Assembly (NCBI GenBank): GCA_030431455.1
Contig: JAUIJE010000001.1
Location: 310,001-374,000 of the forward strand
Reading direction: 5' to 3'
From: a bacterium
GTDB lineage: Bacteria > Myxococcota > UBA727 > JAUIJE01
Length of the DNA stretch: 64,000 nt
Under the pieces are notes generated by a model. That model was not told the origin of the DNA. It saw only the letters and a program-made list of their open reading frames with translations, and did not search any database. This document shows, piece after piece, positions 1-64,000 of this stretch. How positions within the stretch are numbered: position 1 is the stretch's first letter; each line of letters starts with the position of its first letter. A program made the position numbers and the translations under genes.

Positions 1-948
1 CTCTTTGCGTTGCTCCTCACCGACGGCGTCGCCAGGGCACTCAAGCGCGGCATCGCACGTGAATACGTGCAGATGGAAGACTGTCTGAGACGGCCTCGTG
101 GAAAGTTCGACGTCTCGAAGACGGTCAAAGAAGGCCTCTTGCTCGATGCGCAGGTTGCTTGCTCCTTTGATGAGCTTTCTCCAGATACGCCCGAGAACCG
201 GATTCTGAAGGCCACCTTGCGTCTCCTGTTGAGGGACCCGCACCTCGCCGCGGCGGTGAAGCAGTCGTGCCGTCGGCTCGTCGCGCGACTTGCTGGCGTG
301 GCGGACGCGCCGTTCACTCTCCGAGAGCTGCGGCGCGTCCGCATCCATCGCCACAACCAGGACTACCGATTCCTGATGAGTTTGTGCGAACTGCTCCATC
401 GCCTTTGGATTCCTGGCGGCGGCGGCCCGGGACAGTTCTCCGACATCCGTCGTGAGCCGCAACTGTTGGGGCTTCTCTTCGAGGAGTTCCTGCGCAGTCT
501 GTGGAAGCGCGAACAAGCAACGTGGCGGATCGCTCGAGAGACCCTGAAGTGGGACCTCGATGAAGAAACGTCCTTCGCACGCATGATGCCGTCCATGAAC
601 ACGGACATTTCGCTTTCGTGCGGAGCGTCGCGCGCCATCGTCGAGTGCAAGTGGACCAAGCGTCCATACGAACGGGATGACGGTTCTAAAAAGCTCCGGT
701 CGACCCACCTCTATCAATTGTTCGCCTACCTCAAGAACGCTGAGGCCCGAGGAGCGCCTTACGCGCGCTGTACGGGCGTGCTCGTCTACCCCTCTGTCGG
801 CGAGGACGTCCGGGCCGACCTGAGCCTTCAGGGGCACCGTGTGCTCGTCAGGAGCGTTGACCTGGGGCAGCCCTGGGATGCCATTCGCAGACAGGCCCTC
901 GCGGTGCTGCCGCGGCCCACCTCGGAAGGCGCAGTCCGCACCCCCTGA
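1..948 (+). CDS. McrC-like 5-methylcytosine restriction component (5' end cut by window)
   Basis: The reading frame is open to the left edge, so the N-terminus is missing; about 315 residues are visible. McrC proteins are the nuclease partner of the McrB GTPase in modification-dependent restriction. The support is a C-terminal PD-(D/E)xK-type arrangement: MNTDISL (Asp) followed by AIVECKW (Glu-x-Lys). It sits in a family-like context: an N-terminal domain rich in Arg and Leu, then LLFEEFLRSLW, and a tail with a YQLFAYL helix after the catalytic strand. An mcrB gene would be expected just upstream, outside the window. The McrC fold is clear to me only in the nuclease part, so a related PD-(D/E)xK protein remains possible. 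Confidence 0.7.
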   Translation, partial: LFALLLTDGVARALKRGIAREYVQMEDCLRRPRGKFDVSKTVKEGLLLDAQVACSFDELSPDTPENRILKATLRLLLRDPHLAAAVKQSCRRLVARLAGVADAPFTLRELRRVRIHRHNQDYRFLMSLCELLHRLWIPGGGGPGQFSDIRREPQLLGLLFEEFLRSLWKREQATWRIARETLKWDLDEETSFARMMPSMNTDISLSCGASRAIVECKWTKRPYERDDGSKKLRSTHLYQLFAYLKNAEARGAPYARCTGVLVYPSVGEDVRADLSLQGHRVLVRSVDLGQPWDAIRRQALAVLPRPTSEGAVRTP

Positions 949-971
949 CCCCACATCCCGTACACTCCCCC

Positions 972-1538
972 ATGGCCAAGCGACGCAAACAGTTCTCCCA
1001 CGTCATCAGCAAGGTCTCGTTCGACGGGCGCGTGCTCGAGGTGAAAGGCCGCATGCGCCTCGCGTGGATTCTCCTCCTCGCCATGACCGCGGCCATGGTC
1101 GGCGGCGCGGTCCTCGCTGAAAAAGCGCCGATCTTCGTGCGCATCCTCATGGGCCTCGGCGCGTTGCTCACCGGCTACGGGGTGGTCGACACCCTCTTCG
1201 GCGAGTCATACCTGCGCTTTGACCTCGACACCCGGCGCGTCCAGATCCGCAAGGGCAACCCCTTTGGCAAGGTCGCGTTCGACGGCCGCGCAGATGCATT
1301 GCAGAAGCTCTACGTGAGCCGCATCCGGGCCGGCAAAGGCCCGGCCCAGGTGCAGCTGTACACGATTGTGCTCGCGGCGACTTTTCCCGAGGCGTTCGTC
1401 AACTTCCCGCTCGAGATGGCGAGCTATCCCGAGGCGGCGGCGGACAAGAAGGTCGCGGAGTGGGAACAGAAGTTGCGCTTGGCCGCGCCGGTGCCCGACG
1501 AGACCGCGGCGGCCGTGCCCACGTTCACCCGGTCGTGA
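972..1538 (+). CDS. Small membrane protein, PH-like, unknown function
   Basis: This is a 188-residue protein starting at ATG 24 nt after the McrC-like gene. A basic N-terminus (MAKRRKQF) is followed by a short beta-type segment. Two adjacent hydrophobic helices lie at about residues 30-48 and 54-70, and a soluble C-terminal part follows in which strands alternate (YLRFDLDTRRVQIR). The two-helix hairpin followed by a bPH-like strand pattern resembles many unannotated bacterial membrane proteins. No catalytic motif is visible. Its last 14 nt overlap the end of the convergent sulfatase gene. Confidence 0.6.
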   Translation: MAKRRKQFSHVISKVSFDGRVLEVKGRMRLAWILLLAMTAAMVGGAVLAEKAPIFVRILMGLGALLTGYGVVDTLFGESYLRFDLDTRRVQIRKGNPFGKVAFDGRADALQKLYVSRIRAGKGPAQVQLYTIVLAATFPEAFVNFPLEMASYPEAAADKKVAEWEQKLRLAAPVPDETAAAVPTFTRS

Positions 1539-2949
1539 CCTCGAACGCGACCCCTTGCAGGGGGTCAGAGTTGGCGGCCATCTGGTCCTCCAGCCGCGTG
1601 CGCATCTCGTCGAGCACACTTTCGTAGGCGCTGTCCGCGACGAGGTTGTCCCGCTCGTTTGGGTCTTCGTCGAGGTCGTACAGCTCCTCGGGCACGCGCG
1701 GCCGGGTCCACGGCTGGTCGTCGCGTGTCACCAATGCCTCGGCCCAGGGCACGCCTTCGAGGTCGTCGAGCCCGATGGGCGCGTCGTTGAGGTTGCGCAC
1801 GTACTTGAAGCGTTCGGTCCGCACCGCCCGCATGGGGATGTAGTCCTTGTGGTAGGTCATCTCGGAAAAGAGCGCCCCGCGCGGCATGGCATCGGGGTGG
1901 CCGGTGCAGAGGCCCATCAACGAATGTCCCTGCAGCGTGTCCGGGACGGCGATGCCGCACGCTTCCAGAATCGTGGGCATGAGATCGATGGTCGAGACCA
2001 GCGCGTCTTCTCGGCGCCCCGCGGGGATGACGCCCGGCCAACGCAACATCATCGGCGTGCCCGTGCCGCGGTCGTACAGCGTCATTTTGTTGCCGGGGAA
2101 GGGCGGCCCGTTGTCGCTCACGAACGCCACCAGGGTGTTGTCGGCGAGCCCCTCCTCGTCGAGCACCGCGAGAATCTCGCCGATGATCGCATCCATGAGC
2201 CGCACCTGGCTGTAGTACCGGGCGAGCTCGGCCCGCAGTTCCGGCACGTCGGGGAGGTTCCAATACGCGGGGATCGAAATCGCGTCCGGGTCCACCTCGT
2301 AGCCTGGCGCCATCTCGAACTGTCCGAACAGGTCGCGGTGGGTCTGCATGAAGTTCAGCTCGAGGTAGAACCGCTCACTTCCATACACACTGTGGTACGA
2401 ACGCAAAAAGTCCGTACTCGACTGGGCGTCGGGAATGACAAAGGTGGGCAGGGGCGTACGGTTCAAAAATGCCGCGTAGCCGTAGTCGCTCACCGGCTGA
2501 AAGGTGGCCACGTGCCACTTGCCCTCGAGCGCGGTGAGATAGCCCGCCTCGTAGAGCAGGCCGGGCAGGGTGGTGTGGCCGTAGGCGAGCTGAAAGTCCG
2601 TGTGCACGTGGGTGAGCCCGATGACCCCATTGGTGTGCGGGTATTGCCCGGTGATGAACGCCGCCCGGCTCGACGAGCAGCTCGACGCGACATCAAACGC
2701 CCGGTCAAAGCGCACCCCTTCGCCGGCGAGGCGGTCGAGGTGCGGGGTATGCACATTTTCGTCCCCGTACACGGAGAGGTCGCGCCAGCCGAGGTCGTCG
2801 GCGGTGATGAGCAGGACGTTCGGCCGGGGCCGTTCGCCGGGCGCGCCGCTCCCGCCGGTGGGGCAGCCGCCGACGAGGGACAGCCCGGCCGCGGTGGCGC
2901 CGTGGGCGAGGACCTGGCGTCGCGTGAGCGTGTGGGGTTTGGTGGACAT
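1525..2949 (-). CDS. Sulfatase, Tat-exported lipoprotein, heparan-N-sulfatase-like active site
   Basis: The protein has 474 residues when started at the ATG that leads straight into a twin-arginine signal (TLTRRQVLAHG); the longer frame adds 16 non-typical residues. The signal ends in LVGGC (Cys29), so it is probably both Tat-exported and lipidated. Metal ligands sit in LLITADDLGW (Asp51/Asp52) and FVSDNGP. The formylglycine signature is SSCSSSRAAFITG with Cys91; Ser replaces the usual Pro two residues after the Cys, as in the SGSH (N-sulfoglucosamine sulfohydrolase) type. It should hydrolyse a sulfate ester or sulfamate, possibly on an external polysaccharide. The substrate cannot be read from the sequence. 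Activity would need a formylglycine-generating enzyme encoded elsewhere. Confidence 0.9.
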   Translation of the reverse strand: MSTKPHTLTRRQVLAHGATAAGLSLVGGCPTGGSGAPGERPRPNVLLITADDLGWRDLSVYGDENVHTPHLDRLAGEGVRFDRAFDVASSCSSSRAAFITGQYPHTNGVIGLTHVHTDFQLAYGHTTLPGLLYEAGYLTALEGKWHVATFQPVSDYGYAAFLNRTPLPTFVIPDAQSSTDFLRSYHSVYGSERFYLELNFMQTHRDLFGQFEMAPGYEVDPDAISIPAYWNLPDVPELRAELARYYSQVRLMDAIIGEILAVLDEEGLADNTLVAFVSDNGPPFPGNKMTLYDRGTGTPMMLRWPGVIPAGRREDALVSTIDLMPTILEACGIAVPDTLQGHSLMGLCTGHPDAMPRGALFSEMTYHKDYIPMRAVRTERFKYVRNLNDAPIGLDDLEGVPWAEALVTRDDQPWTRPRVPEELYDLDEDPNERDNLVADSAYESVLDEMRTRLEDQMAANSDPLQGVAFEVTTG

Positions 2950-3033
2950 GACCGCGCCTCCCGAAGGCGACGGTAACGGGGCACACCGGGGGGACAACCG
3001 GCGCGGGCCAAACCCGACCGGTTGCCGTCGCGG

Positions 3034-5058
3034 CTAGGGCTGCGCGGTGAGCTCGTCCCACCAGGCGCGCGGCTGTCGCGCGACCACCATCGCGTCGCGC
3101 ACCCCGCCGAGGAACAGATGGTAGCCGTCCCAGTTCTCGGCCCACACCACGCTCAACCCGAGGGGGGCGAGCTGGGCCTCGAACGCGTTTTGCAGGGCGT
3201 CGCCCCCGACGTCGGGGCCGTGCGGGTCTGGGGCCAGGAAGGTGCCGTCGTCGAGGGCGATGCCCCCGGCCATCGACGGGAACAACGGCATCAGGCTGTC
3301 GATCCCGGTCAGTTCTTGGTACAGCGCGGGCACGCGGATGATGTCGGCCTCGGCGAGACCGGCCTGGGCCTGGATGGTGGCGACCATCGCGTCGATGGCG
3401 TTGACCGCGACTTGGTTGGCGGCCTGCAGGGCCACGTCGGAGAGCACGTCATCGACGGTCACGGTGGCCGGGCTCAGGTCAGGGCCTTGCAGCCCCACGA
3501 ACATCTCGGTGGACCCCTGTCCGTTGGCCGCGAGGTCCTCGAGCAGGCTCCGGCCGACATCGCCGTCCCCGACGAGCAGCGCCCACCCACGCGCGGAGGC
3601 AGGGGCGGGCACCACCGCGAACAAGCCGCCCACCCCGTGGAGGACAAAGTCGCTGGCGTCGACCGTGATGAGGCTGAGCCCCTGTTTCTCCAAGAGCATT
3701 GTGTAGGCGGTGTCGGGGACCGAACCCGCGGTGCTGCTGATCACCGCCCGGCCGTGCGGGAAGCCGGACAGGGGGGGCAGCACCAACAGGTTGCTGCTGA
3801 AGCTCGCGAGGTACGAACTCGCGGGTTGGGCGGGGTTGTATTCGACCAGGCCCGCCCGGTCGGGGCCGCGCAGATGGGTGAACACCGCGCGGCCCGCTTC
3901 CCGCGGTCCGTCGTTCTCGAGCGCGGGCGTGCGCACGTAGACCTGGAGGGCGTGGGGGCCGGCGGGACCGGGGAACGAGACCTGGGCCGCGGCCAGGTAG
4001 TTGCCGACCCAGCGGTCCATGACGTCGGTCAGTTGGGTCACCGGGCTGACCCCCGCGGTGGCGCAGGCGGTGGTCACCCCCGCGCGGAACGCGGCGATGT
4101 CGGGCGTGGTCAGGCCGGACATCACACAGGCCGCGGCGGGGACGAGGCCGTGGCCGAACAGCAGCGGGGATTGGCGCAGCTCGGCCATGTCGGTGACCGT
4201 GGCGATGGCGCCGTAGGGGCCGGTTCCGGGCTGAAAGCTCGCGATCACTTCGCACCGGCCGGTGAAGGCGTCGCCGCCCCGCACAATGTCTTTGCCCTCC
4301 AGGTACAGCTCGACGCCGGTGCGCAGGGCGGGCGCCGCGATCACGGTGCCGGCGGTCAACACCTCGTGGCCCGTGCCGGTGGAGACAAACACCCGCACAT
4401 GAGGGGCGCAGTCGGCGGCCACGGTCACGGTCAGGCTCGCGTCGTCGGGGGCGGCGGGCCAGGGCACGGTCCGCAGGCGCGCCATGTCCAACAGGTCGTC
4501 GGGGCCATTGACCACCTCGTCGGCCGCGTCGTGACAGGCCGCGAGTTCTTCGTCGCTGCCCACGTCGGGGCAGGCGCTCTCGTCGTCGTCCAGGTTGGGG
4601 ATAAAGACCGCCCCCGCGGCCTCGGTCCACGGGTGCTGGCCGGGCACGTCGCTTTGATCGTCGACGCGCACCACGCCGTCGCGGTCGGCGTCCACCCGCA
4701 AAGCCAAGCACACCGACGTGGTCACGCAGGCCCCCGCTTCGTCGTCGCACACTTCGGTGGTGCAGGGATCGCCATCGTCGCACCCTTGCGGGCATCCGCC
4801 GCCCGCGTCGCCCACCCCCGCGTCCTCGTCGCCGTCACCATCACCATCACCATCACCATCACCATCGCCGCTCACGTCGACACAGACCCCGCTGAAGCAG
4901 TCCAGGCCCGGGTCGCAGCCCCCGCCGCTGGTGCACGCGCAGGCCTCGCTGCCGATTTCACAGCCCGCGTCGGCCCCGTCGTCGGTGGGGCAGGCGGCAC
5001 AAGAAGCGAGGACAGCGCCCAGGGCGGCGAGGCGCACGATGGTTGAGTGGTGGAGCAT
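3034..5058 (-). CDS. Lipoprotein related to peptidylarginine deiminase (PAD), predicted inactive
   Basis: This 674-residue protein has a lipobox LASC (Cys20), a Cys-rich cassette (Cys33-Cys59), seven Gly-Asp pairs (residues 64-77), a second Cys-rich stretch (89-117), then two PAD-type domains. Middle domain: HPWTEAAGAVFIPNLDDDE and PDDLLDMARL match the human PADI4 region with VNCDRDN and EDLQDMSL. Catalytic domain: AGLAEADIIRVPALY (PADI4 LGLAESDIIDIPQLF), PLFPSM (AFFPNM), LAPLGLSVVW (LEPLGLQCTF), YHLFLGGV and a terminal WW. In my manual alignment the four catalytic residues are all replaced: Asp350 by Asn353, His471 by Gly475, Asp473 by Gly477 and Cys645 by Asp655. It therefore looks like a surface pseudoenzyme. 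PADI4 sequences were recalled, not searched. Confidence 0.75.
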   Translation of the reverse strand: MLHHSTIVRLAALGAVLASCAACPTDDGADAGCEIGSEACACTSGGGCDPGLDCFSGVCVDVSGDGDGDGDGDGDGDEDAGVGDAGGGCPQGCDDGDPCTTEVCDDEAGACVTTSVCLALRVDADRDGVVRVDDQSDVPGQHPWTEAAGAVFIPNLDDDESACPDVGSDEELAACHDAADEVVNGPDDLLDMARLRTVPWPAAPDDASLTVTVAADCAPHVRVFVSTGTGHEVLTAGTVIAAPALRTGVELYLEGKDIVRGGDAFTGRCEVIASFQPGTGPYGAIATVTDMAELRQSPLLFGHGLVPAAACVMSGLTTPDIAAFRAGVTTACATAGVSPVTQLTDVMDRWVGNYLAAAQVSFPGPAGPHALQVYVRTPALENDGPREAGRAVFTHLRGPDRAGLVEYNPAQPASSYLASFSSNLLVLPPLSGFPHGRAVISSTAGSVPDTAYTMLLEKQGLSLITVDASDFVLHGVGGLFAVVPAPASARGWALLVGDGDVGRSLLEDLAANGQGSTEMFVGLQGPDLSPATVTVDDVLSDVALQAANQVAVNAIDAMVATIQAQAGLAEADIIRVPALYQELTGIDSLMPLFPSMAGGIALDDGTFLAPDPHGPDVGGDALQNAFEAQLAPLGLSVVWAENWDGYHLFLGGVRDAMVVARQPRAWWDELTAQP
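4828..4869 (-). repeat. (Gly-Asp)7 hexanucleotide tract
   Basis: Seven in-frame Gly-Asp pairs form a linker between the N-terminal cysteine cassette and the rest of the PAD-like lipoprotein. On the + strand it reads mostly as repeated caccat units. The unit length of 6 nt means that slippage would change linker length without a frameshift. Confidence 0.9.
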
Positions 5059-5111
5059 GAGACTTCCTTTCGGTGGAAGATGATATGCCCCGTGCGTCGT
5101 GAGGTGAAGTC

Positions 5112-5672
5112 ATGCAGCCGGTCAAGTTCTCGATCAACGTCACCCTGGACGGGTGCATCGACCACCAAGTGGTCCCCGCCGCGGCGGTCCTGCAGAAGCT
5201 TCACGAAAACGCCGCCGCTCACATCGCGGGCGCGGACGTGCTTCTCCTCGGGCGCGTGACCTACCAGCTGATGGAGTCGGCCTGGCGCCTCTCGACCTGG
5301 GACCCGGACCGGGGCGAACCCGGCGTGTTCGCCCGCACCATCGACGCGGCGAAAAAGGTCGTGGCCACCCGCACGCTCAGCGACGTCGACTGGAACGCGG
5401 AGATCGTTCGCGACGATTTGGCCGCCACCGTGCGCGCGCTCAAGGCGCAACCGGGGCGCGGCATCTTCGTCGGGGGCGCGGCGTTGGCGATGTCCCTGAC
5501 CGAGCTGCGCCTGATCGACGAATACGAGTTCGTCGTGCACCCGCGCATCGTCGGGCACGGGCCTTCCCTGTTTGCCGGCCTCGGGCGCCACGTCGAGCTG
5601 CAGATGTTGAGCTGCACCGAGCTCGCCGCCGGCACGATGCTCATGCGCTACACACCGGCGCCGCCGGCCTGA
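5112..5672 (+). CDS. Dihydrofolate reductase family (RibD C-terminal-like) protein
   Basis: The 186-residue protein carries the usual pattern of the RibD_C/YfjA type of DHFR fold. It has an N-terminal strand with KFSINVTLDG, then ADVLLLGRVTYQLM (the LxGRxTY motif), a mid-region KKVVATRTLSD, the nucleotide-binding strand GIFVGGAALA and the C-terminal ELRLIDEYEF/HPRIVGHG. Members use NADPH, but most have no assigned substrate. They are frequently annotated as dihydrofolate reductase without being the cell's folate enzyme. It is transcribed divergently from the PAD-like lipoprotein, with 53 nt between the start codons, and converges on the transglycosylase gene. Confidence 0.88.
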   Translation: MQPVKFSINVTLDGCIDHQVVPAAAVLQKLHENAAAHIAGADVLLLGRVTYQLMESAWRLSTWDPDRGEPGVFARTIDAAKKVVATRTLSDVDWNAEIVRDDLAATVRALKAQPGRGIFVGGAALAMSLTELRLIDEYEFVVHPRIVGHGPSLFAGLGRHVELQMLSCTELAAGTMLMRYTPAPPA

Positions 5673-5705
5673 GCCGACGACATATGACGGGGGCACCGTC
5701 CAGGC

Positions 5706-7895
5706 CTACTGCTCGCCCACCAGGGTGGTGTACGCGTCGTAGCGCGACTGAATTTTGCTCACGTACTGGACCGGCTCGTCGCCCCGGCAATAGCCGTGGC
5801 GGGCCTTGCGCGCGTACCGCGGCTGCTTGAGCAAGAGCATTGCTTTTTCCACGTGGCCAAACCACCGGTCATCGTCCCAGCCCTTCTGCGCGGCGAGACG
5901 GCGCGCGTCGATGACATGGCCGCGGCCGGCGTTGTACGACGCCAGGGCGAACCGCACCCGCTCTTTGACCGGCAACGTGTCCTCGAACCGGTCGATGAGT
6001 TGGTGCATGTACTTGATGCCCGCGTGCGTGCCCTTGTCGGGGTCTTTGAGGTCGGTGAAGCCCAACTCGGCCCCGGTCCGCGGCATGACTTGGAACAGGC
6101 CGATGGCCCCCACCCAACTCTTGGCGTCGGGGTCGAAGCGCGACTCCTGGTAGGCCTGGGCCGCCATCAGCCGCCAATCGAGCCCGTACCGCTTGGCATA
6201 TTTTTGGATGATCGCGTCGTACGGCGACAGCGTGCCGTCTTCCGCTTGCCGCTCGGCCGAGCGGGTCGCGACCTCGGGCGCGTCCTCGAAATATTTTCGC
6301 TTGAGCACGTTGTAGGCGAGGCCGCGGTAATGCTTTTGCACCCAAGCGTTGAGCCGCGCCTGGAGCTTGGTCGACGTGGGGCGCACCGCGAAGGCGATGG
6401 GCAAGGCCTCTTCGCGGGGTTTGCCCAACGGATCGGTGGCCCCCTTTTCGGCGTGGGTCAAACGCACCAGCCCCACCAGCTCGTCCCGCAGGGTCTGCTC
6501 CACCGCCAGAATGTGACTGTCCGCGACGGTGAAGGGGATGGTGCCGTCCGCGACCTGGGCGAGCAGCTCTTCGGTCTCGACCGTCTCTTTGGCGGCCACG
6601 ATGTTGAACGGCCCGTGGTTGGCGGCGAGCTTTTGCAGCGTGGCCCAGTAGCTCGACGAGCGCCGCACGTGGATGGTCTTGCCCTTGAGCGCGGCCAGGG
6701 TGGTGGGGTTGCCCGCGGCGCCCTTTTTGCCGACCAACACCTGGTCGACGAACAGGTAGGGCGTGGTGAACGCGACCTCCTGGGCCCGCGCGTCGGTCAC
6801 GGTGAAGCTGGCCGCGATGACGTCGCCGCGGCCTTTTTGCAGCCAGGGCACGAGGTCGGCGGCGCGGGGCGGGACCACAACCTCGAGCCGCACCCCGAGG
6901 TCGGCCGCGACCAGCTTGGCCAGCTCATAGGCAAAACCCATCTGCACCCCCCGGTGCAGGTAGTAGGTCACGCCGTTGTTGCGGGTGAGCACGCGGAGGA
7001 CTTTTCGCTTTTGAATCCCGTCGAGGTCGCCGGTGAAGGTCTCGCGGGTGTGGCCGGTGAGTGCGCGTTGGAGGACAAAGGCATTGGCCGCGGCGAGCAG
7101 CGCGGGGTTGTCCGGCCGCACCCCCCAGGCGATCTGACGACCCTGGTCGACGGGGAAGAGGCCCTTGATGCGCTTTTCGTACTGTACCGCGGCGGCGAGC
7201 TGGTCTGAATCGACCACCGTGAGGTCGGCCTCGCCGGTGGCGACCCGGTGCAGCAGCTGCTCGTTGTGGTCCTGTTCGGACGCGGTCACGAGCTGGATGG
7301 GCGGCCGGCCCGCGGCGGTGAGCGTGCGGTTGAGGGCCTGGAGGGTCTCGGCGTACGAGGACGTGGGGCGCACCAAGACCTTGCGCCCCGCGAGGTCTTT
7401 GGGGCGGCGGGGGAGGTCGGGGGCGTTTTTGCGGCCCACGACGGTTTCGTCGACGACCTGCACGGGGCGGGTGAAGGCGACCTTCTGTTTGCGCTCGTCG
7501 GTGACGGTGATGCGCGCGGCCGCGATGTCGCCGCGGCCCTCGAGCAGGGCGGGCAGGAGCTGGTCAAAGCGATCGACGGTGACGAACACCGGTCGGAGGC
7601 TGAGCGAAGCGGCGAACTCTTCGCACCAGGTCCACTCGTCGGCCACCGGGGAGCCGTCGCGCGGCAGGTAGTCCTGGTCCGCGGACCCGAACACCAAGAA
7701 CCGAATCGTGCCCTCGTCGCGGCGTGCGCTCAAATCGCCGGTGGCGGTGTCCCCCTCGTCGGCCCGCACCGTCTTCCGGGGGCCGGCATCGGCCCCGTCG
7801 TCGGCCGGGCGCGGCTTGTCGCGGTCTTCACAGCCGGTGACGGCGGGACAGAGCGAAACAAGAGCGAACGATGTGACGACGAGAACACGCGACAA
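5706..7895 (-). CDS. MltF-like lytic transglycosylase with two solute-binding domains, lipoprotein
   Basis: The protein is 729 residues from a TTG start 12 nt after AGGAGGT (7908-7914). A second TTG at 7904 is only 3 nt from that site and seems too close. The signal ends at AVTGC (Cys22). Two SBP_bac_3 (amino-acid-receptor-like) domains follow in tandem, recognisable by paired repeats of GRGDIAAARITVTDER/GRGDVIAASFTVTDAR and VAFTRPVQVVDETVVG/VAFTTPYLFVDQVLVG. The C-terminal SLT domain has AAQAYQESRFDP (catalytic Glu), GAIGLFQVMPRTG and ALASYNAGRGH. Usual MltF has about 518 residues and one receptor domain, so this is an enlarged form. It probably cleaves peptidoglycan in the periplasm with ligand control. 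The gene downstream of the exporter (7943-9196) may share its transcript. Confidence 0.85.
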   Translation of the reverse strand: MSRVLVVTSFALVSLCPAVTGCEDRDKPRPADDGADAGPRKTVRADEGDTATGDLSARRDEGTIRFLVFGSADQDYLPRDGSPVADEWTWCEEFAASLSLRPVFVTVDRFDQLLPALLEGRGDIAAARITVTDERKQKVAFTRPVQVVDETVVGRKNAPDLPRRPKDLAGRKVLVRPTSSYAETLQALNRTLTAAGRPPIQLVTASEQDHNEQLLHRVATGEADLTVVDSDQLAAAVQYEKRIKGLFPVDQGRQIAWGVRPDNPALLAAANAFVLQRALTGHTRETFTGDLDGIQKRKVLRVLTRNNGVTYYLHRGVQMGFAYELAKLVAADLGVRLEVVVPPRAADLVPWLQKGRGDVIAASFTVTDARAQEVAFTTPYLFVDQVLVGKKGAAGNPTTLAALKGKTIHVRRSSSYWATLQKLAANHGPFNIVAAKETVETEELLAQVADGTIPFTVADSHILAVEQTLRDELVGLVRLTHAEKGATDPLGKPREEALPIAFAVRPTSTKLQARLNAWVQKHYRGLAYNVLKRKYFEDAPEVATRSAERQAEDGTLSPYDAIIQKYAKRYGLDWRLMAAQAYQESRFDPDAKSWVGAIGLFQVMPRTGAELGFTDLKDPDKGTHAGIKYMHQLIDRFEDTLPVKERVRFALASYNAGRGHVIDARRLAAQKGWDDDRWFGHVEKAMLLLKQPRYARKARHGYCRGDEPVQYVSKIQSRYDAYTTLVGEQ

Positions 7896-7942
7896 AACCG
7901 GCAAGGGACCTCCTGTCCCTTTTTTGTACCAAAGATGCGCGG

Positions 7943-9196
7943 TCAGCCGTCGTCGGGCGGATCGGTGAACAGCCGGCCGCGCTCGGTGACGGCCACGATG
8001 ACGAGACACGAAAGGCCCACCCCGGTAAAGCCCGCGAGCATCGGCAGCGTCGTCCCGTCGTAGGCGTTGCCGATCGCGCCCCCGATCGCCGCCGCCCCCG
8101 TCGTGGTGGCGAACCCGTACGCCGCGCTCGCGGTGCCCGCGACCCGTCCCAAAGGCTCCATCGCCAGCGCGTTGAAGTTGGCCCCGAGCAGGCCAAACAG
8201 CCCGAACAACAGTGCGAACAGCGGGAAGAACACCCACAGCTGCTCGCCCACCAACGCCATCAGCGCCCACAGCAGGGCCGCGAGCAGGGTGAACCCGACC
8301 AGCGCGCTGTGCGACAGCCGGCGCATGCCAAAGCGCTGCACCAACCGGGAGTTGGCGAAGTTGGCCCCCGACAGCACCACCGCCACCCCCGCGAACCAGA
8401 ACACGAAGGTGTCGCCCACGCCGAACACCTCGCGGAAGATCTGTTCGGACGAGGCGATGTACGAGAACAACGCCGAGAACACCACGCCCCCGGCGAGCAC
8501 GTAGCCGAGGCTGGCGCGGGTGCGCACGATGGCCCAGTACGCGCCGGCGATGCCGCGCACGTCGAGCGGGGTCCGGTCCGCGGGGGGCAAGGTCTCGCGC
8601 AACCGGGTGGCGATCCAGATCAACAACGCCAGGCCCACGCCGCCGAGCACCACGAACAAACCCTCCCAAGGGGCAAACAGTAAGATTGCCTGACCGATCA
8701 TCGGCGCGGTGATGGGCACGACCATAAACACCGTCATCACCAACGACATGATGCCGGCCATGCCCCGTCCCGCGTACATGTCGCGCACCACCGCCACCGC
8801 CACCACCCGCCCGCCGGCCGCGAACATGCCCTGGGCGAAACGCATCATCAGCAGCTGATCGAACGTGGTCGCCACCACCGCGCCAAAGCCCATCAGGGAA
8901 TAGCCGACGAGCGAGACCATCACCGTTCTCCGACGACCAAAACGGTCGGCGAGCGGCCCCCACAATAGCTGGGGGGCGCCAAAGCCGAGCACGTAGGCGA
9001 GCACCACCTTCTGTTGATCGTTGGCATCGACCACCAACAGCTCGGTGGCGATGGCCCGCAGCGCGGGCAACATCACGTCGATGGCGAGGGCGTTGAGCGC
9101 CATCAAGGACGCCACCATCGCCACCAACTCACCCTTGGACAGCGCGCGGGGCGGCGGCGACGAGGGCACAGCGGGGGCGGAGGCGGGGGGGGCCAT
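7943..9196 (-). CDS. Bcr/CflA-type multidrug efflux transporter (MFS, DHA1)
   Basis: The 417-residue start is chosen at the ATG preceded by AGAAGG rather than the TTG 15 nt upstream. There are twelve hydrophobic helices. Helix 1 contains NALAIDVMLPAL, the DHA1 pattern with Asp that is typical of Bcr/CflA. The loop between helices 2 and 3 has the MFS motif GPLADRFGRRR, and helix 5 has the motif-C-like VMTVFMVVPITAPMIG. This family exports sulfonamides, bicyclomycin, chloramphenicol or cysteine; the substrate here is unknown. It lies 47 nt upstream of the transglycosylase start on the same strand. Confidence 0.88.
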   Translation of the reverse strand: MAPPASAPAVPSSPPPRALSKGELVAMVASLMALNALAIDVMLPALRAIATELLVVDANDQQKVVLAYVLGFGAPQLLWGPLADRFGRRRTVMVSLVGYSLMGFGAVVATTFDQLLMMRFAQGMFAAGGRVVAVAVVRDMYAGRGMAGIMSLVMTVFMVVPITAPMIGQAILLFAPWEGLFVVLGGVGLALLIWIATRLRETLPPADRTPLDVRGIAGAYWAIVRTRASLGYVLAGGVVFSALFSYIASSEQIFREVFGVGDTFVFWFAGVAVVLSGANFANSRLVQRFGMRRLSHSALVGFTLLAALLWALMALVGEQLWVFFPLFALLFGLFGLLGANFNALAMEPLGRVAGTASAAYGFATTTGAAAIGGAIGNAYDGTTLPMLAGFTGVGLSCLVIVAVTERGRLFTDPPDDG

Positions 9197-9275
9197 GGGC
9201 CCTTCTAACAACCCGTGGCCGGGGTTGCCGACGGCCGCGCGAGCGTCTCAGGATTGCACGGTGCCGCGCGCGCGC

Positions 9276-9761
9276 TCACGAACGCGGGGGGCGATCGTGG
9301 GGCAGGACCTCGACGTCGACGACATCGCCGGCCTCGGCCGACGGCCGGGGCACACCCCCGAACGGCGCGGACGCGACCTGCATCTGCACCTGCGCGACCT
9401 GCAGCCGCGTCTTTGCCCACCGCCTCAGCCAGCCCGCGACCACGCGGCGCGTCCACGGCACCAACAGGGAAAAGCCGGCCACGTCGGTGAGCAAGCCCGG
9501 GGTCACGAGCAACACGCCCCCCACGAGGACCAACAAGCCGCTGAGCACGCCTTCGGAGGGCAACCGGCCGGCCCCGAGGGCGGTCTGCCAATCGCGCAGC
9601 ACGCGCAGCCCCTCGCGCCGGGCGAGCGCCGCCCCCACCGCCCCGGTGAACAGCACCAGCCCCACCGTGGGCCACCCGCCGATGACCGCGCCGACCTGCA
9701 ACAGGAGGTACAGCTCGACGACCGGCACCACGGTGAACAGCAAAAACAGCCAAAGCCCCAT
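9276..9761 (-). CDS. fxsA: FxsA family inner-membrane protein
   Basis: A 161-residue protein starting at MGLWLFLLFTVVPVVELYLL, the conserved opening of FxsA. It continues with four membrane segments and the family motif GVLLVTPGLLTD(V)AG. The longer upstream frame contains no such pattern. In E. coli FxsA interferes with exclusion of phage T7 by the F-plasmid PifA protein; its normal cellular role is unclear. The C-terminal 45 residues are a hydrophilic extension ending in VDVEVLPHDRP. It is 79 nt downstream of the exporter start on the same strand. Confidence 0.88.
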   Translation of the reverse strand: MGLWLFLLFTVVPVVELYLLLQVGAVIGGWPTVGLVLFTGAVGAALARREGLRVLRDWQTALGAGRLPSEGVLSGLLVLVGGVLLVTPGLLTDVAGFSLLVPWTRRVVAGWLRRWAKTRLQVAQVQMQVASAPFGGVPRPSAEAGDVVDVEVLPHDRPPRS

Positions 9762-9878
9762 GCTCCTCAACCTAGTGGCCCAGCGCCGCCGCGCAAGCCG
9801 GCGCAGCCCGACCGTCGGTTGGCGCGATCCGCCAAGCGGCCCCTGGTGGGTGTGCGATGTTGTAGGTCGGAGGACTAC

Positions 9879-10271
9879 ATGACCCTGCGAAACCTGTTGG
9901 CCGCCCTGTTGTTGAGCACCCTGTCCGTCGCGTGCGCGCACGCGGACAAGCACGCGATCTACGTCGGGGCGAGCGAGAGCAAGACCTACAAGGCCGTGGT
10001 CAAGACCTTGGCCGAGCTCGACTACGCCGTGCTGAACTCCGATCCCACCACCGGCGTGGTCACCGCGGAGCGGGTGATGGACGGCGCGAACTCGACGGGG
10101 CGGACCTTCAAGGTCAACGTCCGGTTGCGCGAAGGCCGTGACGGCACGTCGGTGTTCGTGCGGTTCGACATTCCCGCCGGCGCGGTGGGGAGCACCGACA
10201 GCGAGCTGCGCGAAATCGCCGACGGGCTGGAGCGTCGGTTGCCCAAGGCCGAGGTGGTGATCGACCGCTGA
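9879..10271 (+). CDS. Small exported protein, unknown
   Basis: This is a 130-residue protein with a clear GGAGGA Shine-Dalgarno site at 9869-9874. The N-terminus NLLAALLLSTLSVACA is a signal peptide with a possible lipoprotein cysteine at residue 19, but the -3 residue is Ser, so lipidation is uncertain. The mature part has an alternating helix/strand pattern (YKAVVKTLAELDYAVLNSD, TTGVVTAERV, TFKVNVRLREGRDGTSVFVRFD) that recalls the small BamC/DUF4136-like outer-membrane lipoproteins. There is no catalytic motif. It is divergent from fxsA and converges on the ABM-like gene across a GC-rich hairpin. Confidence 0.65.
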   Translation: MTLRNLLAALLLSTLSVACAHADKHAIYVGASESKTYKAVVKTLAELDYAVLNSDPTTGVVTAERVMDGANSTGRTFKVNVRLREGRDGTSVFVRFDIPAGAVGSTDSELREIADGLERRLPKAEVVIDR

Positions 10272-10288
10272 CCGACGGCGGCCGGTCC

Positions 10289-10313
10289 GGGGCCCCCGTC
10301 GGAAGGGGGCCCC
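10289..10313. terminator. GC hairpin between convergent genes
   Basis: A perfect 9-bp inverted repeat (ggggccccc, 7-nt loop, gggggcccc) lies midway between two convergent stop codons. It lacks a U-run, so it may act as a weak bidirectional terminator or an RNA 3'-end stabiliser. Confidence 0.5.
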
Positions 10314-10319
10314 GCAGGC

Positions 10320-10631
10320 TCAGAAGCGTTGGCTCATCGGGGTCAGATCGAACATCTCAAACGTCGCGATGACGCTGGTCATGTCCTCGCCTTCGCCGTG
10401 GTCGGCCTTGCCTTGGTCGGACTCCAGCCAATCGTACAGCGACCGCTTCTCGTCGAAGGTCACCCACACCGCGACGGTGTTGCGGGTGCGGTCGACGCTG
10501 ACCTGCCGGGCGAGCATGCCGGGCACCTTGCCCTCCATCTTTTCGCTGGGGCCGGCGGCGAGGCGGATCAGGTCGTCGAGCCGCCCGGGTTGGGCGGTGG
10601 ACACGCTCAAGAAAGTGTAGCCAGGGTTCAT
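10320..10631 (-). CDS. ABM/dimeric alpha-beta-barrel-like protein
   Basis: The 103-residue protein opens with a strand (GYTFLSVSTAQPG), then a helix (LDDLIRLAAGPSEKM), a strand containing PGMLARQVSVDRTRNTVAVWVTFDEKRSLYDWLESD, and a final strand (VIATFEMFDL). This is the plan of antibiotic-biosynthesis-monooxygenase (ABM) domains, which are often cofactor-free oxygenases or small ligand-binding proteins. It is divergent from the TetR gene at 10731. The intervening 99 nt hold two copies of a palindromic site, so it is very probably the target of that repressor. Confidence 0.65.
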   Translation of the reverse strand: MNPGYTFLSVSTAQPGRLDDLIRLAAGPSEKMEGKVPGMLARQVSVDRTRNTVAVWVTFDEKRSLYDWLESDQGKADHGEGEDMTSVIATFEMFDLTPMSQRF

Positions 10632-10644
10632 CGTGGTCTCCTTA

Positions 10645-10688
10645 CCTAATAAGTGTTAGGTTGTGTCCACAGCCTAATCATCGTTAGG
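10645..10688. promoter_or_regulatory. Twin palindromic operators for the TetR regulator
   Basis: Two identical-architecture sites, 10645-10660 and 10673-10688, each have arms CCTAA and TTAGG separated by 6 bp (TAAGTG and TCATCG). They are spaced 28 bp centre to centre. They lie between the divergent ABM-like gene and the TetR gene, where a self-regulating TetR protein would bind. Confidence 0.75.
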
Positions 10689-10730
10689 TTGTGGTCAACC
10701 GAGAACAACCGGGAGATCCAGGAGCGCGCG

Positions 10731-11315
10731 GTGGACCAAGGGGCATGGGAGCGGGTGGCGGACGTCTCCGCGCGTTTGTTTTTGACCAGCGGGTTCGACG
10801 CGGTGTCGTTGCGGCAGATCGGCGGCGCGCTGGGGATGAAGCCCGCCTCGCTCTACTACCATTGCCCCGACGGCAAGGCGCAGCTGTACGTGCGGTCGGT
10901 GGCCCACGTGATGGAGCGGTTGAAGGGGGCGTTGGAGGCCGCGGCGGAGACGGGCTTTCCCGCCGCGGGGTTGGCGATGGCCGACGCGGTGCTCGGGCAC
11001 CCCCCGGTGGACTTTCGACGCATCATCTCCGTCGACGTGCCCGCGCTGGCCCGGGTTGACGCCGGGCTCGCCGAGCAGGTGCCACTGTTGCTGCACGCGG
11101 GGCTGTACGACCCCTTCCGCGAGATGCTGCACGCGGCGCAGTCGGCGGGGCAGCTGTCGGCGGGGGTCGATCTCGACGTGCTCGCCGCGGCCACCCTGGC
11201 CCTGATCGAGGGCCTGGGCGCGATGCACGGCGAGCGTGGCGCCCCCGGCTCCATGAGCGAGGCCCTGGTTCACACTGCACTGACATTGCTGTGGCGGGGC
11301 GCGGCCGCGGCTTAG
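10731..11315 (+). CDS. TetR/AcrR family repressor
   Basis: The 194-residue start is placed at GTG 10731, with AGGAG at 10720-10724. Upstream codons of the open frame run through the operators and look non-coding. The N-terminal HTH reads ARLFLTSGFDAVSLRQIGGALGMKPASLYYHCPDGKAQLY, typical of TetR helices 1-4. The C-terminal ligand/dimer domain is helical, without a recognisable ligand signature. It probably represses itself and the divergent ABM-like gene through the two CCTAA-N6-TTAGG sites. It converges on the penicillin acylase gene with 12 nt between stops. Confidence 0.88.
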   Translation: MDQGAWERVADVSARLFLTSGFDAVSLRQIGGALGMKPASLYYHCPDGKAQLYVRSVAHVMERLKGALEAAAETGFPAAGLAMADAVLGHPPVDFRRIISVDVPALARVDAGLAEQVPLLLHAGLYDPFREMLHAAQSAGQLSAGVDLDVLAAATLALIEGLGAMHGERGAPGSMSEALVHTALTLLWRGAAAA

Positions 11316-11327
11316 CCCCGGCCGCGG

Positions 11328-13886
11328 TCACTTCGGGTGGAAGACCACGCGCCCGTCGGCCTCGTCCTCGAGGACATCCTCCGCCACCACCAGGGGCACG
11401 GGCAGACCCAAGCTCCACCGCTCGTTTTGGTCATAGCTGTGGCGGTGCCCGAAATGGCCGCTTTGCCCCGTTTCCATGATGCCGCGGGCCTTGACCGGGG
11501 TGCTCATCTCCGCGTGCAGCCGGTAGAACGCCCCGTAGTTGACCTCGTCGGCGGTGTCGCGGTTGCCCTGCTCGGCGCGGGGGCAGCGCGCGCAGCCGGC
11601 CTGCTCGCGCGCGGGATTTGTGAACAGCAGGCCGAGCACGGGGATGACCGACAGCGGGCCCTTGGGGGCAAACCGGTGCACGTTGCCCCACCGCCATCCC
11701 GCGGGATCGGGGCCGAGCTGGTCGACGAGCGCGGGCAGGGCCTTGTCGGTGGCCTGCTGCAGGAAGTGGCCGAGGCCTTCGTATTGTTCGGTGTCGGGAT
11801 CGTCGAACAGCGCCGGCTGCTCGCCCGCGTCAAAGGCGAGGTACGCGGTGTACAGCCCGGTGTTCACGAAGCGTTGGACCTCGACTTGTTCGGCCACGTC
11901 CTCCCCGAGATGAAGGACGAGCACATCGCGTCGCACGTCGCGCTCGAGCCGGTTGAACACCAGCGCGCCCACCGAGTCCACGTCGTATTCACCGTCGAAG
12001 TTGCGCAGGGCGTCGCACCAACCCTCGACCACGGCGTCGTCCATGCCGTCGACGTGCGCCGGGCAGTAGGTGCCGAAGATGGGGGCCACCTCGCGGGCGA
12101 GGATGCTCACCGCATCTTGTTGGATGTCGTAGATCTCCTGCGGCGAGGCCTTGCGTCCGTTCTTGAGCAAGGCTTCGAGCCGTTCGGTGATGCGCGCGGC
12201 GCGGAAGGGCATGTCGCCCTCGACCCCGACGGTGGCGGCGGCCGGGCCATCCGCCTCGACCATGCGCTGGTTGGCGGAGACGAAATAGCCGCGGGCGGGG
12301 TTGGTCAGCTGGGGCTTTTGTTCGGGCGGCAAGAAGGTGGTCCAGCCCGCGTCGCTGCGCCGGCCGTCGCGCGGCCAGTACACCGGGTCTGCGCTTTGGC
12401 GCAGGGGGATGTCGCCGTTGAGCCGGTAGGCGATGGTGCCATCGGTGAAGGCCATGCCGAAGCTGATCGGGGGCGCGGTGAGATCCTGCAGGGCGGCGGT
12501 GGCGCGCTCGACGTTGTCCGCCGCGGCCAGGTCCCACAGCGAGGTGATCAGCCGCCCGGTGGTGCGCAGGGGCTGCATGTGGGTGGACAGGATGGCGAAG
12601 GTGTCGCCCTCGTCGATCATGTGGTGGTAGCCGGGGGGGAGAAGCGGCCCGAAGGTCGTGACCTGCCAGTCTTCTTCGAACACTTCTGCGTCGTCGCCGG
12701 ACCCGATGATGTACCGCTGGGTGAACGTCTCGAAGGGCACCGGGGCGCCGTCGAGCATGTACGCTCCATCGTCGTCGGGGGCGCGTTCGATGCGGACCAT
12801 GTCTTGCGAATCGGCGTTGGACACCGTGGCCCCCCACGCAATGTCTTTGCCGTGGCCGAGCAGCACCGCGGGCAGGCCGGGGATGGTCGCGCCCGCGGCT
12901 TGAAAGCCGGGACCCTCGACGTGCGCGAGGTAGGCGAGCCCGGGAAAGCTGTGGCCGAGGTGCGGGTCGTTGGCCAACACCGGGACCCCGCTGGCGGTGT
13001 GTGCCCCCGACACGCCCCATACATTGGACGCGCCAGCCCCGAGGATGCGCTCGGCGAACATCTGTGCCAAGCGGCTCTTGGCCGAGGGAGGCGCACCTTT
13101 GGCGGGGTGGTTTTTCAGGCGGCGGGGCAGGTACGGCGGCGGCGGCGGGGCCGGGTCCCGGTGGTCGAGGGCGGAGAGGGTCGAGACCCCGCTGTGCTCT
13201 TCGCGGCGCACCACCGGGTTGCCGAGGCTGAGCACCGGGGCGAGCAGCTCGTCGTAGAGCGGGGCGTCGGCGTCGACCCGGGCCGCGATCCGCACCCGGG
13301 CGAGCTCCTCGTCCCAGCCCGAGCTCAGGCGCCAGCCCAAAAAGCGCGCGATGGCGAGCGCGTCGATGGCCTCGAACGGTTCGAAGGTCACGCCCAGCAC
13401 CGTCATCTCAATGCTGTTGCCTGCGTAGGCCGCGCCATCGTTGACCCCGGCGGCGTAGGCCTCGCAGAGCGCCTTGTCCTCGTCGGTGAGGATCGCGTAG
13501 TGGTCTTCGATGCCGTACACGAGCAGACGGGCCTGGCGGTCTTGGTCGAGGAAATCTTCCCCCAGCAGCTCGGTCAGGCGCCCGTGCACGCCGTAGCGCT
13601 GGGTCTGGAGCTGCCAGAGCCGGTCTTTGGCGTGAAAGAAGCCGAGGGCATAGACCGCGTCGGCGCGCGACTGCGCAAAGATGTGGGGGATGCCGTGGTC
13701 ATCGACGTAGGTCTTCACATCACCGTCCGGGTACGCGCCCGTCGACGTGTGCTCGTAGGGTGCACCGGCGGGAAAGTCGGGGGGCACCCAGCAGGACAGC
13801 GGGTGGCACGCCGCGAGGGTGGCCAGGGCGCCGACGATGGCGGCGCGCGCCCCAAAACGAACCGAGACAAGACGGAAGGTAGGCAT
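11328..13886 (-). CDS. Penicillin acylase family Ntn-hydrolase, lipoprotein
   Basis: The 852-residue protein starts at the ATG that opens a signal peptide ending LATLAAC (Cys27). The alpha-like part includes DDHGIPHIFAQSRADAVYALGF and HAKDRLWQLQ, as in penicillin amidases. The autocatalytic junction is GAGASNVWGVSG, with Ser287 as the new N-terminal nucleophile of the beta chain, followed by VLANDPHLGHSFPG and PGLPAVLLGHGKDIAWGAT. The family cleaves amide bonds of beta-lactams, acyl-homoserine lactones or acyl peptides. Lipid anchoring would place it on the envelope, fitting quorum quenching or nutrient scavenging, but the substrate is not determinable here. Many Cys residues occur in the beta part (CARCPRAEQ). 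Confidence 0.88.
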   Translation of the reverse strand: MPTFRLVSVRFGARAAIVGALATLAACHPLSCWVPPDFPAGAPYEHTSTGAYPDGDVKTYVDDHGIPHIFAQSRADAVYALGFFHAKDRLWQLQTQRYGVHGRLTELLGEDFLDQDRQARLLVYGIEDHYAILTDEDKALCEAYAAGVNDGAAYAGNSIEMTVLGVTFEPFEAIDALAIARFLGWRLSSGWDEELARVRIAARVDADAPLYDELLAPVLSLGNPVVRREEHSGVSTLSALDHRDPAPPPPPYLPRRLKNHPAKGAPPSAKSRLAQMFAERILGAGASNVWGVSGAHTASGVPVLANDPHLGHSFPGLAYLAHVEGPGFQAAGATIPGLPAVLLGHGKDIAWGATVSNADSQDMVRIERAPDDDGAYMLDGAPVPFETFTQRYIIGSGDDAEVFEEDWQVTTFGPLLPPGYHHMIDEGDTFAILSTHMQPLRTTGRLITSLWDLAAADNVERATAALQDLTAPPISFGMAFTDGTIAYRLNGDIPLRQSADPVYWPRDGRRSDAGWTTFLPPEQKPQLTNPARGYFVSANQRMVEADGPAAATVGVEGDMPFRAARITERLEALLKNGRKASPQEIYDIQQDAVSILAREVAPIFGTYCPAHVDGMDDAVVEGWCDALRNFDGEYDVDSVGALVFNRLERDVRRDVLVLHLGEDVAEQVEVQRFVNTGLYTAYLAFDAGEQPALFDDPDTEQYEGLGHFLQQATDKALPALVDQLGPDPAGWRWGNVHRFAPKGPLSVIPVLGLLFTNPAREQAGCARCPRAEQGNRDTADEVNYGAFYRLHAEMSTPVKARGIMETGQSGHFGHRHSYDQNERWSLGLPVPLVVAEDVLEDEADGRVVFHPK

Positions 13887-14027
13887 ACAAAAGGCTACGA
13901 GGGCGCATCGGGCGGGACTTTGCACAACACGCCAACCGCGGGCGCAAAGTCGGGCGCCGGCGTTTTCGCCCGGTGACGACATTCGCTAGAATCAGGACCG
14001 CTCTTCGCCCCGCCGACCGGAGGACCG

Positions 14028-14525
14028 ATGTTCGATCGCCACGCCCTGCTTTGCCTTGTCATCAGCGCGGGCAGCCTCGGGCTCGCGGCTTGCGTGATGC
14101 CCGCCGAGCTCGAGCCCCCCACCCTCACCGGCGGCTTCACCGGGGTGGCCACCTGCAACGACATCGAGCGGCAGCTCGACCTGATGCTCTCCCAGGCGGA
14201 TCCCGAGGACAACGACGTCGAGGGCAACGGCTTTGTTGAGTGGAACGTGCTCTACGTCGACGGCATTTTCAGCGTCACGATTCCCCACGTGGTCCGCGGC
14301 CGCCTGTCCGATGGGGACCTCGACGGCGACACGTTCAGTGGTTTGATGCTCAGCGAACTCGCGGACGGGCGGGGCAACGCGCCGGACTTTTCCTTCGAGC
14401 TGGACGTCGAGCGTGAAGGCGAAGCGCAGAGTATTCGATCCCTCGAAGGGGAATGGAACCAGCTGGACGACAACCAAGAGGTCGTGGTCACCTGCGACGC
14501 CGACCTCGAGCCGGTCGGCGACTGA
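14028..14525 (+). CDS. Lipoprotein of unknown function
   Basis: The 165-residue protein has an ATG behind CGGAGGA and a signal peptide with lipobox GLAAC (Cys22). The mature part starts VMPAELEPPTLTGGFTG, then a Cys-containing stretch (TCNDIERQLDLML) and an acidic segment (DPEDNDVEGNG). It ends as a mostly beta-strand domain closing with VVVTCDADLEPVGD; the two Cys may form a disulphide. I do not recognise a family. It is divergent from the acylase gene and converges on the LysM protein gene. Confidence 0.65.
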   Translation: MFDRHALLCLVISAGSLGLAACVMPAELEPPTLTGGFTGVATCNDIERQLDLMLSQADPEDNDVEGNGFVEWNVLYVDGIFSVTIPHVVRGRLSDGDLDGDTFSGLMLSELADGRGNAPDFSFELDVEREGEAQSIRSLEGEWNQLDDNQEVVVTCDADLEPVGD

Positions 14526-14565
14526 CGCGCGCGGTTGTGGGCCCGGCGCCCCCGGGAAGAGACGC

Positions 14566-16800
14566 TCAGTCGAACGCGGGGTCGTCGACGTAGAACGACC
14601 CGGTGCCGGGCAGACCCCGCTGTTCGGGGTCGGTGGCCGCCGCGCGGTGCAGGGCCTGGGCCACGCCTTCGGCCCCCACGAGGCCGTTGCGGCTGTCGGT
14701 GATGAACCCAAAGAAGCTCGGGTTCGCCAGCAACGCCACCCGGTCGGGGGGCAGGCTGAGATTCACCCCGTCGAGGTCGCCGGCGCGCAGGGCGGCCACT
14801 TCGTCCGCGCTCAAGGGGCTGTGGGTGTCCGCGTAGCGGGCGATCTCGGCCTCCACCGCGCGGTCGCGGAGGGCGGTGTATTCGTCGGCGGTCATCTCCA
14901 CTTGCACGTCGTGCACCGCGCCGCCCGGGAAGCGGAAACGATCCATCTCCCCCTCGAGCGAGTGGGAGCGCTGGTCATCGGCGAAGTGGCCGTAGAGCGC
15001 CCGGCTGGTCTCGGGGCTGACGTCGTCGAGGGTGAGCCCGATCTGGCCGTCGACCCGGCGGCCCTCCGCGTCGAAGCGGGCGGTGGCGAAGGCCCCCACG
15101 CCGCGCTCGTTGAGCGCGAACGACAGCTCGCGTTCGCCGGTGGTGTACGCCACCTCGGTCACGTTGAGGTCGCGGCCGCTGCCGAGGATGTCCCCCCCGA
15201 ACGACAAGGGCCCGAGGTCGATTTCACCGGATAGTTTGGCACCTTCAGAAGCGTCGATTTGACGGATGGTGCCGGCGGAGAGCACACCCTCGGCATCGGG
15301 GGGCGGCAGCTGCCCGGTGGCCACGAAGTCTTGCAGGGCGGCTTGGCCCCCTTCGCGGTCGAGGTCCAGGAACTGCAGCTCGGTGTTGCGCACCGAGTTG
15401 CCGAGGCTGAACTCGACGCTGGCGCCGACCGCGCCCACGTCGAAACCGGCCCCGAGGTTGACGCTGGTGTTGAACGACTCGGTCGGGCCGGCCATCACCC
15501 GCACCGCGTCCGCGCCCACCTCGAGCCCGATGGTGGTGCCTTCGGAGAAGGACACATCGGCGCTCACGTCGAACGCCCCGCGGCTGACCCCGGCGGTGAG
15601 CCCGGCGAAGGTCTCGGCTGTCATCGTGGCGGTGCTGCCCTCGGGCAGCGTGGACAGATCGCCGGGGTTGGGGAAGGGGGCGTTGCCGGCGAGGACCTCG
15701 CGGTAGTGGTCGGCGGGGATGGTGACGCTGTACTCGGTCGCCTCCCCGGCAAACACCGCGCCCTCGATCGTGGCGGGGCCGAGGTCGAGTTCGGCGCCTT
15801 GGCCGCGGCCTTCACCGACGCCGACGGAGATGGTGACCATCTCCTCGCCGTTGGGGCCAAGCCGCTCGGACGCACCACCGTTGACGCTGAGGGTGCGTTT
15901 GCCGCCTTGGCCGTCGCTGACCTCGACGTCGAAGCTCGGCGGCGGGTTTTCGATGTCAAACCCGGCCGGGGCCCGGAACACGCCGGGATCGGCCGGCGCC
16001 GCTGGGGCCGCGGGCGCGGTGTCGACGGCGGGGGGCGCGCCGGCTGCAGGGGCATTGGGGAGCGCGGGGGGCGCGGTGTCGACCGCGGGCGGGGGCGCGT
16101 CGGGGGCGGGGGCGACCGGGGCCTCGTCGGCGGCGGGGGAGACAGGTTGGGCGGGGGGGGTGGTGTCGACGGCCGGGCCGGGGCGAAGCGGAACGTTGAG
16201 CCGCTGATCGGGGTAGATGAGGTCGGGGTTTGGCACCTGGGGGTTGGCGTCGATGAGCTCGCCGAGGGACACGTCGTTTTGTTTGGCGATGCTGGTCATG
16301 GTCTCGCCCGGCTGCACCACGTGGGTGCCCATCGGCGGCGGCGCGGCCATGCCCGGGACGCTCAGCCGATCGCCGGGGTGAATGACATTGGGATCGGCCA
16401 CCTGGGGGTTGGCCTTGATCACGTCGTCGAGGGGCACATCGTGCTGTTGCGCGATGCCGCCCATGGTCTCGCCCGGCTGCACCACGTGGGTCCCGGGGGC
16501 GGGGGCGTTCTGCAGCCCCGCGCTCAGCCGGGGCGCGGGGGCCGGGCGCGGCGAGGCGGTGGGCGCCAGGGGGGAGGGGGTGCCACCCACCGATTGCACC
16601 GCTTCTTTGGACGGCAGCGGCTGGCATTGGGCGGCGAGCGTGGCCTCGGTTTGGGCTTGAACCTTGGCGGCCTTTTCCGCGTCAGCCTGCGCGCGCGTGG
16701 GGGCGGCCGGCGCCGATGAGGGGGCGCTGGGTTGATCTCGTTCGGTGCGGGTGCGGGAGGACGACGGGGCAGAGGAGCGGCTGGTGCTGTCGGTCTTCAA
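14566..16800 (-). CDS. Double-LysM protein with beta-rich C-terminal domain
   Basis: This 744-residue protein starts at TTG 16800, five nt after GGAGG on its strand. It has no signal peptide: the N-terminus is Ser/Arg/Pro/Ala-rich and disordered. Two LysM repeats follow (about residues 104-149 and 158-203), both opening THVVQPGETM and containing ANPQV. After that comes a 90-residue Pro/Ala linker with four VDTAPPA-type repeats, then roughly 450 residues of strand-rich sequence (YSVTIPADHYREVLAG, GLEVGADAVRVMAGPTESF). Similar C-terminal domains occur, as I recall, in uncharacterised myxobacterial proteins. LysM binds peptidoglycan glycans, so export by a non-Sec route, or a cargo role, is possible. 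Compare the protein at 44865. Confidence 0.7.
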   Translation of the reverse strand: MKTDSTSRSSAPSSSRTRTERDQPSAPSSAPAAPTRAQADAEKAAKVQAQTEATLAAQCQPLPSKEAVQSVGGTPSPLAPTASPRPAPAPRLSAGLQNAPAPGTHVVQPGETMGGIAQQHDVPLDDVIKANPQVADPNVIHPGDRLSVPGMAAPPPMGTHVVQPGETMTSIAKQNDVSLGELIDANPQVPNPDLIYPDQRLNVPLRPGPAVDTTPPAQPVSPAADEAPVAPAPDAPPPAVDTAPPALPNAPAAGAPPAVDTAPAAPAAPADPGVFRAPAGFDIENPPPSFDVEVSDGQGGKRTLSVNGGASERLGPNGEEMVTISVGVGEGRGQGAELDLGPATIEGAVFAGEATEYSVTIPADHYREVLAGNAPFPNPGDLSTLPEGSTATMTAETFAGLTAGVSRGAFDVSADVSFSEGTTIGLEVGADAVRVMAGPTESFNTSVNLGAGFDVGAVGASVEFSLGNSVRNTELQFLDLDREGGQAALQDFVATGQLPPPDAEGVLSAGTIRQIDASEGAKLSGEIDLGPLSFGGDILGSGRDLNVTEVAYTTGERELSFALNERGVGAFATARFDAEGRRVDGQIGLTLDDVSPETSRALYGHFADDQRSHSLEGEMDRFRFPGGAVHDVQVEMTADEYTALRDRAVEAEIARYADTHSPLSADEVAALRAGDLDGVNLSLPPDRVALLANPSFFGFITDSRNGLVGAEGVAQALHRAAATDPEQRGLPGTGSFYVDDPAFD

Positions 16801-16998
16801 GGAGCCTCCGGGGAACGCTTCAGTATCGGACCGGGCTGCCGCGCCGTGTCCTGTAAACCCGCTGAAACAGATGGGCGAACGGGCCTACGGCGATTGCCCG
16901 ACGGTGGTTGCTCGTCGGAGGTACGCGGTGCCGCACCTACACAGGACGTCGACGAAAAGGCCACGGCTTGCCCGCGGGCGGCCCCGCCAAATATGCTC

Positions 16999-17034
16999 TT
17001 GACAGAATATTCCGGAAGAAGAATATTCAGGCCA
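16999..17034 (+). promoter_or_regulatory. arsR-type promoter with GAATATTC repeats; probably leaderless
   Basis: A consensus -35 (TTGACA, 16999-17004) is followed 17 bp later by AATATT (17022-17027) as -10, which would place the transcript start at about the A of the ATG at 17034. Two palindromes GAATATTC (17005-17012 and 17021-17028), 16 bp apart, overlap the promoter and are likely repressor sites. A third palindrome, TTCCGGAA, lies between them. Confidence 0.6.
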
Positions 17035-17363
17035 TGCTCGATACCTTCCAGGCCCTGGCCGAACCGAATCGTCTTGCCATTGTCTCGCTGCTCAAGGCCG
17101 GGCCTCGCTCGGTGGGGGACGTGGTCGACGCGCTCGGCATCCGCCAACCCCAAGTGTCCAAGCACCTGAGCACCCTCAAGGCGGCGGGCCTGGTCGAGGT
17201 GCACCCCGAGGCCAACCGGCGGATTTACCGGTTGCGGGCCCAGCCGTTCATGTCGTTGCAGGCCTGGCTGGAGGACTACCGCGCGCTGTGGGCGGCGCGG
17301 TTCGACGAGATGGACAAGATCCTCGAAGAGATTCAACAACCGGGCGATGAGCCCGAGGAGTGA
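17034..17363 (+). CDS. ArsR family transcriptional regulator
   Basis: The 109-residue start ATG has no Shine-Dalgarno site and lies directly after the promoter repeats. The winged helix is plain: MLDTFQALAEPNRLAIVSLL, VGDVVDALGIRQPQVSKHLSTLKAAGLVEV and RRIYRLRAQPF. There are no CxC metal ligands, so it belongs to the non-metal ArsR group usually paired with SRPBCC proteins. The next gene begins 3 nt after its stop. It probably represses this two-gene operon through the GAATATTC sites. Confidence 0.9.
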   Translation: MLDTFQALAEPNRLAIVSLLKAGPRSVGDVVDALGIRQPQVSKHLSTLKAAGLVEVHPEANRRIYRLRAQPFMSLQAWLEDYRALWAARFDEMDKILEEIQQPGDEPEE

Positions 17364-17365
17364 CC

Positions 17366-17881
17366 ATGCAAGCACAACCTGTGACCCCTGCGCCCGACGA
17401 CGGCACCACAATGACCCTGGAAGGGGATTGCGACATCGTGATCACCCGATCGTTCCGCGCGCCGGCGTCGGCGGTGTACCGGGTATTGACCGAACGCGAG
17501 TTCATCATGCGGTGGTGGGCGCCTTGCTCGCGCGCGCGGCTCGAAGTGTGCGAGGTCGACGCGCAGGTCGGCGGGAAGTGGCGCTACGTGATGCGCCTGG
17601 CCCGCGACGACTCCACGGTGGCGTTTTTTGGTGAATACCTGACGCTGCAGCCGGGCAAACGCTTGGTGTACACCGAGGCGATCGAATACTTCCCCGACGC
17701 GCCGTCCACCGTGACCGTGACCCTCGAGGAGCGCGGGGGAGAGACGTTGATGGTGCAGCGCGCGAGCTACCCCTCGGCGGAGGTGCGCAGCACGGTCATC
17801 GCCACCGGCATGGAGCACGGGATGCGCGAAAGCATGCAGGAGCTCACCGCGGTGGTGGACGAGCTGGCCGCGGCCGCGTGA
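17366..17881 (+). CDS. SRPBCC/AHSA1 domain protein
   Basis: The 171-residue ATG lies just after the arsR stop, with GAGGAG inside the end of arsR, so translation is likely coupled. The sequence ITRSFRAPASAVYRVLTEREFIMRWWAP is the START-like/AHSA1 opening (a domain entering with helix and the WW pair). It is followed by VGGKWRYVMR, GEYLTLQPGKRLVYTEA and a long C-terminal helix (GMEHGMRESMQELTAVVDEL). These proteins have a hydrophobic cavity and unknown ligands. The ArsR plus SRPBCC pairing is very common and suggests a small ligand-responsive operon. Confidence 0.9.
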   Translation: MQAQPVTPAPDDGTTMTLEGDCDIVITRSFRAPASAVYRVLTEREFIMRWWAPCSRARLEVCEVDAQVGGKWRYVMRLARDDSTVAFFGEYLTLQPGKRLVYTEAIEYFPDAPSTVTVTLEERGGETLMVQRASYPSAEVRSTVIATGMEHGMRESMQELTAVVDELAAAA

Positions 17882-17986
17882 GCCCGACGTTTCGGACAGG
17901 AGGGCGGCGTCAAGCCGCCTTCTTGCGTCGTGGCCGTTGTGCGGCGGCGCGGACGGGCTACGCTCCCGGGAACACAGGGGGGCGTC

Positions 17987-20482
17987 ATGCGTCATGTCGG
18001 GTTGGTGTTGTGGCTGTTCGGCAGCTTGGTGATGGTGCCGTCGTTGGGGGGTTGCCCCGACGGCACGGGTGATGGTGATGGTGATGGTGATGGCGACGGG
18101 GACGGCGACGGCGATGGCGATGGCGATGGCGACGGGGATGGTGATGGCGACGGTGATGGTGATGGCGACGGGGACGGGGACGGGGATGGCGACGGGGACG
18201 GGGATGGCGACGGGGATGGGGATGGCGACGGGGACGGGGATGGGGATGGTGACGGTGATGGGGATGGCGACGGGGATGGGGATGGTGATGGTGATGGTGA
18301 CGGTGATGGTGATGGTGATGGGGATGGCGACGGGGATGGTGATGGCGACCTGACGGTGGCGCCGCACTACGCGGGGGGTGACGCCTGGATGACGTTCGTG
18401 GCCAACGATGGCCTCGACGTGTGGTCGGCGAGCGGCGCGGCCTGCGACCCGGCGGCGGCTGAGGGGTATGGCGGCTGTGTCCACACCGCGGAGCTGCACG
18501 CCGCGGCGGTGCCGGCCGCGTCCAACTGTGGGCAGGTGGTCGCGATCAGCGACTCCCTCGGCGCCTTTGATTGGTCGTGCGACGACAGCGCCGGTGACGT
18601 CGTGGTGCGCAGCACCGGGCTGTCGGCGGCGGCGGGTCTGCGCGACCTCATCGACGTGCCCGCGTTGGCCTGGCGCGAGATTCAGCTTTCCGTCGACGTG
18701 GCCGGCACCGTGTACAGCAGCGCCCCGGGGGTGTGGTGGACCAACAACGTGCTCGACCCGCAGCTCGCCGGCGCCGGCGCCGCGGTGAACGTGGGCGGGA
18801 CCATCTTCGCCATCGGCGCGGACACCAGCGGCTATGTCGACGTCACCGGCGACCGGGTCGCGATCATCACCGCCCCGGGGGTGACCCTCACCGGCACCGC
18901 GGGGGCGGCCACCATTCGGCCGTACGCCGACTTTGGTTGGTACGAGCTGGGCTTGGACGTCGGTCTCAGCGCCACGGCGTTCGACGTGCAGGACACCGGG
19001 CAGTTCAACGTCATTCGCCACACCACCGTGGCCAACACCGGCCACGTGGTGGTGCGCGGCGACGACAACCTTGTGGTCGGCCTCACCACCGGGGGCGCGC
19101 TTCGTTTCATCGGGAGCACCAACGAGGCGACCGACGTCGTGCTCGGGGACTCGTACCTCACGTACACCGACACCGTCGGCAACGTGGTCCGCGGGTTGAC
19201 CGTGACCGGCCCGGCCAGCGACTGCGTCGAGCTGCAGGGTGACCTCGGCTTGGCCGAAGACATCGCGTGCACCAACGTCACCACCGGGATCAACACCAGC
19301 GGCGCGCACAACGTCGTGCGCCGCGCCACCGTGACCGGGTCGACCGCCGGCGATCGCGGCGTATCCGCGGCGGGCTTTGCCAACCTCTTCGTCGACGTGG
19401 CCGTCACCGGGTTCGACAATCGGTTTTTCTCCCCGCCGGACAACAACCCCGCGACCTTCGATGGCGGCCACACCTTCGTGCGCATCCGCACCACCAACGC
19501 GACCGAGACCGGCATCCGGCTGCTCACCCCCAACAACCGCCTCATCGACGTCGTGGCCTACGCGGGCATGTTCGGCTCCATCAGCTTCGAGGCCCCGAGC
19601 AACGTGCTCATCAACGGCACCAGCATCGGGGCCGCGGGGGGCAACACCAACACCACCATCGCCAACTTCGTGCAGGTCGGCGGGGGGCTTTCCGTCGGCA
19701 CCACCGGGCAGTGGTTTGCCAATGTGGCTGCGGTCGCCTCCCCCAGCGGCATCGGGCTGCAGGTCCAAGACGGCGCCCAAGCGGTGTTCACCGGGAACTT
19801 GCTCTTGCTCGAGCACACCGTCGGTTGCTTCTTCGCCCCGGGCGCGACCTACGACCTCACCAACCTGGGCGCAGGGTGCGCGAGCACCAGCCCCGCGCTC
19901 ACCGTCGACACCACCTCGACCATCGCCGGAACGATGGTGGGGGCGGTGCCAGACCCCAACAATGCCTCTGCCGATGCCGCGGGGCAGGCCGCCTTCGACA
20001 CCATCGACGACTGGTTTTCGTTTGCGTCATCCTACCGGTCGTGGGCCTCGGCCCTGGGGGCGGGGGCCTTTCCCCTGCTCGGGGCGGCCACCTGCCAGTC
20101 CGGTTTCGATTGCCAAATCTACGACGTGACCCTCACCGGTGGCGCCAACCCGCTGCGGGACACAAACCCCGCGCCCGACGCCAACGGGGTGGTGGCCCAC
20201 ACCTGGACGGTGACGTCCGACGCGGAGTGCGAAGCCCTCGAGCCCGGCGCGTGGACGGGGAGCAGCTGCTTGTCACAGTTTCATACGTCTGGTTTCGAGG
20301 CCGAGACCGGGATCGAAGACGGCGATGGCGACGGCCTGTGCGAAGACGGCGAGACCTGTGTCCGGGCCCGCAACATCGGTGCGTACCAGGGGCACGGGGG
20401 GCTCAATCCCGTGGCCGGCGACTTCGACTTCGGCGCGGCGGGCGCGTACACGTTCTACGAGTACGCGGACAACGGCGCCTAG
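17987..20482 (+). CDS. Lipoprotein with 47 Gly-Asp repeats and beta-helix-like domain
   Basis: This 831-residue protein starts at the ATG after AGGGGGG; the signal ends LGGC (Cys23). After PDGT comes an uninterrupted run of 47 Gly-Asp pairs (residues 28-121). The remaining 700 residues have the rhythm of a right-handed parallel beta-helix: many short strands with Asn/Val/Thr and conserved turns ([39 protein letters not shown]). It shows no recognisable polysaccharide-lyase catalytic residues. A late [14 protein letters not shown] segment looks like a Ca-binding loop. The GD run probably acts as an acidic, flexible, perhaps Ca-binding stalk that holds the helix away from the outer membrane. 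Confidence 0.8.
18068..18349 (+). repeat. (Gly-Asp)47 hexanucleotide tract
   Basis: 282 nt encode 47 Gly-Asp pairs; codons vary among GGT/GGC/GGG and GAT/GAC, giving an imperfect GGNGAY array. It is the longest such tract in the window. The antisense frame reads as artificial Ile-Thr/Pro-Val repeats and is not a gene. Confidence 0.95.
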
Positions 20483-20488
20483 CGCGGC

Positions 20489-21259
20489 TCAGCCCGCGCG
20501 GATGTGGTCGTGCACGAACGTCCACAGCGCGATGCGCGCGTCGAGGGCCTCCAGGGCCGCGGCCTCGGCTTCGGCCCATTTTTCCGCTGAGCGGCCGCAC
20601 AGCCCGCGCAGCATGTGGCGGGCCAGCGGTCCATGGCTGTCCCCGTCCACTTCGATGTGGCGCTCGAGATAGTGCCGGAAGCAGCGGTACCGCTCGTCGT
20701 CGTACAGGCGGGCCCGTTGCAGGATCGCCTGGAACATCGCGGGAATGATGTCCTCGCGCCCGTACAAGAACGCCGCCGCGACCTCGTGGGTCCCGCGCTC
20801 GAGCACGGCAAACGTGGTGTGCATAAACGCGAACACCCCCCCGGCGGTTGCTTTGTCGGCCAGCAGAGCGAGGACGTCCGACCCCACCGGGAGGCTCTGC
20901 ACAAAATCCGTGACCGGGCCGGTGTCCGCGCCCACCTCCCGCATGGCTTGGAGATACAGCTCATAGTGGCTGAGGTAGCCCCCGCCCGGCGCCTCGTCAC
21001 ACTCCTCGCCCAACACAATGTCATTGATGAGCCGGGCCAGCTCGGCCTCGGGGCACGGGACCCAGGGCACGGTGGTGCAGGTTAGGCGCTGCTGCAACCG
21101 CTTGAGCAGGGACATGAAGTCCCACACCGCAAACGCATGAAAGCCCATGAACACCCGCACCGCGTCGAGGTCATCGAGCGCCGGGTACAGCGGATGGGCG
21201 AGCAGCTCTTCGCGTTTTTGGGCGATGCGGTGTTCGAAGGCGTCGAGCCCAGGTTGCAT
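20489..21259 (-). CDS. DUF3050 (heme-oxygenase-like fold) protein
   Basis: The 256-residue start is placed at the ATG of MQPGLDAFEHRIAQKREELL; the longer open frame upstream belongs to other sequence. It contains the DUF3050 pattern HPLYPALDDLDAVRVFMGFHAFAVWDFMSLLK. Conserved His/Glu follow at ECDEAPGGGYLSHYELYLQAM, HTTFAVLERG, FLYGREDIIPAMF and YLERHIEVDGDSHGPLA. These residues would suit a heme-oxygenase-like diiron site (metal-binding Glu and His spread over several helices). The family's chemistry is not established. The gene ends 6 nt from the convergent beta-helix lipoprotein gene. Confidence 0.82.
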   Translation of the reverse strand: MQPGLDAFEHRIAQKREELLAHPLYPALDDLDAVRVFMGFHAFAVWDFMSLLKRLQQRLTCTTVPWVPCPEAELARLINDIVLGEECDEAPGGGYLSHYELYLQAMREVGADTGPVTDFVQSLPVGSDVLALLADKATAGGVFAFMHTTFAVLERGTHEVAAAFLYGREDIIPAMFQAILQRARLYDDERYRCFRHYLERHIEVDGDSHGPLARHMLRGLCGRSAEKWAEAEAAALEALDARIALWTFVHDHIRAG

Positions 21260-21341
21260 GGTGGTCCCCCCCCGGTTGTTTTGGCCGGGGGGATACGACG
21301 CGGAACCGCAGGGGCGACGAGGGGGGCGGGCCGGACCCGCG

Positions 21342-22100
21342 TCACGCGTCGTTGAGCTTGGACAAATCGCCGCGCGCTTTGGTGAACAGCCGCTTGAGCA
21401 CGTCGAACGGTTCCAGCGGAGGGAGCACCAGCTGATCGGCCCCGGCTTCCTGCAGGCGCTTGCGGCCGACCGGGTCTGGCAACTTGCGGGAAAAGAGCAG
21501 GGCGCGGGCTTTGGGCGCCTTGGCGTGTAAGGCCGCCATCCGGTCGATGCCCTCGTCGACGGAGACCATCTCGAACAGCGCCACCCGCAGGCTCTTGACC
21601 AGGCCGCGCTCGAGCTCGCCGGGGGCGAACGCCACCGCGGTGACCCGGAAGGCGCCGAGCGCGTCACACAACGCGCGGCGCAGGCCGGCGCTGTGCAACA
21701 CGATCAGGACCCGGGGCATCTCCGACGGCAAGGAGTGTTCGCTCGTCGGTCGCCGGGGGGCCGGCGGCTTGACCGGCCGCGCGGCCGAAGCCGAGGCCAC
21801 CGCCGCGACCACGTCCTCGGTCCCGGCCTCGAGCTTCAGGGCATAGCCACTGGGGCGTGCCTCGCCGGGCCCGACCACCGCGACCACCTGGGCCTGGCAT
21901 TGCACCCGGGGTTTGCTGTCCACGATGTGCACCTCGACGTGGGTGTTCACCGGGAGCACCGGGCTTGGGCTGGCCAAGAACAGCCCCCCGTCGGAGACGT
22001 CCTCGACGCTGTGCATGCCCACGCTCGCGCCCTGGACAAAGATCTCGGCGATGGCACCACGGCAAGCCACCCTCAGAAACTGTCGGCGCTCCATGCCCAT
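21342..22100 (-). CDS. PilZ domain fused to receiver-like domain
   Basis: The 252-residue protein has an N-terminal PilZ domain (RRQFLRV and, 25 residues on, DVSDGGLFL), the Arg and D/NxSxxG elements that bind cyclic di-GMP. A Pro/Ala linker follows, then a domain beginning PRVLIVLHSAGLRRALCDAL that resembles a response-regulator receiver without the usual DD pair. Its expected phospho-acceptor strand (RVALFEMVSVDEGIDRM) has Glu in place of Asp, so phosphorylation is doubtful. It probably works as a c-di-GMP-sensing adaptor. Divergent from the gene at 22235. Confidence 0.78.
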   Translation of the reverse strand: MGMERRQFLRVACRGAIAEIFVQGASVGMHSVEDVSDGGLFLASPSPVLPVNTHVEVHIVDSKPRVQCQAQVVAVVGPGEARPSGYALKLEAGTEDVVAAVASASAARPVKPPAPRRPTSEHSLPSEMPRVLIVLHSAGLRRALCDALGAFRVTAVAFAPGELERGLVKSLRVALFEMVSVDEGIDRMAALHAKAPKARALLFSRKLPDPVGRKRLQEAGADQLVLPPLEPFDVLKRLFTKARGDLSKLNDA

Positions 22101-22234
22101 AAGTCGTCCGGCCCCCTCGACGACCCCAGCCTATGGCCCGGCGCGGCCGAGAGCACGAAAACCGCCGACTGTCCCGCCGAGGGGCACGCCGGCCCCGGTT
22201 GACCGGCGGGCGCGGGCCCGAGAAGGCCAGGGCC

Positions 22235-22933
22235 ATGACGCGGGTTGTGCTGTTTGGGGCCACGGGGACGATCGGGGCGGGGGCGCTGCTGGAGTGTCTC
22301 GACTGCCCGGCCATCGCCGAGGTCGTGAGTGTGGGACGACGACCCACCGGGCGGGCGCACCCCAAGCTGCGCGAGATCGTGCACGAGGACTTCCTCGATT
22401 TTGCCCCCCTGGCCGACGAGCTGCGGGGGTTCGACGCGTGTTTTTGGTGCGTGGGGGTGCCGGTCGCGGGGCTGACCGAGGCGCAGTACACCACGATCAC
22501 CCACGACTACACCGTGGCCGCGGCCCGGGTGCTGTTGGCGCACAACCCCGCGCTGCGGTTTGTGTTCGTGTCCGGCGGCGGCGCCGACGAGACCGAGCAG
22601 GGCCGGGTGATGTGGGCCCGGGTCAAGGGGCGCACGGAGAACGCGATCCTGGGGATGGGCTTTGCCGACGCGGTGGTGTTTCGCCCGGGCATCATCGTGC
22701 CCCAGCGGGGCCTGCGCCACAACGTGCGGCTCTACGGGGTGATGACCACGCTGTTCACGCCGTTGATCCCGGTGGCCCGGGCGATGCGCCAAGCGACGTC
22801 GACCGGCGAGATCGGCCGGGCGATGATCGCGGCCGCCCTCGGGCACCACGTGGGTCAGGTCAAAAAGGCGCGGCTCGACTCGAGCGACATCAACGCCCTG
22901 GCCCGCCTCTGCCCGACGTCGACGGGGACGTGA
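22235..22933 (+). CDS. NAD(P)-binding Rossmann-fold (epimerase-like) protein
   Basis: A 232-residue protein opens with the dinucleotide site VVLFGATGTIGAGALLECL (GATGxIG). It continues with VVSVGRRPTG, FDACFWCVGV and a later FVFVSGGGAD. The YxxxK-like element is degenerate (WARVKGRTENAIL), as in atypical extended SDRs related to HTATIP2/YbjT. It is probably an oxidoreductase or redox sensor; the substrate is unknown. Its stop codon abuts that of the aminotransferase, the two stops together forming TGATCA. Confidence 0.8.
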   Translation: MTRVVLFGATGTIGAGALLECLDCPAIAEVVSVGRRPTGRAHPKLREIVHEDFLDFAPLADELRGFDACFWCVGVPVAGLTEAQYTTITHDYTVAAARVLLAHNPALRFVFVSGGGADETEQGRVMWARVKGRTENAILGMGFADAVVFRPGIIVPQRGLRHNVRLYGVMTTLFTPLIPVARAMRQATSTGEIGRAMIAAALGHHVGQVKKARLDSSDINALARLCPTSTGT

Positions 22934-24103
22934 TCACAACACCGCGGCGATGGCGGACGCGACCTGATCCAGGTTGTGGGGGTTGAGTCCAGCGACATTG
23001 ATGCGCCCGCTGCGCACCATGTAGATCGCGTGCTCGCCCTGGAGCCGATCGACCTGCGCAGGGCTGAGCCCGGTGAAGCCGAACATGCCGCGTTGGCGCA
23101 GCAAGAACGAAAAGTCCCGGCCGGTGCGGCCCAGCTGCTCGGCGAGGGCGCGGCGCATCGAGGTGATGCGGTCCCGCATGGTGTCGAGCTCGGCCGACCA
23201 GTCCGCGCGCAGGCTTGCGTCGTCGAGCACCGTGACCACCAGCGCCTCGGCGTGCCGGGGGGGGTTGGAGTAGTTGGCGCGCACCGCGCGTTTGATGTGG
23301 CCGAACACCAGCTCGGCCCGGGCGGCGTCCGCGCCGACCATGGTCAGGGCCCCGGCCCGCTCGGAGTAGAGGCCGAAGTTCTTCGAGAAGCTCGAGGCCA
23401 CCAGCACCTCGGGGAGGGCGTCGGTGAGCGTGCGCAGGCCTTGCACGTCGTGGTCGAGGCCTTCGCCGAAGCCTTGGTAGGCGAGGTCGACCAGGGGCAG
23501 CCAGCCTTTGTCACCGGCGAGGTCGGCGATCTTGCCCCAGGTCGCGGGGGAGGGATCAAATCCAGTGGGATTGTGGCAACACCCGTGAAGCAACACCACG
23601 TCGCCCGCCCCCACCGTGGCCAGGGCGCTGAGCATCGCGTCCTCGTCGAGGCCGGTGCGCGCGGGGTCGTAGTACGCGTAGGTCTGAATCTCGTGTCCGG
23701 CGGCGGCAAAGATCTGTTGGTGGTTGGCCCACGACGGGGACGGGAGCCACACGCGGGTCGGTCCCGCGGTCTGGGCCACGAGGTCGCCGGCCACGCGCAG
23801 GGCCCCGGTGCCGCCCGGGGTCTGGGCGGTGCGCGCGTTGTCTTGCACCTCGCCGAACAACAACCGCTGCACGTGGTCGCCGTACGCGGGGGCGCCGGAG
23901 ATGGGCAGGTAGCTCTTGGTGTCCCCGCGTTCGGCCAGGCGCTGCTCGGCCGCGCGCACCGCCCGCAGGACGGGGGTGCGGCCTTGCTCGTCTTGGTACA
24001 CGCCGATGCCGAGGTTCACCTTGTGGGGGCGGTCGTCGGCGGCGAAGGCCGCGTTGAGGCCAAAAATGGGGTCAGCGGGGGCGGGCGAAAGCGCGTTGAA
24101 CAT
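22934..24103 (-). CDS. Aspartate/aromatic aminotransferase (class I, PLP)
   Basis: The 389-residue protein has the full AspC/TyrB layout. It includes PADPIFGLNAAFAADDRPHKVNLGIGVYQDEQG, YLPISGAPAY, TPGGTGALR, the PLP-contact HGCCHNPTGFDP, VDLAYQGFGEG and SSFSKNFGLYSERAG, in which Lys is the Schiff-base residue. The C-terminal substrate-binding Arg is in MVRSGRINVAGLN. It transfers amino groups between Asp/Glu or aromatic amino acids and oxo-acids in the cytosol. It is a single gene with no operon partner. Confidence 0.93.
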   Translation of the reverse strand: MFNALSPAPADPIFGLNAAFAADDRPHKVNLGIGVYQDEQGRTPVLRAVRAAEQRLAERGDTKSYLPISGAPAYGDHVQRLLFGEVQDNARTAQTPGGTGALRVAGDLVAQTAGPTRVWLPSPSWANHQQIFAAAGHEIQTYAYYDPARTGLDEDAMLSALATVGAGDVVLLHGCCHNPTGFDPSPATWGKIADLAGDKGWLPLVDLAYQGFGEGLDHDVQGLRTLTDALPEVLVASSFSKNFGLYSERAGALTMVGADAARAELVFGHIKRAVRANYSNPPRHAEALVVTVLDDASLRADWSAELDTMRDRITSMRRALAEQLGRTGRDFSFLLRQRGMFGFTGLSPAQVDRLQGEHAIYMVRSGRINVAGLNPHNLDQVASAIAAVL

Positions 24104-24149
24104 GCCGGTGGGTTAGCACACGGCGGGCCCGCCCGCGTCGGGGATCGCG

Positions 24150-25052
24150 TCAGCCGGGGGGCGCGAAGTGCGCGGCGAGCGCGTCGAACACCACGCGGAT
24201 GCGGCGGCTGGTGCGCAGCTCGCGGTGGCTGACCAACCAGATCGGCAAGGTCACCACCGGGGGCCCGGCGGGGAGCGCGCGCTGGACCAGCGGCTCGGGG
24301 TCGCCGACCTCTTCCATCATCACGCACAGCCCGACCCCTTGTTTGGCCAGGGCCCACTGCACGAGGTGGTCTTTGCTGCGCACCAAAAACGCGTGGTCGG
24401 GAAAGGGATAGCCCACGTCGTGCAGGATGTTTTTCATCAGGGGGTCGTCGTCGAAGCCGAGCACTTGGGCCTTCTTGGCGAGCCCGGCCGGCGTCTTCGG
24501 CCGGCCGATGCGGCGCAGGTAGGCGGGGCTGCCGTAGAGGTGGGCGTGGCTCTCGGGCTTGACCAGGGTGGCCACGAGGTCGTCCCCCGCGGGGCGGAAG
24601 TGCCGGACCGCGATGTCGGCTTCGCGCAGCCGCAGGTCGCTGGCCGCGTCCGACGCGACAAGCTCGATCTCGATGCCGGGGTGGTCGCGGCGCAGGGCCG
24701 CGACGACGGGGGGGAGCAGGTGGGTCGACACCGCCTGGCTCGCCCCGATGCGCACCAGCCCGTCGATGGTCTGGGATTGGCCGGCGGCGATCAGTGACAT
24801 GCGGGCCGCGGCCTGGTGCATGGCCCGGACTTGTTCGAGCAGCTCGAGGCCGGTGGCGGTCAACACCAGCCGGTGGCCGACCCGCTCGAACAGCGCGACC
24901 CCCAACTCGTCCTCGAGCGCGGTGACCTGGCGGCCCAAGGTCGGTTGCGATTGGCTGGTGGCGCGGGCCGCGGCCGAGAACGAACCCTCCTCGGCGGTGA
25001 CCAAAAAGGCCCGCGCGCGGTTCCAGTCAAAGGCGAGCTTGCGCCAGTCCAT
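24150..25052 (-). CDS. LysR family transcriptional regulator
   Basis: The 300-residue ATG opens MDWRKLAFDWNRARAFLVTAEEGSFSAAAR; the 260 codons open upstream in this frame lie inside the neighbouring gene. The HTH continues ATSQSQPTLGRQVTALEDELGVALF. The effector domain has the usual two subdomains (RIGASQAVSTHLLPPVVAALRRDHPGIEIEL; DIAVRH). It is divergent from the NAD(P)-binding gene at 25167, the standard arrangement for a LysR regulator and its target. The 114-nt gap carries an ATGCATGCAT palindrome (25102-25111) and a partial copy beside the start codon. Confidence 0.92.
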   Translation of the reverse strand: MDWRKLAFDWNRARAFLVTAEEGSFSAAARATSQSQPTLGRQVTALEDELGVALFERVGHRLVLTATGLELLEQVRAMHQAAARMSLIAAGQSQTIDGLVRIGASQAVSTHLLPPVVAALRRDHPGIEIELVASDAASDLRLREADIAVRHFRPAGDDLVATLVKPESHAHLYGSPAYLRRIGRPKTPAGLAKKAQVLGFDDDPLMKNILHDVGYPFPDHAFLVRSKDHLVQWALAKQGVGLCVMMEEVGDPEPLVQRALPAGPPVVTLPIWLVSHRELRTSRRIRVVFDALAAHFAPPG

Positions 25053-25166
25053 GCATGAATGAATACCACAGATGCCAAACTGGGGAATTCTCCATGCGGC
25101 GATGCATGCATACAACTGAAGGCGTTCCCGGGACGAACCCGGCGGTCCAAACCACAGGAGAACCTC

Positions 25167-25844
25167 ATGAAAGTCTGCATCGTTGGCGCATCCGGCAAAC
25201 TCGGCCAGTACATGATCGAACACAGCCTCGCGCGGGGCCACGAGGTGGTCGGCGTGTGCCGCGCCCAGAGCGTGGACAAGCTCGAGCGGTTCAAAGACCG
25301 CATCACCATCGTGCCCGGGCCCACCGACGACCGCGCGGTCATCGCCGAGGCGGTGCGGGGCTGCGACGCGGTGCTCACCGTGCTCGTGCCCTGGGGCATG
25401 ACCCACTACGCCTCGGGCACGGCCCGGGCGGTGCTCGAGTTGAGCGCGCCGCGCGCGCGCCTGGTGTTCTCGTGTGGGTGGCACATCACCCGCGACGGCC
25501 AGGACGTGTACTCCAAAAAGCTGCTCACCCTGGTCAAGGTGGGCGGGTTTTTGGCCAAGCTCGCCCGGGTGGTCGACATCGACGACCAGGTCGCGGCCTG
25601 CGACCTGATTTTCAAAAGCGATCGCCGCTGGACGGTGGTGCGCGGCAGCGACCTCGAGGAGGGACCGAGCGAAGGCCTGCCCATCTGGCGCGAACACGTC
25701 GGGGACCCCGCGCTCGCGAGCAACCTGACCCGCCGCACGGACTTTGCGCTGTTCATGGTCGCCGCGGCCGAGGACGACGGCTTGGTGCAGAAGGCCCCGG
25801 CCATCGTCAGCCGCGCGGCCCCCTCCGCCCAACAAGCGGCCTGA
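25167..25844 (+). CDS. NAD(P)-binding (NmrA/SDR-a5-like) oxidoreductase
   Basis: A 225-residue protein with AGGAG 7 nt before its ATG begins MKVCIVGASGKLGQYMIEHSLARGHEVVGVCR, an atypical SDR glycine motif (GxxGxxG). The core includes VRGCDAVLTVLVPWG, a strand RLVFSCGWHI and a C-terminal RRWTVVRGSDLEEGPSEG that fits the NAD(P)-binding SDR_a5 group. It lacks the YxxxK catalytic pair in the canonical place, so it may be a quinone or flavin reductase or a sensor. Likely controlled by the divergent LysR protein. Confidence 0.82.
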   Translation: MKVCIVGASGKLGQYMIEHSLARGHEVVGVCRAQSVDKLERFKDRITIVPGPTDDRAVIAEAVRGCDAVLTVLVPWGMTHYASGTARAVLELSAPRARLVFSCGWHITRDGQDVYSKKLLTLVKVGGFLAKLARVVDIDDQVAACDLIFKSDRRWTVVRGSDLEEGPSEGLPIWREHVGDPALASNLTRRTDFALFMVAAAEDDGLVQKAPAIVSRAAPSAQQAA

Positions 25845-25857
25845 ACCACGACGACGG

Positions 25858-27111
25858 CTACTCGAACACCGTGCTCATCTGGAAGATGGCGGCCACGCCT
25901 TCCTCGACGAGGATCTTGGCCGCCCGGGCTGGCACCCCGAGTTGTTCCCGGGCCGCGCGTTGCGCGCGGAGGTCGCGGGCCTCGTCGACCACGTCCCGGC
26001 AGGCGTGGGCCAACACCCCGGCGACGTGGGCCGCGGTGACCAGGCCGGCGACCTCCGGCCCCGCCTCGTCGGCGGCGGCCCGGTCGTGGTGGACCCGTAT
26101 GGCGTGGCGCACCGGGTCGGCCAGGCCCCAGTTCGCGGCCAGGCTCGCGCCCACATCGGCGTGGGTGAAGCCCAGCCACGCCGCCTCGGCGATGTGCAGG
26201 GGCAGGCCGGCGGCGTGCGCGCCGGCGCAGAAGGTCTCGTAGCGTTCGCCGAGCTGCAGCAAGAGCAAGACCTGGCCCATGTCGCGGACCATACACGTCA
26301 AAAACACGCTGGGGCCGTCGAGCGCGTCGACGTGCTGGGCCAGCGTTCGCCCGCACGCGGCTTCGCCGAGCATGCGGTCGCACAACCCGCGGGCCGACGC
26401 AGGTCCGTTCTGGGCCGCCTGGGCCATGGCCAAGCCCACCACCAGCTGGCGTACATTGGCATTGCCCACGCGCGCGACCGCGGCGTGGATGTCCGCGGCC
26501 TCTTCCCGGCACCCGAAGAACGCGGAGTTGGCGAGCCGAAAGAACATCCCAGCCACGGACTGGTCCCGCTCCACGATCGCGGCGAGGGCAGGCGCGCCCA
26601 CGTCGTCGCGACCGGCCACGGACAAGAGCTCCCGGACCACCTCGGGCATGGGCGCGAGCTCCTCGGACCGCTTGACCGCGGCGGCCAAGGTCAGGGTCTC
26701 GTCGTCACCGTCGAGCGCGGGGGCCAAGGCGGCGGCGAAGTCCTCGGCCGCGGCCTGCAGCTGGTCCGCGTCGTCGTCGGCGACAAACGTGAGCAGGGCG
26801 ACGTCGCGCGCGTCGGCATCGCCGCCGCCGGCCTGCGGCTCGGCATCGTCGTTGGCGGCGCGGTCGTGTGGCCCCGGCAGGTCGGCGTCCGGTGGGTCCT
26901 CGTCGACGGCGGCGCCAAAGAACGCATCCTCGGGGTCGTCGGGCAGCGGCGGGGGCAGCGGGGGGGAGGCATCGTCGTCGAGCGCCCCCGGGGCGTCGTC
27001 ATCTTCCAGCGCCGACCAGCTCGCCTGCCGGCGGCGCGCAAAAAAGATGCCGGTGCCCACCAGCGACAGCCCCACCGGGGCAGCGAGCAACGCGACGAGG
27101 CCCATCTCCAT
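25858..27111 (-). CDS. HDOD domain signalling protein with N-terminal membrane anchor
   Basis: The start at MEMGLVALLAAPVGLSLVGTGIFFA is preceded by AAGGAG and gives 417 residues. One transmembrane helix (about 3-25) is followed by an acidic, disordered Asp/Pro/Ala linker to about residue 150. The HDOD domain then follows (LAPMPEVVRELLSVA, RDQSVAGMFFRLANSAFFG, AVARVGNANVRQLVVGLAMAQ, VRDMGQVLLLLQL). HDOD domains are HD-GYP relatives without phosphodiesterase residues that act as protein-interaction hubs in c-di-GMP or stress signalling. The long acidic linker and membrane tether are unusual. Confidence 0.85.
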   Translation of the reverse strand: MEMGLVALLAAPVGLSLVGTGIFFARRRQASWSALEDDDAPGALDDDASPPLPPPLPDDPEDAFFGAAVDEDPPDADLPGPHDRAANDDAEPQAGGGDADARDVALLTFVADDDADQLQAAAEDFAAALAPALDGDDETLTLAAAVKRSEELAPMPEVVRELLSVAGRDDVGAPALAAIVERDQSVAGMFFRLANSAFFGCREEAADIHAAVARVGNANVRQLVVGLAMAQAAQNGPASARGLCDRMLGEAACGRTLAQHVDALDGPSVFLTCMVRDMGQVLLLLQLGERYETFCAGAHAAGLPLHIAEAAWLGFTHADVGASLAANWGLADPVRHAIRVHHDRAAADEAGPEVAGLVTAAHVAGVLAHACRDVVDEARDLRAQRAAREQLGVPARAAKILVEEGVAAIFQMSTVFE

Positions 27112-27238
27112 GATCGACTCCTTGTCCAAAGGAACATCGTCACCCCCGGGCAGATCCCCAAGGTGCCACAGACCCCGCCCGGCCGGGGGGCGGAGAATCT
27201 GGCCTGGTCGCGCGGGCCCGTTTGGCCTACACCGCAGC

Positions 27239-27889
27239 ATGGTGGACCGCGGGGTGGTGCAAGGGGACGACGGGGTGTGGCGCTGTGCCTGGGGCGACGG
27301 CACGCCCGCCTACCGCCGGTACCACGACGAGGAGTGGGGCCGCCCGTGCGTCGACGATCGGTGGTTGTTTGAGAAAATCTGCCTCGAGGGGTTTCAGGCC
27401 GGGCTGAGCTGGCTGACCATCCTCAACAAGCGGGACAACTTCCGGGCCGCGTTCGCCGATTTTGACATCGACGCGCTGTGCCGCTTCAACCGCCGCAGCG
27501 TCGACCGGCTGATGAAAGACAGTGGCATTGTGCGCAACCGGCGCAAGATCGAGGCCACGTTGGCCAACGCCAAAGCCGCGCGCGCGTTGCGGGACGAGTG
27601 CGGATCGTTGGCCGCGTTTGTGTGGGGCTTCGAGCCAGACCCGGTGGCGCGACCGGCCCGGGTCACGTGGGCGGCGGTGCACAAGCTCGCCCAGACCGAG
27701 GCGTCGCGGGGGTTGAGCCGGGCGCTGAAAAAGAGGGGCTTTCAGTTCGTGGGGCCGACGACGATGTATGCGTTGATGCAGGCCGCGGGGGTGGTGAACG
27801 ATCACCTCGAGGGGTGCGGCGCCCGCGCCGGGTGTCTGGCCGCGCGGGCGGCGCTTCGTGTCCCAGGGGCCCGTGGACGGGGCGGGTGA
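27239..27889 (+). CDS. tag: DNA-3-methyladenine glycosylase I
   Basis: A 216-residue protein closely follows E. coli Tag: RCAWGD, YRRYHDEEWGRP, LFEKICLEGFQAGLSWLTIL, KRDNFRAAF, ALKKRGFQFVGPTTMYALMQAAGVVNDHLEGC. The Tag zinc site (Cys4, His17, His175, Cys179 in E. coli) is kept as Cys16, His29 and the His/Cys of NDHLEGC. It excises 3-methyladenine from alkylated DNA. About 30 extra residues at the C-terminus have no counterpart. It stands alone, divergent from the HDOD gene and 26 nt before the next lipoprotein gene. Confidence 0.95.
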   Translation: MVDRGVVQGDDGVWRCAWGDGTPAYRRYHDEEWGRPCVDDRWLFEKICLEGFQAGLSWLTILNKRDNFRAAFADFDIDALCRFNRRSVDRLMKDSGIVRNRRKIEATLANAKAARALRDECGSLAAFVWGFEPDPVARPARVTWAAVHKLAQTEASRGLSRALKKRGFQFVGPTTMYALMQAAGVVNDHLEGCGARAGCLAARAALRVPGARGRGG

Positions 27890-27915
27890 GATACGCTCGC
27901 GCGGGAGGAGGACGC

Positions 27916-29190
27916 ATGGTCCGCGCATGGTGGGTGTGGTTGGTCGTCGGGGTGTGCGCGGCGTGCCCGGGCCCGTCGGGCCCCGACGCCGGGGCCGCGG
28001 ACGCGGCCGCGTCCTGTCAAATCGGGTCGTACCGATGTCCCTGCACGGCCGGCGGCGGGTGCGACCTCGGGCTCACGTGTTTTTTTGACCAGTGTTTGTA
28101 CGCCGGGGACGGCGACGGCGACGGCGATGGAGACGGCGACGGGGATGGAGACGGCGACGGGGATGGAGACGGCGACGGGGATGGAGATGGAGACGGCGAC
28201 GGGGATGGAGACGGCGACGGGGATGGAGATGGCGACGGGGATGGAGACGGCGACGGGGATGGAGACGGCGACGGGGATGGAGACGGGGATGGAGACGGGG
28301 ATGGAGATGGCGACGGGGACGGCGAGGGCATGGGCGCGTTTCTGGACCGGTGTGACGTGGGCGGAGACTGCGCGTCCGACCTGTGTACGCCCGACCTCGG
28401 GACCACGAGCTTTTGTACCCAACCCTGTGTGAACCACACCCAATGTGCCTCCGGCCAGCTCTGCGTGGGCGGCCAATGCCAGCCGTCCGACGTCGGCGAC
28501 GCCTGCAATGCCGCTGCACAGTGCAAGCTCAACCTGTGCGCGGGCAGCGGCGCGCTCGGGGAGTGCACCCGGGAGTGCGGAACCGCGGCGGATTGCCCGG
28601 CGGGCATGGCGTGTTCGGACGCGGGGGGCGCGTTCATCTGTGTCGACATCGAGCGGCCGTGCGCCAGCTGCACCACCGGGTTGTGCCTCGCGGGCAACGC
28701 GGGGTGCACCACCACCTGCCGCAATGTCGCTGACTGCCCGACCACCTTCGCTGGCCTGGGCCTGGTCTACACTTGTGAAGACTCGGGCACGCCGGTGGGC
28801 AACATCTGTGTGCCGTCGCCGTTTGTCGTCGGGGACAATCCCCTCGGCACCCCGTGTCAGGACACCGGCGGGGTCAACCAATGCCGGAGCGCGGCCTGCA
28901 TCGACGACTTCTTGGGCACCCCCCGCTGCACCCAGGCCTGCACCGAGCGCGCGGGTTGTGGCCCCGACGCCGCCTGCGTGCCGGTCGACGACGGGGCGGG
29001 CACGACGCTGTTGGCCTGCCTGCCCACCGGGACCCTCGACCTGAGCCAGCCCTGCGACGCCGACGTGGCGTGTCACAGCGGCATTTGCCACCCCGAGGGG
29101 TTCTGTTCGCGGTTGTGCACCGCGGACAACGCGTGCCCCACCGGGCTGAGCTGCCAACCGGCGGGCGCGGTCTCCATGTGCGCCTTCTGA
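27916..29190 (+). CDS. Cys-rich lipoprotein with 36 Gly-Asp repeats
   Basis: A 424-residue protein with GGAGGAGGA ahead of its ATG has a signal peptide ending VCAAC (Cys17). Residues 34-60 repeat the cysteine cassette of the PAD-like lipoprotein with identical spacing (C-x6-C-x-C-x5-C-x5-C-x4-C; CQIGS, TAGGGCD, GL-x-CF). There follow 36 Gly-Asp pairs (64-135) and about 290 residues of disulphide-rich repeats (CxxxxxCxxGxxCxxGxCxP), as in 'dickkopf-like' myxobacterial surface proteins. No enzyme motif is present. It is most likely an outer-surface adhesion or binding protein. Confidence 0.8.
   Translation: MVRAWWVWLVVGVCAACPGPSGPDAGAADAAASCQIGSYRCPCTAGGGCDLGLTCFFDQCLYAGDGDGDGDGDGDGDGDGDGDGDGDGDGDGDGDGDGDGDGDGDGDGDGDGDGDGDGDGDGDGDGDGDGDGDGDGEGMGAFLDRCDVGGDCASDLCTPDLGTTSFCTQPCVNHTQCASGQLCVGGQCQPSDVGDACNAAAQCKLNLCAGSGALGECTRECGTAADCPAGMACSDAGGAFICVDIERPCASCTTGLCLAGNAGCTTTCRNVADCPTTFAGLGLVYTCEDSGTPVGNICVPSPFVVGDNPLGTPCQDTGGVNQCRSAACIDDFLGTPRCTQACTERAGCGPDAACVPVDDGAGTTLLACLPTGTLDLSQPCDADVACHSGICHPEGFCSRLCTADNACPTGLSCQPAGAVSMCAF
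28105..28320 (+). repeat. (Gly-Asp)36 tract with 18-nt higher-order unit
   Basis: 216 nt code for 36 Gly-Asp pairs. Unlike the other tracts it shows a higher-order period: the unit gatggagacggcgacggg (18 nt) recurs many times, with shortened 12-nt versions near the end. This suggests recent expansion by unequal recombination or slippage. Confidence 0.9.
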
Positions 29191-29293
29191 GCGGGCCGCG
29201 GGACCTTGGTGCGCGTCCGGTCACGTGTGGGCAAGTGTGGCATGCGGGGCCCCCCGTCGTACGCTACGATGGGCGCATAAGGACTCGAGCCCG

Positions 29294-30640
29294 TTGAACG
29301 CTCACGAAACCGGCACCCGCATCATCAAAATCGTCCGCGACCGCTTCGGCGCCGGCTTTGCCTGGGGCGTGGTGACGTGCGTGGCGCTCGGTGGTCTGGC
29401 GTTCGCCGGGTACCAGTTTGTCTATGTGCCGTTCATCGACGTGGACGAGCACACGCCGCCGGTGGTGACGGCGCGCGCCGCCGACGACACACCCGCGGTG
29501 GAGGCCGCGGCGCCCGACGCGGCGGTGCCCGACGAGGCCAGCCCGGCCGAGCTCGTGCTGTCGCCGGTCAGCCCCCGCTGGGCGATGGGTCCGGCCGAGG
29601 ACGCGGACAAGCCGGTGCCGTTCGACATGATGCGCTCGCTCCGGCAGCGGGTGGCGTTTTGGCAACGGGTCTGGGGAAAAACCCCCGAGCACGTGCACCT
29701 CCTCGTCGACGAGCGGCGCCCCTGGATCGTGCACACCAGCGTGACCTGCGTGCCCGGCCAGCGGCGCAACAAGGCCTGCCAGCACAAGATCGCCAAGGCC
29801 CTCAAGGGTGTGAAGAAGCGGCTTCACAAGCTCGCCAAGCGCCCCACGCGGCGGCACCGCCGGGCCTACAGCAACGACAAAAAGCTCATGCGCTCGGCCG
29901 CGTCGTCCATCATCCGCGTCACCGGGCGCCAGGACGCCCTGGAGCGCGCGCTGGCCCGGGCCGGCGATGAGCTGTTCCTCACCGAGCGGGTGTTCGCGTC
30001 GGTGGGCGTGCCCCCGGAGCTCTCGCGGGTGGCCATCGTCGAGTCGCTCTACCGGGCCGACGCCACCTCGCGGGCCGGCGCGATCGGCGCGTTTCAGTTC
30101 ATGGACGTCACCGCCCGCGAGTACCTGACCGTCACCGAGGACATCGACGAGCGGCGCGACCCCGCCCGGGCGGCCTACGCCGCGGCCCGGTACCTCAAGA
30201 AGCTCCACGAGCAGCTCGGCAAGTGGTCGTTGGCCACCACCGCGTACAACACCGGCCCGAGCCGGGTAAAACGCCTGGCGAAAAAACACCGCACCGAGGA
30301 CCTGGGCAAAATCATCGAAGAGGCGCGCGACGCCCGCTTCGGGTTCGACGGGCAGAACTACTATGCACAGTTGCTCGCGGTGGTGCGCGCCACCGCCAAG
30401 CTGAAGCCGAGCCAGGTCGCGCCCCCGCGCACCGTGCGCTTGAGCCGGGCCGCGCGGTTCGAAGACTTGGCCAAGGCGTTGGACGTGAGCAAGAGCGCGC
30501 TGGCCCGGGCCAACCCCGCGCTGCGGCCGCCGATCACCAAGCGCAAGGAGCTGGTCCCGGTCAGCTACATTGTGAACGTGCCCGATGACGGGCCGGTGCT
30601 GTCCGAGGCCGATGGCGAGGCGGGCGAAAAGGGCACCTAG
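29294..30640 (+). CDS. Membrane-bound lytic transglycosylase (MltD-like)
   Basis: The start is placed at TTG 29294 with AAGGA at 29279-29283, giving 448 residues; no ATG suits the frame. One membrane helix (about 20-42, WGVVTCVALGGLAFAGYQFVY) is followed by a Pro/Ala/Asp linker and a basic region. The SLT domain then appears: LSRVAIVESLYRADATSRAGAIGAFQFM (catalytic Glu), TTAYNTGPSRV and YYAQLLAVV. The end (VRLSRAARFEDLAKALDVSKSALARANPAL) is LysM-like. It probably cleaves peptidoglycan from the inner-membrane side. It is the second SLT enzyme in the window, unlike the MltF type at 5706. Confidence 0.85.
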   Translation: MNAHETGTRIIKIVRDRFGAGFAWGVVTCVALGGLAFAGYQFVYVPFIDVDEHTPPVVTARAADDTPAVEAAAPDAAVPDEASPAELVLSPVSPRWAMGPAEDADKPVPFDMMRSLRQRVAFWQRVWGKTPEHVHLLVDERRPWIVHTSVTCVPGQRRNKACQHKIAKALKGVKKRLHKLAKRPTRRHRRAYSNDKKLMRSAASSIIRVTGRQDALERALARAGDELFLTERVFASVGVPPELSRVAIVESLYRADATSRAGAIGAFQFMDVTAREYLTVTEDIDERRDPARAAYAAARYLKKLHEQLGKWSLATTAYNTGPSRVKRLAKKHRTEDLGKIIEEARDARFGFDGQNYYAQLLAVVRATAKLKPSQVAPPRTVRLSRAARFEDLAKALDVSKSALARANPALRPPITKRKELVPVSYIVNVPDDGPVLSEADGEAGEKGT

Positions 30641-30786
30641 GCCCGCGGCATCGACAAAAAAGTCAGCAAATACAGGGCCTTGCGCGAAGGGGCGAAAAAC
30701 CTTGGCCCGGTGTCCAAAACCCGCGCCCCGGTTCGTCATAGGGTGTCGGCCGCGTGGCCGACGCGCACCTCAATCCAGGAGAACCG

Positions 30787-31128
30787 ATGCCGAAGTTTTT
30801 GTGTTTGCAGCGCAGCCTGCCCAGCACCGCCACGTCCGGGGGCGACAAACCGTCGCCCGCCCAGATGCAGGAGATGTACGCCAAGTTCGGCGCTTGGCAA
30901 GAGAAGTTCAAGGACCGGATGGTGGACATGGGGGGCAAGCTGGGCGGCGGCCAGCTTGTCACAGTTCCCGGCGCGGACGGCCCCTTCACAGAGGTGAAGG
31001 AGCTGTGCGGCGGCTACATGATCGTGGAGGCGGACTCCATCGAGGGGGCCATCGAGGTGGCCCAGGAGTGCCCGGGACTCATCCGGCCCGGCTCGGGCTG
31101 CGAAGTCATCGAGATCGAGACCCCTTGA
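30787..31128 (+). CDS. YCII/DGPF family protein (ECF42 partner)
   Basis: A 113-residue protein of the DGPF/YCII fold: PKFLCLQR, MYAKFGAWQEKFKDRMVDMGGKL, then the signature ADGPFTEVKELCGGYMIVEA and SIEGAIEVAQECPGL. The ATG follows CAGGAG. The stop overlaps the start of the sigma-factor gene (TTGA), so the two are translationally coupled. DGPF proteins are the usual partners of ECF42 sigma factors; their biochemical role is not settled. Confidence 0.9.
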   Translation: MPKFLCLQRSLPSTATSGGDKPSPAQMQEMYAKFGAWQEKFKDRMVDMGGKLGGGQLVTVPGADGPFTEVKELCGGYMIVEADSIEGAIEVAQECPGLIRPGSGCEVIEIETP

Positions 31129-32372
31129 GCACCGCGGCCCGGGTCGAGCATTTTTTCCGGCACGAATACGGCCGGATGGTCTCGACCCTGGCCCGGCGCT
31201 TTGGCCTCGCCCCCCTCGAGCTCATCGAGGACGCGGCCCAGGCCGCCTTGATGGCGGCCCTGACCCACTGGCCGCGCACCGGGGAGCCCGACAATCCTGC
31301 AGCATGGCTGTACCGGGTGGCGCACAACCGCGTGCTCGACCAGCTTCGCCAGCAGGCAGGCCACCACCGGTTGCACGGGGCCCACGCCCCCGAGCTGCGC
31401 CCCGCGCGGCAAGACCCGACCGACCCCGCCCTGGCCGGGGACGTGGCCGACGACCTGTTGCGCATGCTGTTTGTGTGTTGCGATCCGGTCGTCCCCCCGG
31501 CGTCGCAGCTCGCGTTGGCGCTCAAAATCCTGTGTGGCTTCTCCGTGCCCGAGATCGCCCACCGGTTGTTCGTGAGCGAGGCCAACGTCTACAAGCGGCT
31601 GCAGCGGGCCAAGTCCGCGCTGCGCGAGCGGGCCACGCTCGACGGGGGCCTCGACCTGCCGGCCCTGGCCGCGCGCCGGCCCGCGGTGGAGGGCGTGCTG
31701 TACCAGCTGTTCACCGAGGGTTACCTGTCGTCGCACCCCGGGTTGGCGATCCGGGCCGAGCTGTGCGACGAGGCCCTCCGCCTCGGCCACCTCCTCGCCG
31801 CGCACCCGGTGGGGCAGGGGCCCTCCACCTATGCCCTGTTGGCCCTGATGTGGCTGCACCGGGCCCGGCTGTCCGCCCGGGTCAACGACGCCGGGGAGCT
31901 GCTCCTCCTCGAAGAACAGGACCGCTCGGCCTGGAGCGCGGACGCCATCGCCGAAGGCCTTGCTTGGCTGGCCCGCTCGGCGGCCGGCGACAGCTTTTCA
32001 CGGTTTCACGCGGAGGCCGCGATCGCGGCCGAGCATTGCCTGGCCCCGTCGCTGGCCGCCACCCGGTGGGACAAGATCGCCGAGCTCTACGCGTTGTGGG
32101 ACGCGGTCGAGCCCTCGCCCCTGCACCAACTCGGCCGGGCGGTGGCGGTGGCCGAGGCCGAAGGGCCCGAGGCGGGCCTGGCCGCGCTCGACGGCGTGGG
32201 GCCCCCCACCTGGCTCGAGGGGTCGTATTTGTGGCAAGCGGTGCTCGCCGACCTTCACCGGCGGGCGGGCCAGCTCGAGACCGCCCGGCGCCACCGCGCC
32301 GCAGCCGAGCGGGCCGCTCCCTCCGACGCGGTCCGCGCCCTGCTCGCCCGGCGCTTCTCCGCGGCCGGCTGA
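31125..32372 (+). CDS. ECF42-type RNA polymerase sigma factor with C-terminal TPR-like domain
   Basis: The 415-residue start is a TTG overlapping the DGPF stop. Sigma-2 region: FFRHEYGRMVSTLARRFG, EDAAQAALMAALTHWPRTGEPDNPAAWLYRVAHNRVLDQLR. Sigma-4 region: KILCGFSVPEIAHRLFVSEANVYKRLQRAKSALR. Beyond it about 220 residues of helical repeats (LYQLFTEGYLSS, EALRLGHLLAAH, YALLALMWLHRARL, ALAALDG) form the extended C-terminal domain that defines the ECF42/SigJ-like class. No anti-sigma gene is adjacent, as usual for this group, where the C-terminal domain controls activity. Confidence 0.92.
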   Translation: MSTAARVEHFFRHEYGRMVSTLARRFGLAPLELIEDAAQAALMAALTHWPRTGEPDNPAAWLYRVAHNRVLDQLRQQAGHHRLHGAHAPELRPARQDPTDPALAGDVADDLLRMLFVCCDPVVPPASQLALALKILCGFSVPEIAHRLFVSEANVYKRLQRAKSALRERATLDGGLDLPALAARRPAVEGVLYQLFTEGYLSSHPGLAIRAELCDEALRLGHLLAAHPVGQGPSTYALLALMWLHRARLSARVNDAGELLLLEEQDRSAWSADAIAEGLAWLARSAAGDSFSRFHAEAAIAAEHCLAPSLAATRWDKIAELYALWDAVEPSPLHQLGRAVAVAEAEGPEAGLAALDGVGPPTWLEGSYLWQAVLADLHRRAGQLETARRHRAAAERAAPSDAVRALLARRFSAAG

Positions 32373-32421
32373 CCATACTTTCGGCTGATCCACGGCGCGG
32401 CGCGGGCGCGTACCGTGCGGC

Positions 32422-33585
32422 GTGACCTTGTGGCGTGACCTGATCGATGCCCCGCCCCCGGCGGATCGGCCCGCGCCGGGGCGCGCCGATGTCGCCGGGG
32501 CGGTGGTGGTCGGGGCCCTGGTGGTCCTCGACGTGCTCGTGGGCGAGGGCCGCGGCTGGCCGGGGCCCAACGCCGGGTTTGGTCTGGTCATGGCCGGGGC
32601 GATGGTGTGGCGGCGCCGCCACCCGCTGGCGATGTTCGTGCTCGTGTTCGGGGCGGCCTTGGGGCTCGACCTCGTGGCCTGGCGCGGCGGGGTGCCCTGG
32701 ACCGCGCCGCCCAGCCACGCCCAGGTGCTGCTCTTTGCCTATGCACTGTTTCGGTGGGGGTCGGGGCGGGGCGTGGTGGTGGGCGCGGCGGTGATGGCCC
32801 TGGCGTTCGGGCTCTCGGCGTGGTCGGGACAGATGCGGACCGCGGCCGAGGTGGTGGGCGGGGCGGTGGTGATGATGTTCCCCGGGGTGGTGGGGGCTAC
32901 GCTGCGTTTTCGGGCCCAAGCCCAGGCCCAGCGGCTGCAGGAGGTGCGGCTGCGCGAGCGCGAACGGCTCGCCCGGGAGCTGCACGACACCGTGGCCCAC
33001 CATGTGTCCGCCATCGCGATCCAGGCCCAGGCGGGGCAGGCCCTGGCCCCCGAACAGCCCGAGCGGGCCGCGGCCATCCTCGGGGTGATCGAACAGGCCG
33101 CGTCCCAGACCCTGGCCGAGATGCGCGCCATCGTGCGCGCGTTGCGGGACAATGAAAATGCACAAGGTCTGGCCGCGGAGGGCGCGGCCCTGCGGCCGGC
33201 CCCCGGCCTCCGCGACCTCCGCGCCCTGGCCGAGACCGGGGGCGGGGTCGTGGTGCAGGTCGACGACGACGCCCACCCGGTGTCGCCCGCGGTGGCCACC
33301 GCCCTGTTTCGCATCGCCCAAGAGAGCGTGACCAACGCGCGACGCCACGCCACCGGCCATTCCCGCATCGACGTGCGCCTGCGTGGCCGGGGCGACGACG
33401 TGGAGCTGACCGTGACCGACGACGGGCGCGGGGGGCCGGTGGCCGCCGGCGGGTTTGGCCGGTTGGGCATGGCCGAGCGGGCGGCCTTGCTCGGTGGTAG
33501 CGTGGTCGCGGGGCCAGACCCCGCGGGGGGCTTTGTGGTCACCGCGCGGCTCCCGCGCACGCCGCGCGCCCGCGAAGGAGACTGA
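32422..33585 (+). CDS. NarL-type sensor histidine kinase
   Basis: A 387-residue protein starting at GTG has four to five membrane helices (about 24-157) with no large external loop. The dimerisation helix carries RERERLARELHDTVAHHVSAI (His188) of the HisKA_3 class, followed by an HATPase domain (LFRIAQESVTNARRHA, VTDDGRGG, GFGRLGMAERAALLGG). This architecture is the DesK/LiaS-like type that senses membrane state through its helices. It is followed by its response regulator 1 nt after the stop. Confidence 0.92.
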   Translation: MTLWRDLIDAPPPADRPAPGRADVAGAVVVGALVVLDVLVGEGRGWPGPNAGFGLVMAGAMVWRRRHPLAMFVLVFGAALGLDLVAWRGGVPWTAPPSHAQVLLFAYALFRWGSGRGVVVGAAVMALAFGLSAWSGQMRTAAEVVGGAVVMMFPGVVGATLRFRAQAQAQRLQEVRLRERERLARELHDTVAHHVSAIAIQAQAGQALAPEQPERAAAILGVIEQAASQTLAEMRAIVRALRDNENAQGLAAEGAALRPAPGLRDLRALAETGGGVVVQVDDDAHPVSPAVATALFRIAQESVTNARRHATGHSRIDVRLRGRGDDVELTVTDDGRGGPVAAGGFGRLGMAERAALLGGSVVAGPDPAGGFVVTARLPRTPRAREGD

Positions 33586-33586
33586 T

Positions 33587-34234
33587 GTGCGGGTGTTGAT
33601 CGCCGACGACCAGGACTTGGTGCGGACGGGGCTGGCCATGATCCTCGAGGCCCAGGACGGCATCGAGGTGGTGGGCCAAGCCCGGGACGGGCGCGAGGCG
33701 GTGCAGCTCGCCGCCCAGCTGCGGCCCGACGTGTGCTTGATGGACATCCGCATGCCGGGCATGGACGGCATCGAAGCCACCCGCAAACTGGCCGGCCCCG
33801 ACGTGGACGATCCCGTGGCGGTGGTGGTCATCACCACCTTCGACCTCGACGAGTACGTGCACCAGGCGCTCAAAGCCGGGGCGCGGGGTTTTCTTCTCAA
33901 GGACGCGGGCCCCGCGCTGCTGGTCCAGGCCTTGCGCGCCGCCGCCGAGGGGGACGCGCTGATCGCCCCGCGCATCACCGCGCGGCTGCTGTCCACCTTT
34001 GCCCGGTTGCCGGACAAAAGCCGCCCCCCCCCGATCGAGCCCTTGACCGACCGCGAGGAAGAAGTGCTCCTGGCCGTGGCCCGGGGCCAGACCAACGCGG
34101 AGATCGGCGCGGTCCTGCACATCAGCCTGAGCACGGTGAAGACCCACCTCGCCAGCCTCATGGGCAAGCTGTCCGCCCGCAACCGCGTAGAGCTCGCGAT
34201 CTGGGCCTACGAAACCGGCCGCGCGGGGCGCTGA
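33587..34234 (+). CDS. NarL/FixJ family response regulator
   Basis: A 215-residue GTG start lies 7 nt after GAAGGAG. The receiver domain has RVLIADDQDLVRTGLAMIL, CLMDIRMPGMDG (phospho-Asp53), a Thr-containing switch VVITTFDLDEYV and GFLLKDAGP. The LuxR-type HTH has PLTDREEEVLLAVARGQTNAEIGAVLHISLSTVKTHLASLMGKL. Partner of the kinase immediately upstream. The DUF2306 membrane gene 107 nt downstream on the same strand may be a target or operon member. Confidence 0.94.
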   Translation: MRVLIADDQDLVRTGLAMILEAQDGIEVVGQARDGREAVQLAAQLRPDVCLMDIRMPGMDGIEATRKLAGPDVDDPVAVVVITTFDLDEYVHQALKAGARGFLLKDAGPALLVQALRAAAEGDALIAPRITARLLSTFARLPDKSRPPPIEPLTDREEEVLLAVARGQTNAEIGAVLHISLSTVKTHLASLMGKLSARNRVELAIWAYETGRAGR

Positions 34235-34341
34235 CGCCCGGCCTCGGCCAAAAGTACGGGGCCGGGCTCGGCCTTTGTCACGATGCAAAAACATTCCCCG
34301 GACCGATGTCCGGCCCGCGCCGGCTGTTCATGATGGTGGGC

Positions 34342-35049
34342 ATGACCCAACGATCAAATCACATTGTCCCGTCCTCGCCCCCTTCACCCCCTCGGCCCCA
34401 CCGGGTGGTCGCGGGCCTGCTCTTGCTGTCCCTGGTCCCGGTGGTGGCCAGCGGCGTGCGGGTGCTCGGCTTTGTCACCACCGACGTGCCCGGCGCCGAC
34501 GAACAGCGGTTCTTCGACCAACCGGTGCCGATCATCCTGCACGCGGTGTTCGCCAGCCTGTTTCTCGTCGGGGGCGCGCTGCAGTTCCCCCGCGGCATCC
34601 GCCGCCGGTTCCCCCGCGCCCACCGGTGGGCCGGCTACGGGCTTCTGCCCGCGGGGGCGATCATGGCCGCCACCGGGCTGTGGATGACGCTGCGCTACCC
34701 CCGGGTGGACCTCGACGGTCCCTGGCTCGACGGTGCGCGCGTGCTGGTCGCGGGGGCCACGCTTGTGTTTTTGGCCCAGGGGGGGCTCACCCTCGCGCGC
34801 CGCCGGTACCTCGACCACGGGGCGTGGATGATGCGCGCCTACGCCCTCGGCCTCGGGGCCGGGACCCAGGTGTTCACCAGCCTGCCGGTGTTTTTCGTCG
34901 ACGCGGCCCACAACCAGACCGGCCGGTTCGTCAGCATGGCCGCGGGCTGGGCCATCAACCTCGCGGTGGCCGAGTGGGTGCTGTTCCGTCGTCGGGCCCA
35001 CACCAAGCCCGGTCGCCCGCGCGGCTGGCGCCCGGTGCCCGCCGGGTGA
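34342..35049 (+). CDS. DUF2306 membrane protein
   Basis: The 235-residue start at MTQRSNHI is uncertain; in-frame ATGs also occur at 34330 and 34333. Six hydrophobic helices are present. The DUF2306 signature is clear: IILHAVFASLFLVGGALQFP, then RRRFPRAHRWAGYGLLPAG, RRRYLDHGAWMMRAYALGLGAGTQ. The conserved His residues on helices recall heme-ligating membrane proteins, but the family has no proven function. It follows the NarL-type two-component genes. Confidence 0.82.
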   Translation: MTQRSNHIVPSSPPSPPRPHRVVAGLLLLSLVPVVASGVRVLGFVTTDVPGADEQRFFDQPVPIILHAVFASLFLVGGALQFPRGIRRRFPRAHRWAGYGLLPAGAIMAATGLWMTLRYPRVDLDGPWLDGARVLVAGATLVFLAQGGLTLARRRYLDHGAWMMRAYALGLGAGTQVFTSLPVFFVDAAHNQTGRFVSMAAGWAINLAVAEWVLFRRRAHTKPGRPRGWRPVPAG

Positions 35050-35063
35050 CCTGACCCAACGCT

Positions 35064-35077
35064 GGGCGAAATCGCCC
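35064..35077. promoter_or_regulatory. Inverted repeat GGGCGA-AA-TCGCCC upstream of hemN
   Basis: A 14-bp inverted repeat (6-bp arms, 2-bp centre) lies 15 nt after the DUF2306 stop and 80 nt before hemN. There is no U-run, so it could be an operator for hemN or a simple RNA hairpin. It does not match an FNR box. Confidence 0.35.
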
Positions 35078-35157
35078 GTGGTCGACGTCGCGGGGCGCCG
35101 CGGCATCGCGCCGCAGCGCACGCGGGGGGTGGGCACTGTCGTTGCAATGACATCCGC

Positions 35158-36519
35158 ATGATCGACGCGACCTTGCTTGCCCGGTACCAAAAGCCCGTGC
35201 CCCGGTACACGAGCTATCCCACCGCGGACCGCTTTCACGACGGGTTCGGCCCCGACGACCACCTGCGCGCCTTGGACCGCTCCGCCGCCGCCCAGCGCCC
35301 GCTCGCCTACTACGTGCACCTGCCGTTCTGCGCCGAGATGTGCGCGTACTGCGGCTGCAACATGGTCGTGTCCCGCACCCCGGCCACCCACCAGCGGTAC
35401 CTCGAGCGGTTGCACCGCGAGATCGATGCCGTCGCCGCCCACCTCGACCCGCGCCAGGTCTCCACCGGCGTGCACTTCGGGGGCGGCACCCCCAACCTCT
35501 ACGACCCGGTGGCGATCGCGGGCATCGTCGAGGCGCTGGAGCTCATCACCCCGTTCGCCCCCGACGCGGAGCGTTCGATCGAGATCGATCCCCGGCAGGC
35601 CCGGCCCGGCGACATCACCGAACTGTTCGCGGCCGGCTTCACCCGGTTGTCGATGGGGGTGCAGGACTTCGACGCGGCGGTGCAAGACGCCATCGGCCGC
35701 CACCAGAGCTTCGCCATGACCGTGGCCTGCGTCGACGAGGCCCGCCGCGCGGGTTTTTGGAGCGTCAACACCGACCTCATCTACGGCCTGCCCCGCCAGA
35801 CCCAGCTGAGCATGGACCGCACCCTCGACCACGTCGTCCAGCTCTCGCCCGATCGCATCGCCCTGTTTGGCTATGCCCACATGCCCCACCTCCGGAAGAA
35901 CCAGCTGCGCATCGCCCCCGACGATCTCCCCGACGCCGCCTTGCGCTTGGCCCTGTACGAGCAGGCCAAGCACCGCCTCGAGGGGGCGGGCTACATCGCC
36001 ATCGGGCTCGACCACTTCGCCCGCCCCGACGACCCCCTGGCGGTGGCGCAGAAGGAGCGCACGTTGCACCGGTCGTTCCAGGGCTACACCACGGTGGGGG
36101 GCGTGGACTTGGTGGGCTTCGGCATGAGCGCGATCAGCCAGGTCGGCGACGCCTATGCCCAAAATGCCAAGAAGATCGACGCGTACAACGCGGCCATCGA
36201 CGCGGGTCAGCTTGCCACCATTCGCGGGCTGCAGATCGATGACGTAGACCTGGTGCGGGCCTACGCCATCGAACAGTTGATGTGCAACCTGCAGTTGCGT
36301 TGGCGCGACCTCGAGGACCGTTTCGCGGTGGGTCTGCGGGCCCTTCACCGCGAGGTCGAACGTCTGCGCCCCTTGGTGGCGGACGGGCTCATCACCCTCG
36401 ACGCCAATGGCATTGAGGTCACCGCGGTGGGCCAACCGTTGGTGCGGCACGTGGCCGCGGCCTTCGATCGATTCCTCGCCACCACCGACGAGGGCGGGCG
36501 GTACTCGGCCGCGATCTGA
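35158..36519 (+). CDS. hemN: Oxygen-independent coproporphyrinogen III oxidase (radical SAM)
   Basis: The 453-residue protein has the length of HemN (E. coli 457). It begins LARYQKPVPRYTSYPTADRF. The radical-SAM cluster motif is HLPFCAEMCAYCGCNMV (CxxxCxYCxC, the extra Cys typical of true HemN). It also has HFGGGTPNL, IEIDPRQ, RLSMGVQDFDAAVQDAIGR, NTDLIYGLPRQTQ, ALFGYAHMPHLRKNQ and IGLDHFARPDD. It decarboxylates coproporphyrinogen III to protoporphyrinogen IX in anaerobic or low-oxygen heme synthesis. It is transcribed alone, followed by a MarR gene 70 nt later. Confidence 0.96.
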   Translation: MIDATLLARYQKPVPRYTSYPTADRFHDGFGPDDHLRALDRSAAAQRPLAYYVHLPFCAEMCAYCGCNMVVSRTPATHQRYLERLHREIDAVAAHLDPRQVSTGVHFGGGTPNLYDPVAIAGIVEALELITPFAPDAERSIEIDPRQARPGDITELFAAGFTRLSMGVQDFDAAVQDAIGRHQSFAMTVACVDEARRAGFWSVNTDLIYGLPRQTQLSMDRTLDHVVQLSPDRIALFGYAHMPHLRKNQLRIAPDDLPDAALRLALYEQAKHRLEGAGYIAIGLDHFARPDDPLAVAQKERTLHRSFQGYTTVGGVDLVGFGMSAISQVGDAYAQNAKKIDAYNAAIDAGQLATIRGLQIDDVDLVRAYAIEQLMCNLQLRWRDLEDRFAVGLRALHREVERLRPLVADGLITLDANGIEVTAVGQPLVRHVAAAFDRFLATTDEGGRYSAAI

Positions 36520-36589
36520 GCGTCGCCTTTTTGGGCCGCGCCGCGCTCGACAACCGGACCCGCGGGCCGGGGCGTGCTACCTTCCGGTC

Positions 36590-37090
36590 ATGGAGCGCCA
36601 GTCTTTTCTCGAACTTCGTCGACGTGAAACCGCCACCTACCAAGCGTTGGTGCGCTTCGTGCGGTTGATCGAATCGCAAATGGGGCGGCTGTTCGACGAG
36701 ATCGACATCGAAGAGATCACCCCGGCGCAGAGCCAGGTGTTGATGGTGCTGGTCGAGGCGAAAGAGCCGCTGACCACCCGCGAGCTCGCGCGGCGGTTGT
36801 CGGTGTCCGACGTGACCATGGGGCGGTTCGTGAAGGCGCTCGAGGCCCACGGGTGGGTGCACAAGGAGCGGTCGACCGAGGACCGGCGGGCGTTTTTGGT
36901 GCGGCCGACCCAGAAGGTCTACGACACGCTGCCGAAGTTCATTGTGGTGGTGCGGGAGATCCTCGACACCGTGTTCGGTCCGGTCGGGGTCGACAAGGTC
37001 GAGGAGATCTACCGGGGCGTCCGCGCGGCCGAGAAGCGTCTACACGCCCTCGATGGACCGCCGAAGGCCTGGGATCGGGTCAGAGAATGA
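36590..37090 (+). CDS. MarR family transcriptional regulator
   Basis: A 166-residue winged-helix protein: TYQALVRFVRLIESQMGRLF, ITPAQSQVLMVLVEAKEPLTTRELARRLSVSDVTMGRFVKALEAHGWVHKERSTEDRRAFLVRPT. A C-terminal dimerisation helix follows (EEIYRGVRAAEKRLHAL). No ligand residues are obvious. A pair of strong palindromes lies 52-94 nt after its stop codon and upstream of the dehydrogenase gene mmsA, which it most likely controls. Confidence 0.9.
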   Translation: MERQSFLELRRRETATYQALVRFVRLIESQMGRLFDEIDIEEITPAQSQVLMVLVEAKEPLTTRELARRLSVSDVTMGRFVKALEAHGWVHKERSTEDRRAFLVRPTQKVYDTLPKFIVVVREILDTVFGPVGVDKVEEIYRGVRAAEKRLHALDGPPKAWDRVRE

Positions 37091-37142
37091 CGGGGATGTA
37101 GCCGGGCATGATCTGTTCCTTCCTGCGTGGCGCTCGTTCCTA

Positions 37143-37184
37143 AATACCGAGCATGCTCAATAAGTACCAAGCATGCTCGGTATT
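37143..37184. promoter_or_regulatory. Double palindromic operator before mmsA-type gene
   Basis: Two overlapping views describe this site. It is a perfect 15-bp inverted repeat (37143-37157 and 37170-37184, 12-nt spacer). It is equally two tandem copies of one 18-bp near-palindrome, TACCGAGCATGCTCAATA (37145-37162) and TACCAAGCATGCTCGGTA (37165-37182), exactly 20 bp apart, i.e. on the same DNA face. It fits a MarR dimer bound twice. Confidence 0.75.
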
Positions 37185-37291
37185 GCAAACCTTTTGTGCT
37201 CGGATGTGGGTTTTTTCGTGCCCGGCCGGTCAAATGGCTTGCTGATGCGGTGAAATCGACCGGGCGGGGGCGCCGGGCGGCGGCGCGGGCT

Positions 37292-37312
37292 TGTCTTTCC
37301 GCCGGCAAGACA
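37292..37312. promoter_or_regulatory. TGTCTT...AAGACA inverted repeat in mmsA leader
   Basis: Six-bp arms with a 9-nt GC-rich spacer lie 35 nt before the mmsA-type start codon. It could be a leader hairpin or a second regulator site; there is no further support. Confidence 0.3.
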
Positions 37313-37346
37313 TAGGCTTTTGCGTCCCTTTGGCCCGGAGAAGCCC

Positions 37347-38852
37347 ATGAACAAGCCTGTCGATCACGTCCTGCACCACATCGGGGGCCGCTACAAAGAG
37401 GCCCAGAGCGGCCGCTTCAAAGACGTGTTCAACCCCGCCACCGGCGCGGTGCAAAAGCAGGTGGCGCTGGCTTCGGTCGAAGAGGTGGACGACGCGGTGG
37501 CCACCGCCCAGGAGGCGTTTGGCGAGTGGCGTGCAGCCTCATTGGCGGTGCGCACCAAGGTGTTGTTTGGCTTTCGCGAGTTGGTGCACCAACACCGTGA
37601 CGACATCGCGCGCTTGCTGACCCTCGAGCACGGCAAGGTGCTGTCCGACGCCCACGGCGAAGTGCAGCGGGGCTTGGAGAACATCGAGTACGCCTGTGGC
37701 GTGGCCCAACTGATGAAAGGCGAGCTGTCGGAGAACGTGTCCACCCGCGTCGACAGCTACTCCATCCGGCAGCCCCTCGGCGTGTGCGCGGGCATCACCC
37801 CGTTCAACTTCCCGGCCATGGTGCCGATGTGGATGTACCCGCTCGCCATCGCCTGCGGGAACACCTTCGTGCTCAAGCCCTCCGAGCGCGACCCGTCGGT
37901 GACCAACTTCTGCGCCGAGCTCATGTACAAAGCCGGCCTGCCCGACGGGGTGCTCAACGTGGTGCACGGCGACAAGGTCGCGGTGGACCGCCTGCTCGAG
38001 CACCCCGATGTGGCCGCGGTGAGCTTCGTGGGCTCGACCCCCATCGCCCAGTACGTCTACGAGACCGGCACCAAACATGGAAAGCGGGTGCAGGCCCTGG
38101 GCGGGGCCAAGAACCACATGGTGGTGCTCCCCGACGCGGACATGGACCTCGCCGCGGACAGCGCGGTGGGCGCGGGCTACGGCTCCGCCGGCGAACGCTG
38201 CATGGCGATTTCGGTGTTGGTGTGTGTGGGCAACGCCGCGGACAAGCTGCTGCCGAAGATCCAAGACCGCATCGCCAAGCTCAAGGTTGGCAACGGGCTC
38301 GAGGCCGATTCGGAGATGGGGCCGCTCATCACCAAAGAACACCGCGACCGGGTGGCCGGCTTCGTCGAGGCGGGCAAAGGCGACGGGGCCACGGTGCTCG
38401 TCGACGGTCGGAGCCTGAAGGTGCAAGGCCACGACGACGGCTTTTTCCTCGGGCCCTGCCTCATCGACCACGTCAAGCCGAGCATGAGTGTGTACACCGA
38501 GGAGATCTTCGGACCGGTGCTGTCGGTGGTGCGCACCGAGACCTACGACGAGGCGATGCAGCTCATCGACGAGTGCCCCTACGGCAATGGCACTGCGATC
38601 TTCACCAACGACGGGGGCGCGGCCCGCAAGTTCCAACATGACGTGCCCGTGGGCATGGTCGGCATCAACGTGCCGATCCCGGTGCCGATGTCGTACTACT
38701 CCTTCGGGGGATGGAAGCAGTCGTTGTTCGGCGACCTGCACATCTACGGACCCGACGGCGTCCGGTTCTACACCCAGAACAAAGTGGTGATCAGCCGCTG
38801 GCCCGACCCACGTTTCCGGGGCGTCGACCTCGGGTTCCCGCAGAGCAAATAG
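37347..38852 (+). CDS. mmsA: CoA-acylating methylmalonate-semialdehyde dehydrogenase
   Basis: The 501-residue start follows GGAG and gives MNKPVDHVLHHIGGRY. Typical MmsA/IolA features: RQPLGVCAGITPFNFPAMVPMWMYPLAIACGNTFVLKPSE, SFVGSTPIAQYVYETG, GGAKNHMVVLPDAD, catalytic Cys in YGSAGERCMAIS, EEIFGPVLSVVR, and VPMSYYSFGGWKQSLFGDLHIYG. MmsA oxidises (methyl)malonate semialdehyde to propionyl- or acetyl-CoA with NAD and CoA in valine, thymine or inositol breakdown. No other catabolic genes adjoin, so the pathway cannot be assigned. Likely controlled by the MarR protein upstream. Confidence 0.93.
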   Translation: MNKPVDHVLHHIGGRYKEAQSGRFKDVFNPATGAVQKQVALASVEEVDDAVATAQEAFGEWRAASLAVRTKVLFGFRELVHQHRDDIARLLTLEHGKVLSDAHGEVQRGLENIEYACGVAQLMKGELSENVSTRVDSYSIRQPLGVCAGITPFNFPAMVPMWMYPLAIACGNTFVLKPSERDPSVTNFCAELMYKAGLPDGVLNVVHGDKVAVDRLLEHPDVAAVSFVGSTPIAQYVYETGTKHGKRVQALGGAKNHMVVLPDADMDLAADSAVGAGYGSAGERCMAISVLVCVGNAADKLLPKIQDRIAKLKVGNGLEADSEMGPLITKEHRDRVAGFVEAGKGDGATVLVDGRSLKVQGHDDGFFLGPCLIDHVKPSMSVYTEEIFGPVLSVVRTETYDEAMQLIDECPYGNGTAIFTNDGGAARKFQHDVPVGMVGINVPIPVPMSYYSFGGWKQSLFGDLHIYGPDGVRFYTQNKVVISRWPDPRFRGVDLGFPQSK

Positions 38853-38857
38853 GCGCG

Positions 38858-39460
38858 GTGGCGCTGGGCGTTCACTCCTTCGCGGACTACGTCGCGTCGT
38901 TGCCGAGCGGCTGGTCGTCGTTCCCCACCTGCCAGGTCCCCCACGCGGTGTTCGACATGCTCGACGAGGAGTTGGCCCAGCGCGGGCGGCGCCGGGCCAC
39001 GGACATGTTCGCCGCGGTGGCGGGGCGGCCTGTGCCGGCGCAGGGCTGGGTGCCGGAGATCATGCTCAACGCCGCGTTCTATCTGGTGCGCGAACACTTT
39101 GACGACGACGTGGCCTTCGACCGCTTCAACCACGAGGCGGCGATGAGTCTGTACAGAAAGCCGCTCTACCGGGCGCTGATGACGGTGATGTCCCCGACCC
39201 TGATCATCATGGGCATGGGCAAGCGGTGGACCGCGTTCCGCCGGGGCACCGAGCTTGCGGTCAAACACTGGAAACAAGGGGACACCCACCAGGTCGAGGC
39301 GGTGTTGACCCACCCGGCGGGCCTTCACACCGAGGAGAGCCTGGGGCTTTTGCGGGTGAATCTGGTGGTGGCGCTGCAAGCGGCCCGGGCCCGCCGCGCG
39401 GCGGTGCGGCTCACCGGCCACGGGCCGGGCGAGGCGCGTTACGAGCTGTCGTATACCTGA
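38858..39460 (+). CDS. Putative TIGR02265/DUF2378-like myxobacterial protein
   Basis: The likely start is GTG 38858, 5 nt after the mmsA stop, giving 200 residues; no good Shine-Dalgarno site is visible. The N-terminal part (FADYVASLPSGWSSFPTC; AVFDMLDEELAQRG) and mid helices (MLNAAFYLVREHFDDDVAFDRFNHEAAMSLY) are followed by RRGTELAVKHWKQGDTHQVEAVLTHP and a closing strand RYELSYT. The overall plan recalls the ~180-residue TIGR02265/DUF2378 proteins of myxobacteria, which resemble heme-NO-binding folds. That resemblance is weak and from memory. Confidence 0.5.
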   Translation: MALGVHSFADYVASLPSGWSSFPTCQVPHAVFDMLDEELAQRGRRRATDMFAAVAGRPVPAQGWVPEIMLNAAFYLVREHFDDDVAFDRFNHEAAMSLYRKPLYRALMTVMSPTLIIMGMGKRWTAFRRGTELAVKHWKQGDTHQVEAVLTHPAGLHTEESLGLLRVNLVVALQAARARRAAVRLTGHGPGEARYELSYT

Positions 39461-39462
39461 GG

Positions 39463-39672
39463 CTACTCGACGACGGCGGGATCGGCCGGGACCTCGGCGC
39501 TCGCGACCTTGCTGCCGTCTTTGGCGGGCGCCTCGGGGGCCGCGTGGGTGCTGGCGAGGGTGAAGATCGCGACGGTGGCGGCCACGATGAAGGCCCGAAA
39601 CGCATGGACCACGCCCTCCGCAGGCACAAAACGATCGGGGGCGCGGCGGGGGGCGTCGTGGCGCTCAGACAT
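39463..39672 (-). CDS. Small single-span membrane protein
   Basis: A 69-residue ORF has an ATG behind GGGAGGATTCAC on its strand, a good Shine-Dalgarno site. It has a charged N-terminus (SERHDAPRRAPDRFVPAEG), one hydrophobic helix (VVHAFRAFIVAATVAIFTLA, about residues 21-41) and an acidic tail ending VPADPAVVE. No family is recognised; the ribosome-binding site and membrane segment support it as real. It converges on the preceding gene with 2 nt between stops. Confidence 0.55.
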   Translation of the reverse strand: MSERHDAPRRAPDRFVPAEGVVHAFRAFIVAATVAIFTLASTHAAPEAPAKDGSKVASAEVPADPAVVE

Positions 39673-40016
39673 GTGAATCCTCCCAAGGATGGTTCGTGTT
39701 CCAGTTGTAAAGCACGGGGCGTGCCCGGTCAGGGGGCTGCATCACACCGAGATCGGATCGGCGCCGGCGGCGCGGATCCGTCAGGGAAAACACGCGGCGC
39801 ACACGTCCGGCCTCAGTTTTTTGCGGGGTCACGACATCGGCGCGGTGGACGGTTTGCGCCGGCGGCGTGCGCAACTGGTGCAATCCCACCGGCGGCCCGC
39901 GCGCGGCGCTGAGAAGCGGCTGAAATGCATCCGCGTCATGCCGACGGCCGATGCGTTGGCAGGCCGGGCTGCTAGTTCGGTCCCCGCCGCGGTGTGTGCG
40001 GCCTTGAGGAATGATC
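39673..40016. other. 344-nt intergenic region, no convincing gene
   Basis: This is the longest gap in the window, between the small membrane gene and the five-heme lipoprotein, which are divergent. A minus-strand frame of 129 codons crosses it but is Arg-rich, without ribosome-binding site or family signs. Promoters for both genes must lie here, but I found no clear -35/-10 pair or strong palindrome. Confidence 0.6.
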
Positions 40017-41690
40017 ATGAAGCTGCTGCCCGACCGCGTGTTGTTTGCGCTCACCGCCTTGTCCCTGGCCGCGTGTGCCGGCGGACCCGACGATCCCCCC
40101 CGCGACGACGCGGGCGCCGTCGCCGCCCCCGACGCGGGCTCCGACGGGGCGGACGGATCGGACGCCGGGGCCGCGGGCCCCGCGCACCCCGCCTGCGGGG
40201 TGTTCTTGCAGCGCTGCGTGCAGTGTCATGGGGAAGGCGCCCAGTCGCCGTCGCTGTTGCCGGAGGACGTGCCCGCCCTGGACAATGCCCCCGCCGCGGG
40301 AGCGCCGGGGCAAGTCCTGGTGGCGGCCGGCGACCCGTCGTCGTCGTACCTGTTCGCCAAGGTCACCGGCGCGCTCTCCGCCGGGCAAGGGGGACGCATG
40401 CCCCCCGGGCCCACGCCTTTGTCCGACGACGAGATCGCGCACCTCGAGGCGTTCATCACCGCGGGCGACATCCGCTGCGACGGCGACGTCACCGCGCCCG
40501 AGCCGGAGCCCCCGGTGTGGACGCCCGCGTGCCAGGTCATCGAGGCGCGGTGTACCTCGTGTCACAACCCGCAGCAGACCTATCCCGACCTCAGCCCGGC
40601 GACGCTGAGCTCGCTCATCGGGGCCCCGTCGCTGCAGGACGACGGGCAGGTGTTGGTGGTGGCCGGGGACGCGGACGCGTCATACCTGATCCACAAGGTC
40701 GAAGGCAGTCTTGGCCCGGGCCAGGGAGAGCAAATGCCACTGGAGGGTGCGTGGTTGAGTGCACCAGAGATCGACCTGCTGCGCGAGATGGTGAACAGCG
40801 GCGATCTGTCCTGTGTCGATGACGGGGTCGCGCCGGTGGACGGTCACCCCGGGTGCACGGTGCTGAACACCAACTGCACCGCCTGCCACTTCGACGGCGG
40901 ACAGTTCCCGCCGCTGTTCCCGGGGGCCATCGCCGACCTCGTGGGCCAGTCCGCGTCCATCGATCCGGGCCAGACCTTGGTGGTGGCCGGCGACCCCGAC
41001 GCGTCGTTCTTGGTGCACAAAATAGAGGACAGCCTGCTGGCCGGGCAGGGCGGGTCGATGCCGCCCACCGGGCTGCTCTCCGCCGCCGACGTGCAGGCGG
41101 TGCGGGACATGATCGCGACGTCGAGTCTCGATTGCGGCGACGGTGGGGGCGGCGGCGGGATTGTGCCCGGGGGGCCGATCGATGTGGGCGACGAGGTCTG
41201 CGCCGTCGACGACGGCGAGTTGGTGTGCTTGCTCGAGACCGACCCGCCGCCCTGGGCCGCGGGCACGCACTGCTCGACGGGGCAGTGGTGGCAGCACGAG
41301 GACGACGAGGAGGAGGGGCCGATGATGCATCCCGGCCTCGCCTGCGGGCAGTGCCACCTCCAGTCGGGAGACGACGACGCGATCCCCGTGGCCTATGGGG
41401 GCACGGTGATGGGGGCGCTCGATGACGAGGACGATTGCCGCGGGGTGCCGGGGGTGGCGGTGGAGCTGCTCGACATCGACGACAATGTCTTTTACTCGAC
41501 CGTGACCAACGCGGCGGGCAACTTTGTGGTCACGCCCGGCGAGGTGCCGTTCCGCGCGTTCCGGGTTCGGCTCGGGCTCGACGGGCGGAGCCGGGAGATG
41601 GCCGGCCACGTGGCGACCTATGGCGATTGCAACCGCTGCCACACCGCGCAGGGGAACAACGGCGCGCCGGGTCGGGTGGTCGCGCCCTAG
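40017..41690 (+). CDS. Five-heme c-type cytochrome lipoprotein
   Basis: The ATG at 40017 is 6 nt after TTGAGGA (the ATG at 40011 is too close), giving 557 residues and lipobox SLAAC (Cys20). An Asp-Ala-Gly-rich tail follows. Three homologous cytochrome-like modules of about 105 residues each have a CxxCH (Cys67, Cys179, Cys287) and later a Met in GRMPPG, EQMPLE or GSMPPT that could be the axial ligand. The C-terminal part has two more CxxCH (Cys443, Cys538) flanking an Ig-like segment (VAVELLDIDDNVFYSTVTNAAGNFVV). It probably carries electrons at the outer membrane or periplasm. Redox partner genes are not adjacent. Confidence 0.8.
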   Translation: MKLLPDRVLFALTALSLAACAGGPDDPPRDDAGAVAAPDAGSDGADGSDAGAAGPAHPACGVFLQRCVQCHGEGAQSPSLLPEDVPALDNAPAAGAPGQVLVAAGDPSSSYLFAKVTGALSAGQGGRMPPGPTPLSDDEIAHLEAFITAGDIRCDGDVTAPEPEPPVWTPACQVIEARCTSCHNPQQTYPDLSPATLSSLIGAPSLQDDGQVLVVAGDADASYLIHKVEGSLGPGQGEQMPLEGAWLSAPEIDLLREMVNSGDLSCVDDGVAPVDGHPGCTVLNTNCTACHFDGGQFPPLFPGAIADLVGQSASIDPGQTLVVAGDPDASFLVHKIEDSLLAGQGGSMPPTGLLSAADVQAVRDMIATSSLDCGDGGGGGGIVPGGPIDVGDEVCAVDDGELVCLLETDPPPWAAGTHCSTGQWWQHEDDEEEGPMMHPGLACGQCHLQSGDDDAIPVAYGGTVMGALDDEDDCRGVPGVAVELLDIDDNVFYSTVTNAAGNFVVTPGEVPFRAFRVRLGLDGRSREMAGHVATYGDCNRCHTAQGNNGAPGRVVAP

Positions 41691-41705
41691 ACGCCGAAAA
41701 GCGGG

Positions 41706-42896
41706 TCAAGCAAAGAAGTCGCGGACCTCGTCGGCCCGGGCCAGCGCGTCGTTGTGGCCGAGGTTGATCAGAAGCTCGCAAAAGGGGCCGTCGAACAGGA
41801 TGAACGACGCCCAATCGGCCTCCTCCAGCTCTTCGGTCTGGGCCGCGGCGGTGCGGCGCAGCACCCGGTGGAGAATGGTCGAGCCCTTTTTCCACCGGTC
41901 TTTGTGGTCGCGGATGAACCCGGCCACGAGCAGGCCGATGTCTTGCGACGGGGTGAACAGCAAGGTGCGCACCTTTTTGTAGTCCGCCCCGCGCTTTTCC
42001 CGCATCAGGGCGCGCACCTGCGCGAGCTGTTGGTCGTCGAGCACCGACTCGAGCGCGCCCATCAGGGCGTTGATGCGATCGAGGATCGCGAGGTCGTACT
42101 CGAGGGGATCGAGGAGGGCGGCGCTGATCAGTTTGCCCGCGAGGAACAGCAGGCTCTGCTCGTTGGCGGGGTCGACCTCCTCGGGGGGCGGCGGGCGCAT
42201 GCGGTCGATCATGGAGACCACCATCACCCGATCCGCGCCGGCGCGAAGCACGGGGGAGATGGGGGTGTTGAAGCGCAGGCCCCCGTCGACGTACAGCCCG
42301 CCGTCGATCTTGCGGGCGGGGAGCAGGACGGGGATGGCCGCGCTGGCCATGAGGTGCTCGGGCAGCAGGCGGGTGCGGCGGCTGATGCGCCGGGGATCGC
42401 CGGAGGGCACGTAGTCGACCCCGGGGGCGACGTCGGCGAACACCGAGGTGCGGCCGGTGGCGACCTCGAGGGTGGCGATGAAGATGCCCTTGGCCACGCC
42501 GGTGTCGACATTTTTGTGGAGCTGCTCCCACCAGTCGTCGTTGTCGACGAGGAACTTCATCGCGTCGGGGTCGACCAAGCTGTTGTTGCCCTCGAGGGTG
42601 GGGGCGACCCCGCGCACCACGCTGCGCAACAAGCCGAGGGGGCGGGTCTTGACCACGTCCTCCATGCGCAACCCCGACCACACCGCGGACAGCTCGCGCA
42701 CGCCCATGTCCCCGCGGTGGGCGTGGGCAGTGACGTAGCCGATGTTGAGCGCGCCGATGGACGTGCCCGCAAAAAATGAAAATGGACAGGAATCGGTCTC
42801 GGACAGACCCAGCACCTCGACGATGCCGCGCAGCACGCCCACTTGGTACGCGCCCCGCACCCCCCCACCGCTCAGCACCAGCGCGGTCTCGTTCAT
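41706..42896 (-). CDS. Patatin-like phospholipase
   Basis: A 396-residue protein has the patatin catalytic set. The oxyanion loop LVLSGGGVRGAYQVGVL sits at the N-terminus, the nucleophile is in FFAGTSIGALN, and the catalytic Asp is in KIDGGLYVDGGLRFNTPI. There is no signal peptide. The C-terminal 170 residues are helical, with a motif RTLLFTPSQDIGLL, and resemble longer bacterial patatins. It would release fatty acids from phospholipids; whether it acts on the cell's own membrane or is a predatory effector cannot be told. It lies 22 nt downstream of the TetR gene on the same strand. Confidence 0.92.
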   Translation of the reverse strand: MNETALVLSGGGVRGAYQVGVLRGIVEVLGLSETDSCPFSFFAGTSIGALNIGYVTAHAHRGDMGVRELSAVWSGLRMEDVVKTRPLGLLRSVVRGVAPTLEGNNSLVDPDAMKFLVDNDDWWEQLHKNVDTGVAKGIFIATLEVATGRTSVFADVAPGVDYVPSGDPRRISRRTRLLPEHLMASAAIPVLLPARKIDGGLYVDGGLRFNTPISPVLRAGADRVMVVSMIDRMRPPPPEEVDPANEQSLLFLAGKLISAALLDPLEYDLAILDRINALMGALESVLDDQQLAQVRALMREKRGADYKKVRTLLFTPSQDIGLLVAGFIRDHKDRWKKGSTILHRVLRRTAAAQTEELEEADWASFILFDGPFCELLINLGHNDALARADEVRDFFA

Positions 42897-42918
42897 GCCC
42901 GCAGTGTACCAAAAGGCC

Positions 42919-43581
42919 TCAGGACAATGCCTCTGTGCGCAGGCCCCGCAGCAACAAGGCCAGGGAGCGCCGCAGGTCGGTCTCGAAATCGTGGCGGAAG
43001 GGCGCCATCTCCTCGGCCGCGAGCACCTCCTGGGCCAGGGGCGAGGGGTGGGCCACGGGCCAGAGCCCGATCATCATCGTCACCCCGTGGTGCAAAAACT
43101 CCGCGTACTGGTCCGCGGTGAGCACCGGGCGGGCGTCGGCGAGGGCGGCGGCGACCTGCTCGAGGATGCTCAAGGACCGGGCCTTGAACGACGCGATGGT
43201 CTCGGTGGACACATTGTGCTCAAGCACCGACGGCATCGCGCTCACCAGCTCGCACATCGTCGGCCGGGCCTGGGCGGTCTTGGCCATGAGCGCGGCGAGC
43301 GCGTCATCGTCGTCGGGGTCGAGGGGGGCGAGGCCGGGGAGGAGGTCGTCGGCCCAGTCTTCCCATTCGGCCTCGAGCACGGCCAGGAGCACGGCTTCGC
43401 GGCTCTCGAAGTAGCGGTAGAGGTTGGACTTGGCCATGCCCGCGCGATCCGCGAGGGCGGTGAGGCTCAGGTCGGCGAGATCCGCCGAGCTGCGCAACAG
43501 GGCGCGGGCGGCGGCGAGGATCTGGGCCCGGCGCTGGGCCTTTTGTCCCGGCTGGCGGGCGCGCTGGAAGGACTTGGACAT
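42919..43581 (-). CDS. TetR family transcriptional regulator
   Basis: A 220-residue protein starting at MSKSFQRARQPGQ after AGAGGT. The HTH reads RAQILAAARALLRSSADLADLSLTALADRAGMAKSNLYRYFESREAVLLAVL. The C-terminal domain (TAQARPTMCELVSAMPSVLEHNVS) is the TetR_C type found near lipid-linked SDR genes. It is divergent from the SDR gene and precedes the patatin gene on the same strand. A cluster of AAGAGACT/AGTCTCTT half-sites lies in the divergent region. Confidence 0.9.
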   Translation of the reverse strand: MSKSFQRARQPGQKAQRRAQILAAARALLRSSADLADLSLTALADRAGMAKSNLYRYFESREAVLLAVLEAEWEDWADDLLPGLAPLDPDDDDALAALMAKTAQARPTMCELVSAMPSVLEHNVSTETIASFKARSLSILEQVAAALADARPVLTADQYAEFLHHGVTMMIGLWPVAHPSPLAQEVLAAEEMAPFRHDFETDLRRSLALLLRGLRTEALS

Positions 43582-43604
43582 CGGACCTCTTGTCGGCTCT
43601 TTAC

Positions 43605-43665
43605 AAGAGACTAACGTTCTCCTAATAAAAGACCAAGAGTCTCTTAATAAAAGAACAGCAGTCTC
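43605..43665. promoter_or_regulatory. Repeat cluster between tetR and SDR gene
   Basis: AAGAGACT (43605-43612) and AGTCTCTT (43638-43645) form a perfect 8-bp inverted pair. Within the same stretch two 21-bp direct repeats, TAATAAAAGACCAAGAGTCTC (43623-43643) and TAATAAAAGAACAGCAGTCTC (43645-43665), match at 18 of 21 positions with a 22-bp period. Unusually AT-rich; it probably holds the divergent promoters and operators. Confidence 0.65.
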
Positions 43666-43704
43666 CAAGACCTCGTCTTCCGACTCTTCGAAAGGAACGC
43701 CACC

Positions 43705-44685
43705 ATGGCCAAACCGCTTCTCTGTCCCCCCGACGTGTTGAACAAAGACCTCACCGGCCAAGTCGCCATCGTCACCGGGGCGAACTCGGGCATCGGGTTC
43801 GTCACCGCCCAGCAGCTCGCCGCCCAAGGCGCCCAGGTGGTGCTCGCCTGCCGGCGGGTGGCCGAAGGCGAGGCCCGGGTGGCCGAGATCAAGGCCAAGC
43901 ACAAAGACGCGCGCCTGGAGGTCCGCGCCCTCGACCTCGGCGACCTGTCGTCGGTGCGGGCCTTTGCGAAGGACTTCCTCGCCGATCACGACGCGCTGCA
44001 CCTGCTCATCAACAACGCCGGGGTGATGAACACCCCCCAAGGCAAAACCAAAGACGGGTTCGAGACGCAAATCGGCGTCAACCACCTCGGGCATTTCCTG
44101 CTCACCGCGCTGCTCACCGACGTGCTGAAGAAGAGCGCACCGTCCCGGGTGGTGGTGCTCTCGAGCTGCTACCACGACAAAGCCATGGGCCGCGAAGGCG
44201 AGATCGTGCTCGACGACCTGCACTTTGCCCACCGCAAGTACGACGGGTGGACCGCTTACGCGCAGGCCAAGCTCGCCAACCTGCTGCACGCCCAAGAGCT
44301 GGCCAAGCGCCTCGAGGGGACCGGCGTGACCGTGGCCAGCGTGCACCCGGGGTGGGTCCGCACCAACCTCAGCCGCCACACCGGCCCCACCTGGCTGCAG
44401 AACACCGTGCTGCGCCCGGTGTTCGCGATGTTTGGCATGATCGAACCCTGGGAAGGCGCGCAGACCACGCTCTACGCCGCCCTCGGCGACGACGTGACCG
44501 CGCACAGCGGCGCGTACTACAGCCAGATCGGGCTGTACCGCGACAAGAGCAAAAACCGCGGGGGCTGGCCGCTCGAGTCGCCCAACCCCCACGCCCACGA
44601 CGACAAGATGGCGGCCGCGCTGTGGGACAAGAGCTGCGAACTGGTGGGGCTGAGCACGCCGGCGGCGCAACCTGCGGCGGCCTGA
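43705..44685 (+). CDS. Short-chain dehydrogenase (retinol-dehydrogenase-like)
   Basis: A 326-residue classical/extended SDR: VAIVTGANSGIGFVTAQQLAAQGAQVVLACR (cofactor site TGxxxGIG), LLINNAGVMNTP, VNHLGHFLLTALL, RVVVLSSCYHD, YAQAKLANLLHAQELAKRL (YxxxK) and VHPGWVRTNLSRH. CRR after the second strand suggests NADP(H) preference, as in RDH11-13-like enzymes. It probably acts on a lipophilic alcohol or aldehyde. Divergent from the TetR gene that likely controls it, and followed by a strong terminator. Confidence 0.92.
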   Translation: MAKPLLCPPDVLNKDLTGQVAIVTGANSGIGFVTAQQLAAQGAQVVLACRRVAEGEARVAEIKAKHKDARLEVRALDLGDLSSVRAFAKDFLADHDALHLLINNAGVMNTPQGKTKDGFETQIGVNHLGHFLLTALLTDVLKKSAPSRVVVLSSCYHDKAMGREGEIVLDDLHFAHRKYDGWTAYAQAKLANLLHAQELAKRLEGTGVTVASVHPGWVRTNLSRHTGPTWLQNTVLRPVFAMFGMIEPWEGAQTTLYAALGDDVTAHSGAYYSQIGLYRDKSKNRGGWPLESPNPHAHDDKMAAALWDKSCELVGLSTPAAQPAAA

Positions 44686-44706
44686 CCTGGGGCTACGGGC
44701 GGCGCC

Positions 44707-44740
44707 ACGATCCGGTTCGAAAGCCGAACCGGATCGTTTT
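44707..44740 (+). terminator. Rho-independent terminator after SDR gene
   Basis: A perfect 13-bp stem (ACGATCCGGTTCG / CGAACCGGATCGT) with a 5-nt loop is followed by TTTT, 22 nt after the SDR stop codon. Confidence 0.85.
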
Positions 44741-44864
44741 GAGACACGTAAGCTCCTAATAAATAAGGAGAAACTCGGTTTCGTGACCCGAACCCAGAAA
44801 CTGCGCGCGCGGGGGCGCCATCGGCGAGAATTGACCCACGTTCATTTTGCACCGTGGGGGCCCC

Positions 44865-46544
44865 GTGACCGTTCAACGCAACAGCCGCACCAGCGTCATC
44901 CAGCGCATGCGGGACATCGCCGCCCGGGCCGCACGAACCGCGGCCGAGACCGCGCAAAGCGGCTCCGCCGCGCGACAACCGAACGCGCCGCGGCGCACCC
45001 CGGCCCCCGGGCGCCCGGCCGAGACCCCGGCCCGCCGGCCCGCCGACGCCCAGACCGTGCGCGGCAGCCGCCGGCGGGGGGCGCAGACCAACCCCGCGAT
45101 GGCGGCGCGGCTTTTTGGCCAGGGGGTCGCGGTGAGCGGCACCGCGCAGCTGCGGACCTCGGGAACAGTGGAGAGCCGCTCGTCGGTGGCGAGCCCGCTC
45201 GACCTCGCGGGGCGGGCCCTGGGCCAGATTCGCGACGGGGTGGCCGACACCCTCGACCAGGTCGTGCCCGAGTCGGTGCAGAACGCGGCGCGTGATGTGG
45301 GGCAGCGTTTCGCCGAGGTGCACAACCAGGTCGGCGATGCCCTGCGCGACACCCTCGGGGGGGCCACGGGGGTGGACCGGCAGATCGCGGGGCTGAACTC
45401 GCCGGGGGACACCTTCCGCATGGGCCTCGGGGGCCAAGCCGCGGCCGGGGTTCAGGTCGGGGGCCGGGCCGAGATGGAGGTGGCCCGCACCGACGAGGGC
45501 TACACCGTGACCGTGTCGGGCGAAGCCTCGGCCGGGGTGTTCGGCCGGTTGGGGGTGCGCACCGGCGTGCTCGACGCCGGGGTCAGCGGCGAAATCAACG
45601 CCACGGGGCGTGTCTCGGTGGAGGCGACCTACGCCACCCGCGCGGAGGCCCAGGCCGCGGCGCGCACCATCGCGGGCATGACCATGGGCGGAGCGCTCGG
45701 TCCTGCAGGGACATTGTTGACGGGGTCCACCGCGGGCGACGAGATGCGTGACTTCCAAGAGCACGTGACCGCCACCCGGGTGCGGCGGGAGATCTCGGGC
45801 GAGGTCGCGGCCGAGCTCGGGGTCCAGGTCGGGCACGCGGGCCTCGGGGGCTCGGCCGGGGTCGAGGCGCAGATGTCGATGGAGATCGAGATGCGGCCGG
45901 GACAGGACCCGACGATGATCATCGGCAGCTCCATCACCGGCCGCGCGAACATCTCGCTCGGCACCGGCGAGCTGGACCTGCCCGGCGGGGGCGAACTCGA
46001 CCTCGCCGAGGCCGGCGGGGAAGGCACATTGCGGGTGGAGAGCCGCATCCCCCTCGAGGGCATTTCGCCGGCCGCGGCGGTGGCCGATCCCAGCGCGGTG
46101 CTCGCGGCCAACCCGTCGCTGATGCGAGGGGCCCAACACACCATCGGCGCCGACGTGGTGGTGCAGGGCGGCGGCATGGTCCTGACCCCTGGGCTCGGCG
46201 CCCCGGGGGCCCAGCACCGCGGCGGTGCGCTCAACGCGTCCATCGCCGCCACCGTGTCCCAACAGGATCTGCAGCGGGCCACCGCGCGCATCTTCGACGG
46301 TGACCTGCGCGGGGCGCTGCGGGGGCTCTCCGAGGGCAGCCAGATCGACGTCAACCTCGAGGCGGTCGACCGCCGGGGGCAGGACATCGACGTCGACATC
46401 CAGGGCGCGGTGTTTCGCTTTGGGGTCGAGGCCGAGTACATGACCCGCGACGTACACCCGGTGTACCGCTTCCAAGGCTCGGCCGCGGATCTTGGCCGGG
46501 ACGCCTCGGACTTCTTCGACCGCCTCACCGACATCGGCGGCTGA
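44865..46544 (+). CDS. Large hypothetical protein, disordered N-terminus and beta-rich body
   Basis: The likely start is GTG 44865 behind a G-rich ribosome site, giving 559 residues; a longer frame adds 6 codons. The N-terminal 100 residues are Arg/Ala/Pro-rich and disordered, with no signal peptide. A helical stretch follows (VADTLDQVVPESVQNAARDVGQRFAEVHNQVGDAL). About 350 residues are then strand-rich with Gly at turns (GVQVGGRAEMEVARTDEGYTVTVSGEASAGVFGRLGV; GTGELDLPGGGELDLAEAGGEGTLRVES). Style and composition match the C-terminal half of the LysM protein at 14566, so the two may belong to one family. Function unknown. Confidence 0.65.
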   Translation: MTVQRNSRTSVIQRMRDIAARAARTAAETAQSGSAARQPNAPRRTPAPGRPAETPARRPADAQTVRGSRRRGAQTNPAMAARLFGQGVAVSGTAQLRTSGTVESRSSVASPLDLAGRALGQIRDGVADTLDQVVPESVQNAARDVGQRFAEVHNQVGDALRDTLGGATGVDRQIAGLNSPGDTFRMGLGGQAAAGVQVGGRAEMEVARTDEGYTVTVSGEASAGVFGRLGVRTGVLDAGVSGEINATGRVSVEATYATRAEAQAAARTIAGMTMGGALGPAGTLLTGSTAGDEMRDFQEHVTATRVRREISGEVAAELGVQVGHAGLGGSAGVEAQMSMEIEMRPGQDPTMIIGSSITGRANISLGTGELDLPGGGELDLAEAGGEGTLRVESRIPLEGISPAAAVADPSAVLAANPSLMRGAQHTIGADVVVQGGGMVLTPGLGAPGAQHRGGALNASIAATVSQQDLQRATARIFDGDLRGALRGLSEGSQIDVNLEAVDRRGQDIDVDIQGAVFRFGVEAEYMTRDVHPVYRFQGSAADLGRDASDFFDRLTDIGG

Positions 46545-46624
46545 GCCATCCAGAGGCCGAGGATGTCCCGCGCGATTCTATGCAGTAACAGTGCGGACTG
46601 ACGCGGTGGGCCCGCGGGCGGGGG

Positions 46625-47581
46625 TCACCCCTCGTCGCGGACGGGCAACACCATGGGCTCGGCGGGGGTGCGCCGGAAGGGCCGCGGCAGCGCCGCCTTG
46701 ATCGACTCCTCGAGCGCGTCGAGCAGGTCGGTCTTCCAGGTGTTGCGCAGGTGCACGAGCCCCACCTCGCGGGCGGGGGTGGGGCCGGAAAAGGCGCGGA
46801 CCTGCTTTTTGCGCACGTCGCGGCCCAGGCGTTGGGCATAGGTCTCGGGCACGATGGTGTAGCCCTCGGCCGCGTCGATGAGGTTGCGCAAGGTGTCGAA
46901 GCTGCCGGCTTCGAACGTGACGGTGGCGAGGTGGCGCTGGCGGGTGTCGCGGTTGCAGAGCGCGAGGGTCTGGTGCCGCACACAATGCCCTTCCTCGAGC
47001 AGCCACATGCGGTCCGGGTCGAGGGCGGTGACCTCGACCTCGTCGTGGTCGAGGAGCGGCTCGCCCTCGGCCGCGTACAGATAGAACGGGTCCACAAACA
47101 GCGGCCGCTCGACGAGCCGGGGCTCGTGCAGGGGAATGGCGAGCAGGCCCACGTCGAGGGTCTGGCGCTTGAGGCCGCGCAGGATCTCTTCGGTGGTGCG
47201 CTCCTCGATGGTCAGCTGCACCAAGGGGTGGGCCTTGGCGAACCCCTGGACAAACCAGGGCAGCACGTAGGGGGCGAGGGTGGGGATGATGCCGAGGCGC
47301 ACCGCCCCCGCGCGTTGCTCGAACTTGCCTTGGGCCAGGCGCACCAGGCGCTCGTGGGCCGCGACCACCACCTGGGCCTGTTCGATCACCGCCGCGCCCC
47401 GTTCGGTCACGGACACGGGCTTGTTCTGGCGTTGGAACAGGGCGATGCCGAGCTCTTCTTCGGCCTTGCGGATCTGGGTGCTGAGGGTGGGCTGGGAGAC
47501 GTGGCAGGCCTTGGCCGCTTGGCCGAAGTGGCCGTGTCGGTGGACCGCGAGGATGTATTTCAGCTGTGTTATCGAGGGCAT
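46625..47581 (-). CDS. OxyR-like LysR regulator with conserved redox cysteines
   Basis: A 318-residue protein begins MPSITQLKYILAVHRHGHFGQAAKACHVSQPTLSTQIRKAEEELGIALF. The effector domain carries MWLLEEGHCVRHQTLALC, with Cys200 and Cys209 at the spacing of E. coli OxyR Cys199/Cys208 (GHCLRDQ...C), so peroxide sensing by disulphide formation is plausible. It also has RLGIIPTLAPYVLPWF, typical of OxyR. It is divergent from the cytochrome c peroxidase operon, and the 142-nt gap contains a close match to the OxyR recognition pattern. Confidence 0.88.
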   Translation of the reverse strand: MPSITQLKYILAVHRHGHFGQAAKACHVSQPTLSTQIRKAEEELGIALFQRQNKPVSVTERGAAVIEQAQVVVAAHERLVRLAQGKFEQRAGAVRLGIIPTLAPYVLPWFVQGFAKAHPLVQLTIEERTTEEILRGLKRQTLDVGLLAIPLHEPRLVERPLFVDPFYLYAAEGEPLLDHDEVEVTALDPDRMWLLEEGHCVRHQTLALCNRDTRQRHLATVTFEAGSFDTLRNLIDAAEGYTIVPETYAQRLGRDVRKKQVRAFSGPTPAREVGLVHLRNTWKTDLLDALEESIKAALPRPFRRTPAEPMVLPVRDEG

Positions 47582-47599
47582 ACGAGAACTCGGAAGAGC

Positions 47600-47635
47600 A
47601 TAGGGACAATCTATGGACAAATAGTAACAATCGGT
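47600..47635. promoter_or_regulatory. OxyR-type operator
   Basis: ATAG-N7-CTAT (47600-47614), then 6 nt, then ATAG-N7-CGGT (47621-47635). The published OxyR pattern is four tetranucleotides ATAG-N7-CTAT-N7-ATAG-N7-CTAT. Here three of four match exactly and the central gap is one base short. It lies between the OxyR-like gene and the peroxidase operon. Confidence 0.7.
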
Positions 47636-47723
47636 TGGGCAAATCATCCAATCAGACCGAGGATGCCTGCGAGAGTCTCGCGCCGCTCTGTGGGTCCCGT
47701 GTTTAGGCGCCAGGAGGTCTGCC

Positions 47724-48899
47724 ATGTTCCGACGAAGTCTTCTCATGTTCGGCGCGGCGGTCGCCACCCTCGCGACCGGCGCGCTCGCCAACAACTACCT
47801 GGGTCTGCCCCCCCTGCCGGTGCCGGCGGACAACCCGATCACCCCGGCCAAGGTCACGCTGGGGGACAAGCTGTTCCACGACGTGCGGTTCTCGAGCACG
47901 GGCACGGTGTCGTGCGCGACGTGTCACGACGCCCAGACCGGGTTCACCGATGGCCCGCGCTCGGTGTCCGAAGGCATCGAGGGCAAGACCGGCACCCGCA
48001 ACGCGCCCACTGTGCTCAACGCCGCGTTCAACGACAGCCAGTTCTGGGACGGCCGCTCGCCCGACCTCGAGGACCAGTCCCAGCATCCGTTCACCAACCC
48101 GGTGGAGATGGGGCTCAAGGATCACCAACCCATCGTCGATATCGTGAAGAGCGACCCCGCGTACCAGAAGATGTTTCAAGAGGCGTTCGGGGTGTCGTCG
48201 GACCAGGTCACCTTCGCTCACGTGCAAAAGGCCATCGCCACCTTTGAGCGCACCATGGTCGCGGGCAACTCCCCCTTCGACCAGTGGTTCTACGGGGGGA
48301 AAGAGGACGCGCTGACCGACCAACAAAAGCGCGGCTACGAGCTGTTCATCGGCAAGGCCCGGTGCGCCGACTGCCACACCATCGAGCAGACCCACGCGTC
48401 GTTCACCGACGGCAACTTCCACAACATCGGGGTGGGGGTGAACAAAATCCGTGACGACGTGGAAAGCCTGGCCTCGGCGTTCCTCAAGGCCAAACGCACC
48501 ACCGAAGAGGTCGACGTTGAGGTGTTGACCAACCCCAAGAGCTCCGAGCTCGGCCGCTTCGCGGTGGAGACCAACTTCGACGGCCTCGGGGCGTTCAAGA
48601 CGCCGACCCTGCGCAACATCGAGCTCACCGCCCCGTACATGCACGACGGCAGCATCAAGACCTTGGAGAAGGTGGTGGAGCACTACAACAACGGGGGCGT
48701 GACCAACCCCGGGGACCCGGTGAGCGACTTTCTCGCAGGGGGCATCCGTCCGCTCAACCTCGAGAAACAAGAGCAGGCGGACCTGGTGGCGTTCATGAAG
48801 GCGTTGACCAGCGCGTCGATCCCGAAGCCTCAGTTCGCCGCCGCCCCCGCCGCCCCCGCCAAGGGCAAAGCCAAGAAGAACACCTCGCGCAAGAAATAG
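47724..48899 (+). CDS. Di-heme cytochrome c peroxidase (CcpA/MauG family)
   Basis: A 391-residue ATG after AGGAGG has a Sec signal peptide (MFRRSLLMFGAAVATLATGALA). Heme 1 site is SCATCH (Cys64, Cys67, His68) and heme 2 is RCADCHT. Other conserved parts: LGDKLFHDVRFSSTGTVSC, RNAPTVLNAAFN, FWDGRSPDLEDQ, FKTPTLRNIELTAPYMHDGS. The Lys-rich C-terminal tail (KGKAKKNTSRKK) is unusual. It would reduce hydrogen peroxide in the periplasm using electrons from a small cytochrome, for which the 50026 gene product is a good candidate. Confidence 0.93.
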   Translation: MFRRSLLMFGAAVATLATGALANNYLGLPPLPVPADNPITPAKVTLGDKLFHDVRFSSTGTVSCATCHDAQTGFTDGPRSVSEGIEGKTGTRNAPTVLNAAFNDSQFWDGRSPDLEDQSQHPFTNPVEMGLKDHQPIVDIVKSDPAYQKMFQEAFGVSSDQVTFAHVQKAIATFERTMVAGNSPFDQWFYGGKEDALTDQQKRGYELFIGKARCADCHTIEQTHASFTDGNFHNIGVGVNKIRDDVESLASAFLKAKRTTEEVDVEVLTNPKSSELGRFAVETNFDGLGAFKTPTLRNIELTAPYMHDGSIKTLEKVVEHYNNGGVTNPGDPVSDFLAGGIRPLNLEKQEQADLVAFMKALTSASIPKPQFAAAPAAPAKGKAKKNTSRKK

Positions 48900-48933
48900 G
48901 GCCTAGCCGCTTTTGCTTCGAAAGGATTTTGAC

Positions 48934-49995
48934 ATGAAGATCAACAACGCCACCCGTCGCGGATTTCTGAAGTCCACCGGCCTCATCGCCGCGACCTTGC
49001 CCTTTACCCAGGTCAAGCTCGCCTTCGCCGGGGACCACCCCGACATCAACATTGCCTACATCTCCGACTCACACCTGCAGCACATCAAGGGCACAGAGTT
49101 CGTGCGGAACTGGGACCGGGGCCTCATCCGGGCCATCGCCGAGACCAACCTGCTCGACCCCCAGCCCGATTTTATTGTCTACGGCGGGGACCTCGCCCAG
49201 CTCGGCAAAAAGGAAGAGCTGGACCACGGGGCGGAGATGATGGCCAAGCTCAAGGCCCCGGTGAAGTACGTGCTCGGCGAGCACGACTTCTACCTCGACA
49301 TGGGCGCCTATTGGGAAAAGCTGTTCGGCGGCAAGCAGTACTACAGCTGGGACCACAAGGGCGTGCACTTCGTGGTGCTCAACAGCATCCTCACCTACGA
49401 CAAGTGGATCAACAAGTGGCCGTCCGCCGCCGAGCGGATGAACCAGATGGCCGGCCTCGACAATCCCAATGGATCGCCGTTCATGATCGGGGATGCGCAG
49501 TTCGCGTGGCTCAAGCAAGACCTCGCCAAGGTGGCCAAGGACACCCCGGTGGTGGTCTTTTCGCACTCCCCGCTGCAGAAGATCTACAAGGGCTGGAACT
49601 TCTGGACCGAGGAGGCGGAGGACATCCAAGCGGTGCTCAACCAGTTCAGCAATGTGAACGTCATCTACGGGCACGTGCATCAGATTCAGTACAACCGCAT
49701 TGGCAACATCAACTTCCACTCGGTGATGGCCACCGCCTGGCCCTGGCCCTATCCCGAGAGCTACGCCCAGGCCGAGAGCCACCTCCCGGTGCTCACCGTG
49801 CCCATGAACCGCGCCGACCCGTTCCACGAGCGGGACGCCACCGGCTGGCAGCTCATTGACGTGCACACCGGGCGGCCGACGCTGTCGTACAACCTGTACA
49901 ACAACGAAAACCGTGTGGTGGGGCCCAACGACCAAGGCGTGCCCGAGGACAAGCAGTACGCCTCCCGCGCCACCGCCCCGCAGAAACATTACTGA
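48934..49995 (+). CDS. Tat-exported metallophosphoesterase
   Basis: A 353-residue protein starting after AAAGGA with a twin-arginine signal NATRRGFLKSTG. The calcineurin-like motifs are complete but slightly varied: IAYISDSHLQH (DxH), IVYGGDLAQ (GD), VLGEHDFY (GNHD changed to GEHD), VVFSHSP, and VIYGHVHQIQYN (GHxH). The Tat route suggests the metals are inserted before export. It sits between a peroxidase and a cytochrome gene, spaced 34 and 30 nt, so it is part of their operon. Its substrate in this redox setting is unclear. Confidence 0.88.
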   Translation: MKINNATRRGFLKSTGLIAATLPFTQVKLAFAGDHPDINIAYISDSHLQHIKGTEFVRNWDRGLIRAIAETNLLDPQPDFIVYGGDLAQLGKKEELDHGAEMMAKLKAPVKYVLGEHDFYLDMGAYWEKLFGGKQYYSWDHKGVHFVVLNSILTYDKWINKWPSAAERMNQMAGLDNPNGSPFMIGDAQFAWLKQDLAKVAKDTPVVVFSHSPLQKIYKGWNFWTEEAEDIQAVLNQFSNVNVIYGHVHQIQYNRIGNINFHSVMATAWPWPYPESYAQAESHLPVLTVPMNRADPFHERDATGWQLIDVHTGRPTLSYNLYNNENRVVGPNDQGVPEDKQYASRATAPQKHY

Positions 49996-50025
49996 CCGAA
50001 CCCCGTTTCCGTTTTTGGAGGAATC

Positions 50026-50436
50026 ATGAACCGCAAGACAATCATCGGCGCGGTGTTCGCGCTGCTCGCCACCGTGCTCGTCGGCACCCAAGCCCTCGGC
50101 GACACCTTCACCGAGAAGGACGTCGACCGCTGGATGCAGCAATACAAGGCGGTGGCGGCCAAAGGGCGCACGCTCTGGACCAGCCCCGCGCTTGGCACCA
50201 ATGGCGTGGCCTGTGCACAGTGCCACCCCAACGGGGCCAACACCCACCCTGAGACCTACCCCAAGTACCAAAAGCAACTCGGCAAGGTCGTGCCCATCCG
50301 GGAGATGATCAACTGGTGCATCCAAAACCCGCTCCAGGGCGAGCCCTTGGCCCTCGACGACGAACGCATGTGGGCCATCGAGGCCTACCTGCAGTGGGAG
50401 CGCCGCGGGGTCAAGATCGAGCCCGGGAAGCACTGA
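50026..50436 (+). CDS. Mono-heme c-type cytochrome
   Basis: A 136-residue protein with TTGGAGGAATC ahead of its ATG has a signal peptide (TIIGAVFALLATVLVGTQALG) and one heme site NGVACAQCHPNGANTHPETYPKY. The remaining sequence (LGKVVPIREMINWCIQNPLQGEPLALDDERMWAIEAYLQWERRG) resembles the SoxA/thiosulfate-dehydrogenase type of class I cytochrome, where a Cys or Met can be the distal ligand. Probably the electron donor for the peroxidase. Its stop overlaps the next start (TGATG). Confidence 0.88.
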   Translation: MNRKTIIGAVFALLATVLVGTQALGDTFTEKDVDRWMQQYKAVAAKGRTLWTSPALGTNGVACAQCHPNGANTHPETYPKYQKQLGKVVPIREMINWCIQNPLQGEPLALDDERMWAIEAYLQWERRGVKIEPGKH

Positions 50437-50939
50437 TGCTTGGCGCATGGGCATTGTGTGCAGCGGTGGCGGCGGCGTCCCCCGCCGTCCCCACGGTGCA
50501 GAGCTTCGTCGACGCCTACGGCGCGCCCAGCAAGAGCATCGACGAGACCGCCCGGGTCAAAAGCCCCGACGAGCCCTTGATGCTCTACTGGATGCAGACC
50601 AAGGCCGCCCCCCTCGGGGTGGGGCCGGCGTTGCCGGGTACGCTGGTGGCGAATTTCTCGCCACGGAAGGCGCTCCCGACGAGCCCGCTGTCGCGTTTCA
50701 CGTTCTTGGCCATGGCCGGGCCCGCGGAGGAAAAGGCCCTGATCGACGCGCTGCGCGCGCAGGGTGCGATCCGGGGTGACACCGTGGTGGCGCGGCGGGG
50801 CGGGAAGTTTCGCGAGCTGTCGGTGGTGTTGCCGGGGGGCACGTCGGGCACCGTGGCCCTGCGCCTCGACAGTGGGGGGCCCGCGATGGCCGATGGGCGC
50901 CCGGCGCCGACGCTGTGGATGGACATCCGGCGGCCCTGA
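50436..50939 (+). CDS. Exported protein of unknown function, end of cytochrome operon
   Basis: The 167-residue ATG overlaps the cytochrome stop, so translation is coupled. A short signal peptide (LGAWALCAAVAAASPA) is followed by TVQSFVDAYGAPSKSIDETARV and a strand-rich remainder with many Gly/Pro turns. It contains no Cys pair, heme site or known motif. Its place as the last gene before a strong terminator ties it to the peroxidase/phosphoesterase/cytochrome unit; perhaps an assembly or binding factor. Confidence 0.7.
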   Translation: MLGAWALCAAVAAASPAVPTVQSFVDAYGAPSKSIDETARVKSPDEPLMLYWMQTKAAPLGVGPALPGTLVANFSPRKALPTSPLSRFTFLAMAGPAEEKALIDALRAQGAIRGDTVVARRGGKFRELSVVLPGGTSGTVALRLDSGGPAMADGRPAPTLWMDIRRP

Positions 50940-50954
50940 GACGCACCGCGAAAA

Positions 50955-50988
50955 GGCGCGCCCCCCCCCCGGGGCGCGTCTTTTTTTT
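50955..50988 (+). terminator. Strong rho-independent terminator of the cytochrome operon
   Basis: A ten-pair stem (GGCGCGCCCC / GGGGCGCGTC, one G-U) with a six-C loop is followed by eight T. It lies 16 nt after the last stop codon of the operon. Confidence 0.93.
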
Positions 50989-51066
50989 GTGCCCCGACGC
51001 GGCGGGGGCGTGGTCTGGGCGGCGGCGAGTTCGTACAACCGGGAACACCTTTCTGTGGGGGAACAG

Positions 51067-51747
51067 ATGACAGATTCGATTTATCCCAAGCGCTGGCCGG
51101 TCAAGGACCCGTCGGTGCTTCAGCTCTATTCGTTGCCGACGCCCAACGGGCAAAAGGCGGGCATTGTCCTCGAGGAGCTCGAGCTGCCCTACGAGGCGCA
51201 CAAGGTCGACATCATGGCCGACGAGCAGTTCGACGAGGACTACATCGCCATCAACCCGAACTCGAAGATCCCGACCCTGATCGACCCCGACGGGCCGGAC
51301 GGAAAGCCGCTCGCGATCATGGAGTCGGGGGCGATCTTGATGCACCTCGCGAACAAGACCGGGCGGCTGCTCCCGGAGAATCCGCGGGCCCGGTCCGAGG
51401 CGATCCAGTGGTTGTTCTTCCAAATGGCGAGCGTGGGGCCGATGTTCGGGCAGTTCGGTCACTTCTATAAGTTCGCCAAGGGCAAGACCGACGAGTATGG
51501 GGCCGAGCGCTACAGCAAAGAATCCAAACGGCTGTTGAAGGTTCTCGACGACCAGCTCGCGGACCGCGACTACCTCGCGGGCGAGTACTCCATCGCGGAC
51601 ATCGCCCACGTGGGGTGGATGAAGAGCTTCGAGTTCTACGGCGCGGTGGAGCACATCGGCTTCCACGACCACAAGAATGTCGTTGCATGGGTGGACCGCA
51701 TCTGGGAGCGCCCCGCGGTCCAGCGCGGCATCAAAGTCGCGGGCTGA
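51067..51747 (+). CDS. Glutathione S-transferase (YfcG/YghU-like)
   Basis: A 226-residue protein has a thioredoxin-fold N-terminal domain (LQLYSLPTPNGQKAGIVLEELELPYEAHKVDI), NPNSKIPTLIDPDGP and the glutathione-binding IMESGAILMHLA. The helical C-terminal domain contains EAIQWLFFQMASVGPMFGQFGHF and DYLAGEYSIADIAHVGW. The Thr/Asn pair TPNG near the N-terminus fits the Nu-class disulphide reductases YfcG/YghU. Those bind glutathione disulphide and have disulphide reductase activity. It stands alone after the operon terminator. Confidence 0.92.
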   Translation: MTDSIYPKRWPVKDPSVLQLYSLPTPNGQKAGIVLEELELPYEAHKVDIMADEQFDEDYIAINPNSKIPTLIDPDGPDGKPLAIMESGAILMHLANKTGRLLPENPRARSEAIQWLFFQMASVGPMFGQFGHFYKFAKGKTDEYGAERYSKESKRLLKVLDDQLADRDYLAGEYSIADIAHVGWMKSFEFYGAVEHIGFHDHKNVVAWVDRIWERPAVQRGIKVAG

Positions 51748-51799
51748 CGACGGTGACGACCGGGCCCCGCCCAGGCTAGGGTGGGGCCCGGAGGAGCGT

Positions 51800-52222
51800 A
51801 TGTCCGAGAGCAACATCGAAGAACTCACCGCCCAGGCGGTGGCCGCCCAAGAAAAAGTCGACGAGGCCAAAGCCACGCTCAAGGCGGCGGAGGATGTGCT
51901 CGCCGGTCTCGAGGAGGAGCTCGGGGCCGCCCTGGCCGCGAGCGGCGAGACCCAGGTGAAAGCGGCGGAGCGCTACGTGACCCTGAGCGTGACCCACCGG
52001 TGGTCGGTGCCCAAGGAGTCGAGCGACAACCTGCTCGCGGCGCTGAAGACCCACCAGCCGGATCTGGTCAAAGAATCTGTGCACAGCTCCACGCTGAACA
52101 AGTTCGCCAACGAGATGAACGCGCGCGACGACGCCCCCTCGTGGTGGGCCGAGGTCAAGGCCCTGCTCGTCGAGAAGACCTCGCAGGCGGTGCGCATCAC
52201 CAAGAGCAAGCCGAAGAAATGA
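51800..52222 (+). CDS. Small coiled-coil protein, unknown
   Basis: A 140-residue protein has GAGGAG 5 nt before its ATG. The N-terminal half is a continuous helix with heptad character (IEELTAQAVAAQEKVDEAKATLKAAEDVLAGLEEELGAAL). The second half (RYVTLSVTHRWSVPKESSDNLLAALKTHQPDLVKESVHSSTLNKFANEM) is mixed. The layout recalls small phage Gam-like nuclease inhibitors, but no phage genes are nearby, and the likeness is weak. The next gene begins 7 nt after its stop. Confidence 0.65.
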   Translation: MSESNIEELTAQAVAAQEKVDEAKATLKAAEDVLAGLEEELGAALAASGETQVKAAERYVTLSVTHRWSVPKESSDNLLAALKTHQPDLVKESVHSSTLNKFANEMNARDDAPSWWAEVKALLVEKTSQAVRITKSKPKK

Positions 52223-52229
52223 ACGACGC

Positions 52230-52802
52230 ATGAGCGAGGCCGAGGGGGCCATCCCCCGCTGGCGGTTCTGGCTCAACATCGTGGTCAACACGGTGCTGTT
52301 CAAGGTCGCGTGGTGGGTGTGCGTGCTCGGCGGCGCGTGGGGACACCCCTGGGCGGGGGTGCTGATGACGCTGCCCGCTTTGCCCTTGCACGCCTGGCTC
52401 GTCGGCGCGTGGCGGGCCGAAGCGGTGATCATCCTGTCCGCGGGCATCTATGGATACCTGGTGGACTCCGCGCTGGTGCTGAGCGGCCTGATGGTGTTCC
52501 CGGAGCGGGCGCAGCTGCTCGGACCGAGCCCCCTGTGGATGGTGATGTTGTGGATGGGTTTTGGGGCCACGGTGCGGACCGCGTTGCGGTTCTTGTTTGC
52601 CCGGCCCTGGATCGCGGTGCTCACCGGCGCGGTGGTGGGCCCGCTGTCGTATCGCGGCGGGGAGGCTTTGGACGCGGTGTGGATCGACAAGTCGACGTCG
52701 ACCACGGCGTGGCTGGTGGTGATGTGGGCCCTCGGCATGGGCGGGCTGTCGGCCCTCTTGCGCGGGACCGACGCCCGGGCGCGGCGGGGCCTGGACGGGT
52801 AG
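52230..52802 (+). CDS. DUF2878 membrane protein
   Basis: A 190-residue protein with about five membrane helices begins RWRFWLNIVVNTVLFKVAWWVCVLGGAWGHPWAG, the recognisable start of DUF2878 (the FQxxW-type first helix with a following WxG turn). It continues with AEAVIILSAGIYGYLVDSALVLSGL and WMVMLWMGFGATVR. The family function is unknown. It is 7 nt downstream of the coiled-coil gene and probably co-transcribed. Confidence 0.75.
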   Translation: MSEAEGAIPRWRFWLNIVVNTVLFKVAWWVCVLGGAWGHPWAGVLMTLPALPLHAWLVGAWRAEAVIILSAGIYGYLVDSALVLSGLMVFPERAQLLGPSPLWMVMLWMGFGATVRTALRFLFARPWIAVLTGAVVGPLSYRGGEALDAVWIDKSTSTTAWLVVMWALGMGGLSALLRGTDARARRGLDG

Positions 52803-52834
52803 AGCGCGTCCGCCGCCCCACCGCCAGGAGGCGG

Positions 52835-53578
52835 TCAGCTCTGCTCGGGGGGGTCGGGGGGCGCGAGACCGTCGATCAGGCCCGCGGCTTCGATGTTGCG
52901 CAGCAGGTCGATGCGGGTGCGGAGCTGGCAGCGCAGCGGGACCTCGATGTTGGGCAGGGTGACCTGGGCGGTCTCCTCGATGGACACCGGCACGTCGGTG
53001 GCGCGGATGCGGAGCTTGCCCCGGATGGGAATGTCGAGGGCGAGGGGGAGGCGGGCCTTGATGGGCACATTGACATTGCCGAGCCCGAACACGCTGGTCT
53101 GGATGGTGGTGTCGAGCGGGAGCTCGGTCTGGATGGGGATGTCGGCCTCGATCTCGATGTCGTGATCGATGTCGATGTCGGTGTGCAGGGACACGGGCAC
53201 GTCGAGGGTGGCATCGAACGCCACCGGGATGCGCTCGTCGACGTCGACCATCACCGGGATGCGCCGGCCCTCGAGCAGCGACACGAACTTTTCCCGGAGG
53301 GCGTTGAGCTCGATCACCGCCGCCTGCGACCGGCGCCAGAGCACGAGGATGCCCAACGGGACGAGCCAGGCGAACACCACCAGGGCGGCCAGCCACCACT
53401 TGAAGTTGAACATCTCGAGGGTCTGCACGAGGTGCTCGAACTTGCCCGGCCCGATGACCAACGGCGGGGCGAACAGCAACGGAACCAGCACCAGCGGGCC
53501 GGCCGCCACCAGCACCACCAACGCGAGCTGGGTGATGCGGCGCAGGGACATGAGGAAGGCTTGCAGCCGCCCGAACAT
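52835..53578 (-). CDS. Two-helix membrane protein with repeated beta segments
   Basis: The start ATG opens MFGRLQAFLMSLRRITQLALVVLVAAGPLVLVPLLF, giving 247 residues. Two membrane helices (about 17-38 and 57-78) are followed by an EALREKF-type helix. About 150 residues of regular short strands then repeat with the pattern I/V-P-V/I-x-V/L-D (RIPVMVDVDERIPVAFDATLDVPVSLHTDIDIDHDIEIEADIPIQTELPL). It looks like a periplasmic beta-sandwich or filament built of repeats, similar to small bacterial membrane proteins of unknown role. The downstream neighbour converges. Confidence 0.65.
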   Translation of the reverse strand: MFGRLQAFLMSLRRITQLALVVLVAAGPLVLVPLLFAPPLVIGPGKFEHLVQTLEMFNFKWWLAALVVFAWLVPLGILVLWRRSQAAVIELNALREKFVSLLEGRRIPVMVDVDERIPVAFDATLDVPVSLHTDIDIDHDIEIEADIPIQTELPLDTTIQTSVFGLGNVNVPIKARLPLALDIPIRGKLRIRATDVPVSIEETAQVTLPNIEVPLRCQLRTRIDLLRNIEAAGLIDGLAPPDPPEQS

Positions 53579-53805
53579 GCCCCACGATGGCACGGCCACC
53601 GGGAGGCAGCCATTTTGCGACCTGGGGCAGGGCGCCCCGGCGGGCCGGGCCCGGGGCAAAATGCCTCGTGGCCGCGGGGCCAACCCGGGCGAACCTCGTC
53701 GTGGCCTGGCTTGGCACAGTCCTCGCAGTCTTTCAGGGCGAGCGGACGCACCGCCCGATTTGTACGACGCCGCGCCCGGTGCGCGGACACGAAAAAGGAG
53801 ACGAT

Positions 53806-54150
53806 ATGACGACCGAAACGAACACGACGACGAAGAGCAATCAACAAGACAGCGCGCACTGGAGCGACCAGGACTACACGGTGTTCTCGACCCTCGACAC
53901 CAAGCTGCGCAAGTTCGAGGCGGCGATGAAAAACAAGCGCGACGACGTCGAGAAGAGCGCGGCCGAGTTCACCGAGAAGGCCAAGGCCCGGCGCGAGCAG
54001 GCCAAGGAGGCCATCGACAAGATCGGAACCGGGGCCAAAGAATCCGGCGAGAACCTCAAGATGGCCGCGCGCCAGGCGCTCGACCGGTTCAAAGCGTCCA
54101 TGTCCGACGCGGAGGATGCCTGGAAGGGCAGCAACCACGACGTGCAATAG
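53806..54150 (+). CDS. Helical, hydrophilic stress-type protein
   Basis: A 114-residue protein has AAGGAG 5 nt before its ATG. It is highly charged, contains no Cys, and reads as one long amphipathic coil (FSTLDTKLRKFEAAMKNKRDDVEKSAAEFTEKAKARREQAKEAIDKIGTGAKESGENLKMAARQALDRFKASMSDAEDAWKG). The Lys/Glu/Ala pattern resembles LEA-like or phasin-like proteins, but no family is certain. It is followed by a hairpin with a short T-rich tail. Confidence 0.7.
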   Translation: MTTETNTTTKSNQQDSAHWSDQDYTVFSTLDTKLRKFEAAMKNKRDDVEKSAAEFTEKAKARREQAKEAIDKIGTGAKESGENLKMAARQALDRFKASMSDAEDAWKGSNHDVQ

Positions 54151-54220
54151 CAATGGCGAGCCGGCGCGGCCGCGGCGTGGTGTCGCGGCGGCCGGCTCCG
54201 CATGACGCATGTGCCCCGAG

Positions 54221-54247
54221 GCCCGGAACCCAGGTGTTCCGGGCTTT
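54221..54247 (+). terminator. Hairpin terminator candidate
   Basis: A 9-bp perfect stem (GCCCGGAAC / GTTCCGGGC) with a 6-nt loop is followed by TTTG, 71 nt after the coiled-coil gene. The T-run is short, so efficiency is uncertain. Confidence 0.6.
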
Positions 54248-54333
54248 GTGGGTTCTGTCCGGGAAAACAAGAAACTGTCTTCGCCTGTCTTTTCATCCCT
54301 GGTCCCGCCGCGTAACCGCCCCGTGGAACGCAC

Positions 54334-55749
54334 ATGCGCCTGACGTTAAAGCTCGCTGCGGTTTGGATTTCACTGATGATGCTGGTGCTCAGCGCCATGG
54401 CGTGGTTCCACGCCCGGCGGCTGTTCGAGCTGCAAGAGCGCGACCTCGTCAACGACCAACAAATCCTGGCCCGGGCCTTGGCCCCCGCCCTGCGGGAAAT
54501 GTGGCGGACGTCGGGGCAGGCGCGGGCTCTCGAATACGCCGAGCTCGCCGACGCCCGCCGGCAGAACACCACCATCGACATCACCCCGTTGGAGGATGGC
54601 TTGGTGGTGCCGCCCGAAGAGGCCGATGAGCTGATCACCGAGGTGGTCGACGACGCGGTGCTGACCGAAACGATCATCCTCACCCCCGACGGGCCGTGGC
54701 GGTTGGTGGTGCGGCGGGACACCCGCGCGCGGCGCACCGACATTCAGTCGTTGTTTGTGCGCGACGGGGTGCTGTTCGGGGTGTTGGTCCTCCTCGCGGG
54801 GGCGCTGGCCACGTGGCTGGGCCACTTCGTGGTCGGTCGGCGCACCGGGGAGCTGCACGAAGCGGTGCTGGCGCGGTCCCGCGGCGAGACCCTGCGGGTC
54901 GACGACAGCGGCCGCGACGAGCTGAGCGAACTCGCGGCCGCGTTCAATCACATGACCGCTTCGTTGGCCTCCGCCGAGAGCCGCATCGCCGACGAGCGCC
55001 GGCGCCGGGCCCGGGCCCTCAACCAGCTGCGCCACTCCGATCGCCTGGCCGCGGTGGGGCGCATCGGGTCGTCGATGGCGCACGAAATCGCCACCCCGCT
55101 GAACGTGATCTCCGGCTATGCCCAAATGCTGCCGGACATGGACGAGGAGTCGGAGCGCGCCGAGGTCAAGGACCTCATCGTGGGCCAGGCGGGCCGCATC
55201 TCGGATCACCTCCGGGCGTTGCTCGACTACTCGCGCCGCAACAAGGTGGAGATGACCGCGACCAAGCCGGGGGACTGCCTCAACGAAATCCGGCTCTTGC
55301 TCGCCCCGCTGCTCGACGACCACGGCATCAAGCTCACCCTCGGGGCGGTGACCGACATCTCGTTCATCGGGGCCCAGCAGCTCGTGGCCGAGGTGCTCAC
55401 CAATTTGGTGACCAACGCGATGAAGTTCATGCCCGATGGCGGAACCATCGAGGTCGCGGCCCACTATTGGCAGGATGTGTCCTCCCCCCCGGCGTTTCGC
55501 GCCGGGCCGCACGTGGTGTTCGCGGTGAAGGACGAAGGGCCGGGCATGGACGAGGCCACCCGGCGCCGGGTGTTTGAGCCCTTTTACACCACCAACGACA
55601 AAGGTGGCGGCACCGGGCTCGGGCTGTCCATCTGCATGGACATTCTCGACGAACACGAAGGCTATTTGGACGTCGACAGCGCCCCCGGCGAGGGGTCGAC
55701 GTTCTATGCGGGCTTCCCGGTGGAAGCCCGACAGGAGCAGACGGCATGA
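54334..55749 (+). CDS. NtrB-type sensor histidine kinase
   Basis: A 471-residue protein has a membrane helix at about 6-25, an external domain of about 115 residues, a second helix (147-168) and a HAMP region. The HisKA motif is GRIGSSMAHEIATPLNVISGYAQML (His250). The HATPase part has QQLVAEVLTNLVTNAMKFMPDGG, KDEGPGMDEATRRRVFEPFYTT and GGGTGLGLSICMDILDEHEG. Its stop overlaps the start of the regulator (ATGA), so the pair is translationally coupled. The input domain is not recognisable. Confidence 0.93.
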   Translation: MRLTLKLAAVWISLMMLVLSAMAWFHARRLFELQERDLVNDQQILARALAPALREMWRTSGQARALEYAELADARRQNTTIDITPLEDGLVVPPEEADELITEVVDDAVLTETIILTPDGPWRLVVRRDTRARRTDIQSLFVRDGVLFGVLVLLAGALATWLGHFVVGRRTGELHEAVLARSRGETLRVDDSGRDELSELAAAFNHMTASLASAESRIADERRRRARALNQLRHSDRLAAVGRIGSSMAHEIATPLNVISGYAQMLPDMDEESERAEVKDLIVGQAGRISDHLRALLDYSRRNKVEMTATKPGDCLNEIRLLLAPLLDDHGIKLTLGAVTDISFIGAQQLVAEVLTNLVTNAMKFMPDGGTIEVAAHYWQDVSSPPAFRAGPHVVFAVKDEGPGMDEATRRRVFEPFYTTNDKGGGTGLGLSICMDILDEHEGYLDVDSAPGEGSTFYAGFPVEARQEQTA

Positions 55750-57116
55750 GCGAAGCACGCATTCTCATTGTGGACGACGATTTGGCGTTGTTGGACATGC
55801 TGTCCAAAGGCTTGGCCAAGCGCGGGTTTGAGGTGGAGACCGTGACCACGGTGGCCGATGCCCAGGCCCGGGTGGGACCCGACGCCTACGATGTGGTGGT
55901 CACGGATTTGCGGATCTCGCAGGACGACAGCGGGATGCACGTGGTGCGGCACGTACAGAAGGTGGCGCCGGATCTGCCGGTGGTGATGTTCACCGGGTTC
56001 GGATCTGTGAAGAGCGCGGTCGCGGCCATGCGGGACGGGGCGTACGACTTTCTGCAAAAGCCCGTCGACCTCGACGTGCTCGAGGCCGCGGTGCGCCGCG
56101 CCAGTGAGCGGCACGCGTTGCTGCGGGAGCTTCACCAGCTGCGGGACGCCCAAGGCGGCGCGCCCATTCCCCTCGTGGGGGACAGCCCCGCGCTGGAGCG
56201 CATGGTCGAGATGCTCAACCGGGTCGCAGACAGTGACATGCCGGTGTTGGTCACGGGGGAGACGGGGACGGGCAAAGAGCTCGCCGCGCGCACCCTGCAC
56301 GGGCAGAGCAGCCGGCGCGATGGCCCGTTCATCGCGGTGAACTGCGCGGCGCTGCCGCAGCATCTGCTCGAGAGCGAGCTGTTCGGCCACAAGAAGGGGG
56401 CGTTCACCGACGCGAAAGCGGACAAGGACGGGCTGTTCGTGGCCGCCAAAGGGGGGACCCTGTTCCTCGACGAGATCGCGGAGCTTCCGCTCGATTTTCA
56501 AGCCAAGCTGCTGCGGACCCTGCAGGAGATGACGGTGCGCCCGGTGGGCGCGGTCGAAGAGGTGAAGCTCGACGTGCGGCTGGTGTTCGCCACCCACAAG
56601 GACCTCGCCGACGAGGCCGCGGAGGGACGGTTCCGCGAGGACTTGCTCTACCGCATCCAGGTCGTCGAGCTGTCGTTGCCCCCGCTGCGCGCCCGCGGCC
56701 ACGACGTGCTCAAGCTGGCCCAGGTGTTTTTGGAAGAGGCCAACACCGAAGCGCACCGGGCGGTGAAGGCGATCTCTCCCGAGGCGGCCAAGCGCCTCCT
56801 GGCGCACGACTGGCCGGGCAACGTGCGCGAGCTCAAGAACGCCATCCGCCACGCGGTCGCGTTCTGCCCTGGCGACGAGCTGCGCCGCGAAGACCTGCCC
56901 GACCGGGTCCAACACGCGGCCGCGGAGTCCCCCGCCCCGATGAGCTCGGATCCGACCCAGCTGGTGAGCCTGGCCGAGCTCGAGCGGTCCTACATCCAGC
57001 GGGTGTTGGCCGCGTCGGGCCACAACAAGACCGAGGCCGCGCGCGTGCTCGGCATCGACCGGCGCACGCTGTACCGCAAGCTCAAGGAGTACGAGGCCGA
57101 AGAAGGCGCGGCCTGA
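55746..57116 (+). CDS. NtrC-family sigma-54-dependent response regulator
   Basis: A 456-residue protein has a receiver (ILIVDDDLALLDM, VVTDLRIS with Asp54, FLQKPVDLDVL). The AAA+ domain has VTGETGTGKELAARTLH (Walker A), GTLFLDEIAELPLDFQAKLLRTLQE (Walker B), LRAR and WPGNVRELKNAIRH. The sigma-54 contact loop is GAFTDA where the classical form is GAFTGA. A Fis-type HTH ends the protein (VLAASGHNKTEAARVLGIDRRTLYRKLKEY). It should activate sigma-54 promoters when phosphorylated by the kinase encoded just upstream; a possible target promoter lies at 57191. Confidence 0.95.
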   Translation: MSEARILIVDDDLALLDMLSKGLAKRGFEVETVTTVADAQARVGPDAYDVVVTDLRISQDDSGMHVVRHVQKVAPDLPVVMFTGFGSVKSAVAAMRDGAYDFLQKPVDLDVLEAAVRRASERHALLRELHQLRDAQGGAPIPLVGDSPALERMVEMLNRVADSDMPVLVTGETGTGKELAARTLHGQSSRRDGPFIAVNCAALPQHLLESELFGHKKGAFTDAKADKDGLFVAAKGGTLFLDEIAELPLDFQAKLLRTLQEMTVRPVGAVEEVKLDVRLVFATHKDLADEAAEGRFREDLLYRIQVVELSLPPLRARGHDVLKLAQVFLEEANTEAHRAVKAISPEAAKRLLAHDWPGNVRELKNAIRHAVAFCPGDELRREDLPDRVQHAAAESPAPMSSDPTQLVSLAELERSYIQRVLAASGHNKTEAARVLGIDRRTLYRKLKEYEAEEGAA

Positions 57117-57190
57117 CCCTCGGGGTGGGGCGGTTTTGCCGGGCGGGACATAATGCCCCGCCGGGTGGTCGAGTTCGTGCGGTGAAATCG

Positions 57191-57206
57191 CGGCATCGAG
57201 CTTGCA
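57191..57206 (+). promoter_or_regulatory. Candidate sigma-54 promoter
   Basis: cGGCAtcgagcTTGCa has GG and GC elements exactly 10 nt apart (57192-57193 and 57204-57205), with GGCA and TTGC matching the -24/-12 consensus. It lies 75 nt after the NtrC-type gene and directly before the small lipoprotein gene. The predicted transcript start (about 57217) falls at the very beginning of that gene. Confidence 0.4.
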
Positions 57207-57212
57207 ATGTAA

Positions 57213-57455
57213 ATGGGCATGACGTGTTGGAGACGCCCAGTTTTCGTCGCGTTGTCGGCCGCGCTGCTCAGCGTGGTCGGCGCCTGCGAAGACAACCGAA
57301 CCGCGTACCGCCACCGCGTCGACTATCTCGCGCCGCCGGTCGACGGGGGACGGAGCCGCTTGACCCGCGTGCCGCCCCCGACCACGCCGAGCGACGCCGA
57401 CGAAGACCCCGCCGGGCCCGGGTCCGCCGGAACCCAGACGGGCATTCGTCCTTGA
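57213..57455 (+). CDS. Small lipoprotein
   Basis: An 80-residue ORF with a good signal peptide (RRPVFVALSAALLSVVGAC) ending in a lipobox at Cys25. The mature part is short, hydrophilic and Pro/Asp-rich (EDNRTAYRHRVDYLAPPVDGG; DADEDPAGPG). The second ATG (Met3) is an alternative start and would suit the candidate sigma-54 transcript start better. No family is known. Confidence 0.55.
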   Translation: MGMTCWRRPVFVALSAALLSVVGACEDNRTAYRHRVDYLAPPVDGGRSRLTRVPPPTTPSDADEDPAGPGSAGTQTGIRP

Positions 57456-57497
57456 CCCTTCACCCCCCGGCCGGCGCCGCGCCGGCCCTGCATTGCC

Positions 57498-57917
57498 ATG
57501 ACCGACGAGACAACAACATTGCCCGAAGCCCTTGGTCCCGACCACCGTCACGTATCGCCGGGCGCGCCCAGTCCGGGGTCGCGCCGCGAGTTCGACCGGC
57601 GGCTCGAGACCCGCTACGCGCGGGGGGCGGCGCGCCTCAAGACGCTGCGCGCCAGGGTGGTCGAGCCAGGCAATGGCATTGACGGCGACCGGGTCCGGCG
57701 CTGTTTGTCGTCGGCGCTCGACCTCCAAGACCGCCTGCGCTGGCAGCTCGACCAGCGACGCGCCCTGCGGCCGGGGCAAGCCCGGGCCCAACCGGACAAC
57801 GCCCTGCGCATGCTGGCCGACTTCCAGGCCGCGGTCAGCGCCCTCGAACAAGCCGTGACCGCGGCGCCGGATCCGGCATCCAACATTCGGACCCTGACGT
57901 CGTTCGACGACGGCTAG
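57498..57917 (+). CDS. Hypothetical helical protein
   Basis: A 139-residue ORF without an obvious ribosome-binding site. The first 25 residues look disordered. The rest is helical and Arg-rich (REFDRRLETRYARGAARLKTLRARV, RVRRCLSSALDLQDRLRWQLDQRRAL, LRMLADFQAAVSALEQAVTAAP). It lies between the small lipoprotein and dps in the same direction. Coding is plausible from orientation and length but not certain. Confidence 0.5.
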   Translation: MTDETTTLPEALGPDHRHVSPGAPSPGSRREFDRRLETRYARGAARLKTLRARVVEPGNGIDGDRVRRCLSSALDLQDRLRWQLDQRRALRPGQARAQPDNALRMLADFQAAVSALEQAVTAAPDPASNIRTLTSFDDG

Positions 57918-58059
57918 GCATCGATTCCCACCATGCCAAGGCATGACGGCGCGACCGCGGTCGGGCCCGGGATGCGTGCTGCCCTCTCCTCGAGAACGGC
58001 CGCCGGGGACCCGACGAAACGAACCCACGAACCTAAAAATGAAACTGGAAAGGATCACC

Positions 58060-58551
58060 ATGACCATGCCCGGCAAACTCTACGCCACCCGCCTGAACAT
58101 CGACGTGTCCGATCGCAAGCTTCTCGGTGAGCACCTCAACCGTGCGCTGGCTTCGATCGTCGACCTCCACAGCCAGGTGAAGCAGGCCCATTGGAACATC
58201 AAGGGGCCTTGGTTCTTCGCGCGGCACGAGCTGTTCGACAAAATCGCGGCCAATCTCCTCGCCTTCGCCGACGACGTGGCGGAGCGCGCGTCCGCTTTGG
58301 GCAACGTGGCCGCCGGCACCGCCCAACACGCCTGCGAGCTGTCCATCCTCGACGGGTACCCCGACAAAGCGGTGAGCGGCCAGGAACACCTGCGGCACCT
58401 CGCGGATCGCTACGGACAGGTGGTGTCCATGCTGCGGGAGAGCACCACCGTGGCCGGCAAAAAGGATCCCGTGACCGAGGACCTTTTGATCAGCACCTTG
58501 TCGCAGCTCGAGCAGGACCTTTGGTTCCTCGAGAGCCACCTGCACGATTGA
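58060..58551 (+). CDS. dps: Dps family ferritin-like protein
   Basis: The 163-residue start is the ATG after AAAGGATCACC; an earlier in-frame ATG (58039) lacks a site. The ferroxidase ligands of Dps are all present at the expected spacing: His44 and His56 (KQAHWNIKGPWFFARHELF), Asp60, Asp71 and Glu75 (FADDVAER). Dps forms a 12-mer that oxidises iron with peroxide and protects DNA. It shares a peroxide-defence theme with the OxyR-like locus, but no OxyR box was seen here. Confidence 0.94.
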   Translation: MTMPGKLYATRLNIDVSDRKLLGEHLNRALASIVDLHSQVKQAHWNIKGPWFFARHELFDKIAANLLAFADDVAERASALGNVAAGTAQHACELSILDGYPDKAVSGQEHLRHLADRYGQVVSMLRESTTVAGKKDPVTEDLLISTLSQLEQDLWFLESHLHD

Positions 58552-58642
58552 AGAGATCGGGCCGCGCCCGCCGCGGTCCTCTCCGTCCCCGCGGTGCGCA
58601 CAGGTCGTGCGGCCGCTTCCCCCGACGACAAACCAGGCCACC

Positions 58643-58966
58643 ATGACCCGCCCACTGCCCACCGACCGCCCGCGCCACGTCCGGCTGACCCGCCAGGACG
58701 AGCCGATTTGGCTCCCGGCCCAAGACATTGTGGCCATCGAGCCCGTGGGGCCCGCGCCGCGGCCTGAGCTGGCCCACACCGACGTGACCTACCTCGACCG
58801 CCGGGGGCCGCGCGCGCGGGAGCGGGTGGTGCGCGTCGACGAGGCGCCCGAGGTGGTGCGGGCCCGCGCGCGGGTGGTGCAGCATCGGGTGGCGCGCCCG
58901 CCGCGCTTGTTCCGCGCGTTGCGGGGGCTCGCCGCGGGCCATGCCTTCGCCGGCCAAACCGCCTGA
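58643..58966 (+). CDS. Hypothetical protein, FlbD-like strand pattern
   Basis: A 107-residue ORF: VRLTRQDEPIWLPAQDIVAIEPVG, VTYLDRRG, then VVRVDEAPEVVRARAR. The order resembles the small flagellar protein FlbD (strand, 'LN...I..IE', strand, V-x-E-x2-EEV), so a similar small beta-fold is possible. The tail is Arg-rich. There is no flagellar context, and the ribosome site is weak. Confidence 0.45.
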   Translation: MTRPLPTDRPRHVRLTRQDEPIWLPAQDIVAIEPVGPAPRPELAHTDVTYLDRRGPRARERVVRVDEAPEVVRARARVVQHRVARPPRLFRALRGLAAGHAFAGQTA

Positions 58967-59100
58967 ACGGAGCTTCGGAATCGACGAGGAGACAAATCGG
59001 TTGCCGTCGGGCAAAGGGCGCATTGATTCCGCCCGTGATTCGTGTGATGGGGCGAACAACGCGCAGACCTTGTTCCGCGGACATTCCGCGTGGAGGACCC

Positions 59101-60003
59101 GTGAAGACAATCCCCTACATCACCCCGACCGCTCTTCGCTTCGCCAGTGCTTGGACCGCGGTCGCGCTTTTGCTGTGTGCCTCGGCCGGCCGCGCGCAGG
59201 ACGCAGGGGGCGGGACGACCCACGAGGGGGAGACGGGAGCGACCCTCAAGGCCGCCGACGGCTCGGACCTCCCCGAGATGGGCCCGATCTACTTCGAGTT
59301 TGGCCTCGAAGACCTCACCGCCGAGTCCCGGGGCAACCTCGACGCCCTGGCCGAGAAGCTGGTGTCCAATCCCGAGCTCAAGGTGACCATCGAGGGCCAC
59401 GCCGACGAGCGGGGGAGCAGCGAGTTCAACATCGCACTCGGTGAGCGGCGCGCCGAGGGGGCGCGCAAATACCTCATCGCCAAGGGCGCGAAAGAGGACC
59501 AGGTCCGCACCATTTCCTACGGGGAAGAGCGGCCGGTCGACGAACGGCAGAACGAAGAGGCGTGGGCCAAAAACCGCCGCGACCAGTTCCGGATGGGCGG
59601 CCGCCTGTCCCCGCAAGACGCGGGGCAGGGCGACGGCAACGGCGACGCCGACGCCAACAAGAACAAAGACGACGCCGACAAGAACAAGAACAACGGCCAA
59701 GACGACGCGAACAAGAATGGCCAGGGCGACGGCAACAACACCGACAACGACGGCACGCTGTTTGGCCAGTCCTACCTGTTCTGGGGGGGCGTGGCCTTGA
59801 CCACCGTCGGCGTGGTCGGCGCGGTCGCGGGCGCGGCCGGCGCCGGGGTCGGCGGGTACATCTACGCCAACCCGGGCGCGGTCAACGTCGACCCCCAGTA
59901 CGGCCTGTACGCCGCCATCGGCTTTGGCGTGCTCGCCGTGGTCGGGGTGGTGGCGGCGGCGGCCGGGGGCGGCATCATCGCCTACGACCTGCTGTCTGAG
60001 TGA
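59101..60003 (+). CDS. OmpA-domain protein with C-terminal membrane helices
   Basis: A GTG start 3 nt after TGGAGGA gives 300 residues. A signal peptide (residues 1-32, ending AGRAQD) leads into a Pal/OmpA-C domain: IYFEFGLEDLTAESRGNLDALAEKLVSNPELKVTIEGHADERGSSEFNIALGERRAEGARKYL and SYGEERPV. A 50-residue Asp/Asn/Lys linker follows, then two membrane helices (about 222-245 and 263-290). The OmpA domain normally binds peptidoglycan from an outer-membrane anchor; here the anchor is inner-membrane-like and C-terminal. It may tether the cell wall to the inner membrane. Confidence 0.8.
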   Translation: MKTIPYITPTALRFASAWTAVALLLCASAGRAQDAGGGTTHEGETGATLKAADGSDLPEMGPIYFEFGLEDLTAESRGNLDALAEKLVSNPELKVTIEGHADERGSSEFNIALGERRAEGARKYLIAKGAKEDQVRTISYGEERPVDERQNEEAWAKNRRDQFRMGGRLSPQDAGQGDGNGDADANKNKDDADKNKNNGQDDANKNGQGDGNNTDNDGTLFGQSYLFWGGVALTTVGVVGAVAGAAGAGVGGYIYANPGAVNVDPQYGLYAAIGFGVLAVVGVVAAAAGGGIIAYDLLSE

Positions 60004-60124
60004 CGCGAGATTGTTCCCCGCCCGTGGTCATTCCATGACCAATCGTGGCGGGGCGATGACGCGGGCCCGATATCTCTGAACCCAGCCCCGGGGGACACAT
60101 CCCCGGTGAGGAGCTGTGTTTGAG

Positions 60125-61255
60125 ATGAGCGCCCGCGTTACTTTTTCCCGTTCGAACACCGTGCACCACGCCCTGAAGCAGGCGGTGGACGGTTATTTTT
60201 TGCGCACCGGCAAGACCCGTTTTGCCGACGGCCGCTTCTTCGCCAAAGCATTGGCATTGCTCTTGGTGCAGGCCGGGCTGGGGGCGGCGATTCTGTTCGC
60301 CGGCACCCACGGGGTGCACGGGGCGTGGCTGCTGCTGATGTGCGCGGGGCTGGGCTTCGTCATCGCGCAGATCGGGTTCAACGTCGGGCACGACGCGATC
60401 CATGGGGCGGTGAGCCCGCGCAAATGGATCAACACCCTGTTCGGCTGGACCTTCGATTTGGCGGGGGCCTCGAGCGTGACCTGGGCGACGTCGCACAACT
60501 TCGTGCACCACACGTACACCAACATGGTGGGCCTCGACCACGACCTCGAGCCCGGGCCGTACATGCGCTTTTACGAGCGAGACGATGTGTTCTGGCTGCA
60601 TCGTTTTCAGCACGTGTACGCGTGGTTTTTGTACGGGCTGACCACCATCGTGTGGGTGTTCAAGAAGGACTTCGTGCAGGCCCTGACCCCCGATTTGCGT
60701 TCTGGTCGTCGTCCCCCCCGCAAGGTGATGGCCCAAGTCGTGGCCTGCAAGCTCGTGCACTGGGCGGTGTTCTTGGCCCTTCCCCTCGCGGTGCTGCCCC
60801 ACGCCTGGTGGCAAGTTCTGCTCGGGTACTTCGTGATGCACTACTTCGTCGGCTTCACCCTCGCGGTGGTGTTTCAGCTCGCGCATTGCGTCGAGGGACC
60901 GGTGTTCCCCGAGGTGGACGGCGCGTATGACCGACCGTGGGCCGAGCACCAATTGCTCACCACCGCCAACTTCGCCACCGACAGCGCATGGGCATTGGCC
61001 TTGACCGGCGGGTTGAACCACCAGGTCGAACACCACCTGTTCAGCAAGATCAGCCACGTGCATTACCCCGCGTTGCGCCCGCTGGTGCGGGAGGTGGCCG
61101 CGGCCCATGGCCTGCCCTACCACGAGCACCCCACCTTCCTCGGCGCGGTGGCGTCGCACTACCGGCAGATGCGCGCCTTTGGCCAGCCCCGGTCCCCCGT
61201 CGTCGACGAGCCGGTGGCGACCTTGCCCGACCGGCCCGCGCTGTCGGTGCGCTGA
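60125..61255 (+). CDS. Fatty acid desaturase (membrane, three His boxes)
   Basis: The 376-residue start at ATG 60125 is 11 nt from AGGAG; a GTG at 60116 is the alternative. The His boxes are GHDAIHG, SHNFVHHTYTN and NHQVEHHLF. The Q of QVEHHLF is the front-end (delta-6-like) type, but there is no fused cytochrome b5 domain. Four to five hydrophobic segments surround them. It introduces a double bond into acyl chains of membrane lipids, probably with an external electron donor. The gene ends 3 nt before the convergent lipoprotein gene. Confidence 0.93.
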   Translation: MSARVTFSRSNTVHHALKQAVDGYFLRTGKTRFADGRFFAKALALLLVQAGLGAAILFAGTHGVHGAWLLLMCAGLGFVIAQIGFNVGHDAIHGAVSPRKWINTLFGWTFDLAGASSVTWATSHNFVHHTYTNMVGLDHDLEPGPYMRFYERDDVFWLHRFQHVYAWFLYGLTTIVWVFKKDFVQALTPDLRSGRRPPRKVMAQVVACKLVHWAVFLALPLAVLPHAWWQVLLGYFVMHYFVGFTLAVVFQLAHCVEGPVFPEVDGAYDRPWAEHQLLTTANFATDSAWALALTGGLNHQVEHHLFSKISHVHYPALRPLVREVAAAHGLPYHEHPTFLGAVASHYRQMRAFGQPRSPVVDEPVATLPDRPALSVR

Positions 61256-61258
61256 TGC

Positions 61259-62332
61259 TCAGAACGGGTTGTTGAGGAGCTTCTCCCGCACCGGGCTCGA
61301 GCAGCCCCCCATCGGGGTTCCGCCGCAGAACGGTTGGTCCGCCCAGGCGTCGTCCCCGGCGAAGCCGAGGGGGCCGAGGTCGGTCACCAGGGGGGCGTCG
61401 GGTTCGCCCGCGTTTATGACCGGGGGCAGGAGCACCACGCCCCCGTCGTCGGGGGCGCAGGTCTCGACCAAACAAGGGATAAAAAACGCGTCCGCGCAGA
61501 GCGTCGCGTTGCCGTAGGTCGCGTGTTTGGCCTCGGACGCGGCGACAACCCAGCGGGTCGCGCCGTCGACCACGGCGTACACAAGCTCGGTGTCGAGGGC
61601 CTCGTCGACGTAGACCCGGCCGTGGTCGGTGGCGGTGCCCTCGTGCGCGGCGGTGTAGGCCTGGGTCACCCACATGTCATTGCCGGCGCCGTCGTCGGCA
61701 TCGCCCCGGAGGACGAGCGCCACCCGCTCGGAGTCGCCGTGGTGGGCGGTGAGGCCACAGCTTCCGTAGTCCTCGCTGTAGCCGAGCATGACGTAGACCC
61801 GGACCTCCACCGGCGCGAGGGCGACGAGCTCGACCCGGCCGACCTGGGCGAGCACCGCGTCGTCGTCGGTGAGGTGGGGTTCGTCGTCGGACAGGCGCAC
61901 CGCGGGCCGGGCCGCCTCGAGCACGGCTTGTTCCCACTGGTCGTCGAGGCCGTCGAGGTCGAGGTCACAGCCCACGCAGGTGGCGAGGGCGGGGCCCGCG
62001 CCGACGATGTGCAGCCCCGTGCCGGGGAGCTTCTCGGTGACGACCCCGGCCGGACCTGCATCCACGCTGGCCGCGTCCGGGGCGGCCGCGTCCGGGGCGG
62101 CGGCATCCAGCGGGCCTGCGTCGAGGGCGGCGGCCCCGGCGTCGGCATCGACGAGCCCAGCGTCCAGACCGCCCGCGTCGGGTACGCCGGCGTCCTGTGC
62201 GCCCGCGTCGTGAACGCCCGCGTCGTGAACGCCCGCGTCGGGTATGCCGGCGTCTTGTCCGCCCGGACCGGGGCAGGCCGCCCAGAGCAGGCTCAGTGAC
62301 ACAGACAGCAGGGCTCTGGTGGTTCGACCCAT
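61259..62332 (-). CDS. Lipoprotein with Asp-Ala-Gly repeats
   Basis: A 357-residue protein with signal peptide ending LLWAAC (Cys20). Residues 27-93 are a run of Asp-Ala-Gly and Asp-Ala-Ala triplets. The rest is a Cys-containing globular domain (CVGCDLDLDGLDDQWEQAVLEAARPAVRLSDDEPHLTDDD), with a Ca-binding-like DLDLDGLDDQWE loop and HHGDSERVALVLRGDADDG. The domain resembles the VPS62/TDP1-like 'necrosis' type of myxobacterial surface proteins only in composition. No catalytic motif is found. It is divergent from the SGNH hydrolase gene (153 nt apart). Confidence 0.7.
   Translation of the reverse strand: MGRTTRALLSVSLSLLWAACPGPGGQDAGIPDAGVHDAGVHDAGAQDAGVPDAGGLDAGLVDADAGAAALDAGPLDAAAPDAAAPDAASVDAGPAGVVTEKLPGTGLHIVGAGPALATCVGCDLDLDGLDDQWEQAVLEAARPAVRLSDDEPHLTDDDAVLAQVGRVELVALAPVEVRVYVMLGYSEDYGSCGLTAHHGDSERVALVLRGDADDGAGNDMWVTQAYTAAHEGTATDHGRVYVDEALDTELVYAVVDGATRWVVAASEAKHATYGNATLCADAFFIPCLVETCAPDDGGVVLLPPVINAGEPDAPLVTDLGPLGFAGDDAWADQPFCGGTPMGGCSSPVREKLLNNPF
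62054..62254 (-). repeat. Asp-Ala-Gly/Ala triplet repeat tract
   Basis: About 200 nt encode repeated DAG/DAA units after the lipobox. At DNA level a 15-nt unit gcgtcgtgaacgccc is present twice in tandem around 62205-62234. Like the GD tracts, it serves as a surface stalk. Confidence 0.75.
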
Positions 62333-62485
62333 CCGGACACAATACCGCAATGCGTCGGGTCGGGCGCGCCACCGGTTGGTCGAGGCGCGCCACGATCTGG
62401 CCGGGGGGCGGGTCTTCAGAACGTTTTCAGCGGGGGACGGCGCGGGCCCAATTGACGGGCGGTCGTCGACGACCGTCGATGGAGC

Positions 62486-63760
62486 ATGGCCAAAAAGCAC
62501 ATCGCAATCGTCGCTGGGTGGGGAATGGTGTTGGCGCTGTCGTGCACGGGCGCGAGCGGGGACGACGCGCCGGACGGGGGCGGCGACAACCCCGCGGACG
62601 GCGGCGACGAGGACGGGGACGACGCCGGGGTGTCCGGTGACGGTGATGGGGACGGTGATGGGGACGGTGGGGACGGAGACGGCGATGGCGACGGCGACGG
62701 GCCGCCTGACGGCGGCTCGGAAGGACCGTCGGACGGCGGAGCCGTCGACTCCGGTCCTTCAGGCGATGGAGATGGCGATGGCGATGGAGATGGAGATGGA
62801 GATGGAGATGGAGATGGAGATGGAGATGGAGATGGCCCCACCGTCGTCGAGCAATGTTTCTCGGACCTGGGCGGCGGAGCGGGGGCAGGGCCGGTGTACG
62901 ACGCGTACGGCCCCGTGGTCGGGGCGCAATGTTTTGGCACCGCGCACCAGGCGATCAGTGGCATTGAGCGGGTGGTGTTCTTGGGGGACTCGGTCACGGT
63001 GGGCACGCTCCCGGCGGGGTCGGGCGACTACTACCGCAACCTCTTGGCCGACGACCTCGCGGCCGCGTTCGGTCTGGATGCGCCCGGGGCGGTGTGGCGC
63101 AGCGGCTTGACCGGGAGCGCGGGCCAGGTGAACTCGGGGGACTTTTGGAGTTGCGCCAAGTCCGGCGCGCACAGCAAAGACCTGCTCATCGAGGACAACC
63201 AGATCGGGACGTGTTTTCCCCCGGCGGTGCGCGATCAGACCACGTTGGTGGTGATGACCATGGGGGGCAATAACATTGCGAGCATGGCCGCGGCCGGCAC
63301 CGACGGCGTGCCGGTGGACACGCTGTATCAGTACATCGATCAGTTCAGCGGGCAGGTCCGGGACGCGGTGGAGTGGATGCTGGACCCGAACAATGTGCCG
63401 GGCACGACGTACATCGTGATGGGCAATCTGTGGGAGTTCACCGACGGGACGGGCGACATCGCGAGCTGCCCCGCGGCCTCGCTGGGTGGGCTGTCGCCGT
63501 GGGACGACCCGGACGAGCTCGCGGGCCTGATGTACGCGGCCAACGAGGCGTACATGGACATTGCGACGTCCACCGGGATCGATTTGGTGTTCATGCTCGA
63601 GCAGTTTTGTGGGCACGGCTACAAGAACGACGACCCCGCCGCGCCCTGCTACCGCGGGGCGAACACCCCGCGCTGGTTCGACTACTCCTGCATCCACCCC
63701 AACGTCGAAGGCCACGCGATGTTGCGCGACATGTTCGGCGCGGTCATCGGCCTCCCCTAG
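62486..63760 (+). CDS. SGNH/GDSL hydrolase lipoprotein with two Gly-Asp stalks
   Basis: A 424-residue protein has a signal peptide ending LALSC (Cys20) and two Gly-Asp tracts separated by a Pro/Gly/Ser stretch. The hydrolase domain begins ERVVFLGDSVTVG (block I, Ser169) and continues VVMTMGGNNI (block III, Gly/Asn). It ends WFDYSCIHPNVEGHAMLRD (block V, Asp-x-x-His). Paired Cys occur before and inside the domain. It probably hydrolyses esters of surface or prey lipids or sugars. The two acidic linkers would hold it away from the membrane. Confidence 0.85.
   Translation: MAKKHIAIVAGWGMVLALSCTGASGDDAPDGGGDNPADGGDEDGDDAGVSGDGDGDGDGDGGDGDGDGDGDGPPDGGSEGPSDGGAVDSGPSGDGDGDGDGDGDGDGDGDGDGDGDGPTVVEQCFSDLGGGAGAGPVYDAYGPVVGAQCFGTAHQAISGIERVVFLGDSVTVGTLPAGSGDYYRNLLADDLAAAFGLDAPGAVWRSGLTGSAGQVNSGDFWSCAKSGAHSKDLLIEDNQIGTCFPPAVRDQTTLVVMTMGGNNIASMAAAGTDGVPVDTLYQYIDQFSGQVRDAVEWMLDPNNVPGTTYIVMGNLWEFTDGTGDIASCPAASLGGLSPWDDPDELAGLMYAANEAYMDIATSTGIDLVFMLEQFCGHGYKNDDPAAPCYRGANTPRWFDYSCIHPNVEGHAMLRDMFGAVIGLP
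62636..62698 (+). repeat. Gly-Asp tract 1 of SGNH lipoprotein
   Basis: 21 codons: five Gly-Asp pairs, one extra Gly, then five pairs. Codons are mixed. Confidence 0.85.
62762..62833 (+). repeat. Gly-Asp tract 2 of SGNH lipoprotein, near-pure hexamer
   Basis: Twelve Gly-Asp pairs, mostly the identical hexamer ggagat. This is the purest hexanucleotide array of the window and the best candidate for length change by slippage. Confidence 0.9.
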
Positions 63761-63847
63761 AGCGAGTATCGAACATCAAAGACGCCGTGCGCTCGCCAGG
63801 GCCACGACGAGCGCACCATCGGGCGTCTCGTCGCCGGACACGAGACC

Positions 63848-64000
63848 TCACTCCGCAGGCCAGGGGATGACCAAGGCCCCGCCGGTCTCGTCGGGGGCGC
63901 CCGCGTCGGGGCCCGGCCCCAACCGCTCAGCCCGGGGCGCACCCACCACCACGAAGGTGGCGCCGCCGGCCAGGGCAAAGCCCACCCGGGCGTCCGCGCC
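63848..64000 (-). CDS. FG-GAP-like repeat protein, C-terminal fragment (cut by window)
   Basis: Reading leftward from the right edge on the minus strand gives 50 codons: ARVGFALAGGATFVVVGAPRAE, then an Asp/Gly/Pro tail ending ALVIPWPAE and a stop. The G-x-A-L-A-G-x6-VGAP pattern is an FG-GAP (integrin-alpha-like beta-propeller) blade. It fits the other surface proteins here. The start and most of the gene lie beyond the window. Confidence 0.6.
   Translation of the reverse strand, partial: GADARVGFALAGGATFVVVGAPRAERLGPGPDAGAPDETGGALVIPWPAE

Follow-up and report, generated by a model that had tools for sequence, protein, structure and literature searches.

A predicted OxyR box with a 6 bp central spacer between an oxyR gene and a MauG-like operon in a myxococcotal genome

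An oxyR gene and a haem-peroxidase-family operon flank a predicted OxyR box

We analyzed a 64,000-nucleotide stretch of a myxococcotal genome (the window), in which an oxyR gene and an operon headed by a haem-peroxidase-family gene are divergently oriented around a 142 bp intergenic region (Table 1). This region contains ATAGGGACAATCTATGGACAAATAGTAACAATCGGT, which reads directly as ATAG, GGACAAT, CTAT, GGACAA, ATAG, TAACAAT and CGGT, with spacers of 7, 6 and 7 bp. A preliminary description of this DNA had placed an OxyR box, ATAG-N7-CTAT-N6-ATAG-N7-CGGT, between an OxyR-like gene and a cytochrome peroxidase operon, with three of the four tetranucleotides in order. Both its position and its reading were confirmed on the sequence, and across the 7.7 Mb genome no other site matches as well. 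The label "near-perfect" holds for the first three tetranucleotides, which are exact, and not for the central spacer, which has 6 bp where E. coli has 7; the box therefore departs from the operator arrangement ATAG-N7-CTAT-N7-ATAG-N7-CTAT. The fourth tetranucleotide, CGGT, differs from CTAT by two changes.

Table 1 Features of the oxyR locus in the window
Feature	Coordinates	Strand	Basis
oxyR, LysR-type regulator, 318 aa	46625..47581	-	models, solved relatives, alignment
Predicted OxyR box	47600..47635	.	pattern scans, promoter comparison, shuffles
Box dyad 1, ATAG-N7-CTAT	47600-47614		
Box central spacer, GGACAA	47615-47620		
Box dyad 2, ATAG-N7-CGGT	47621-47635		
Exported di-haem protein, CCP/MauG family, MauG/MbnH type (CATCH, CADCH, Tyr321)	47724..48899	+	models, alignment
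Metallophosphoesterase, exported, twin-Arg-like signal; operon gene 2	48934..49995	+	models, family comparison
Mono-haem cytochrome c, SoxA/TsdA type; operon gene 3	50026..50436	+	models, family comparison

When the window was scanned with the four-part N6 pattern at up to three mismatches, the box (two mismatches) was the sole match, and 100 dinucleotide-preserving shuffles of the window gave no match at the same threshold. Across the 7.7 Mb genome, ATAG-N7-CTAT-N6-ATAG-N7-CNNT matched without mismatches at the box only, the next best site having two, and the N7 version of the pattern found nothing better than three mismatches. When the intergenic region was base-shuffled 2000 times, the box score was never reached. 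Chance occurrence was ruled out by the genome scan together with footprints from sequence comparison; by these comparisons, the predicted OxyR box between the OxyR gene and the haem-peroxidase-family operon is real. From the box it is 18 bp to the start codon (ATG) of oxyR and 88 bp to that of the operon. On the operon side, TTGGGC (47635..47640, +) abuts dyad 2 as a weak candidate -35 element, with TTGGAT in the same place in the syntenic relative L007; a full sigma-70 promoter match was not found on this side.

The operon encodes an exported di-haem enzyme of the MauG/MbnH type

The first gene of the operon (47724) encodes an enzyme whose Tyr321 aligns without gaps with MauG Tyr294 and with Met275 of the P. 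aeruginosa peroxidase, at a position that is invariant in 31 relatives. We take Met275 to be a haem ligand in the P. aeruginosa peroxidase, and Tyr294 to mark the position of the ligand in MauG. A classical cytochrome c peroxidase was rejected, as the distal Met ligand of the C-terminal haem is absent and Tyr321 stands in its place. The earlier label of a cytochrome peroxidase operon needs correcting on this point. Because Tyr321 occupies the haem-ligand position, the sequence assigns the enzyme to the MauG/MbnH type, and it shares with MauG and MbnH (PDB 3l4m and 6e1c) both the two c-type haem motifs (CXXCH) and the Tyr at the MauG Tyr294 position. In contrast to these proteins, it scores below the NCBIfam cut-offs (269 against 363 bits for MbnH, 225 against 444 bits for MauG), and no gene for a partner substrate (MbnP or amine dehydrogenase) was found alongside it, its partners being the phosphoesterase and the cytochrome. 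A search of the open-access literature for OxyR together with MauG returned nothing relevant.

MauG and MbnH oxidize protein residues. With a Tyr at the haem-ligand position, the chemistry of the 47724 enzyme may therefore differ from plain peroxide removal; for another unusual superfamily member, efficient H2O2 reduction has been described as well (PMC6405878). Two features of the accompanying genes were also recorded: seven Trp residues of the metallophosphoesterase are invariant, and at locus L039 the cytochrome gene is extended in its N-terminal part, which exceeds 100 residues.

Conservation points to OxyR control of the operon and of a peroxiredoxin gene

The same three-gene order occurs throughout Myxococcaceae (loci L036-L064) without an adjacent oxyR, and most of these copies have no OxyR box upstream. 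In one Myxococcaceae genome, G130, a copy of the operon is divergent from a catalase gene, and the two are separated by an N7 box of the local type, which may serve the catalase alone. The other copies examined have no box, so that on this comparison the operon is the older element, to which the predicted OxyR control was added locally.

The earlier suggestion that the box be sought in orthologous intergenic regions was borne out in L007, whose OxyR is 70% identical and in which the box, the N6 spacer and the gene order are all kept. Among the relatives, L007 alone has the whole arrangement of oxyR, box and operon, and an N6-type box also precedes many other oxyR genes of the same clade. In this clade, oxyR genes are oriented divergently to katG, catalase, Dps, AhpC, peroxiredoxin or thioredoxin genes, which supports peroxide sensing there. 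A second N6 site of the window genome (C2:296230-296265) lies 74 bp upstream of the ATG of a peroxiredoxin gene of the Redoxin family, and at locus L016 a protein of this same Pfam family is encoded divergently from oxyR. A refined pattern was drawn up from both N6 sites, so that each has 0 mismatches by construction; apart from these two, it found nothing within 3 mismatches in the 7.7 Mb, and its reversed control found none. No KatG and no ordinary catalase turned up in the window genome (97% complete). The sole match to the catalase family (PF00199) in the genome, L034:1294-2424 (C2), is weak, and the start of the protein is lipoprotein-like.

One might propose that the box serves only the autoregulation of oxyR, with the divergent operon having its own promoter and no response to peroxide. 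The lack of an OxyR box at most Myxococcaceae copies of the operon, the shorter distance from the box to the oxyR ATG and the missing promoter match on the operon side would all fit. However, L007 keeps both the divergent arrangement and the box, oxyR genes of the N6 clade are typically divergent from peroxide genes, and G130 provides a second OxyR-type box before the same operon. We consider this alternative unlikely, and favor control of the operon as well as of oxyR.

A further site, C8:423880 (locus L020, two mismatches), was not assigned to OxyR, since it resembles another palindrome and has another gene context. This site, L020:1501-1536 (C8:423880-423915), is a good palindrome, CCTATCGCTAGATAGG, with a sigma-factor-like gene on one side and a MerR-like gene, possibly with a B12-binding domain, on the other; it may be the operator of a light or stress regulator.

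Two OxyR clades with different spacers in their predicted operators

Promoter regions of about 90 oxyR genes, drawn from several phyla, were collected. For every spacer length between 3 and 11 we scored the best-matching ATAG/CTAT array, counting a promoter as informative only if its array beat shuffled versions. In a tree of 67 OxyR proteins, for which Myxococcaceae had been thinned beforehand, two clades were separated with branch support of 100/100. In the first (E. coli, Proteus, alphaproteobacteria, Comamonas and Myxococcaceae), all 12 informative promoters had N7 and none had N6, while in the second (the window, L006, L007, Bacteroidota, Bdellovibrionota and Ignavibacteriota) 24 of 25 had N6. 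When a lead of three letters or more was required, the counts were 5:0 for N7 in the first clade and 15:0 for N6 in the second. The informative promoters number about 37 in all and are mutually related, and of the promoters in the N6 clade about half gave no information; Fisher values for clade against spacer ignore relatedness, and we therefore do not use them as probabilities. At the 80% level the clades are told apart by only six alignment columns, of which two (positions 29 and 50 of the window OxyR) fall within or close to the helix-turn-helix; these are too few for us to name a residue as the cause of the spacing.

The E. coli oxyR operator scored 14/16 with no spacer other than 7 bp, which agrees with its dyad centers at -66 and -44, 22 bp apart (PMC5002191). 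A 2022 paper gives an interval of 7 to 10 bp for characterized OxyR motifs (PMC8787470). As this range starts at 7 bp, a 6 bp class appears to be undescribed in the open-access literature, in which we found nothing relevant on Bacteroidota OxyR motifs; an earlier description elsewhere is possible. These results suggest that the OxyR branch of the window reads sites 1 bp shorter than the textbook site of E. coli. A degenerate N7 operator that follows no clade rule would be consistent with the off-consensus fourth tetranucleotide and with the small, related set of informative promoters; yet the division of N6 between the clades (24/25 against 0/12), the several phyla on the N6 side and the persistence of the split at the three-letter margin make this very improbable. 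On the promoter comparison, the 6 bp spacer is thus a clade-wide operator variant and not decay.

The regulator itself has OxyR as both its best model and its best solved relative, with a LysR-type helix-turn-helix and a substrate domain. It contains Cys26, Cys200 and Cys209, and the latter two correspond in the alignment to Cys199 and Cys208 of the E. coli protein, positions that are invariant in the 67 aligned OxyRs; the redox cysteines at OxyR spacing noted in the preliminary description are thereby upheld. Its score against the NCBIfam equivalog OxyR model is 189 bits, below the strict cut-off of 329, which was likewise not reached in any of the 195 Myxococcota genomes searched. By its sequence, the protein is a true OxyR: a LysR protein sensing another ligand, to which the sub-threshold score and the T-N11-A motif common to the LysR family (PMC5002191) might point, is scarcely credible given the best model and solved relative, the invariant cysteines, and relatives that adjoin peroxide genes and are annotated as hydrogen peroxide-inducible genes activator. 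The window genome has one close OxyR only, its next LysR paralogue being much weaker. The OxyR model was matched in 71 of the 195 genomes, mostly by the other, E. coli-like OxyR, and a near relative of the window OxyR occurred in only 3; this patchy distribution suggests horizontal gain.

A model for peroxide control of the locus

Our model, to which we assign a probability of about 0.8, is that an N6-clade OxyR autoregulates through 47600-47635 and, under peroxide, activates the MauG-like operon and the peroxiredoxin gene, with redox switching, autorepression and activation carried over from the E. coli system. Reduced OxyR on the box would hold down its own gene; peroxide would then lead to a Cys200-Cys209 disulfide, and oxidized OxyR, on both dyads, would recruit polymerase on the operon side and activate the divergent operon. 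The unlinked peroxiredoxin gene would also be activated. The dyad centers would lie 21 bp apart (two turns of B-DNA) for the OxyR branch of the window and 22 bp apart for the E. coli type. From the gene content, the 47724 enzyme would remove periplasmic peroxide or spend it as a co-substrate.

The locus resembles the E. coli oxyR-oxyS pair in its LysR-type sensor, its two cysteines, its four ATAG/CTAT half-sites and its divergent genes, and differs in the central spacer (6 bp instead of 7 bp) and in the OxyR clade. It also recalls E. coli ccp, a cytochrome c peroxidase gene of the OxyR regulon (PMC8115020), in that OxyR adjoins or controls an exported haem enzyme of the peroxidase family, the control being a prediction for the window; there, however, this enzyme is of the MauG/MbnH type, and its operon also includes genes for a phosphoesterase and a cytochrome. 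As OxyR control of E. coli ccp was already known, the earlier claim of an unusual OxyR target was too strong, and the new elements are the spacer class and the MauG-like nature of the enzyme. Bacteroidota oxyR loci share the OxyR clade and the 6 bp spacer, but their divergent gene is katG, catalase or dps instead of a MauG-like operon.

Of more interest than the link to a peroxidase is the 6 bp spacer shared across the clade. OxyR operators are sought with the E. coli spacing, and should 6 bp be the spacing of a whole clade (Bacteroidota, Bdellovibrionota and a few Myxococcota), scans of its regulons have relied on an unsuitable measure; the difference would also offer a way to learn how dyad spacing is determined in a LysR-type regulator. 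In addition, the locus gives a first regulatory clue for an uncharacterized, widely conserved MauG-like enzyme. A bolder and unlikely extension is that two OxyR operator codes, with 21 or 22 bp between dyad centers, became fixed when the family split early on, and that the window OxyR controls a MauG-like enzyme which oxidizes a partner protein, perhaps the adjacent phosphoesterase with its invariant Trp residues, with peroxide as co-substrate. If true, peroxide would be both the signal for and the driver of a protein modification.

Other features of the window and its genome

The N7 pattern scan also revealed, at C23:4996-24000 of the window genome, about nine copies of AAAGAGCGCCACTTTAGCGCGAATCGGAAGTGGCGCT that are nearly identical, together with two variants, spaced approximately 0.7-4 kb apart; they resemble a dispersed repeat or a gene family present in repeated copies. 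Within the window, very long open frames overlap on opposite strands in a GC-rich region, 44847-46544 (+) and 46475-44517 (-); the antisense frames in the 44517-46544 region are probably not genes.
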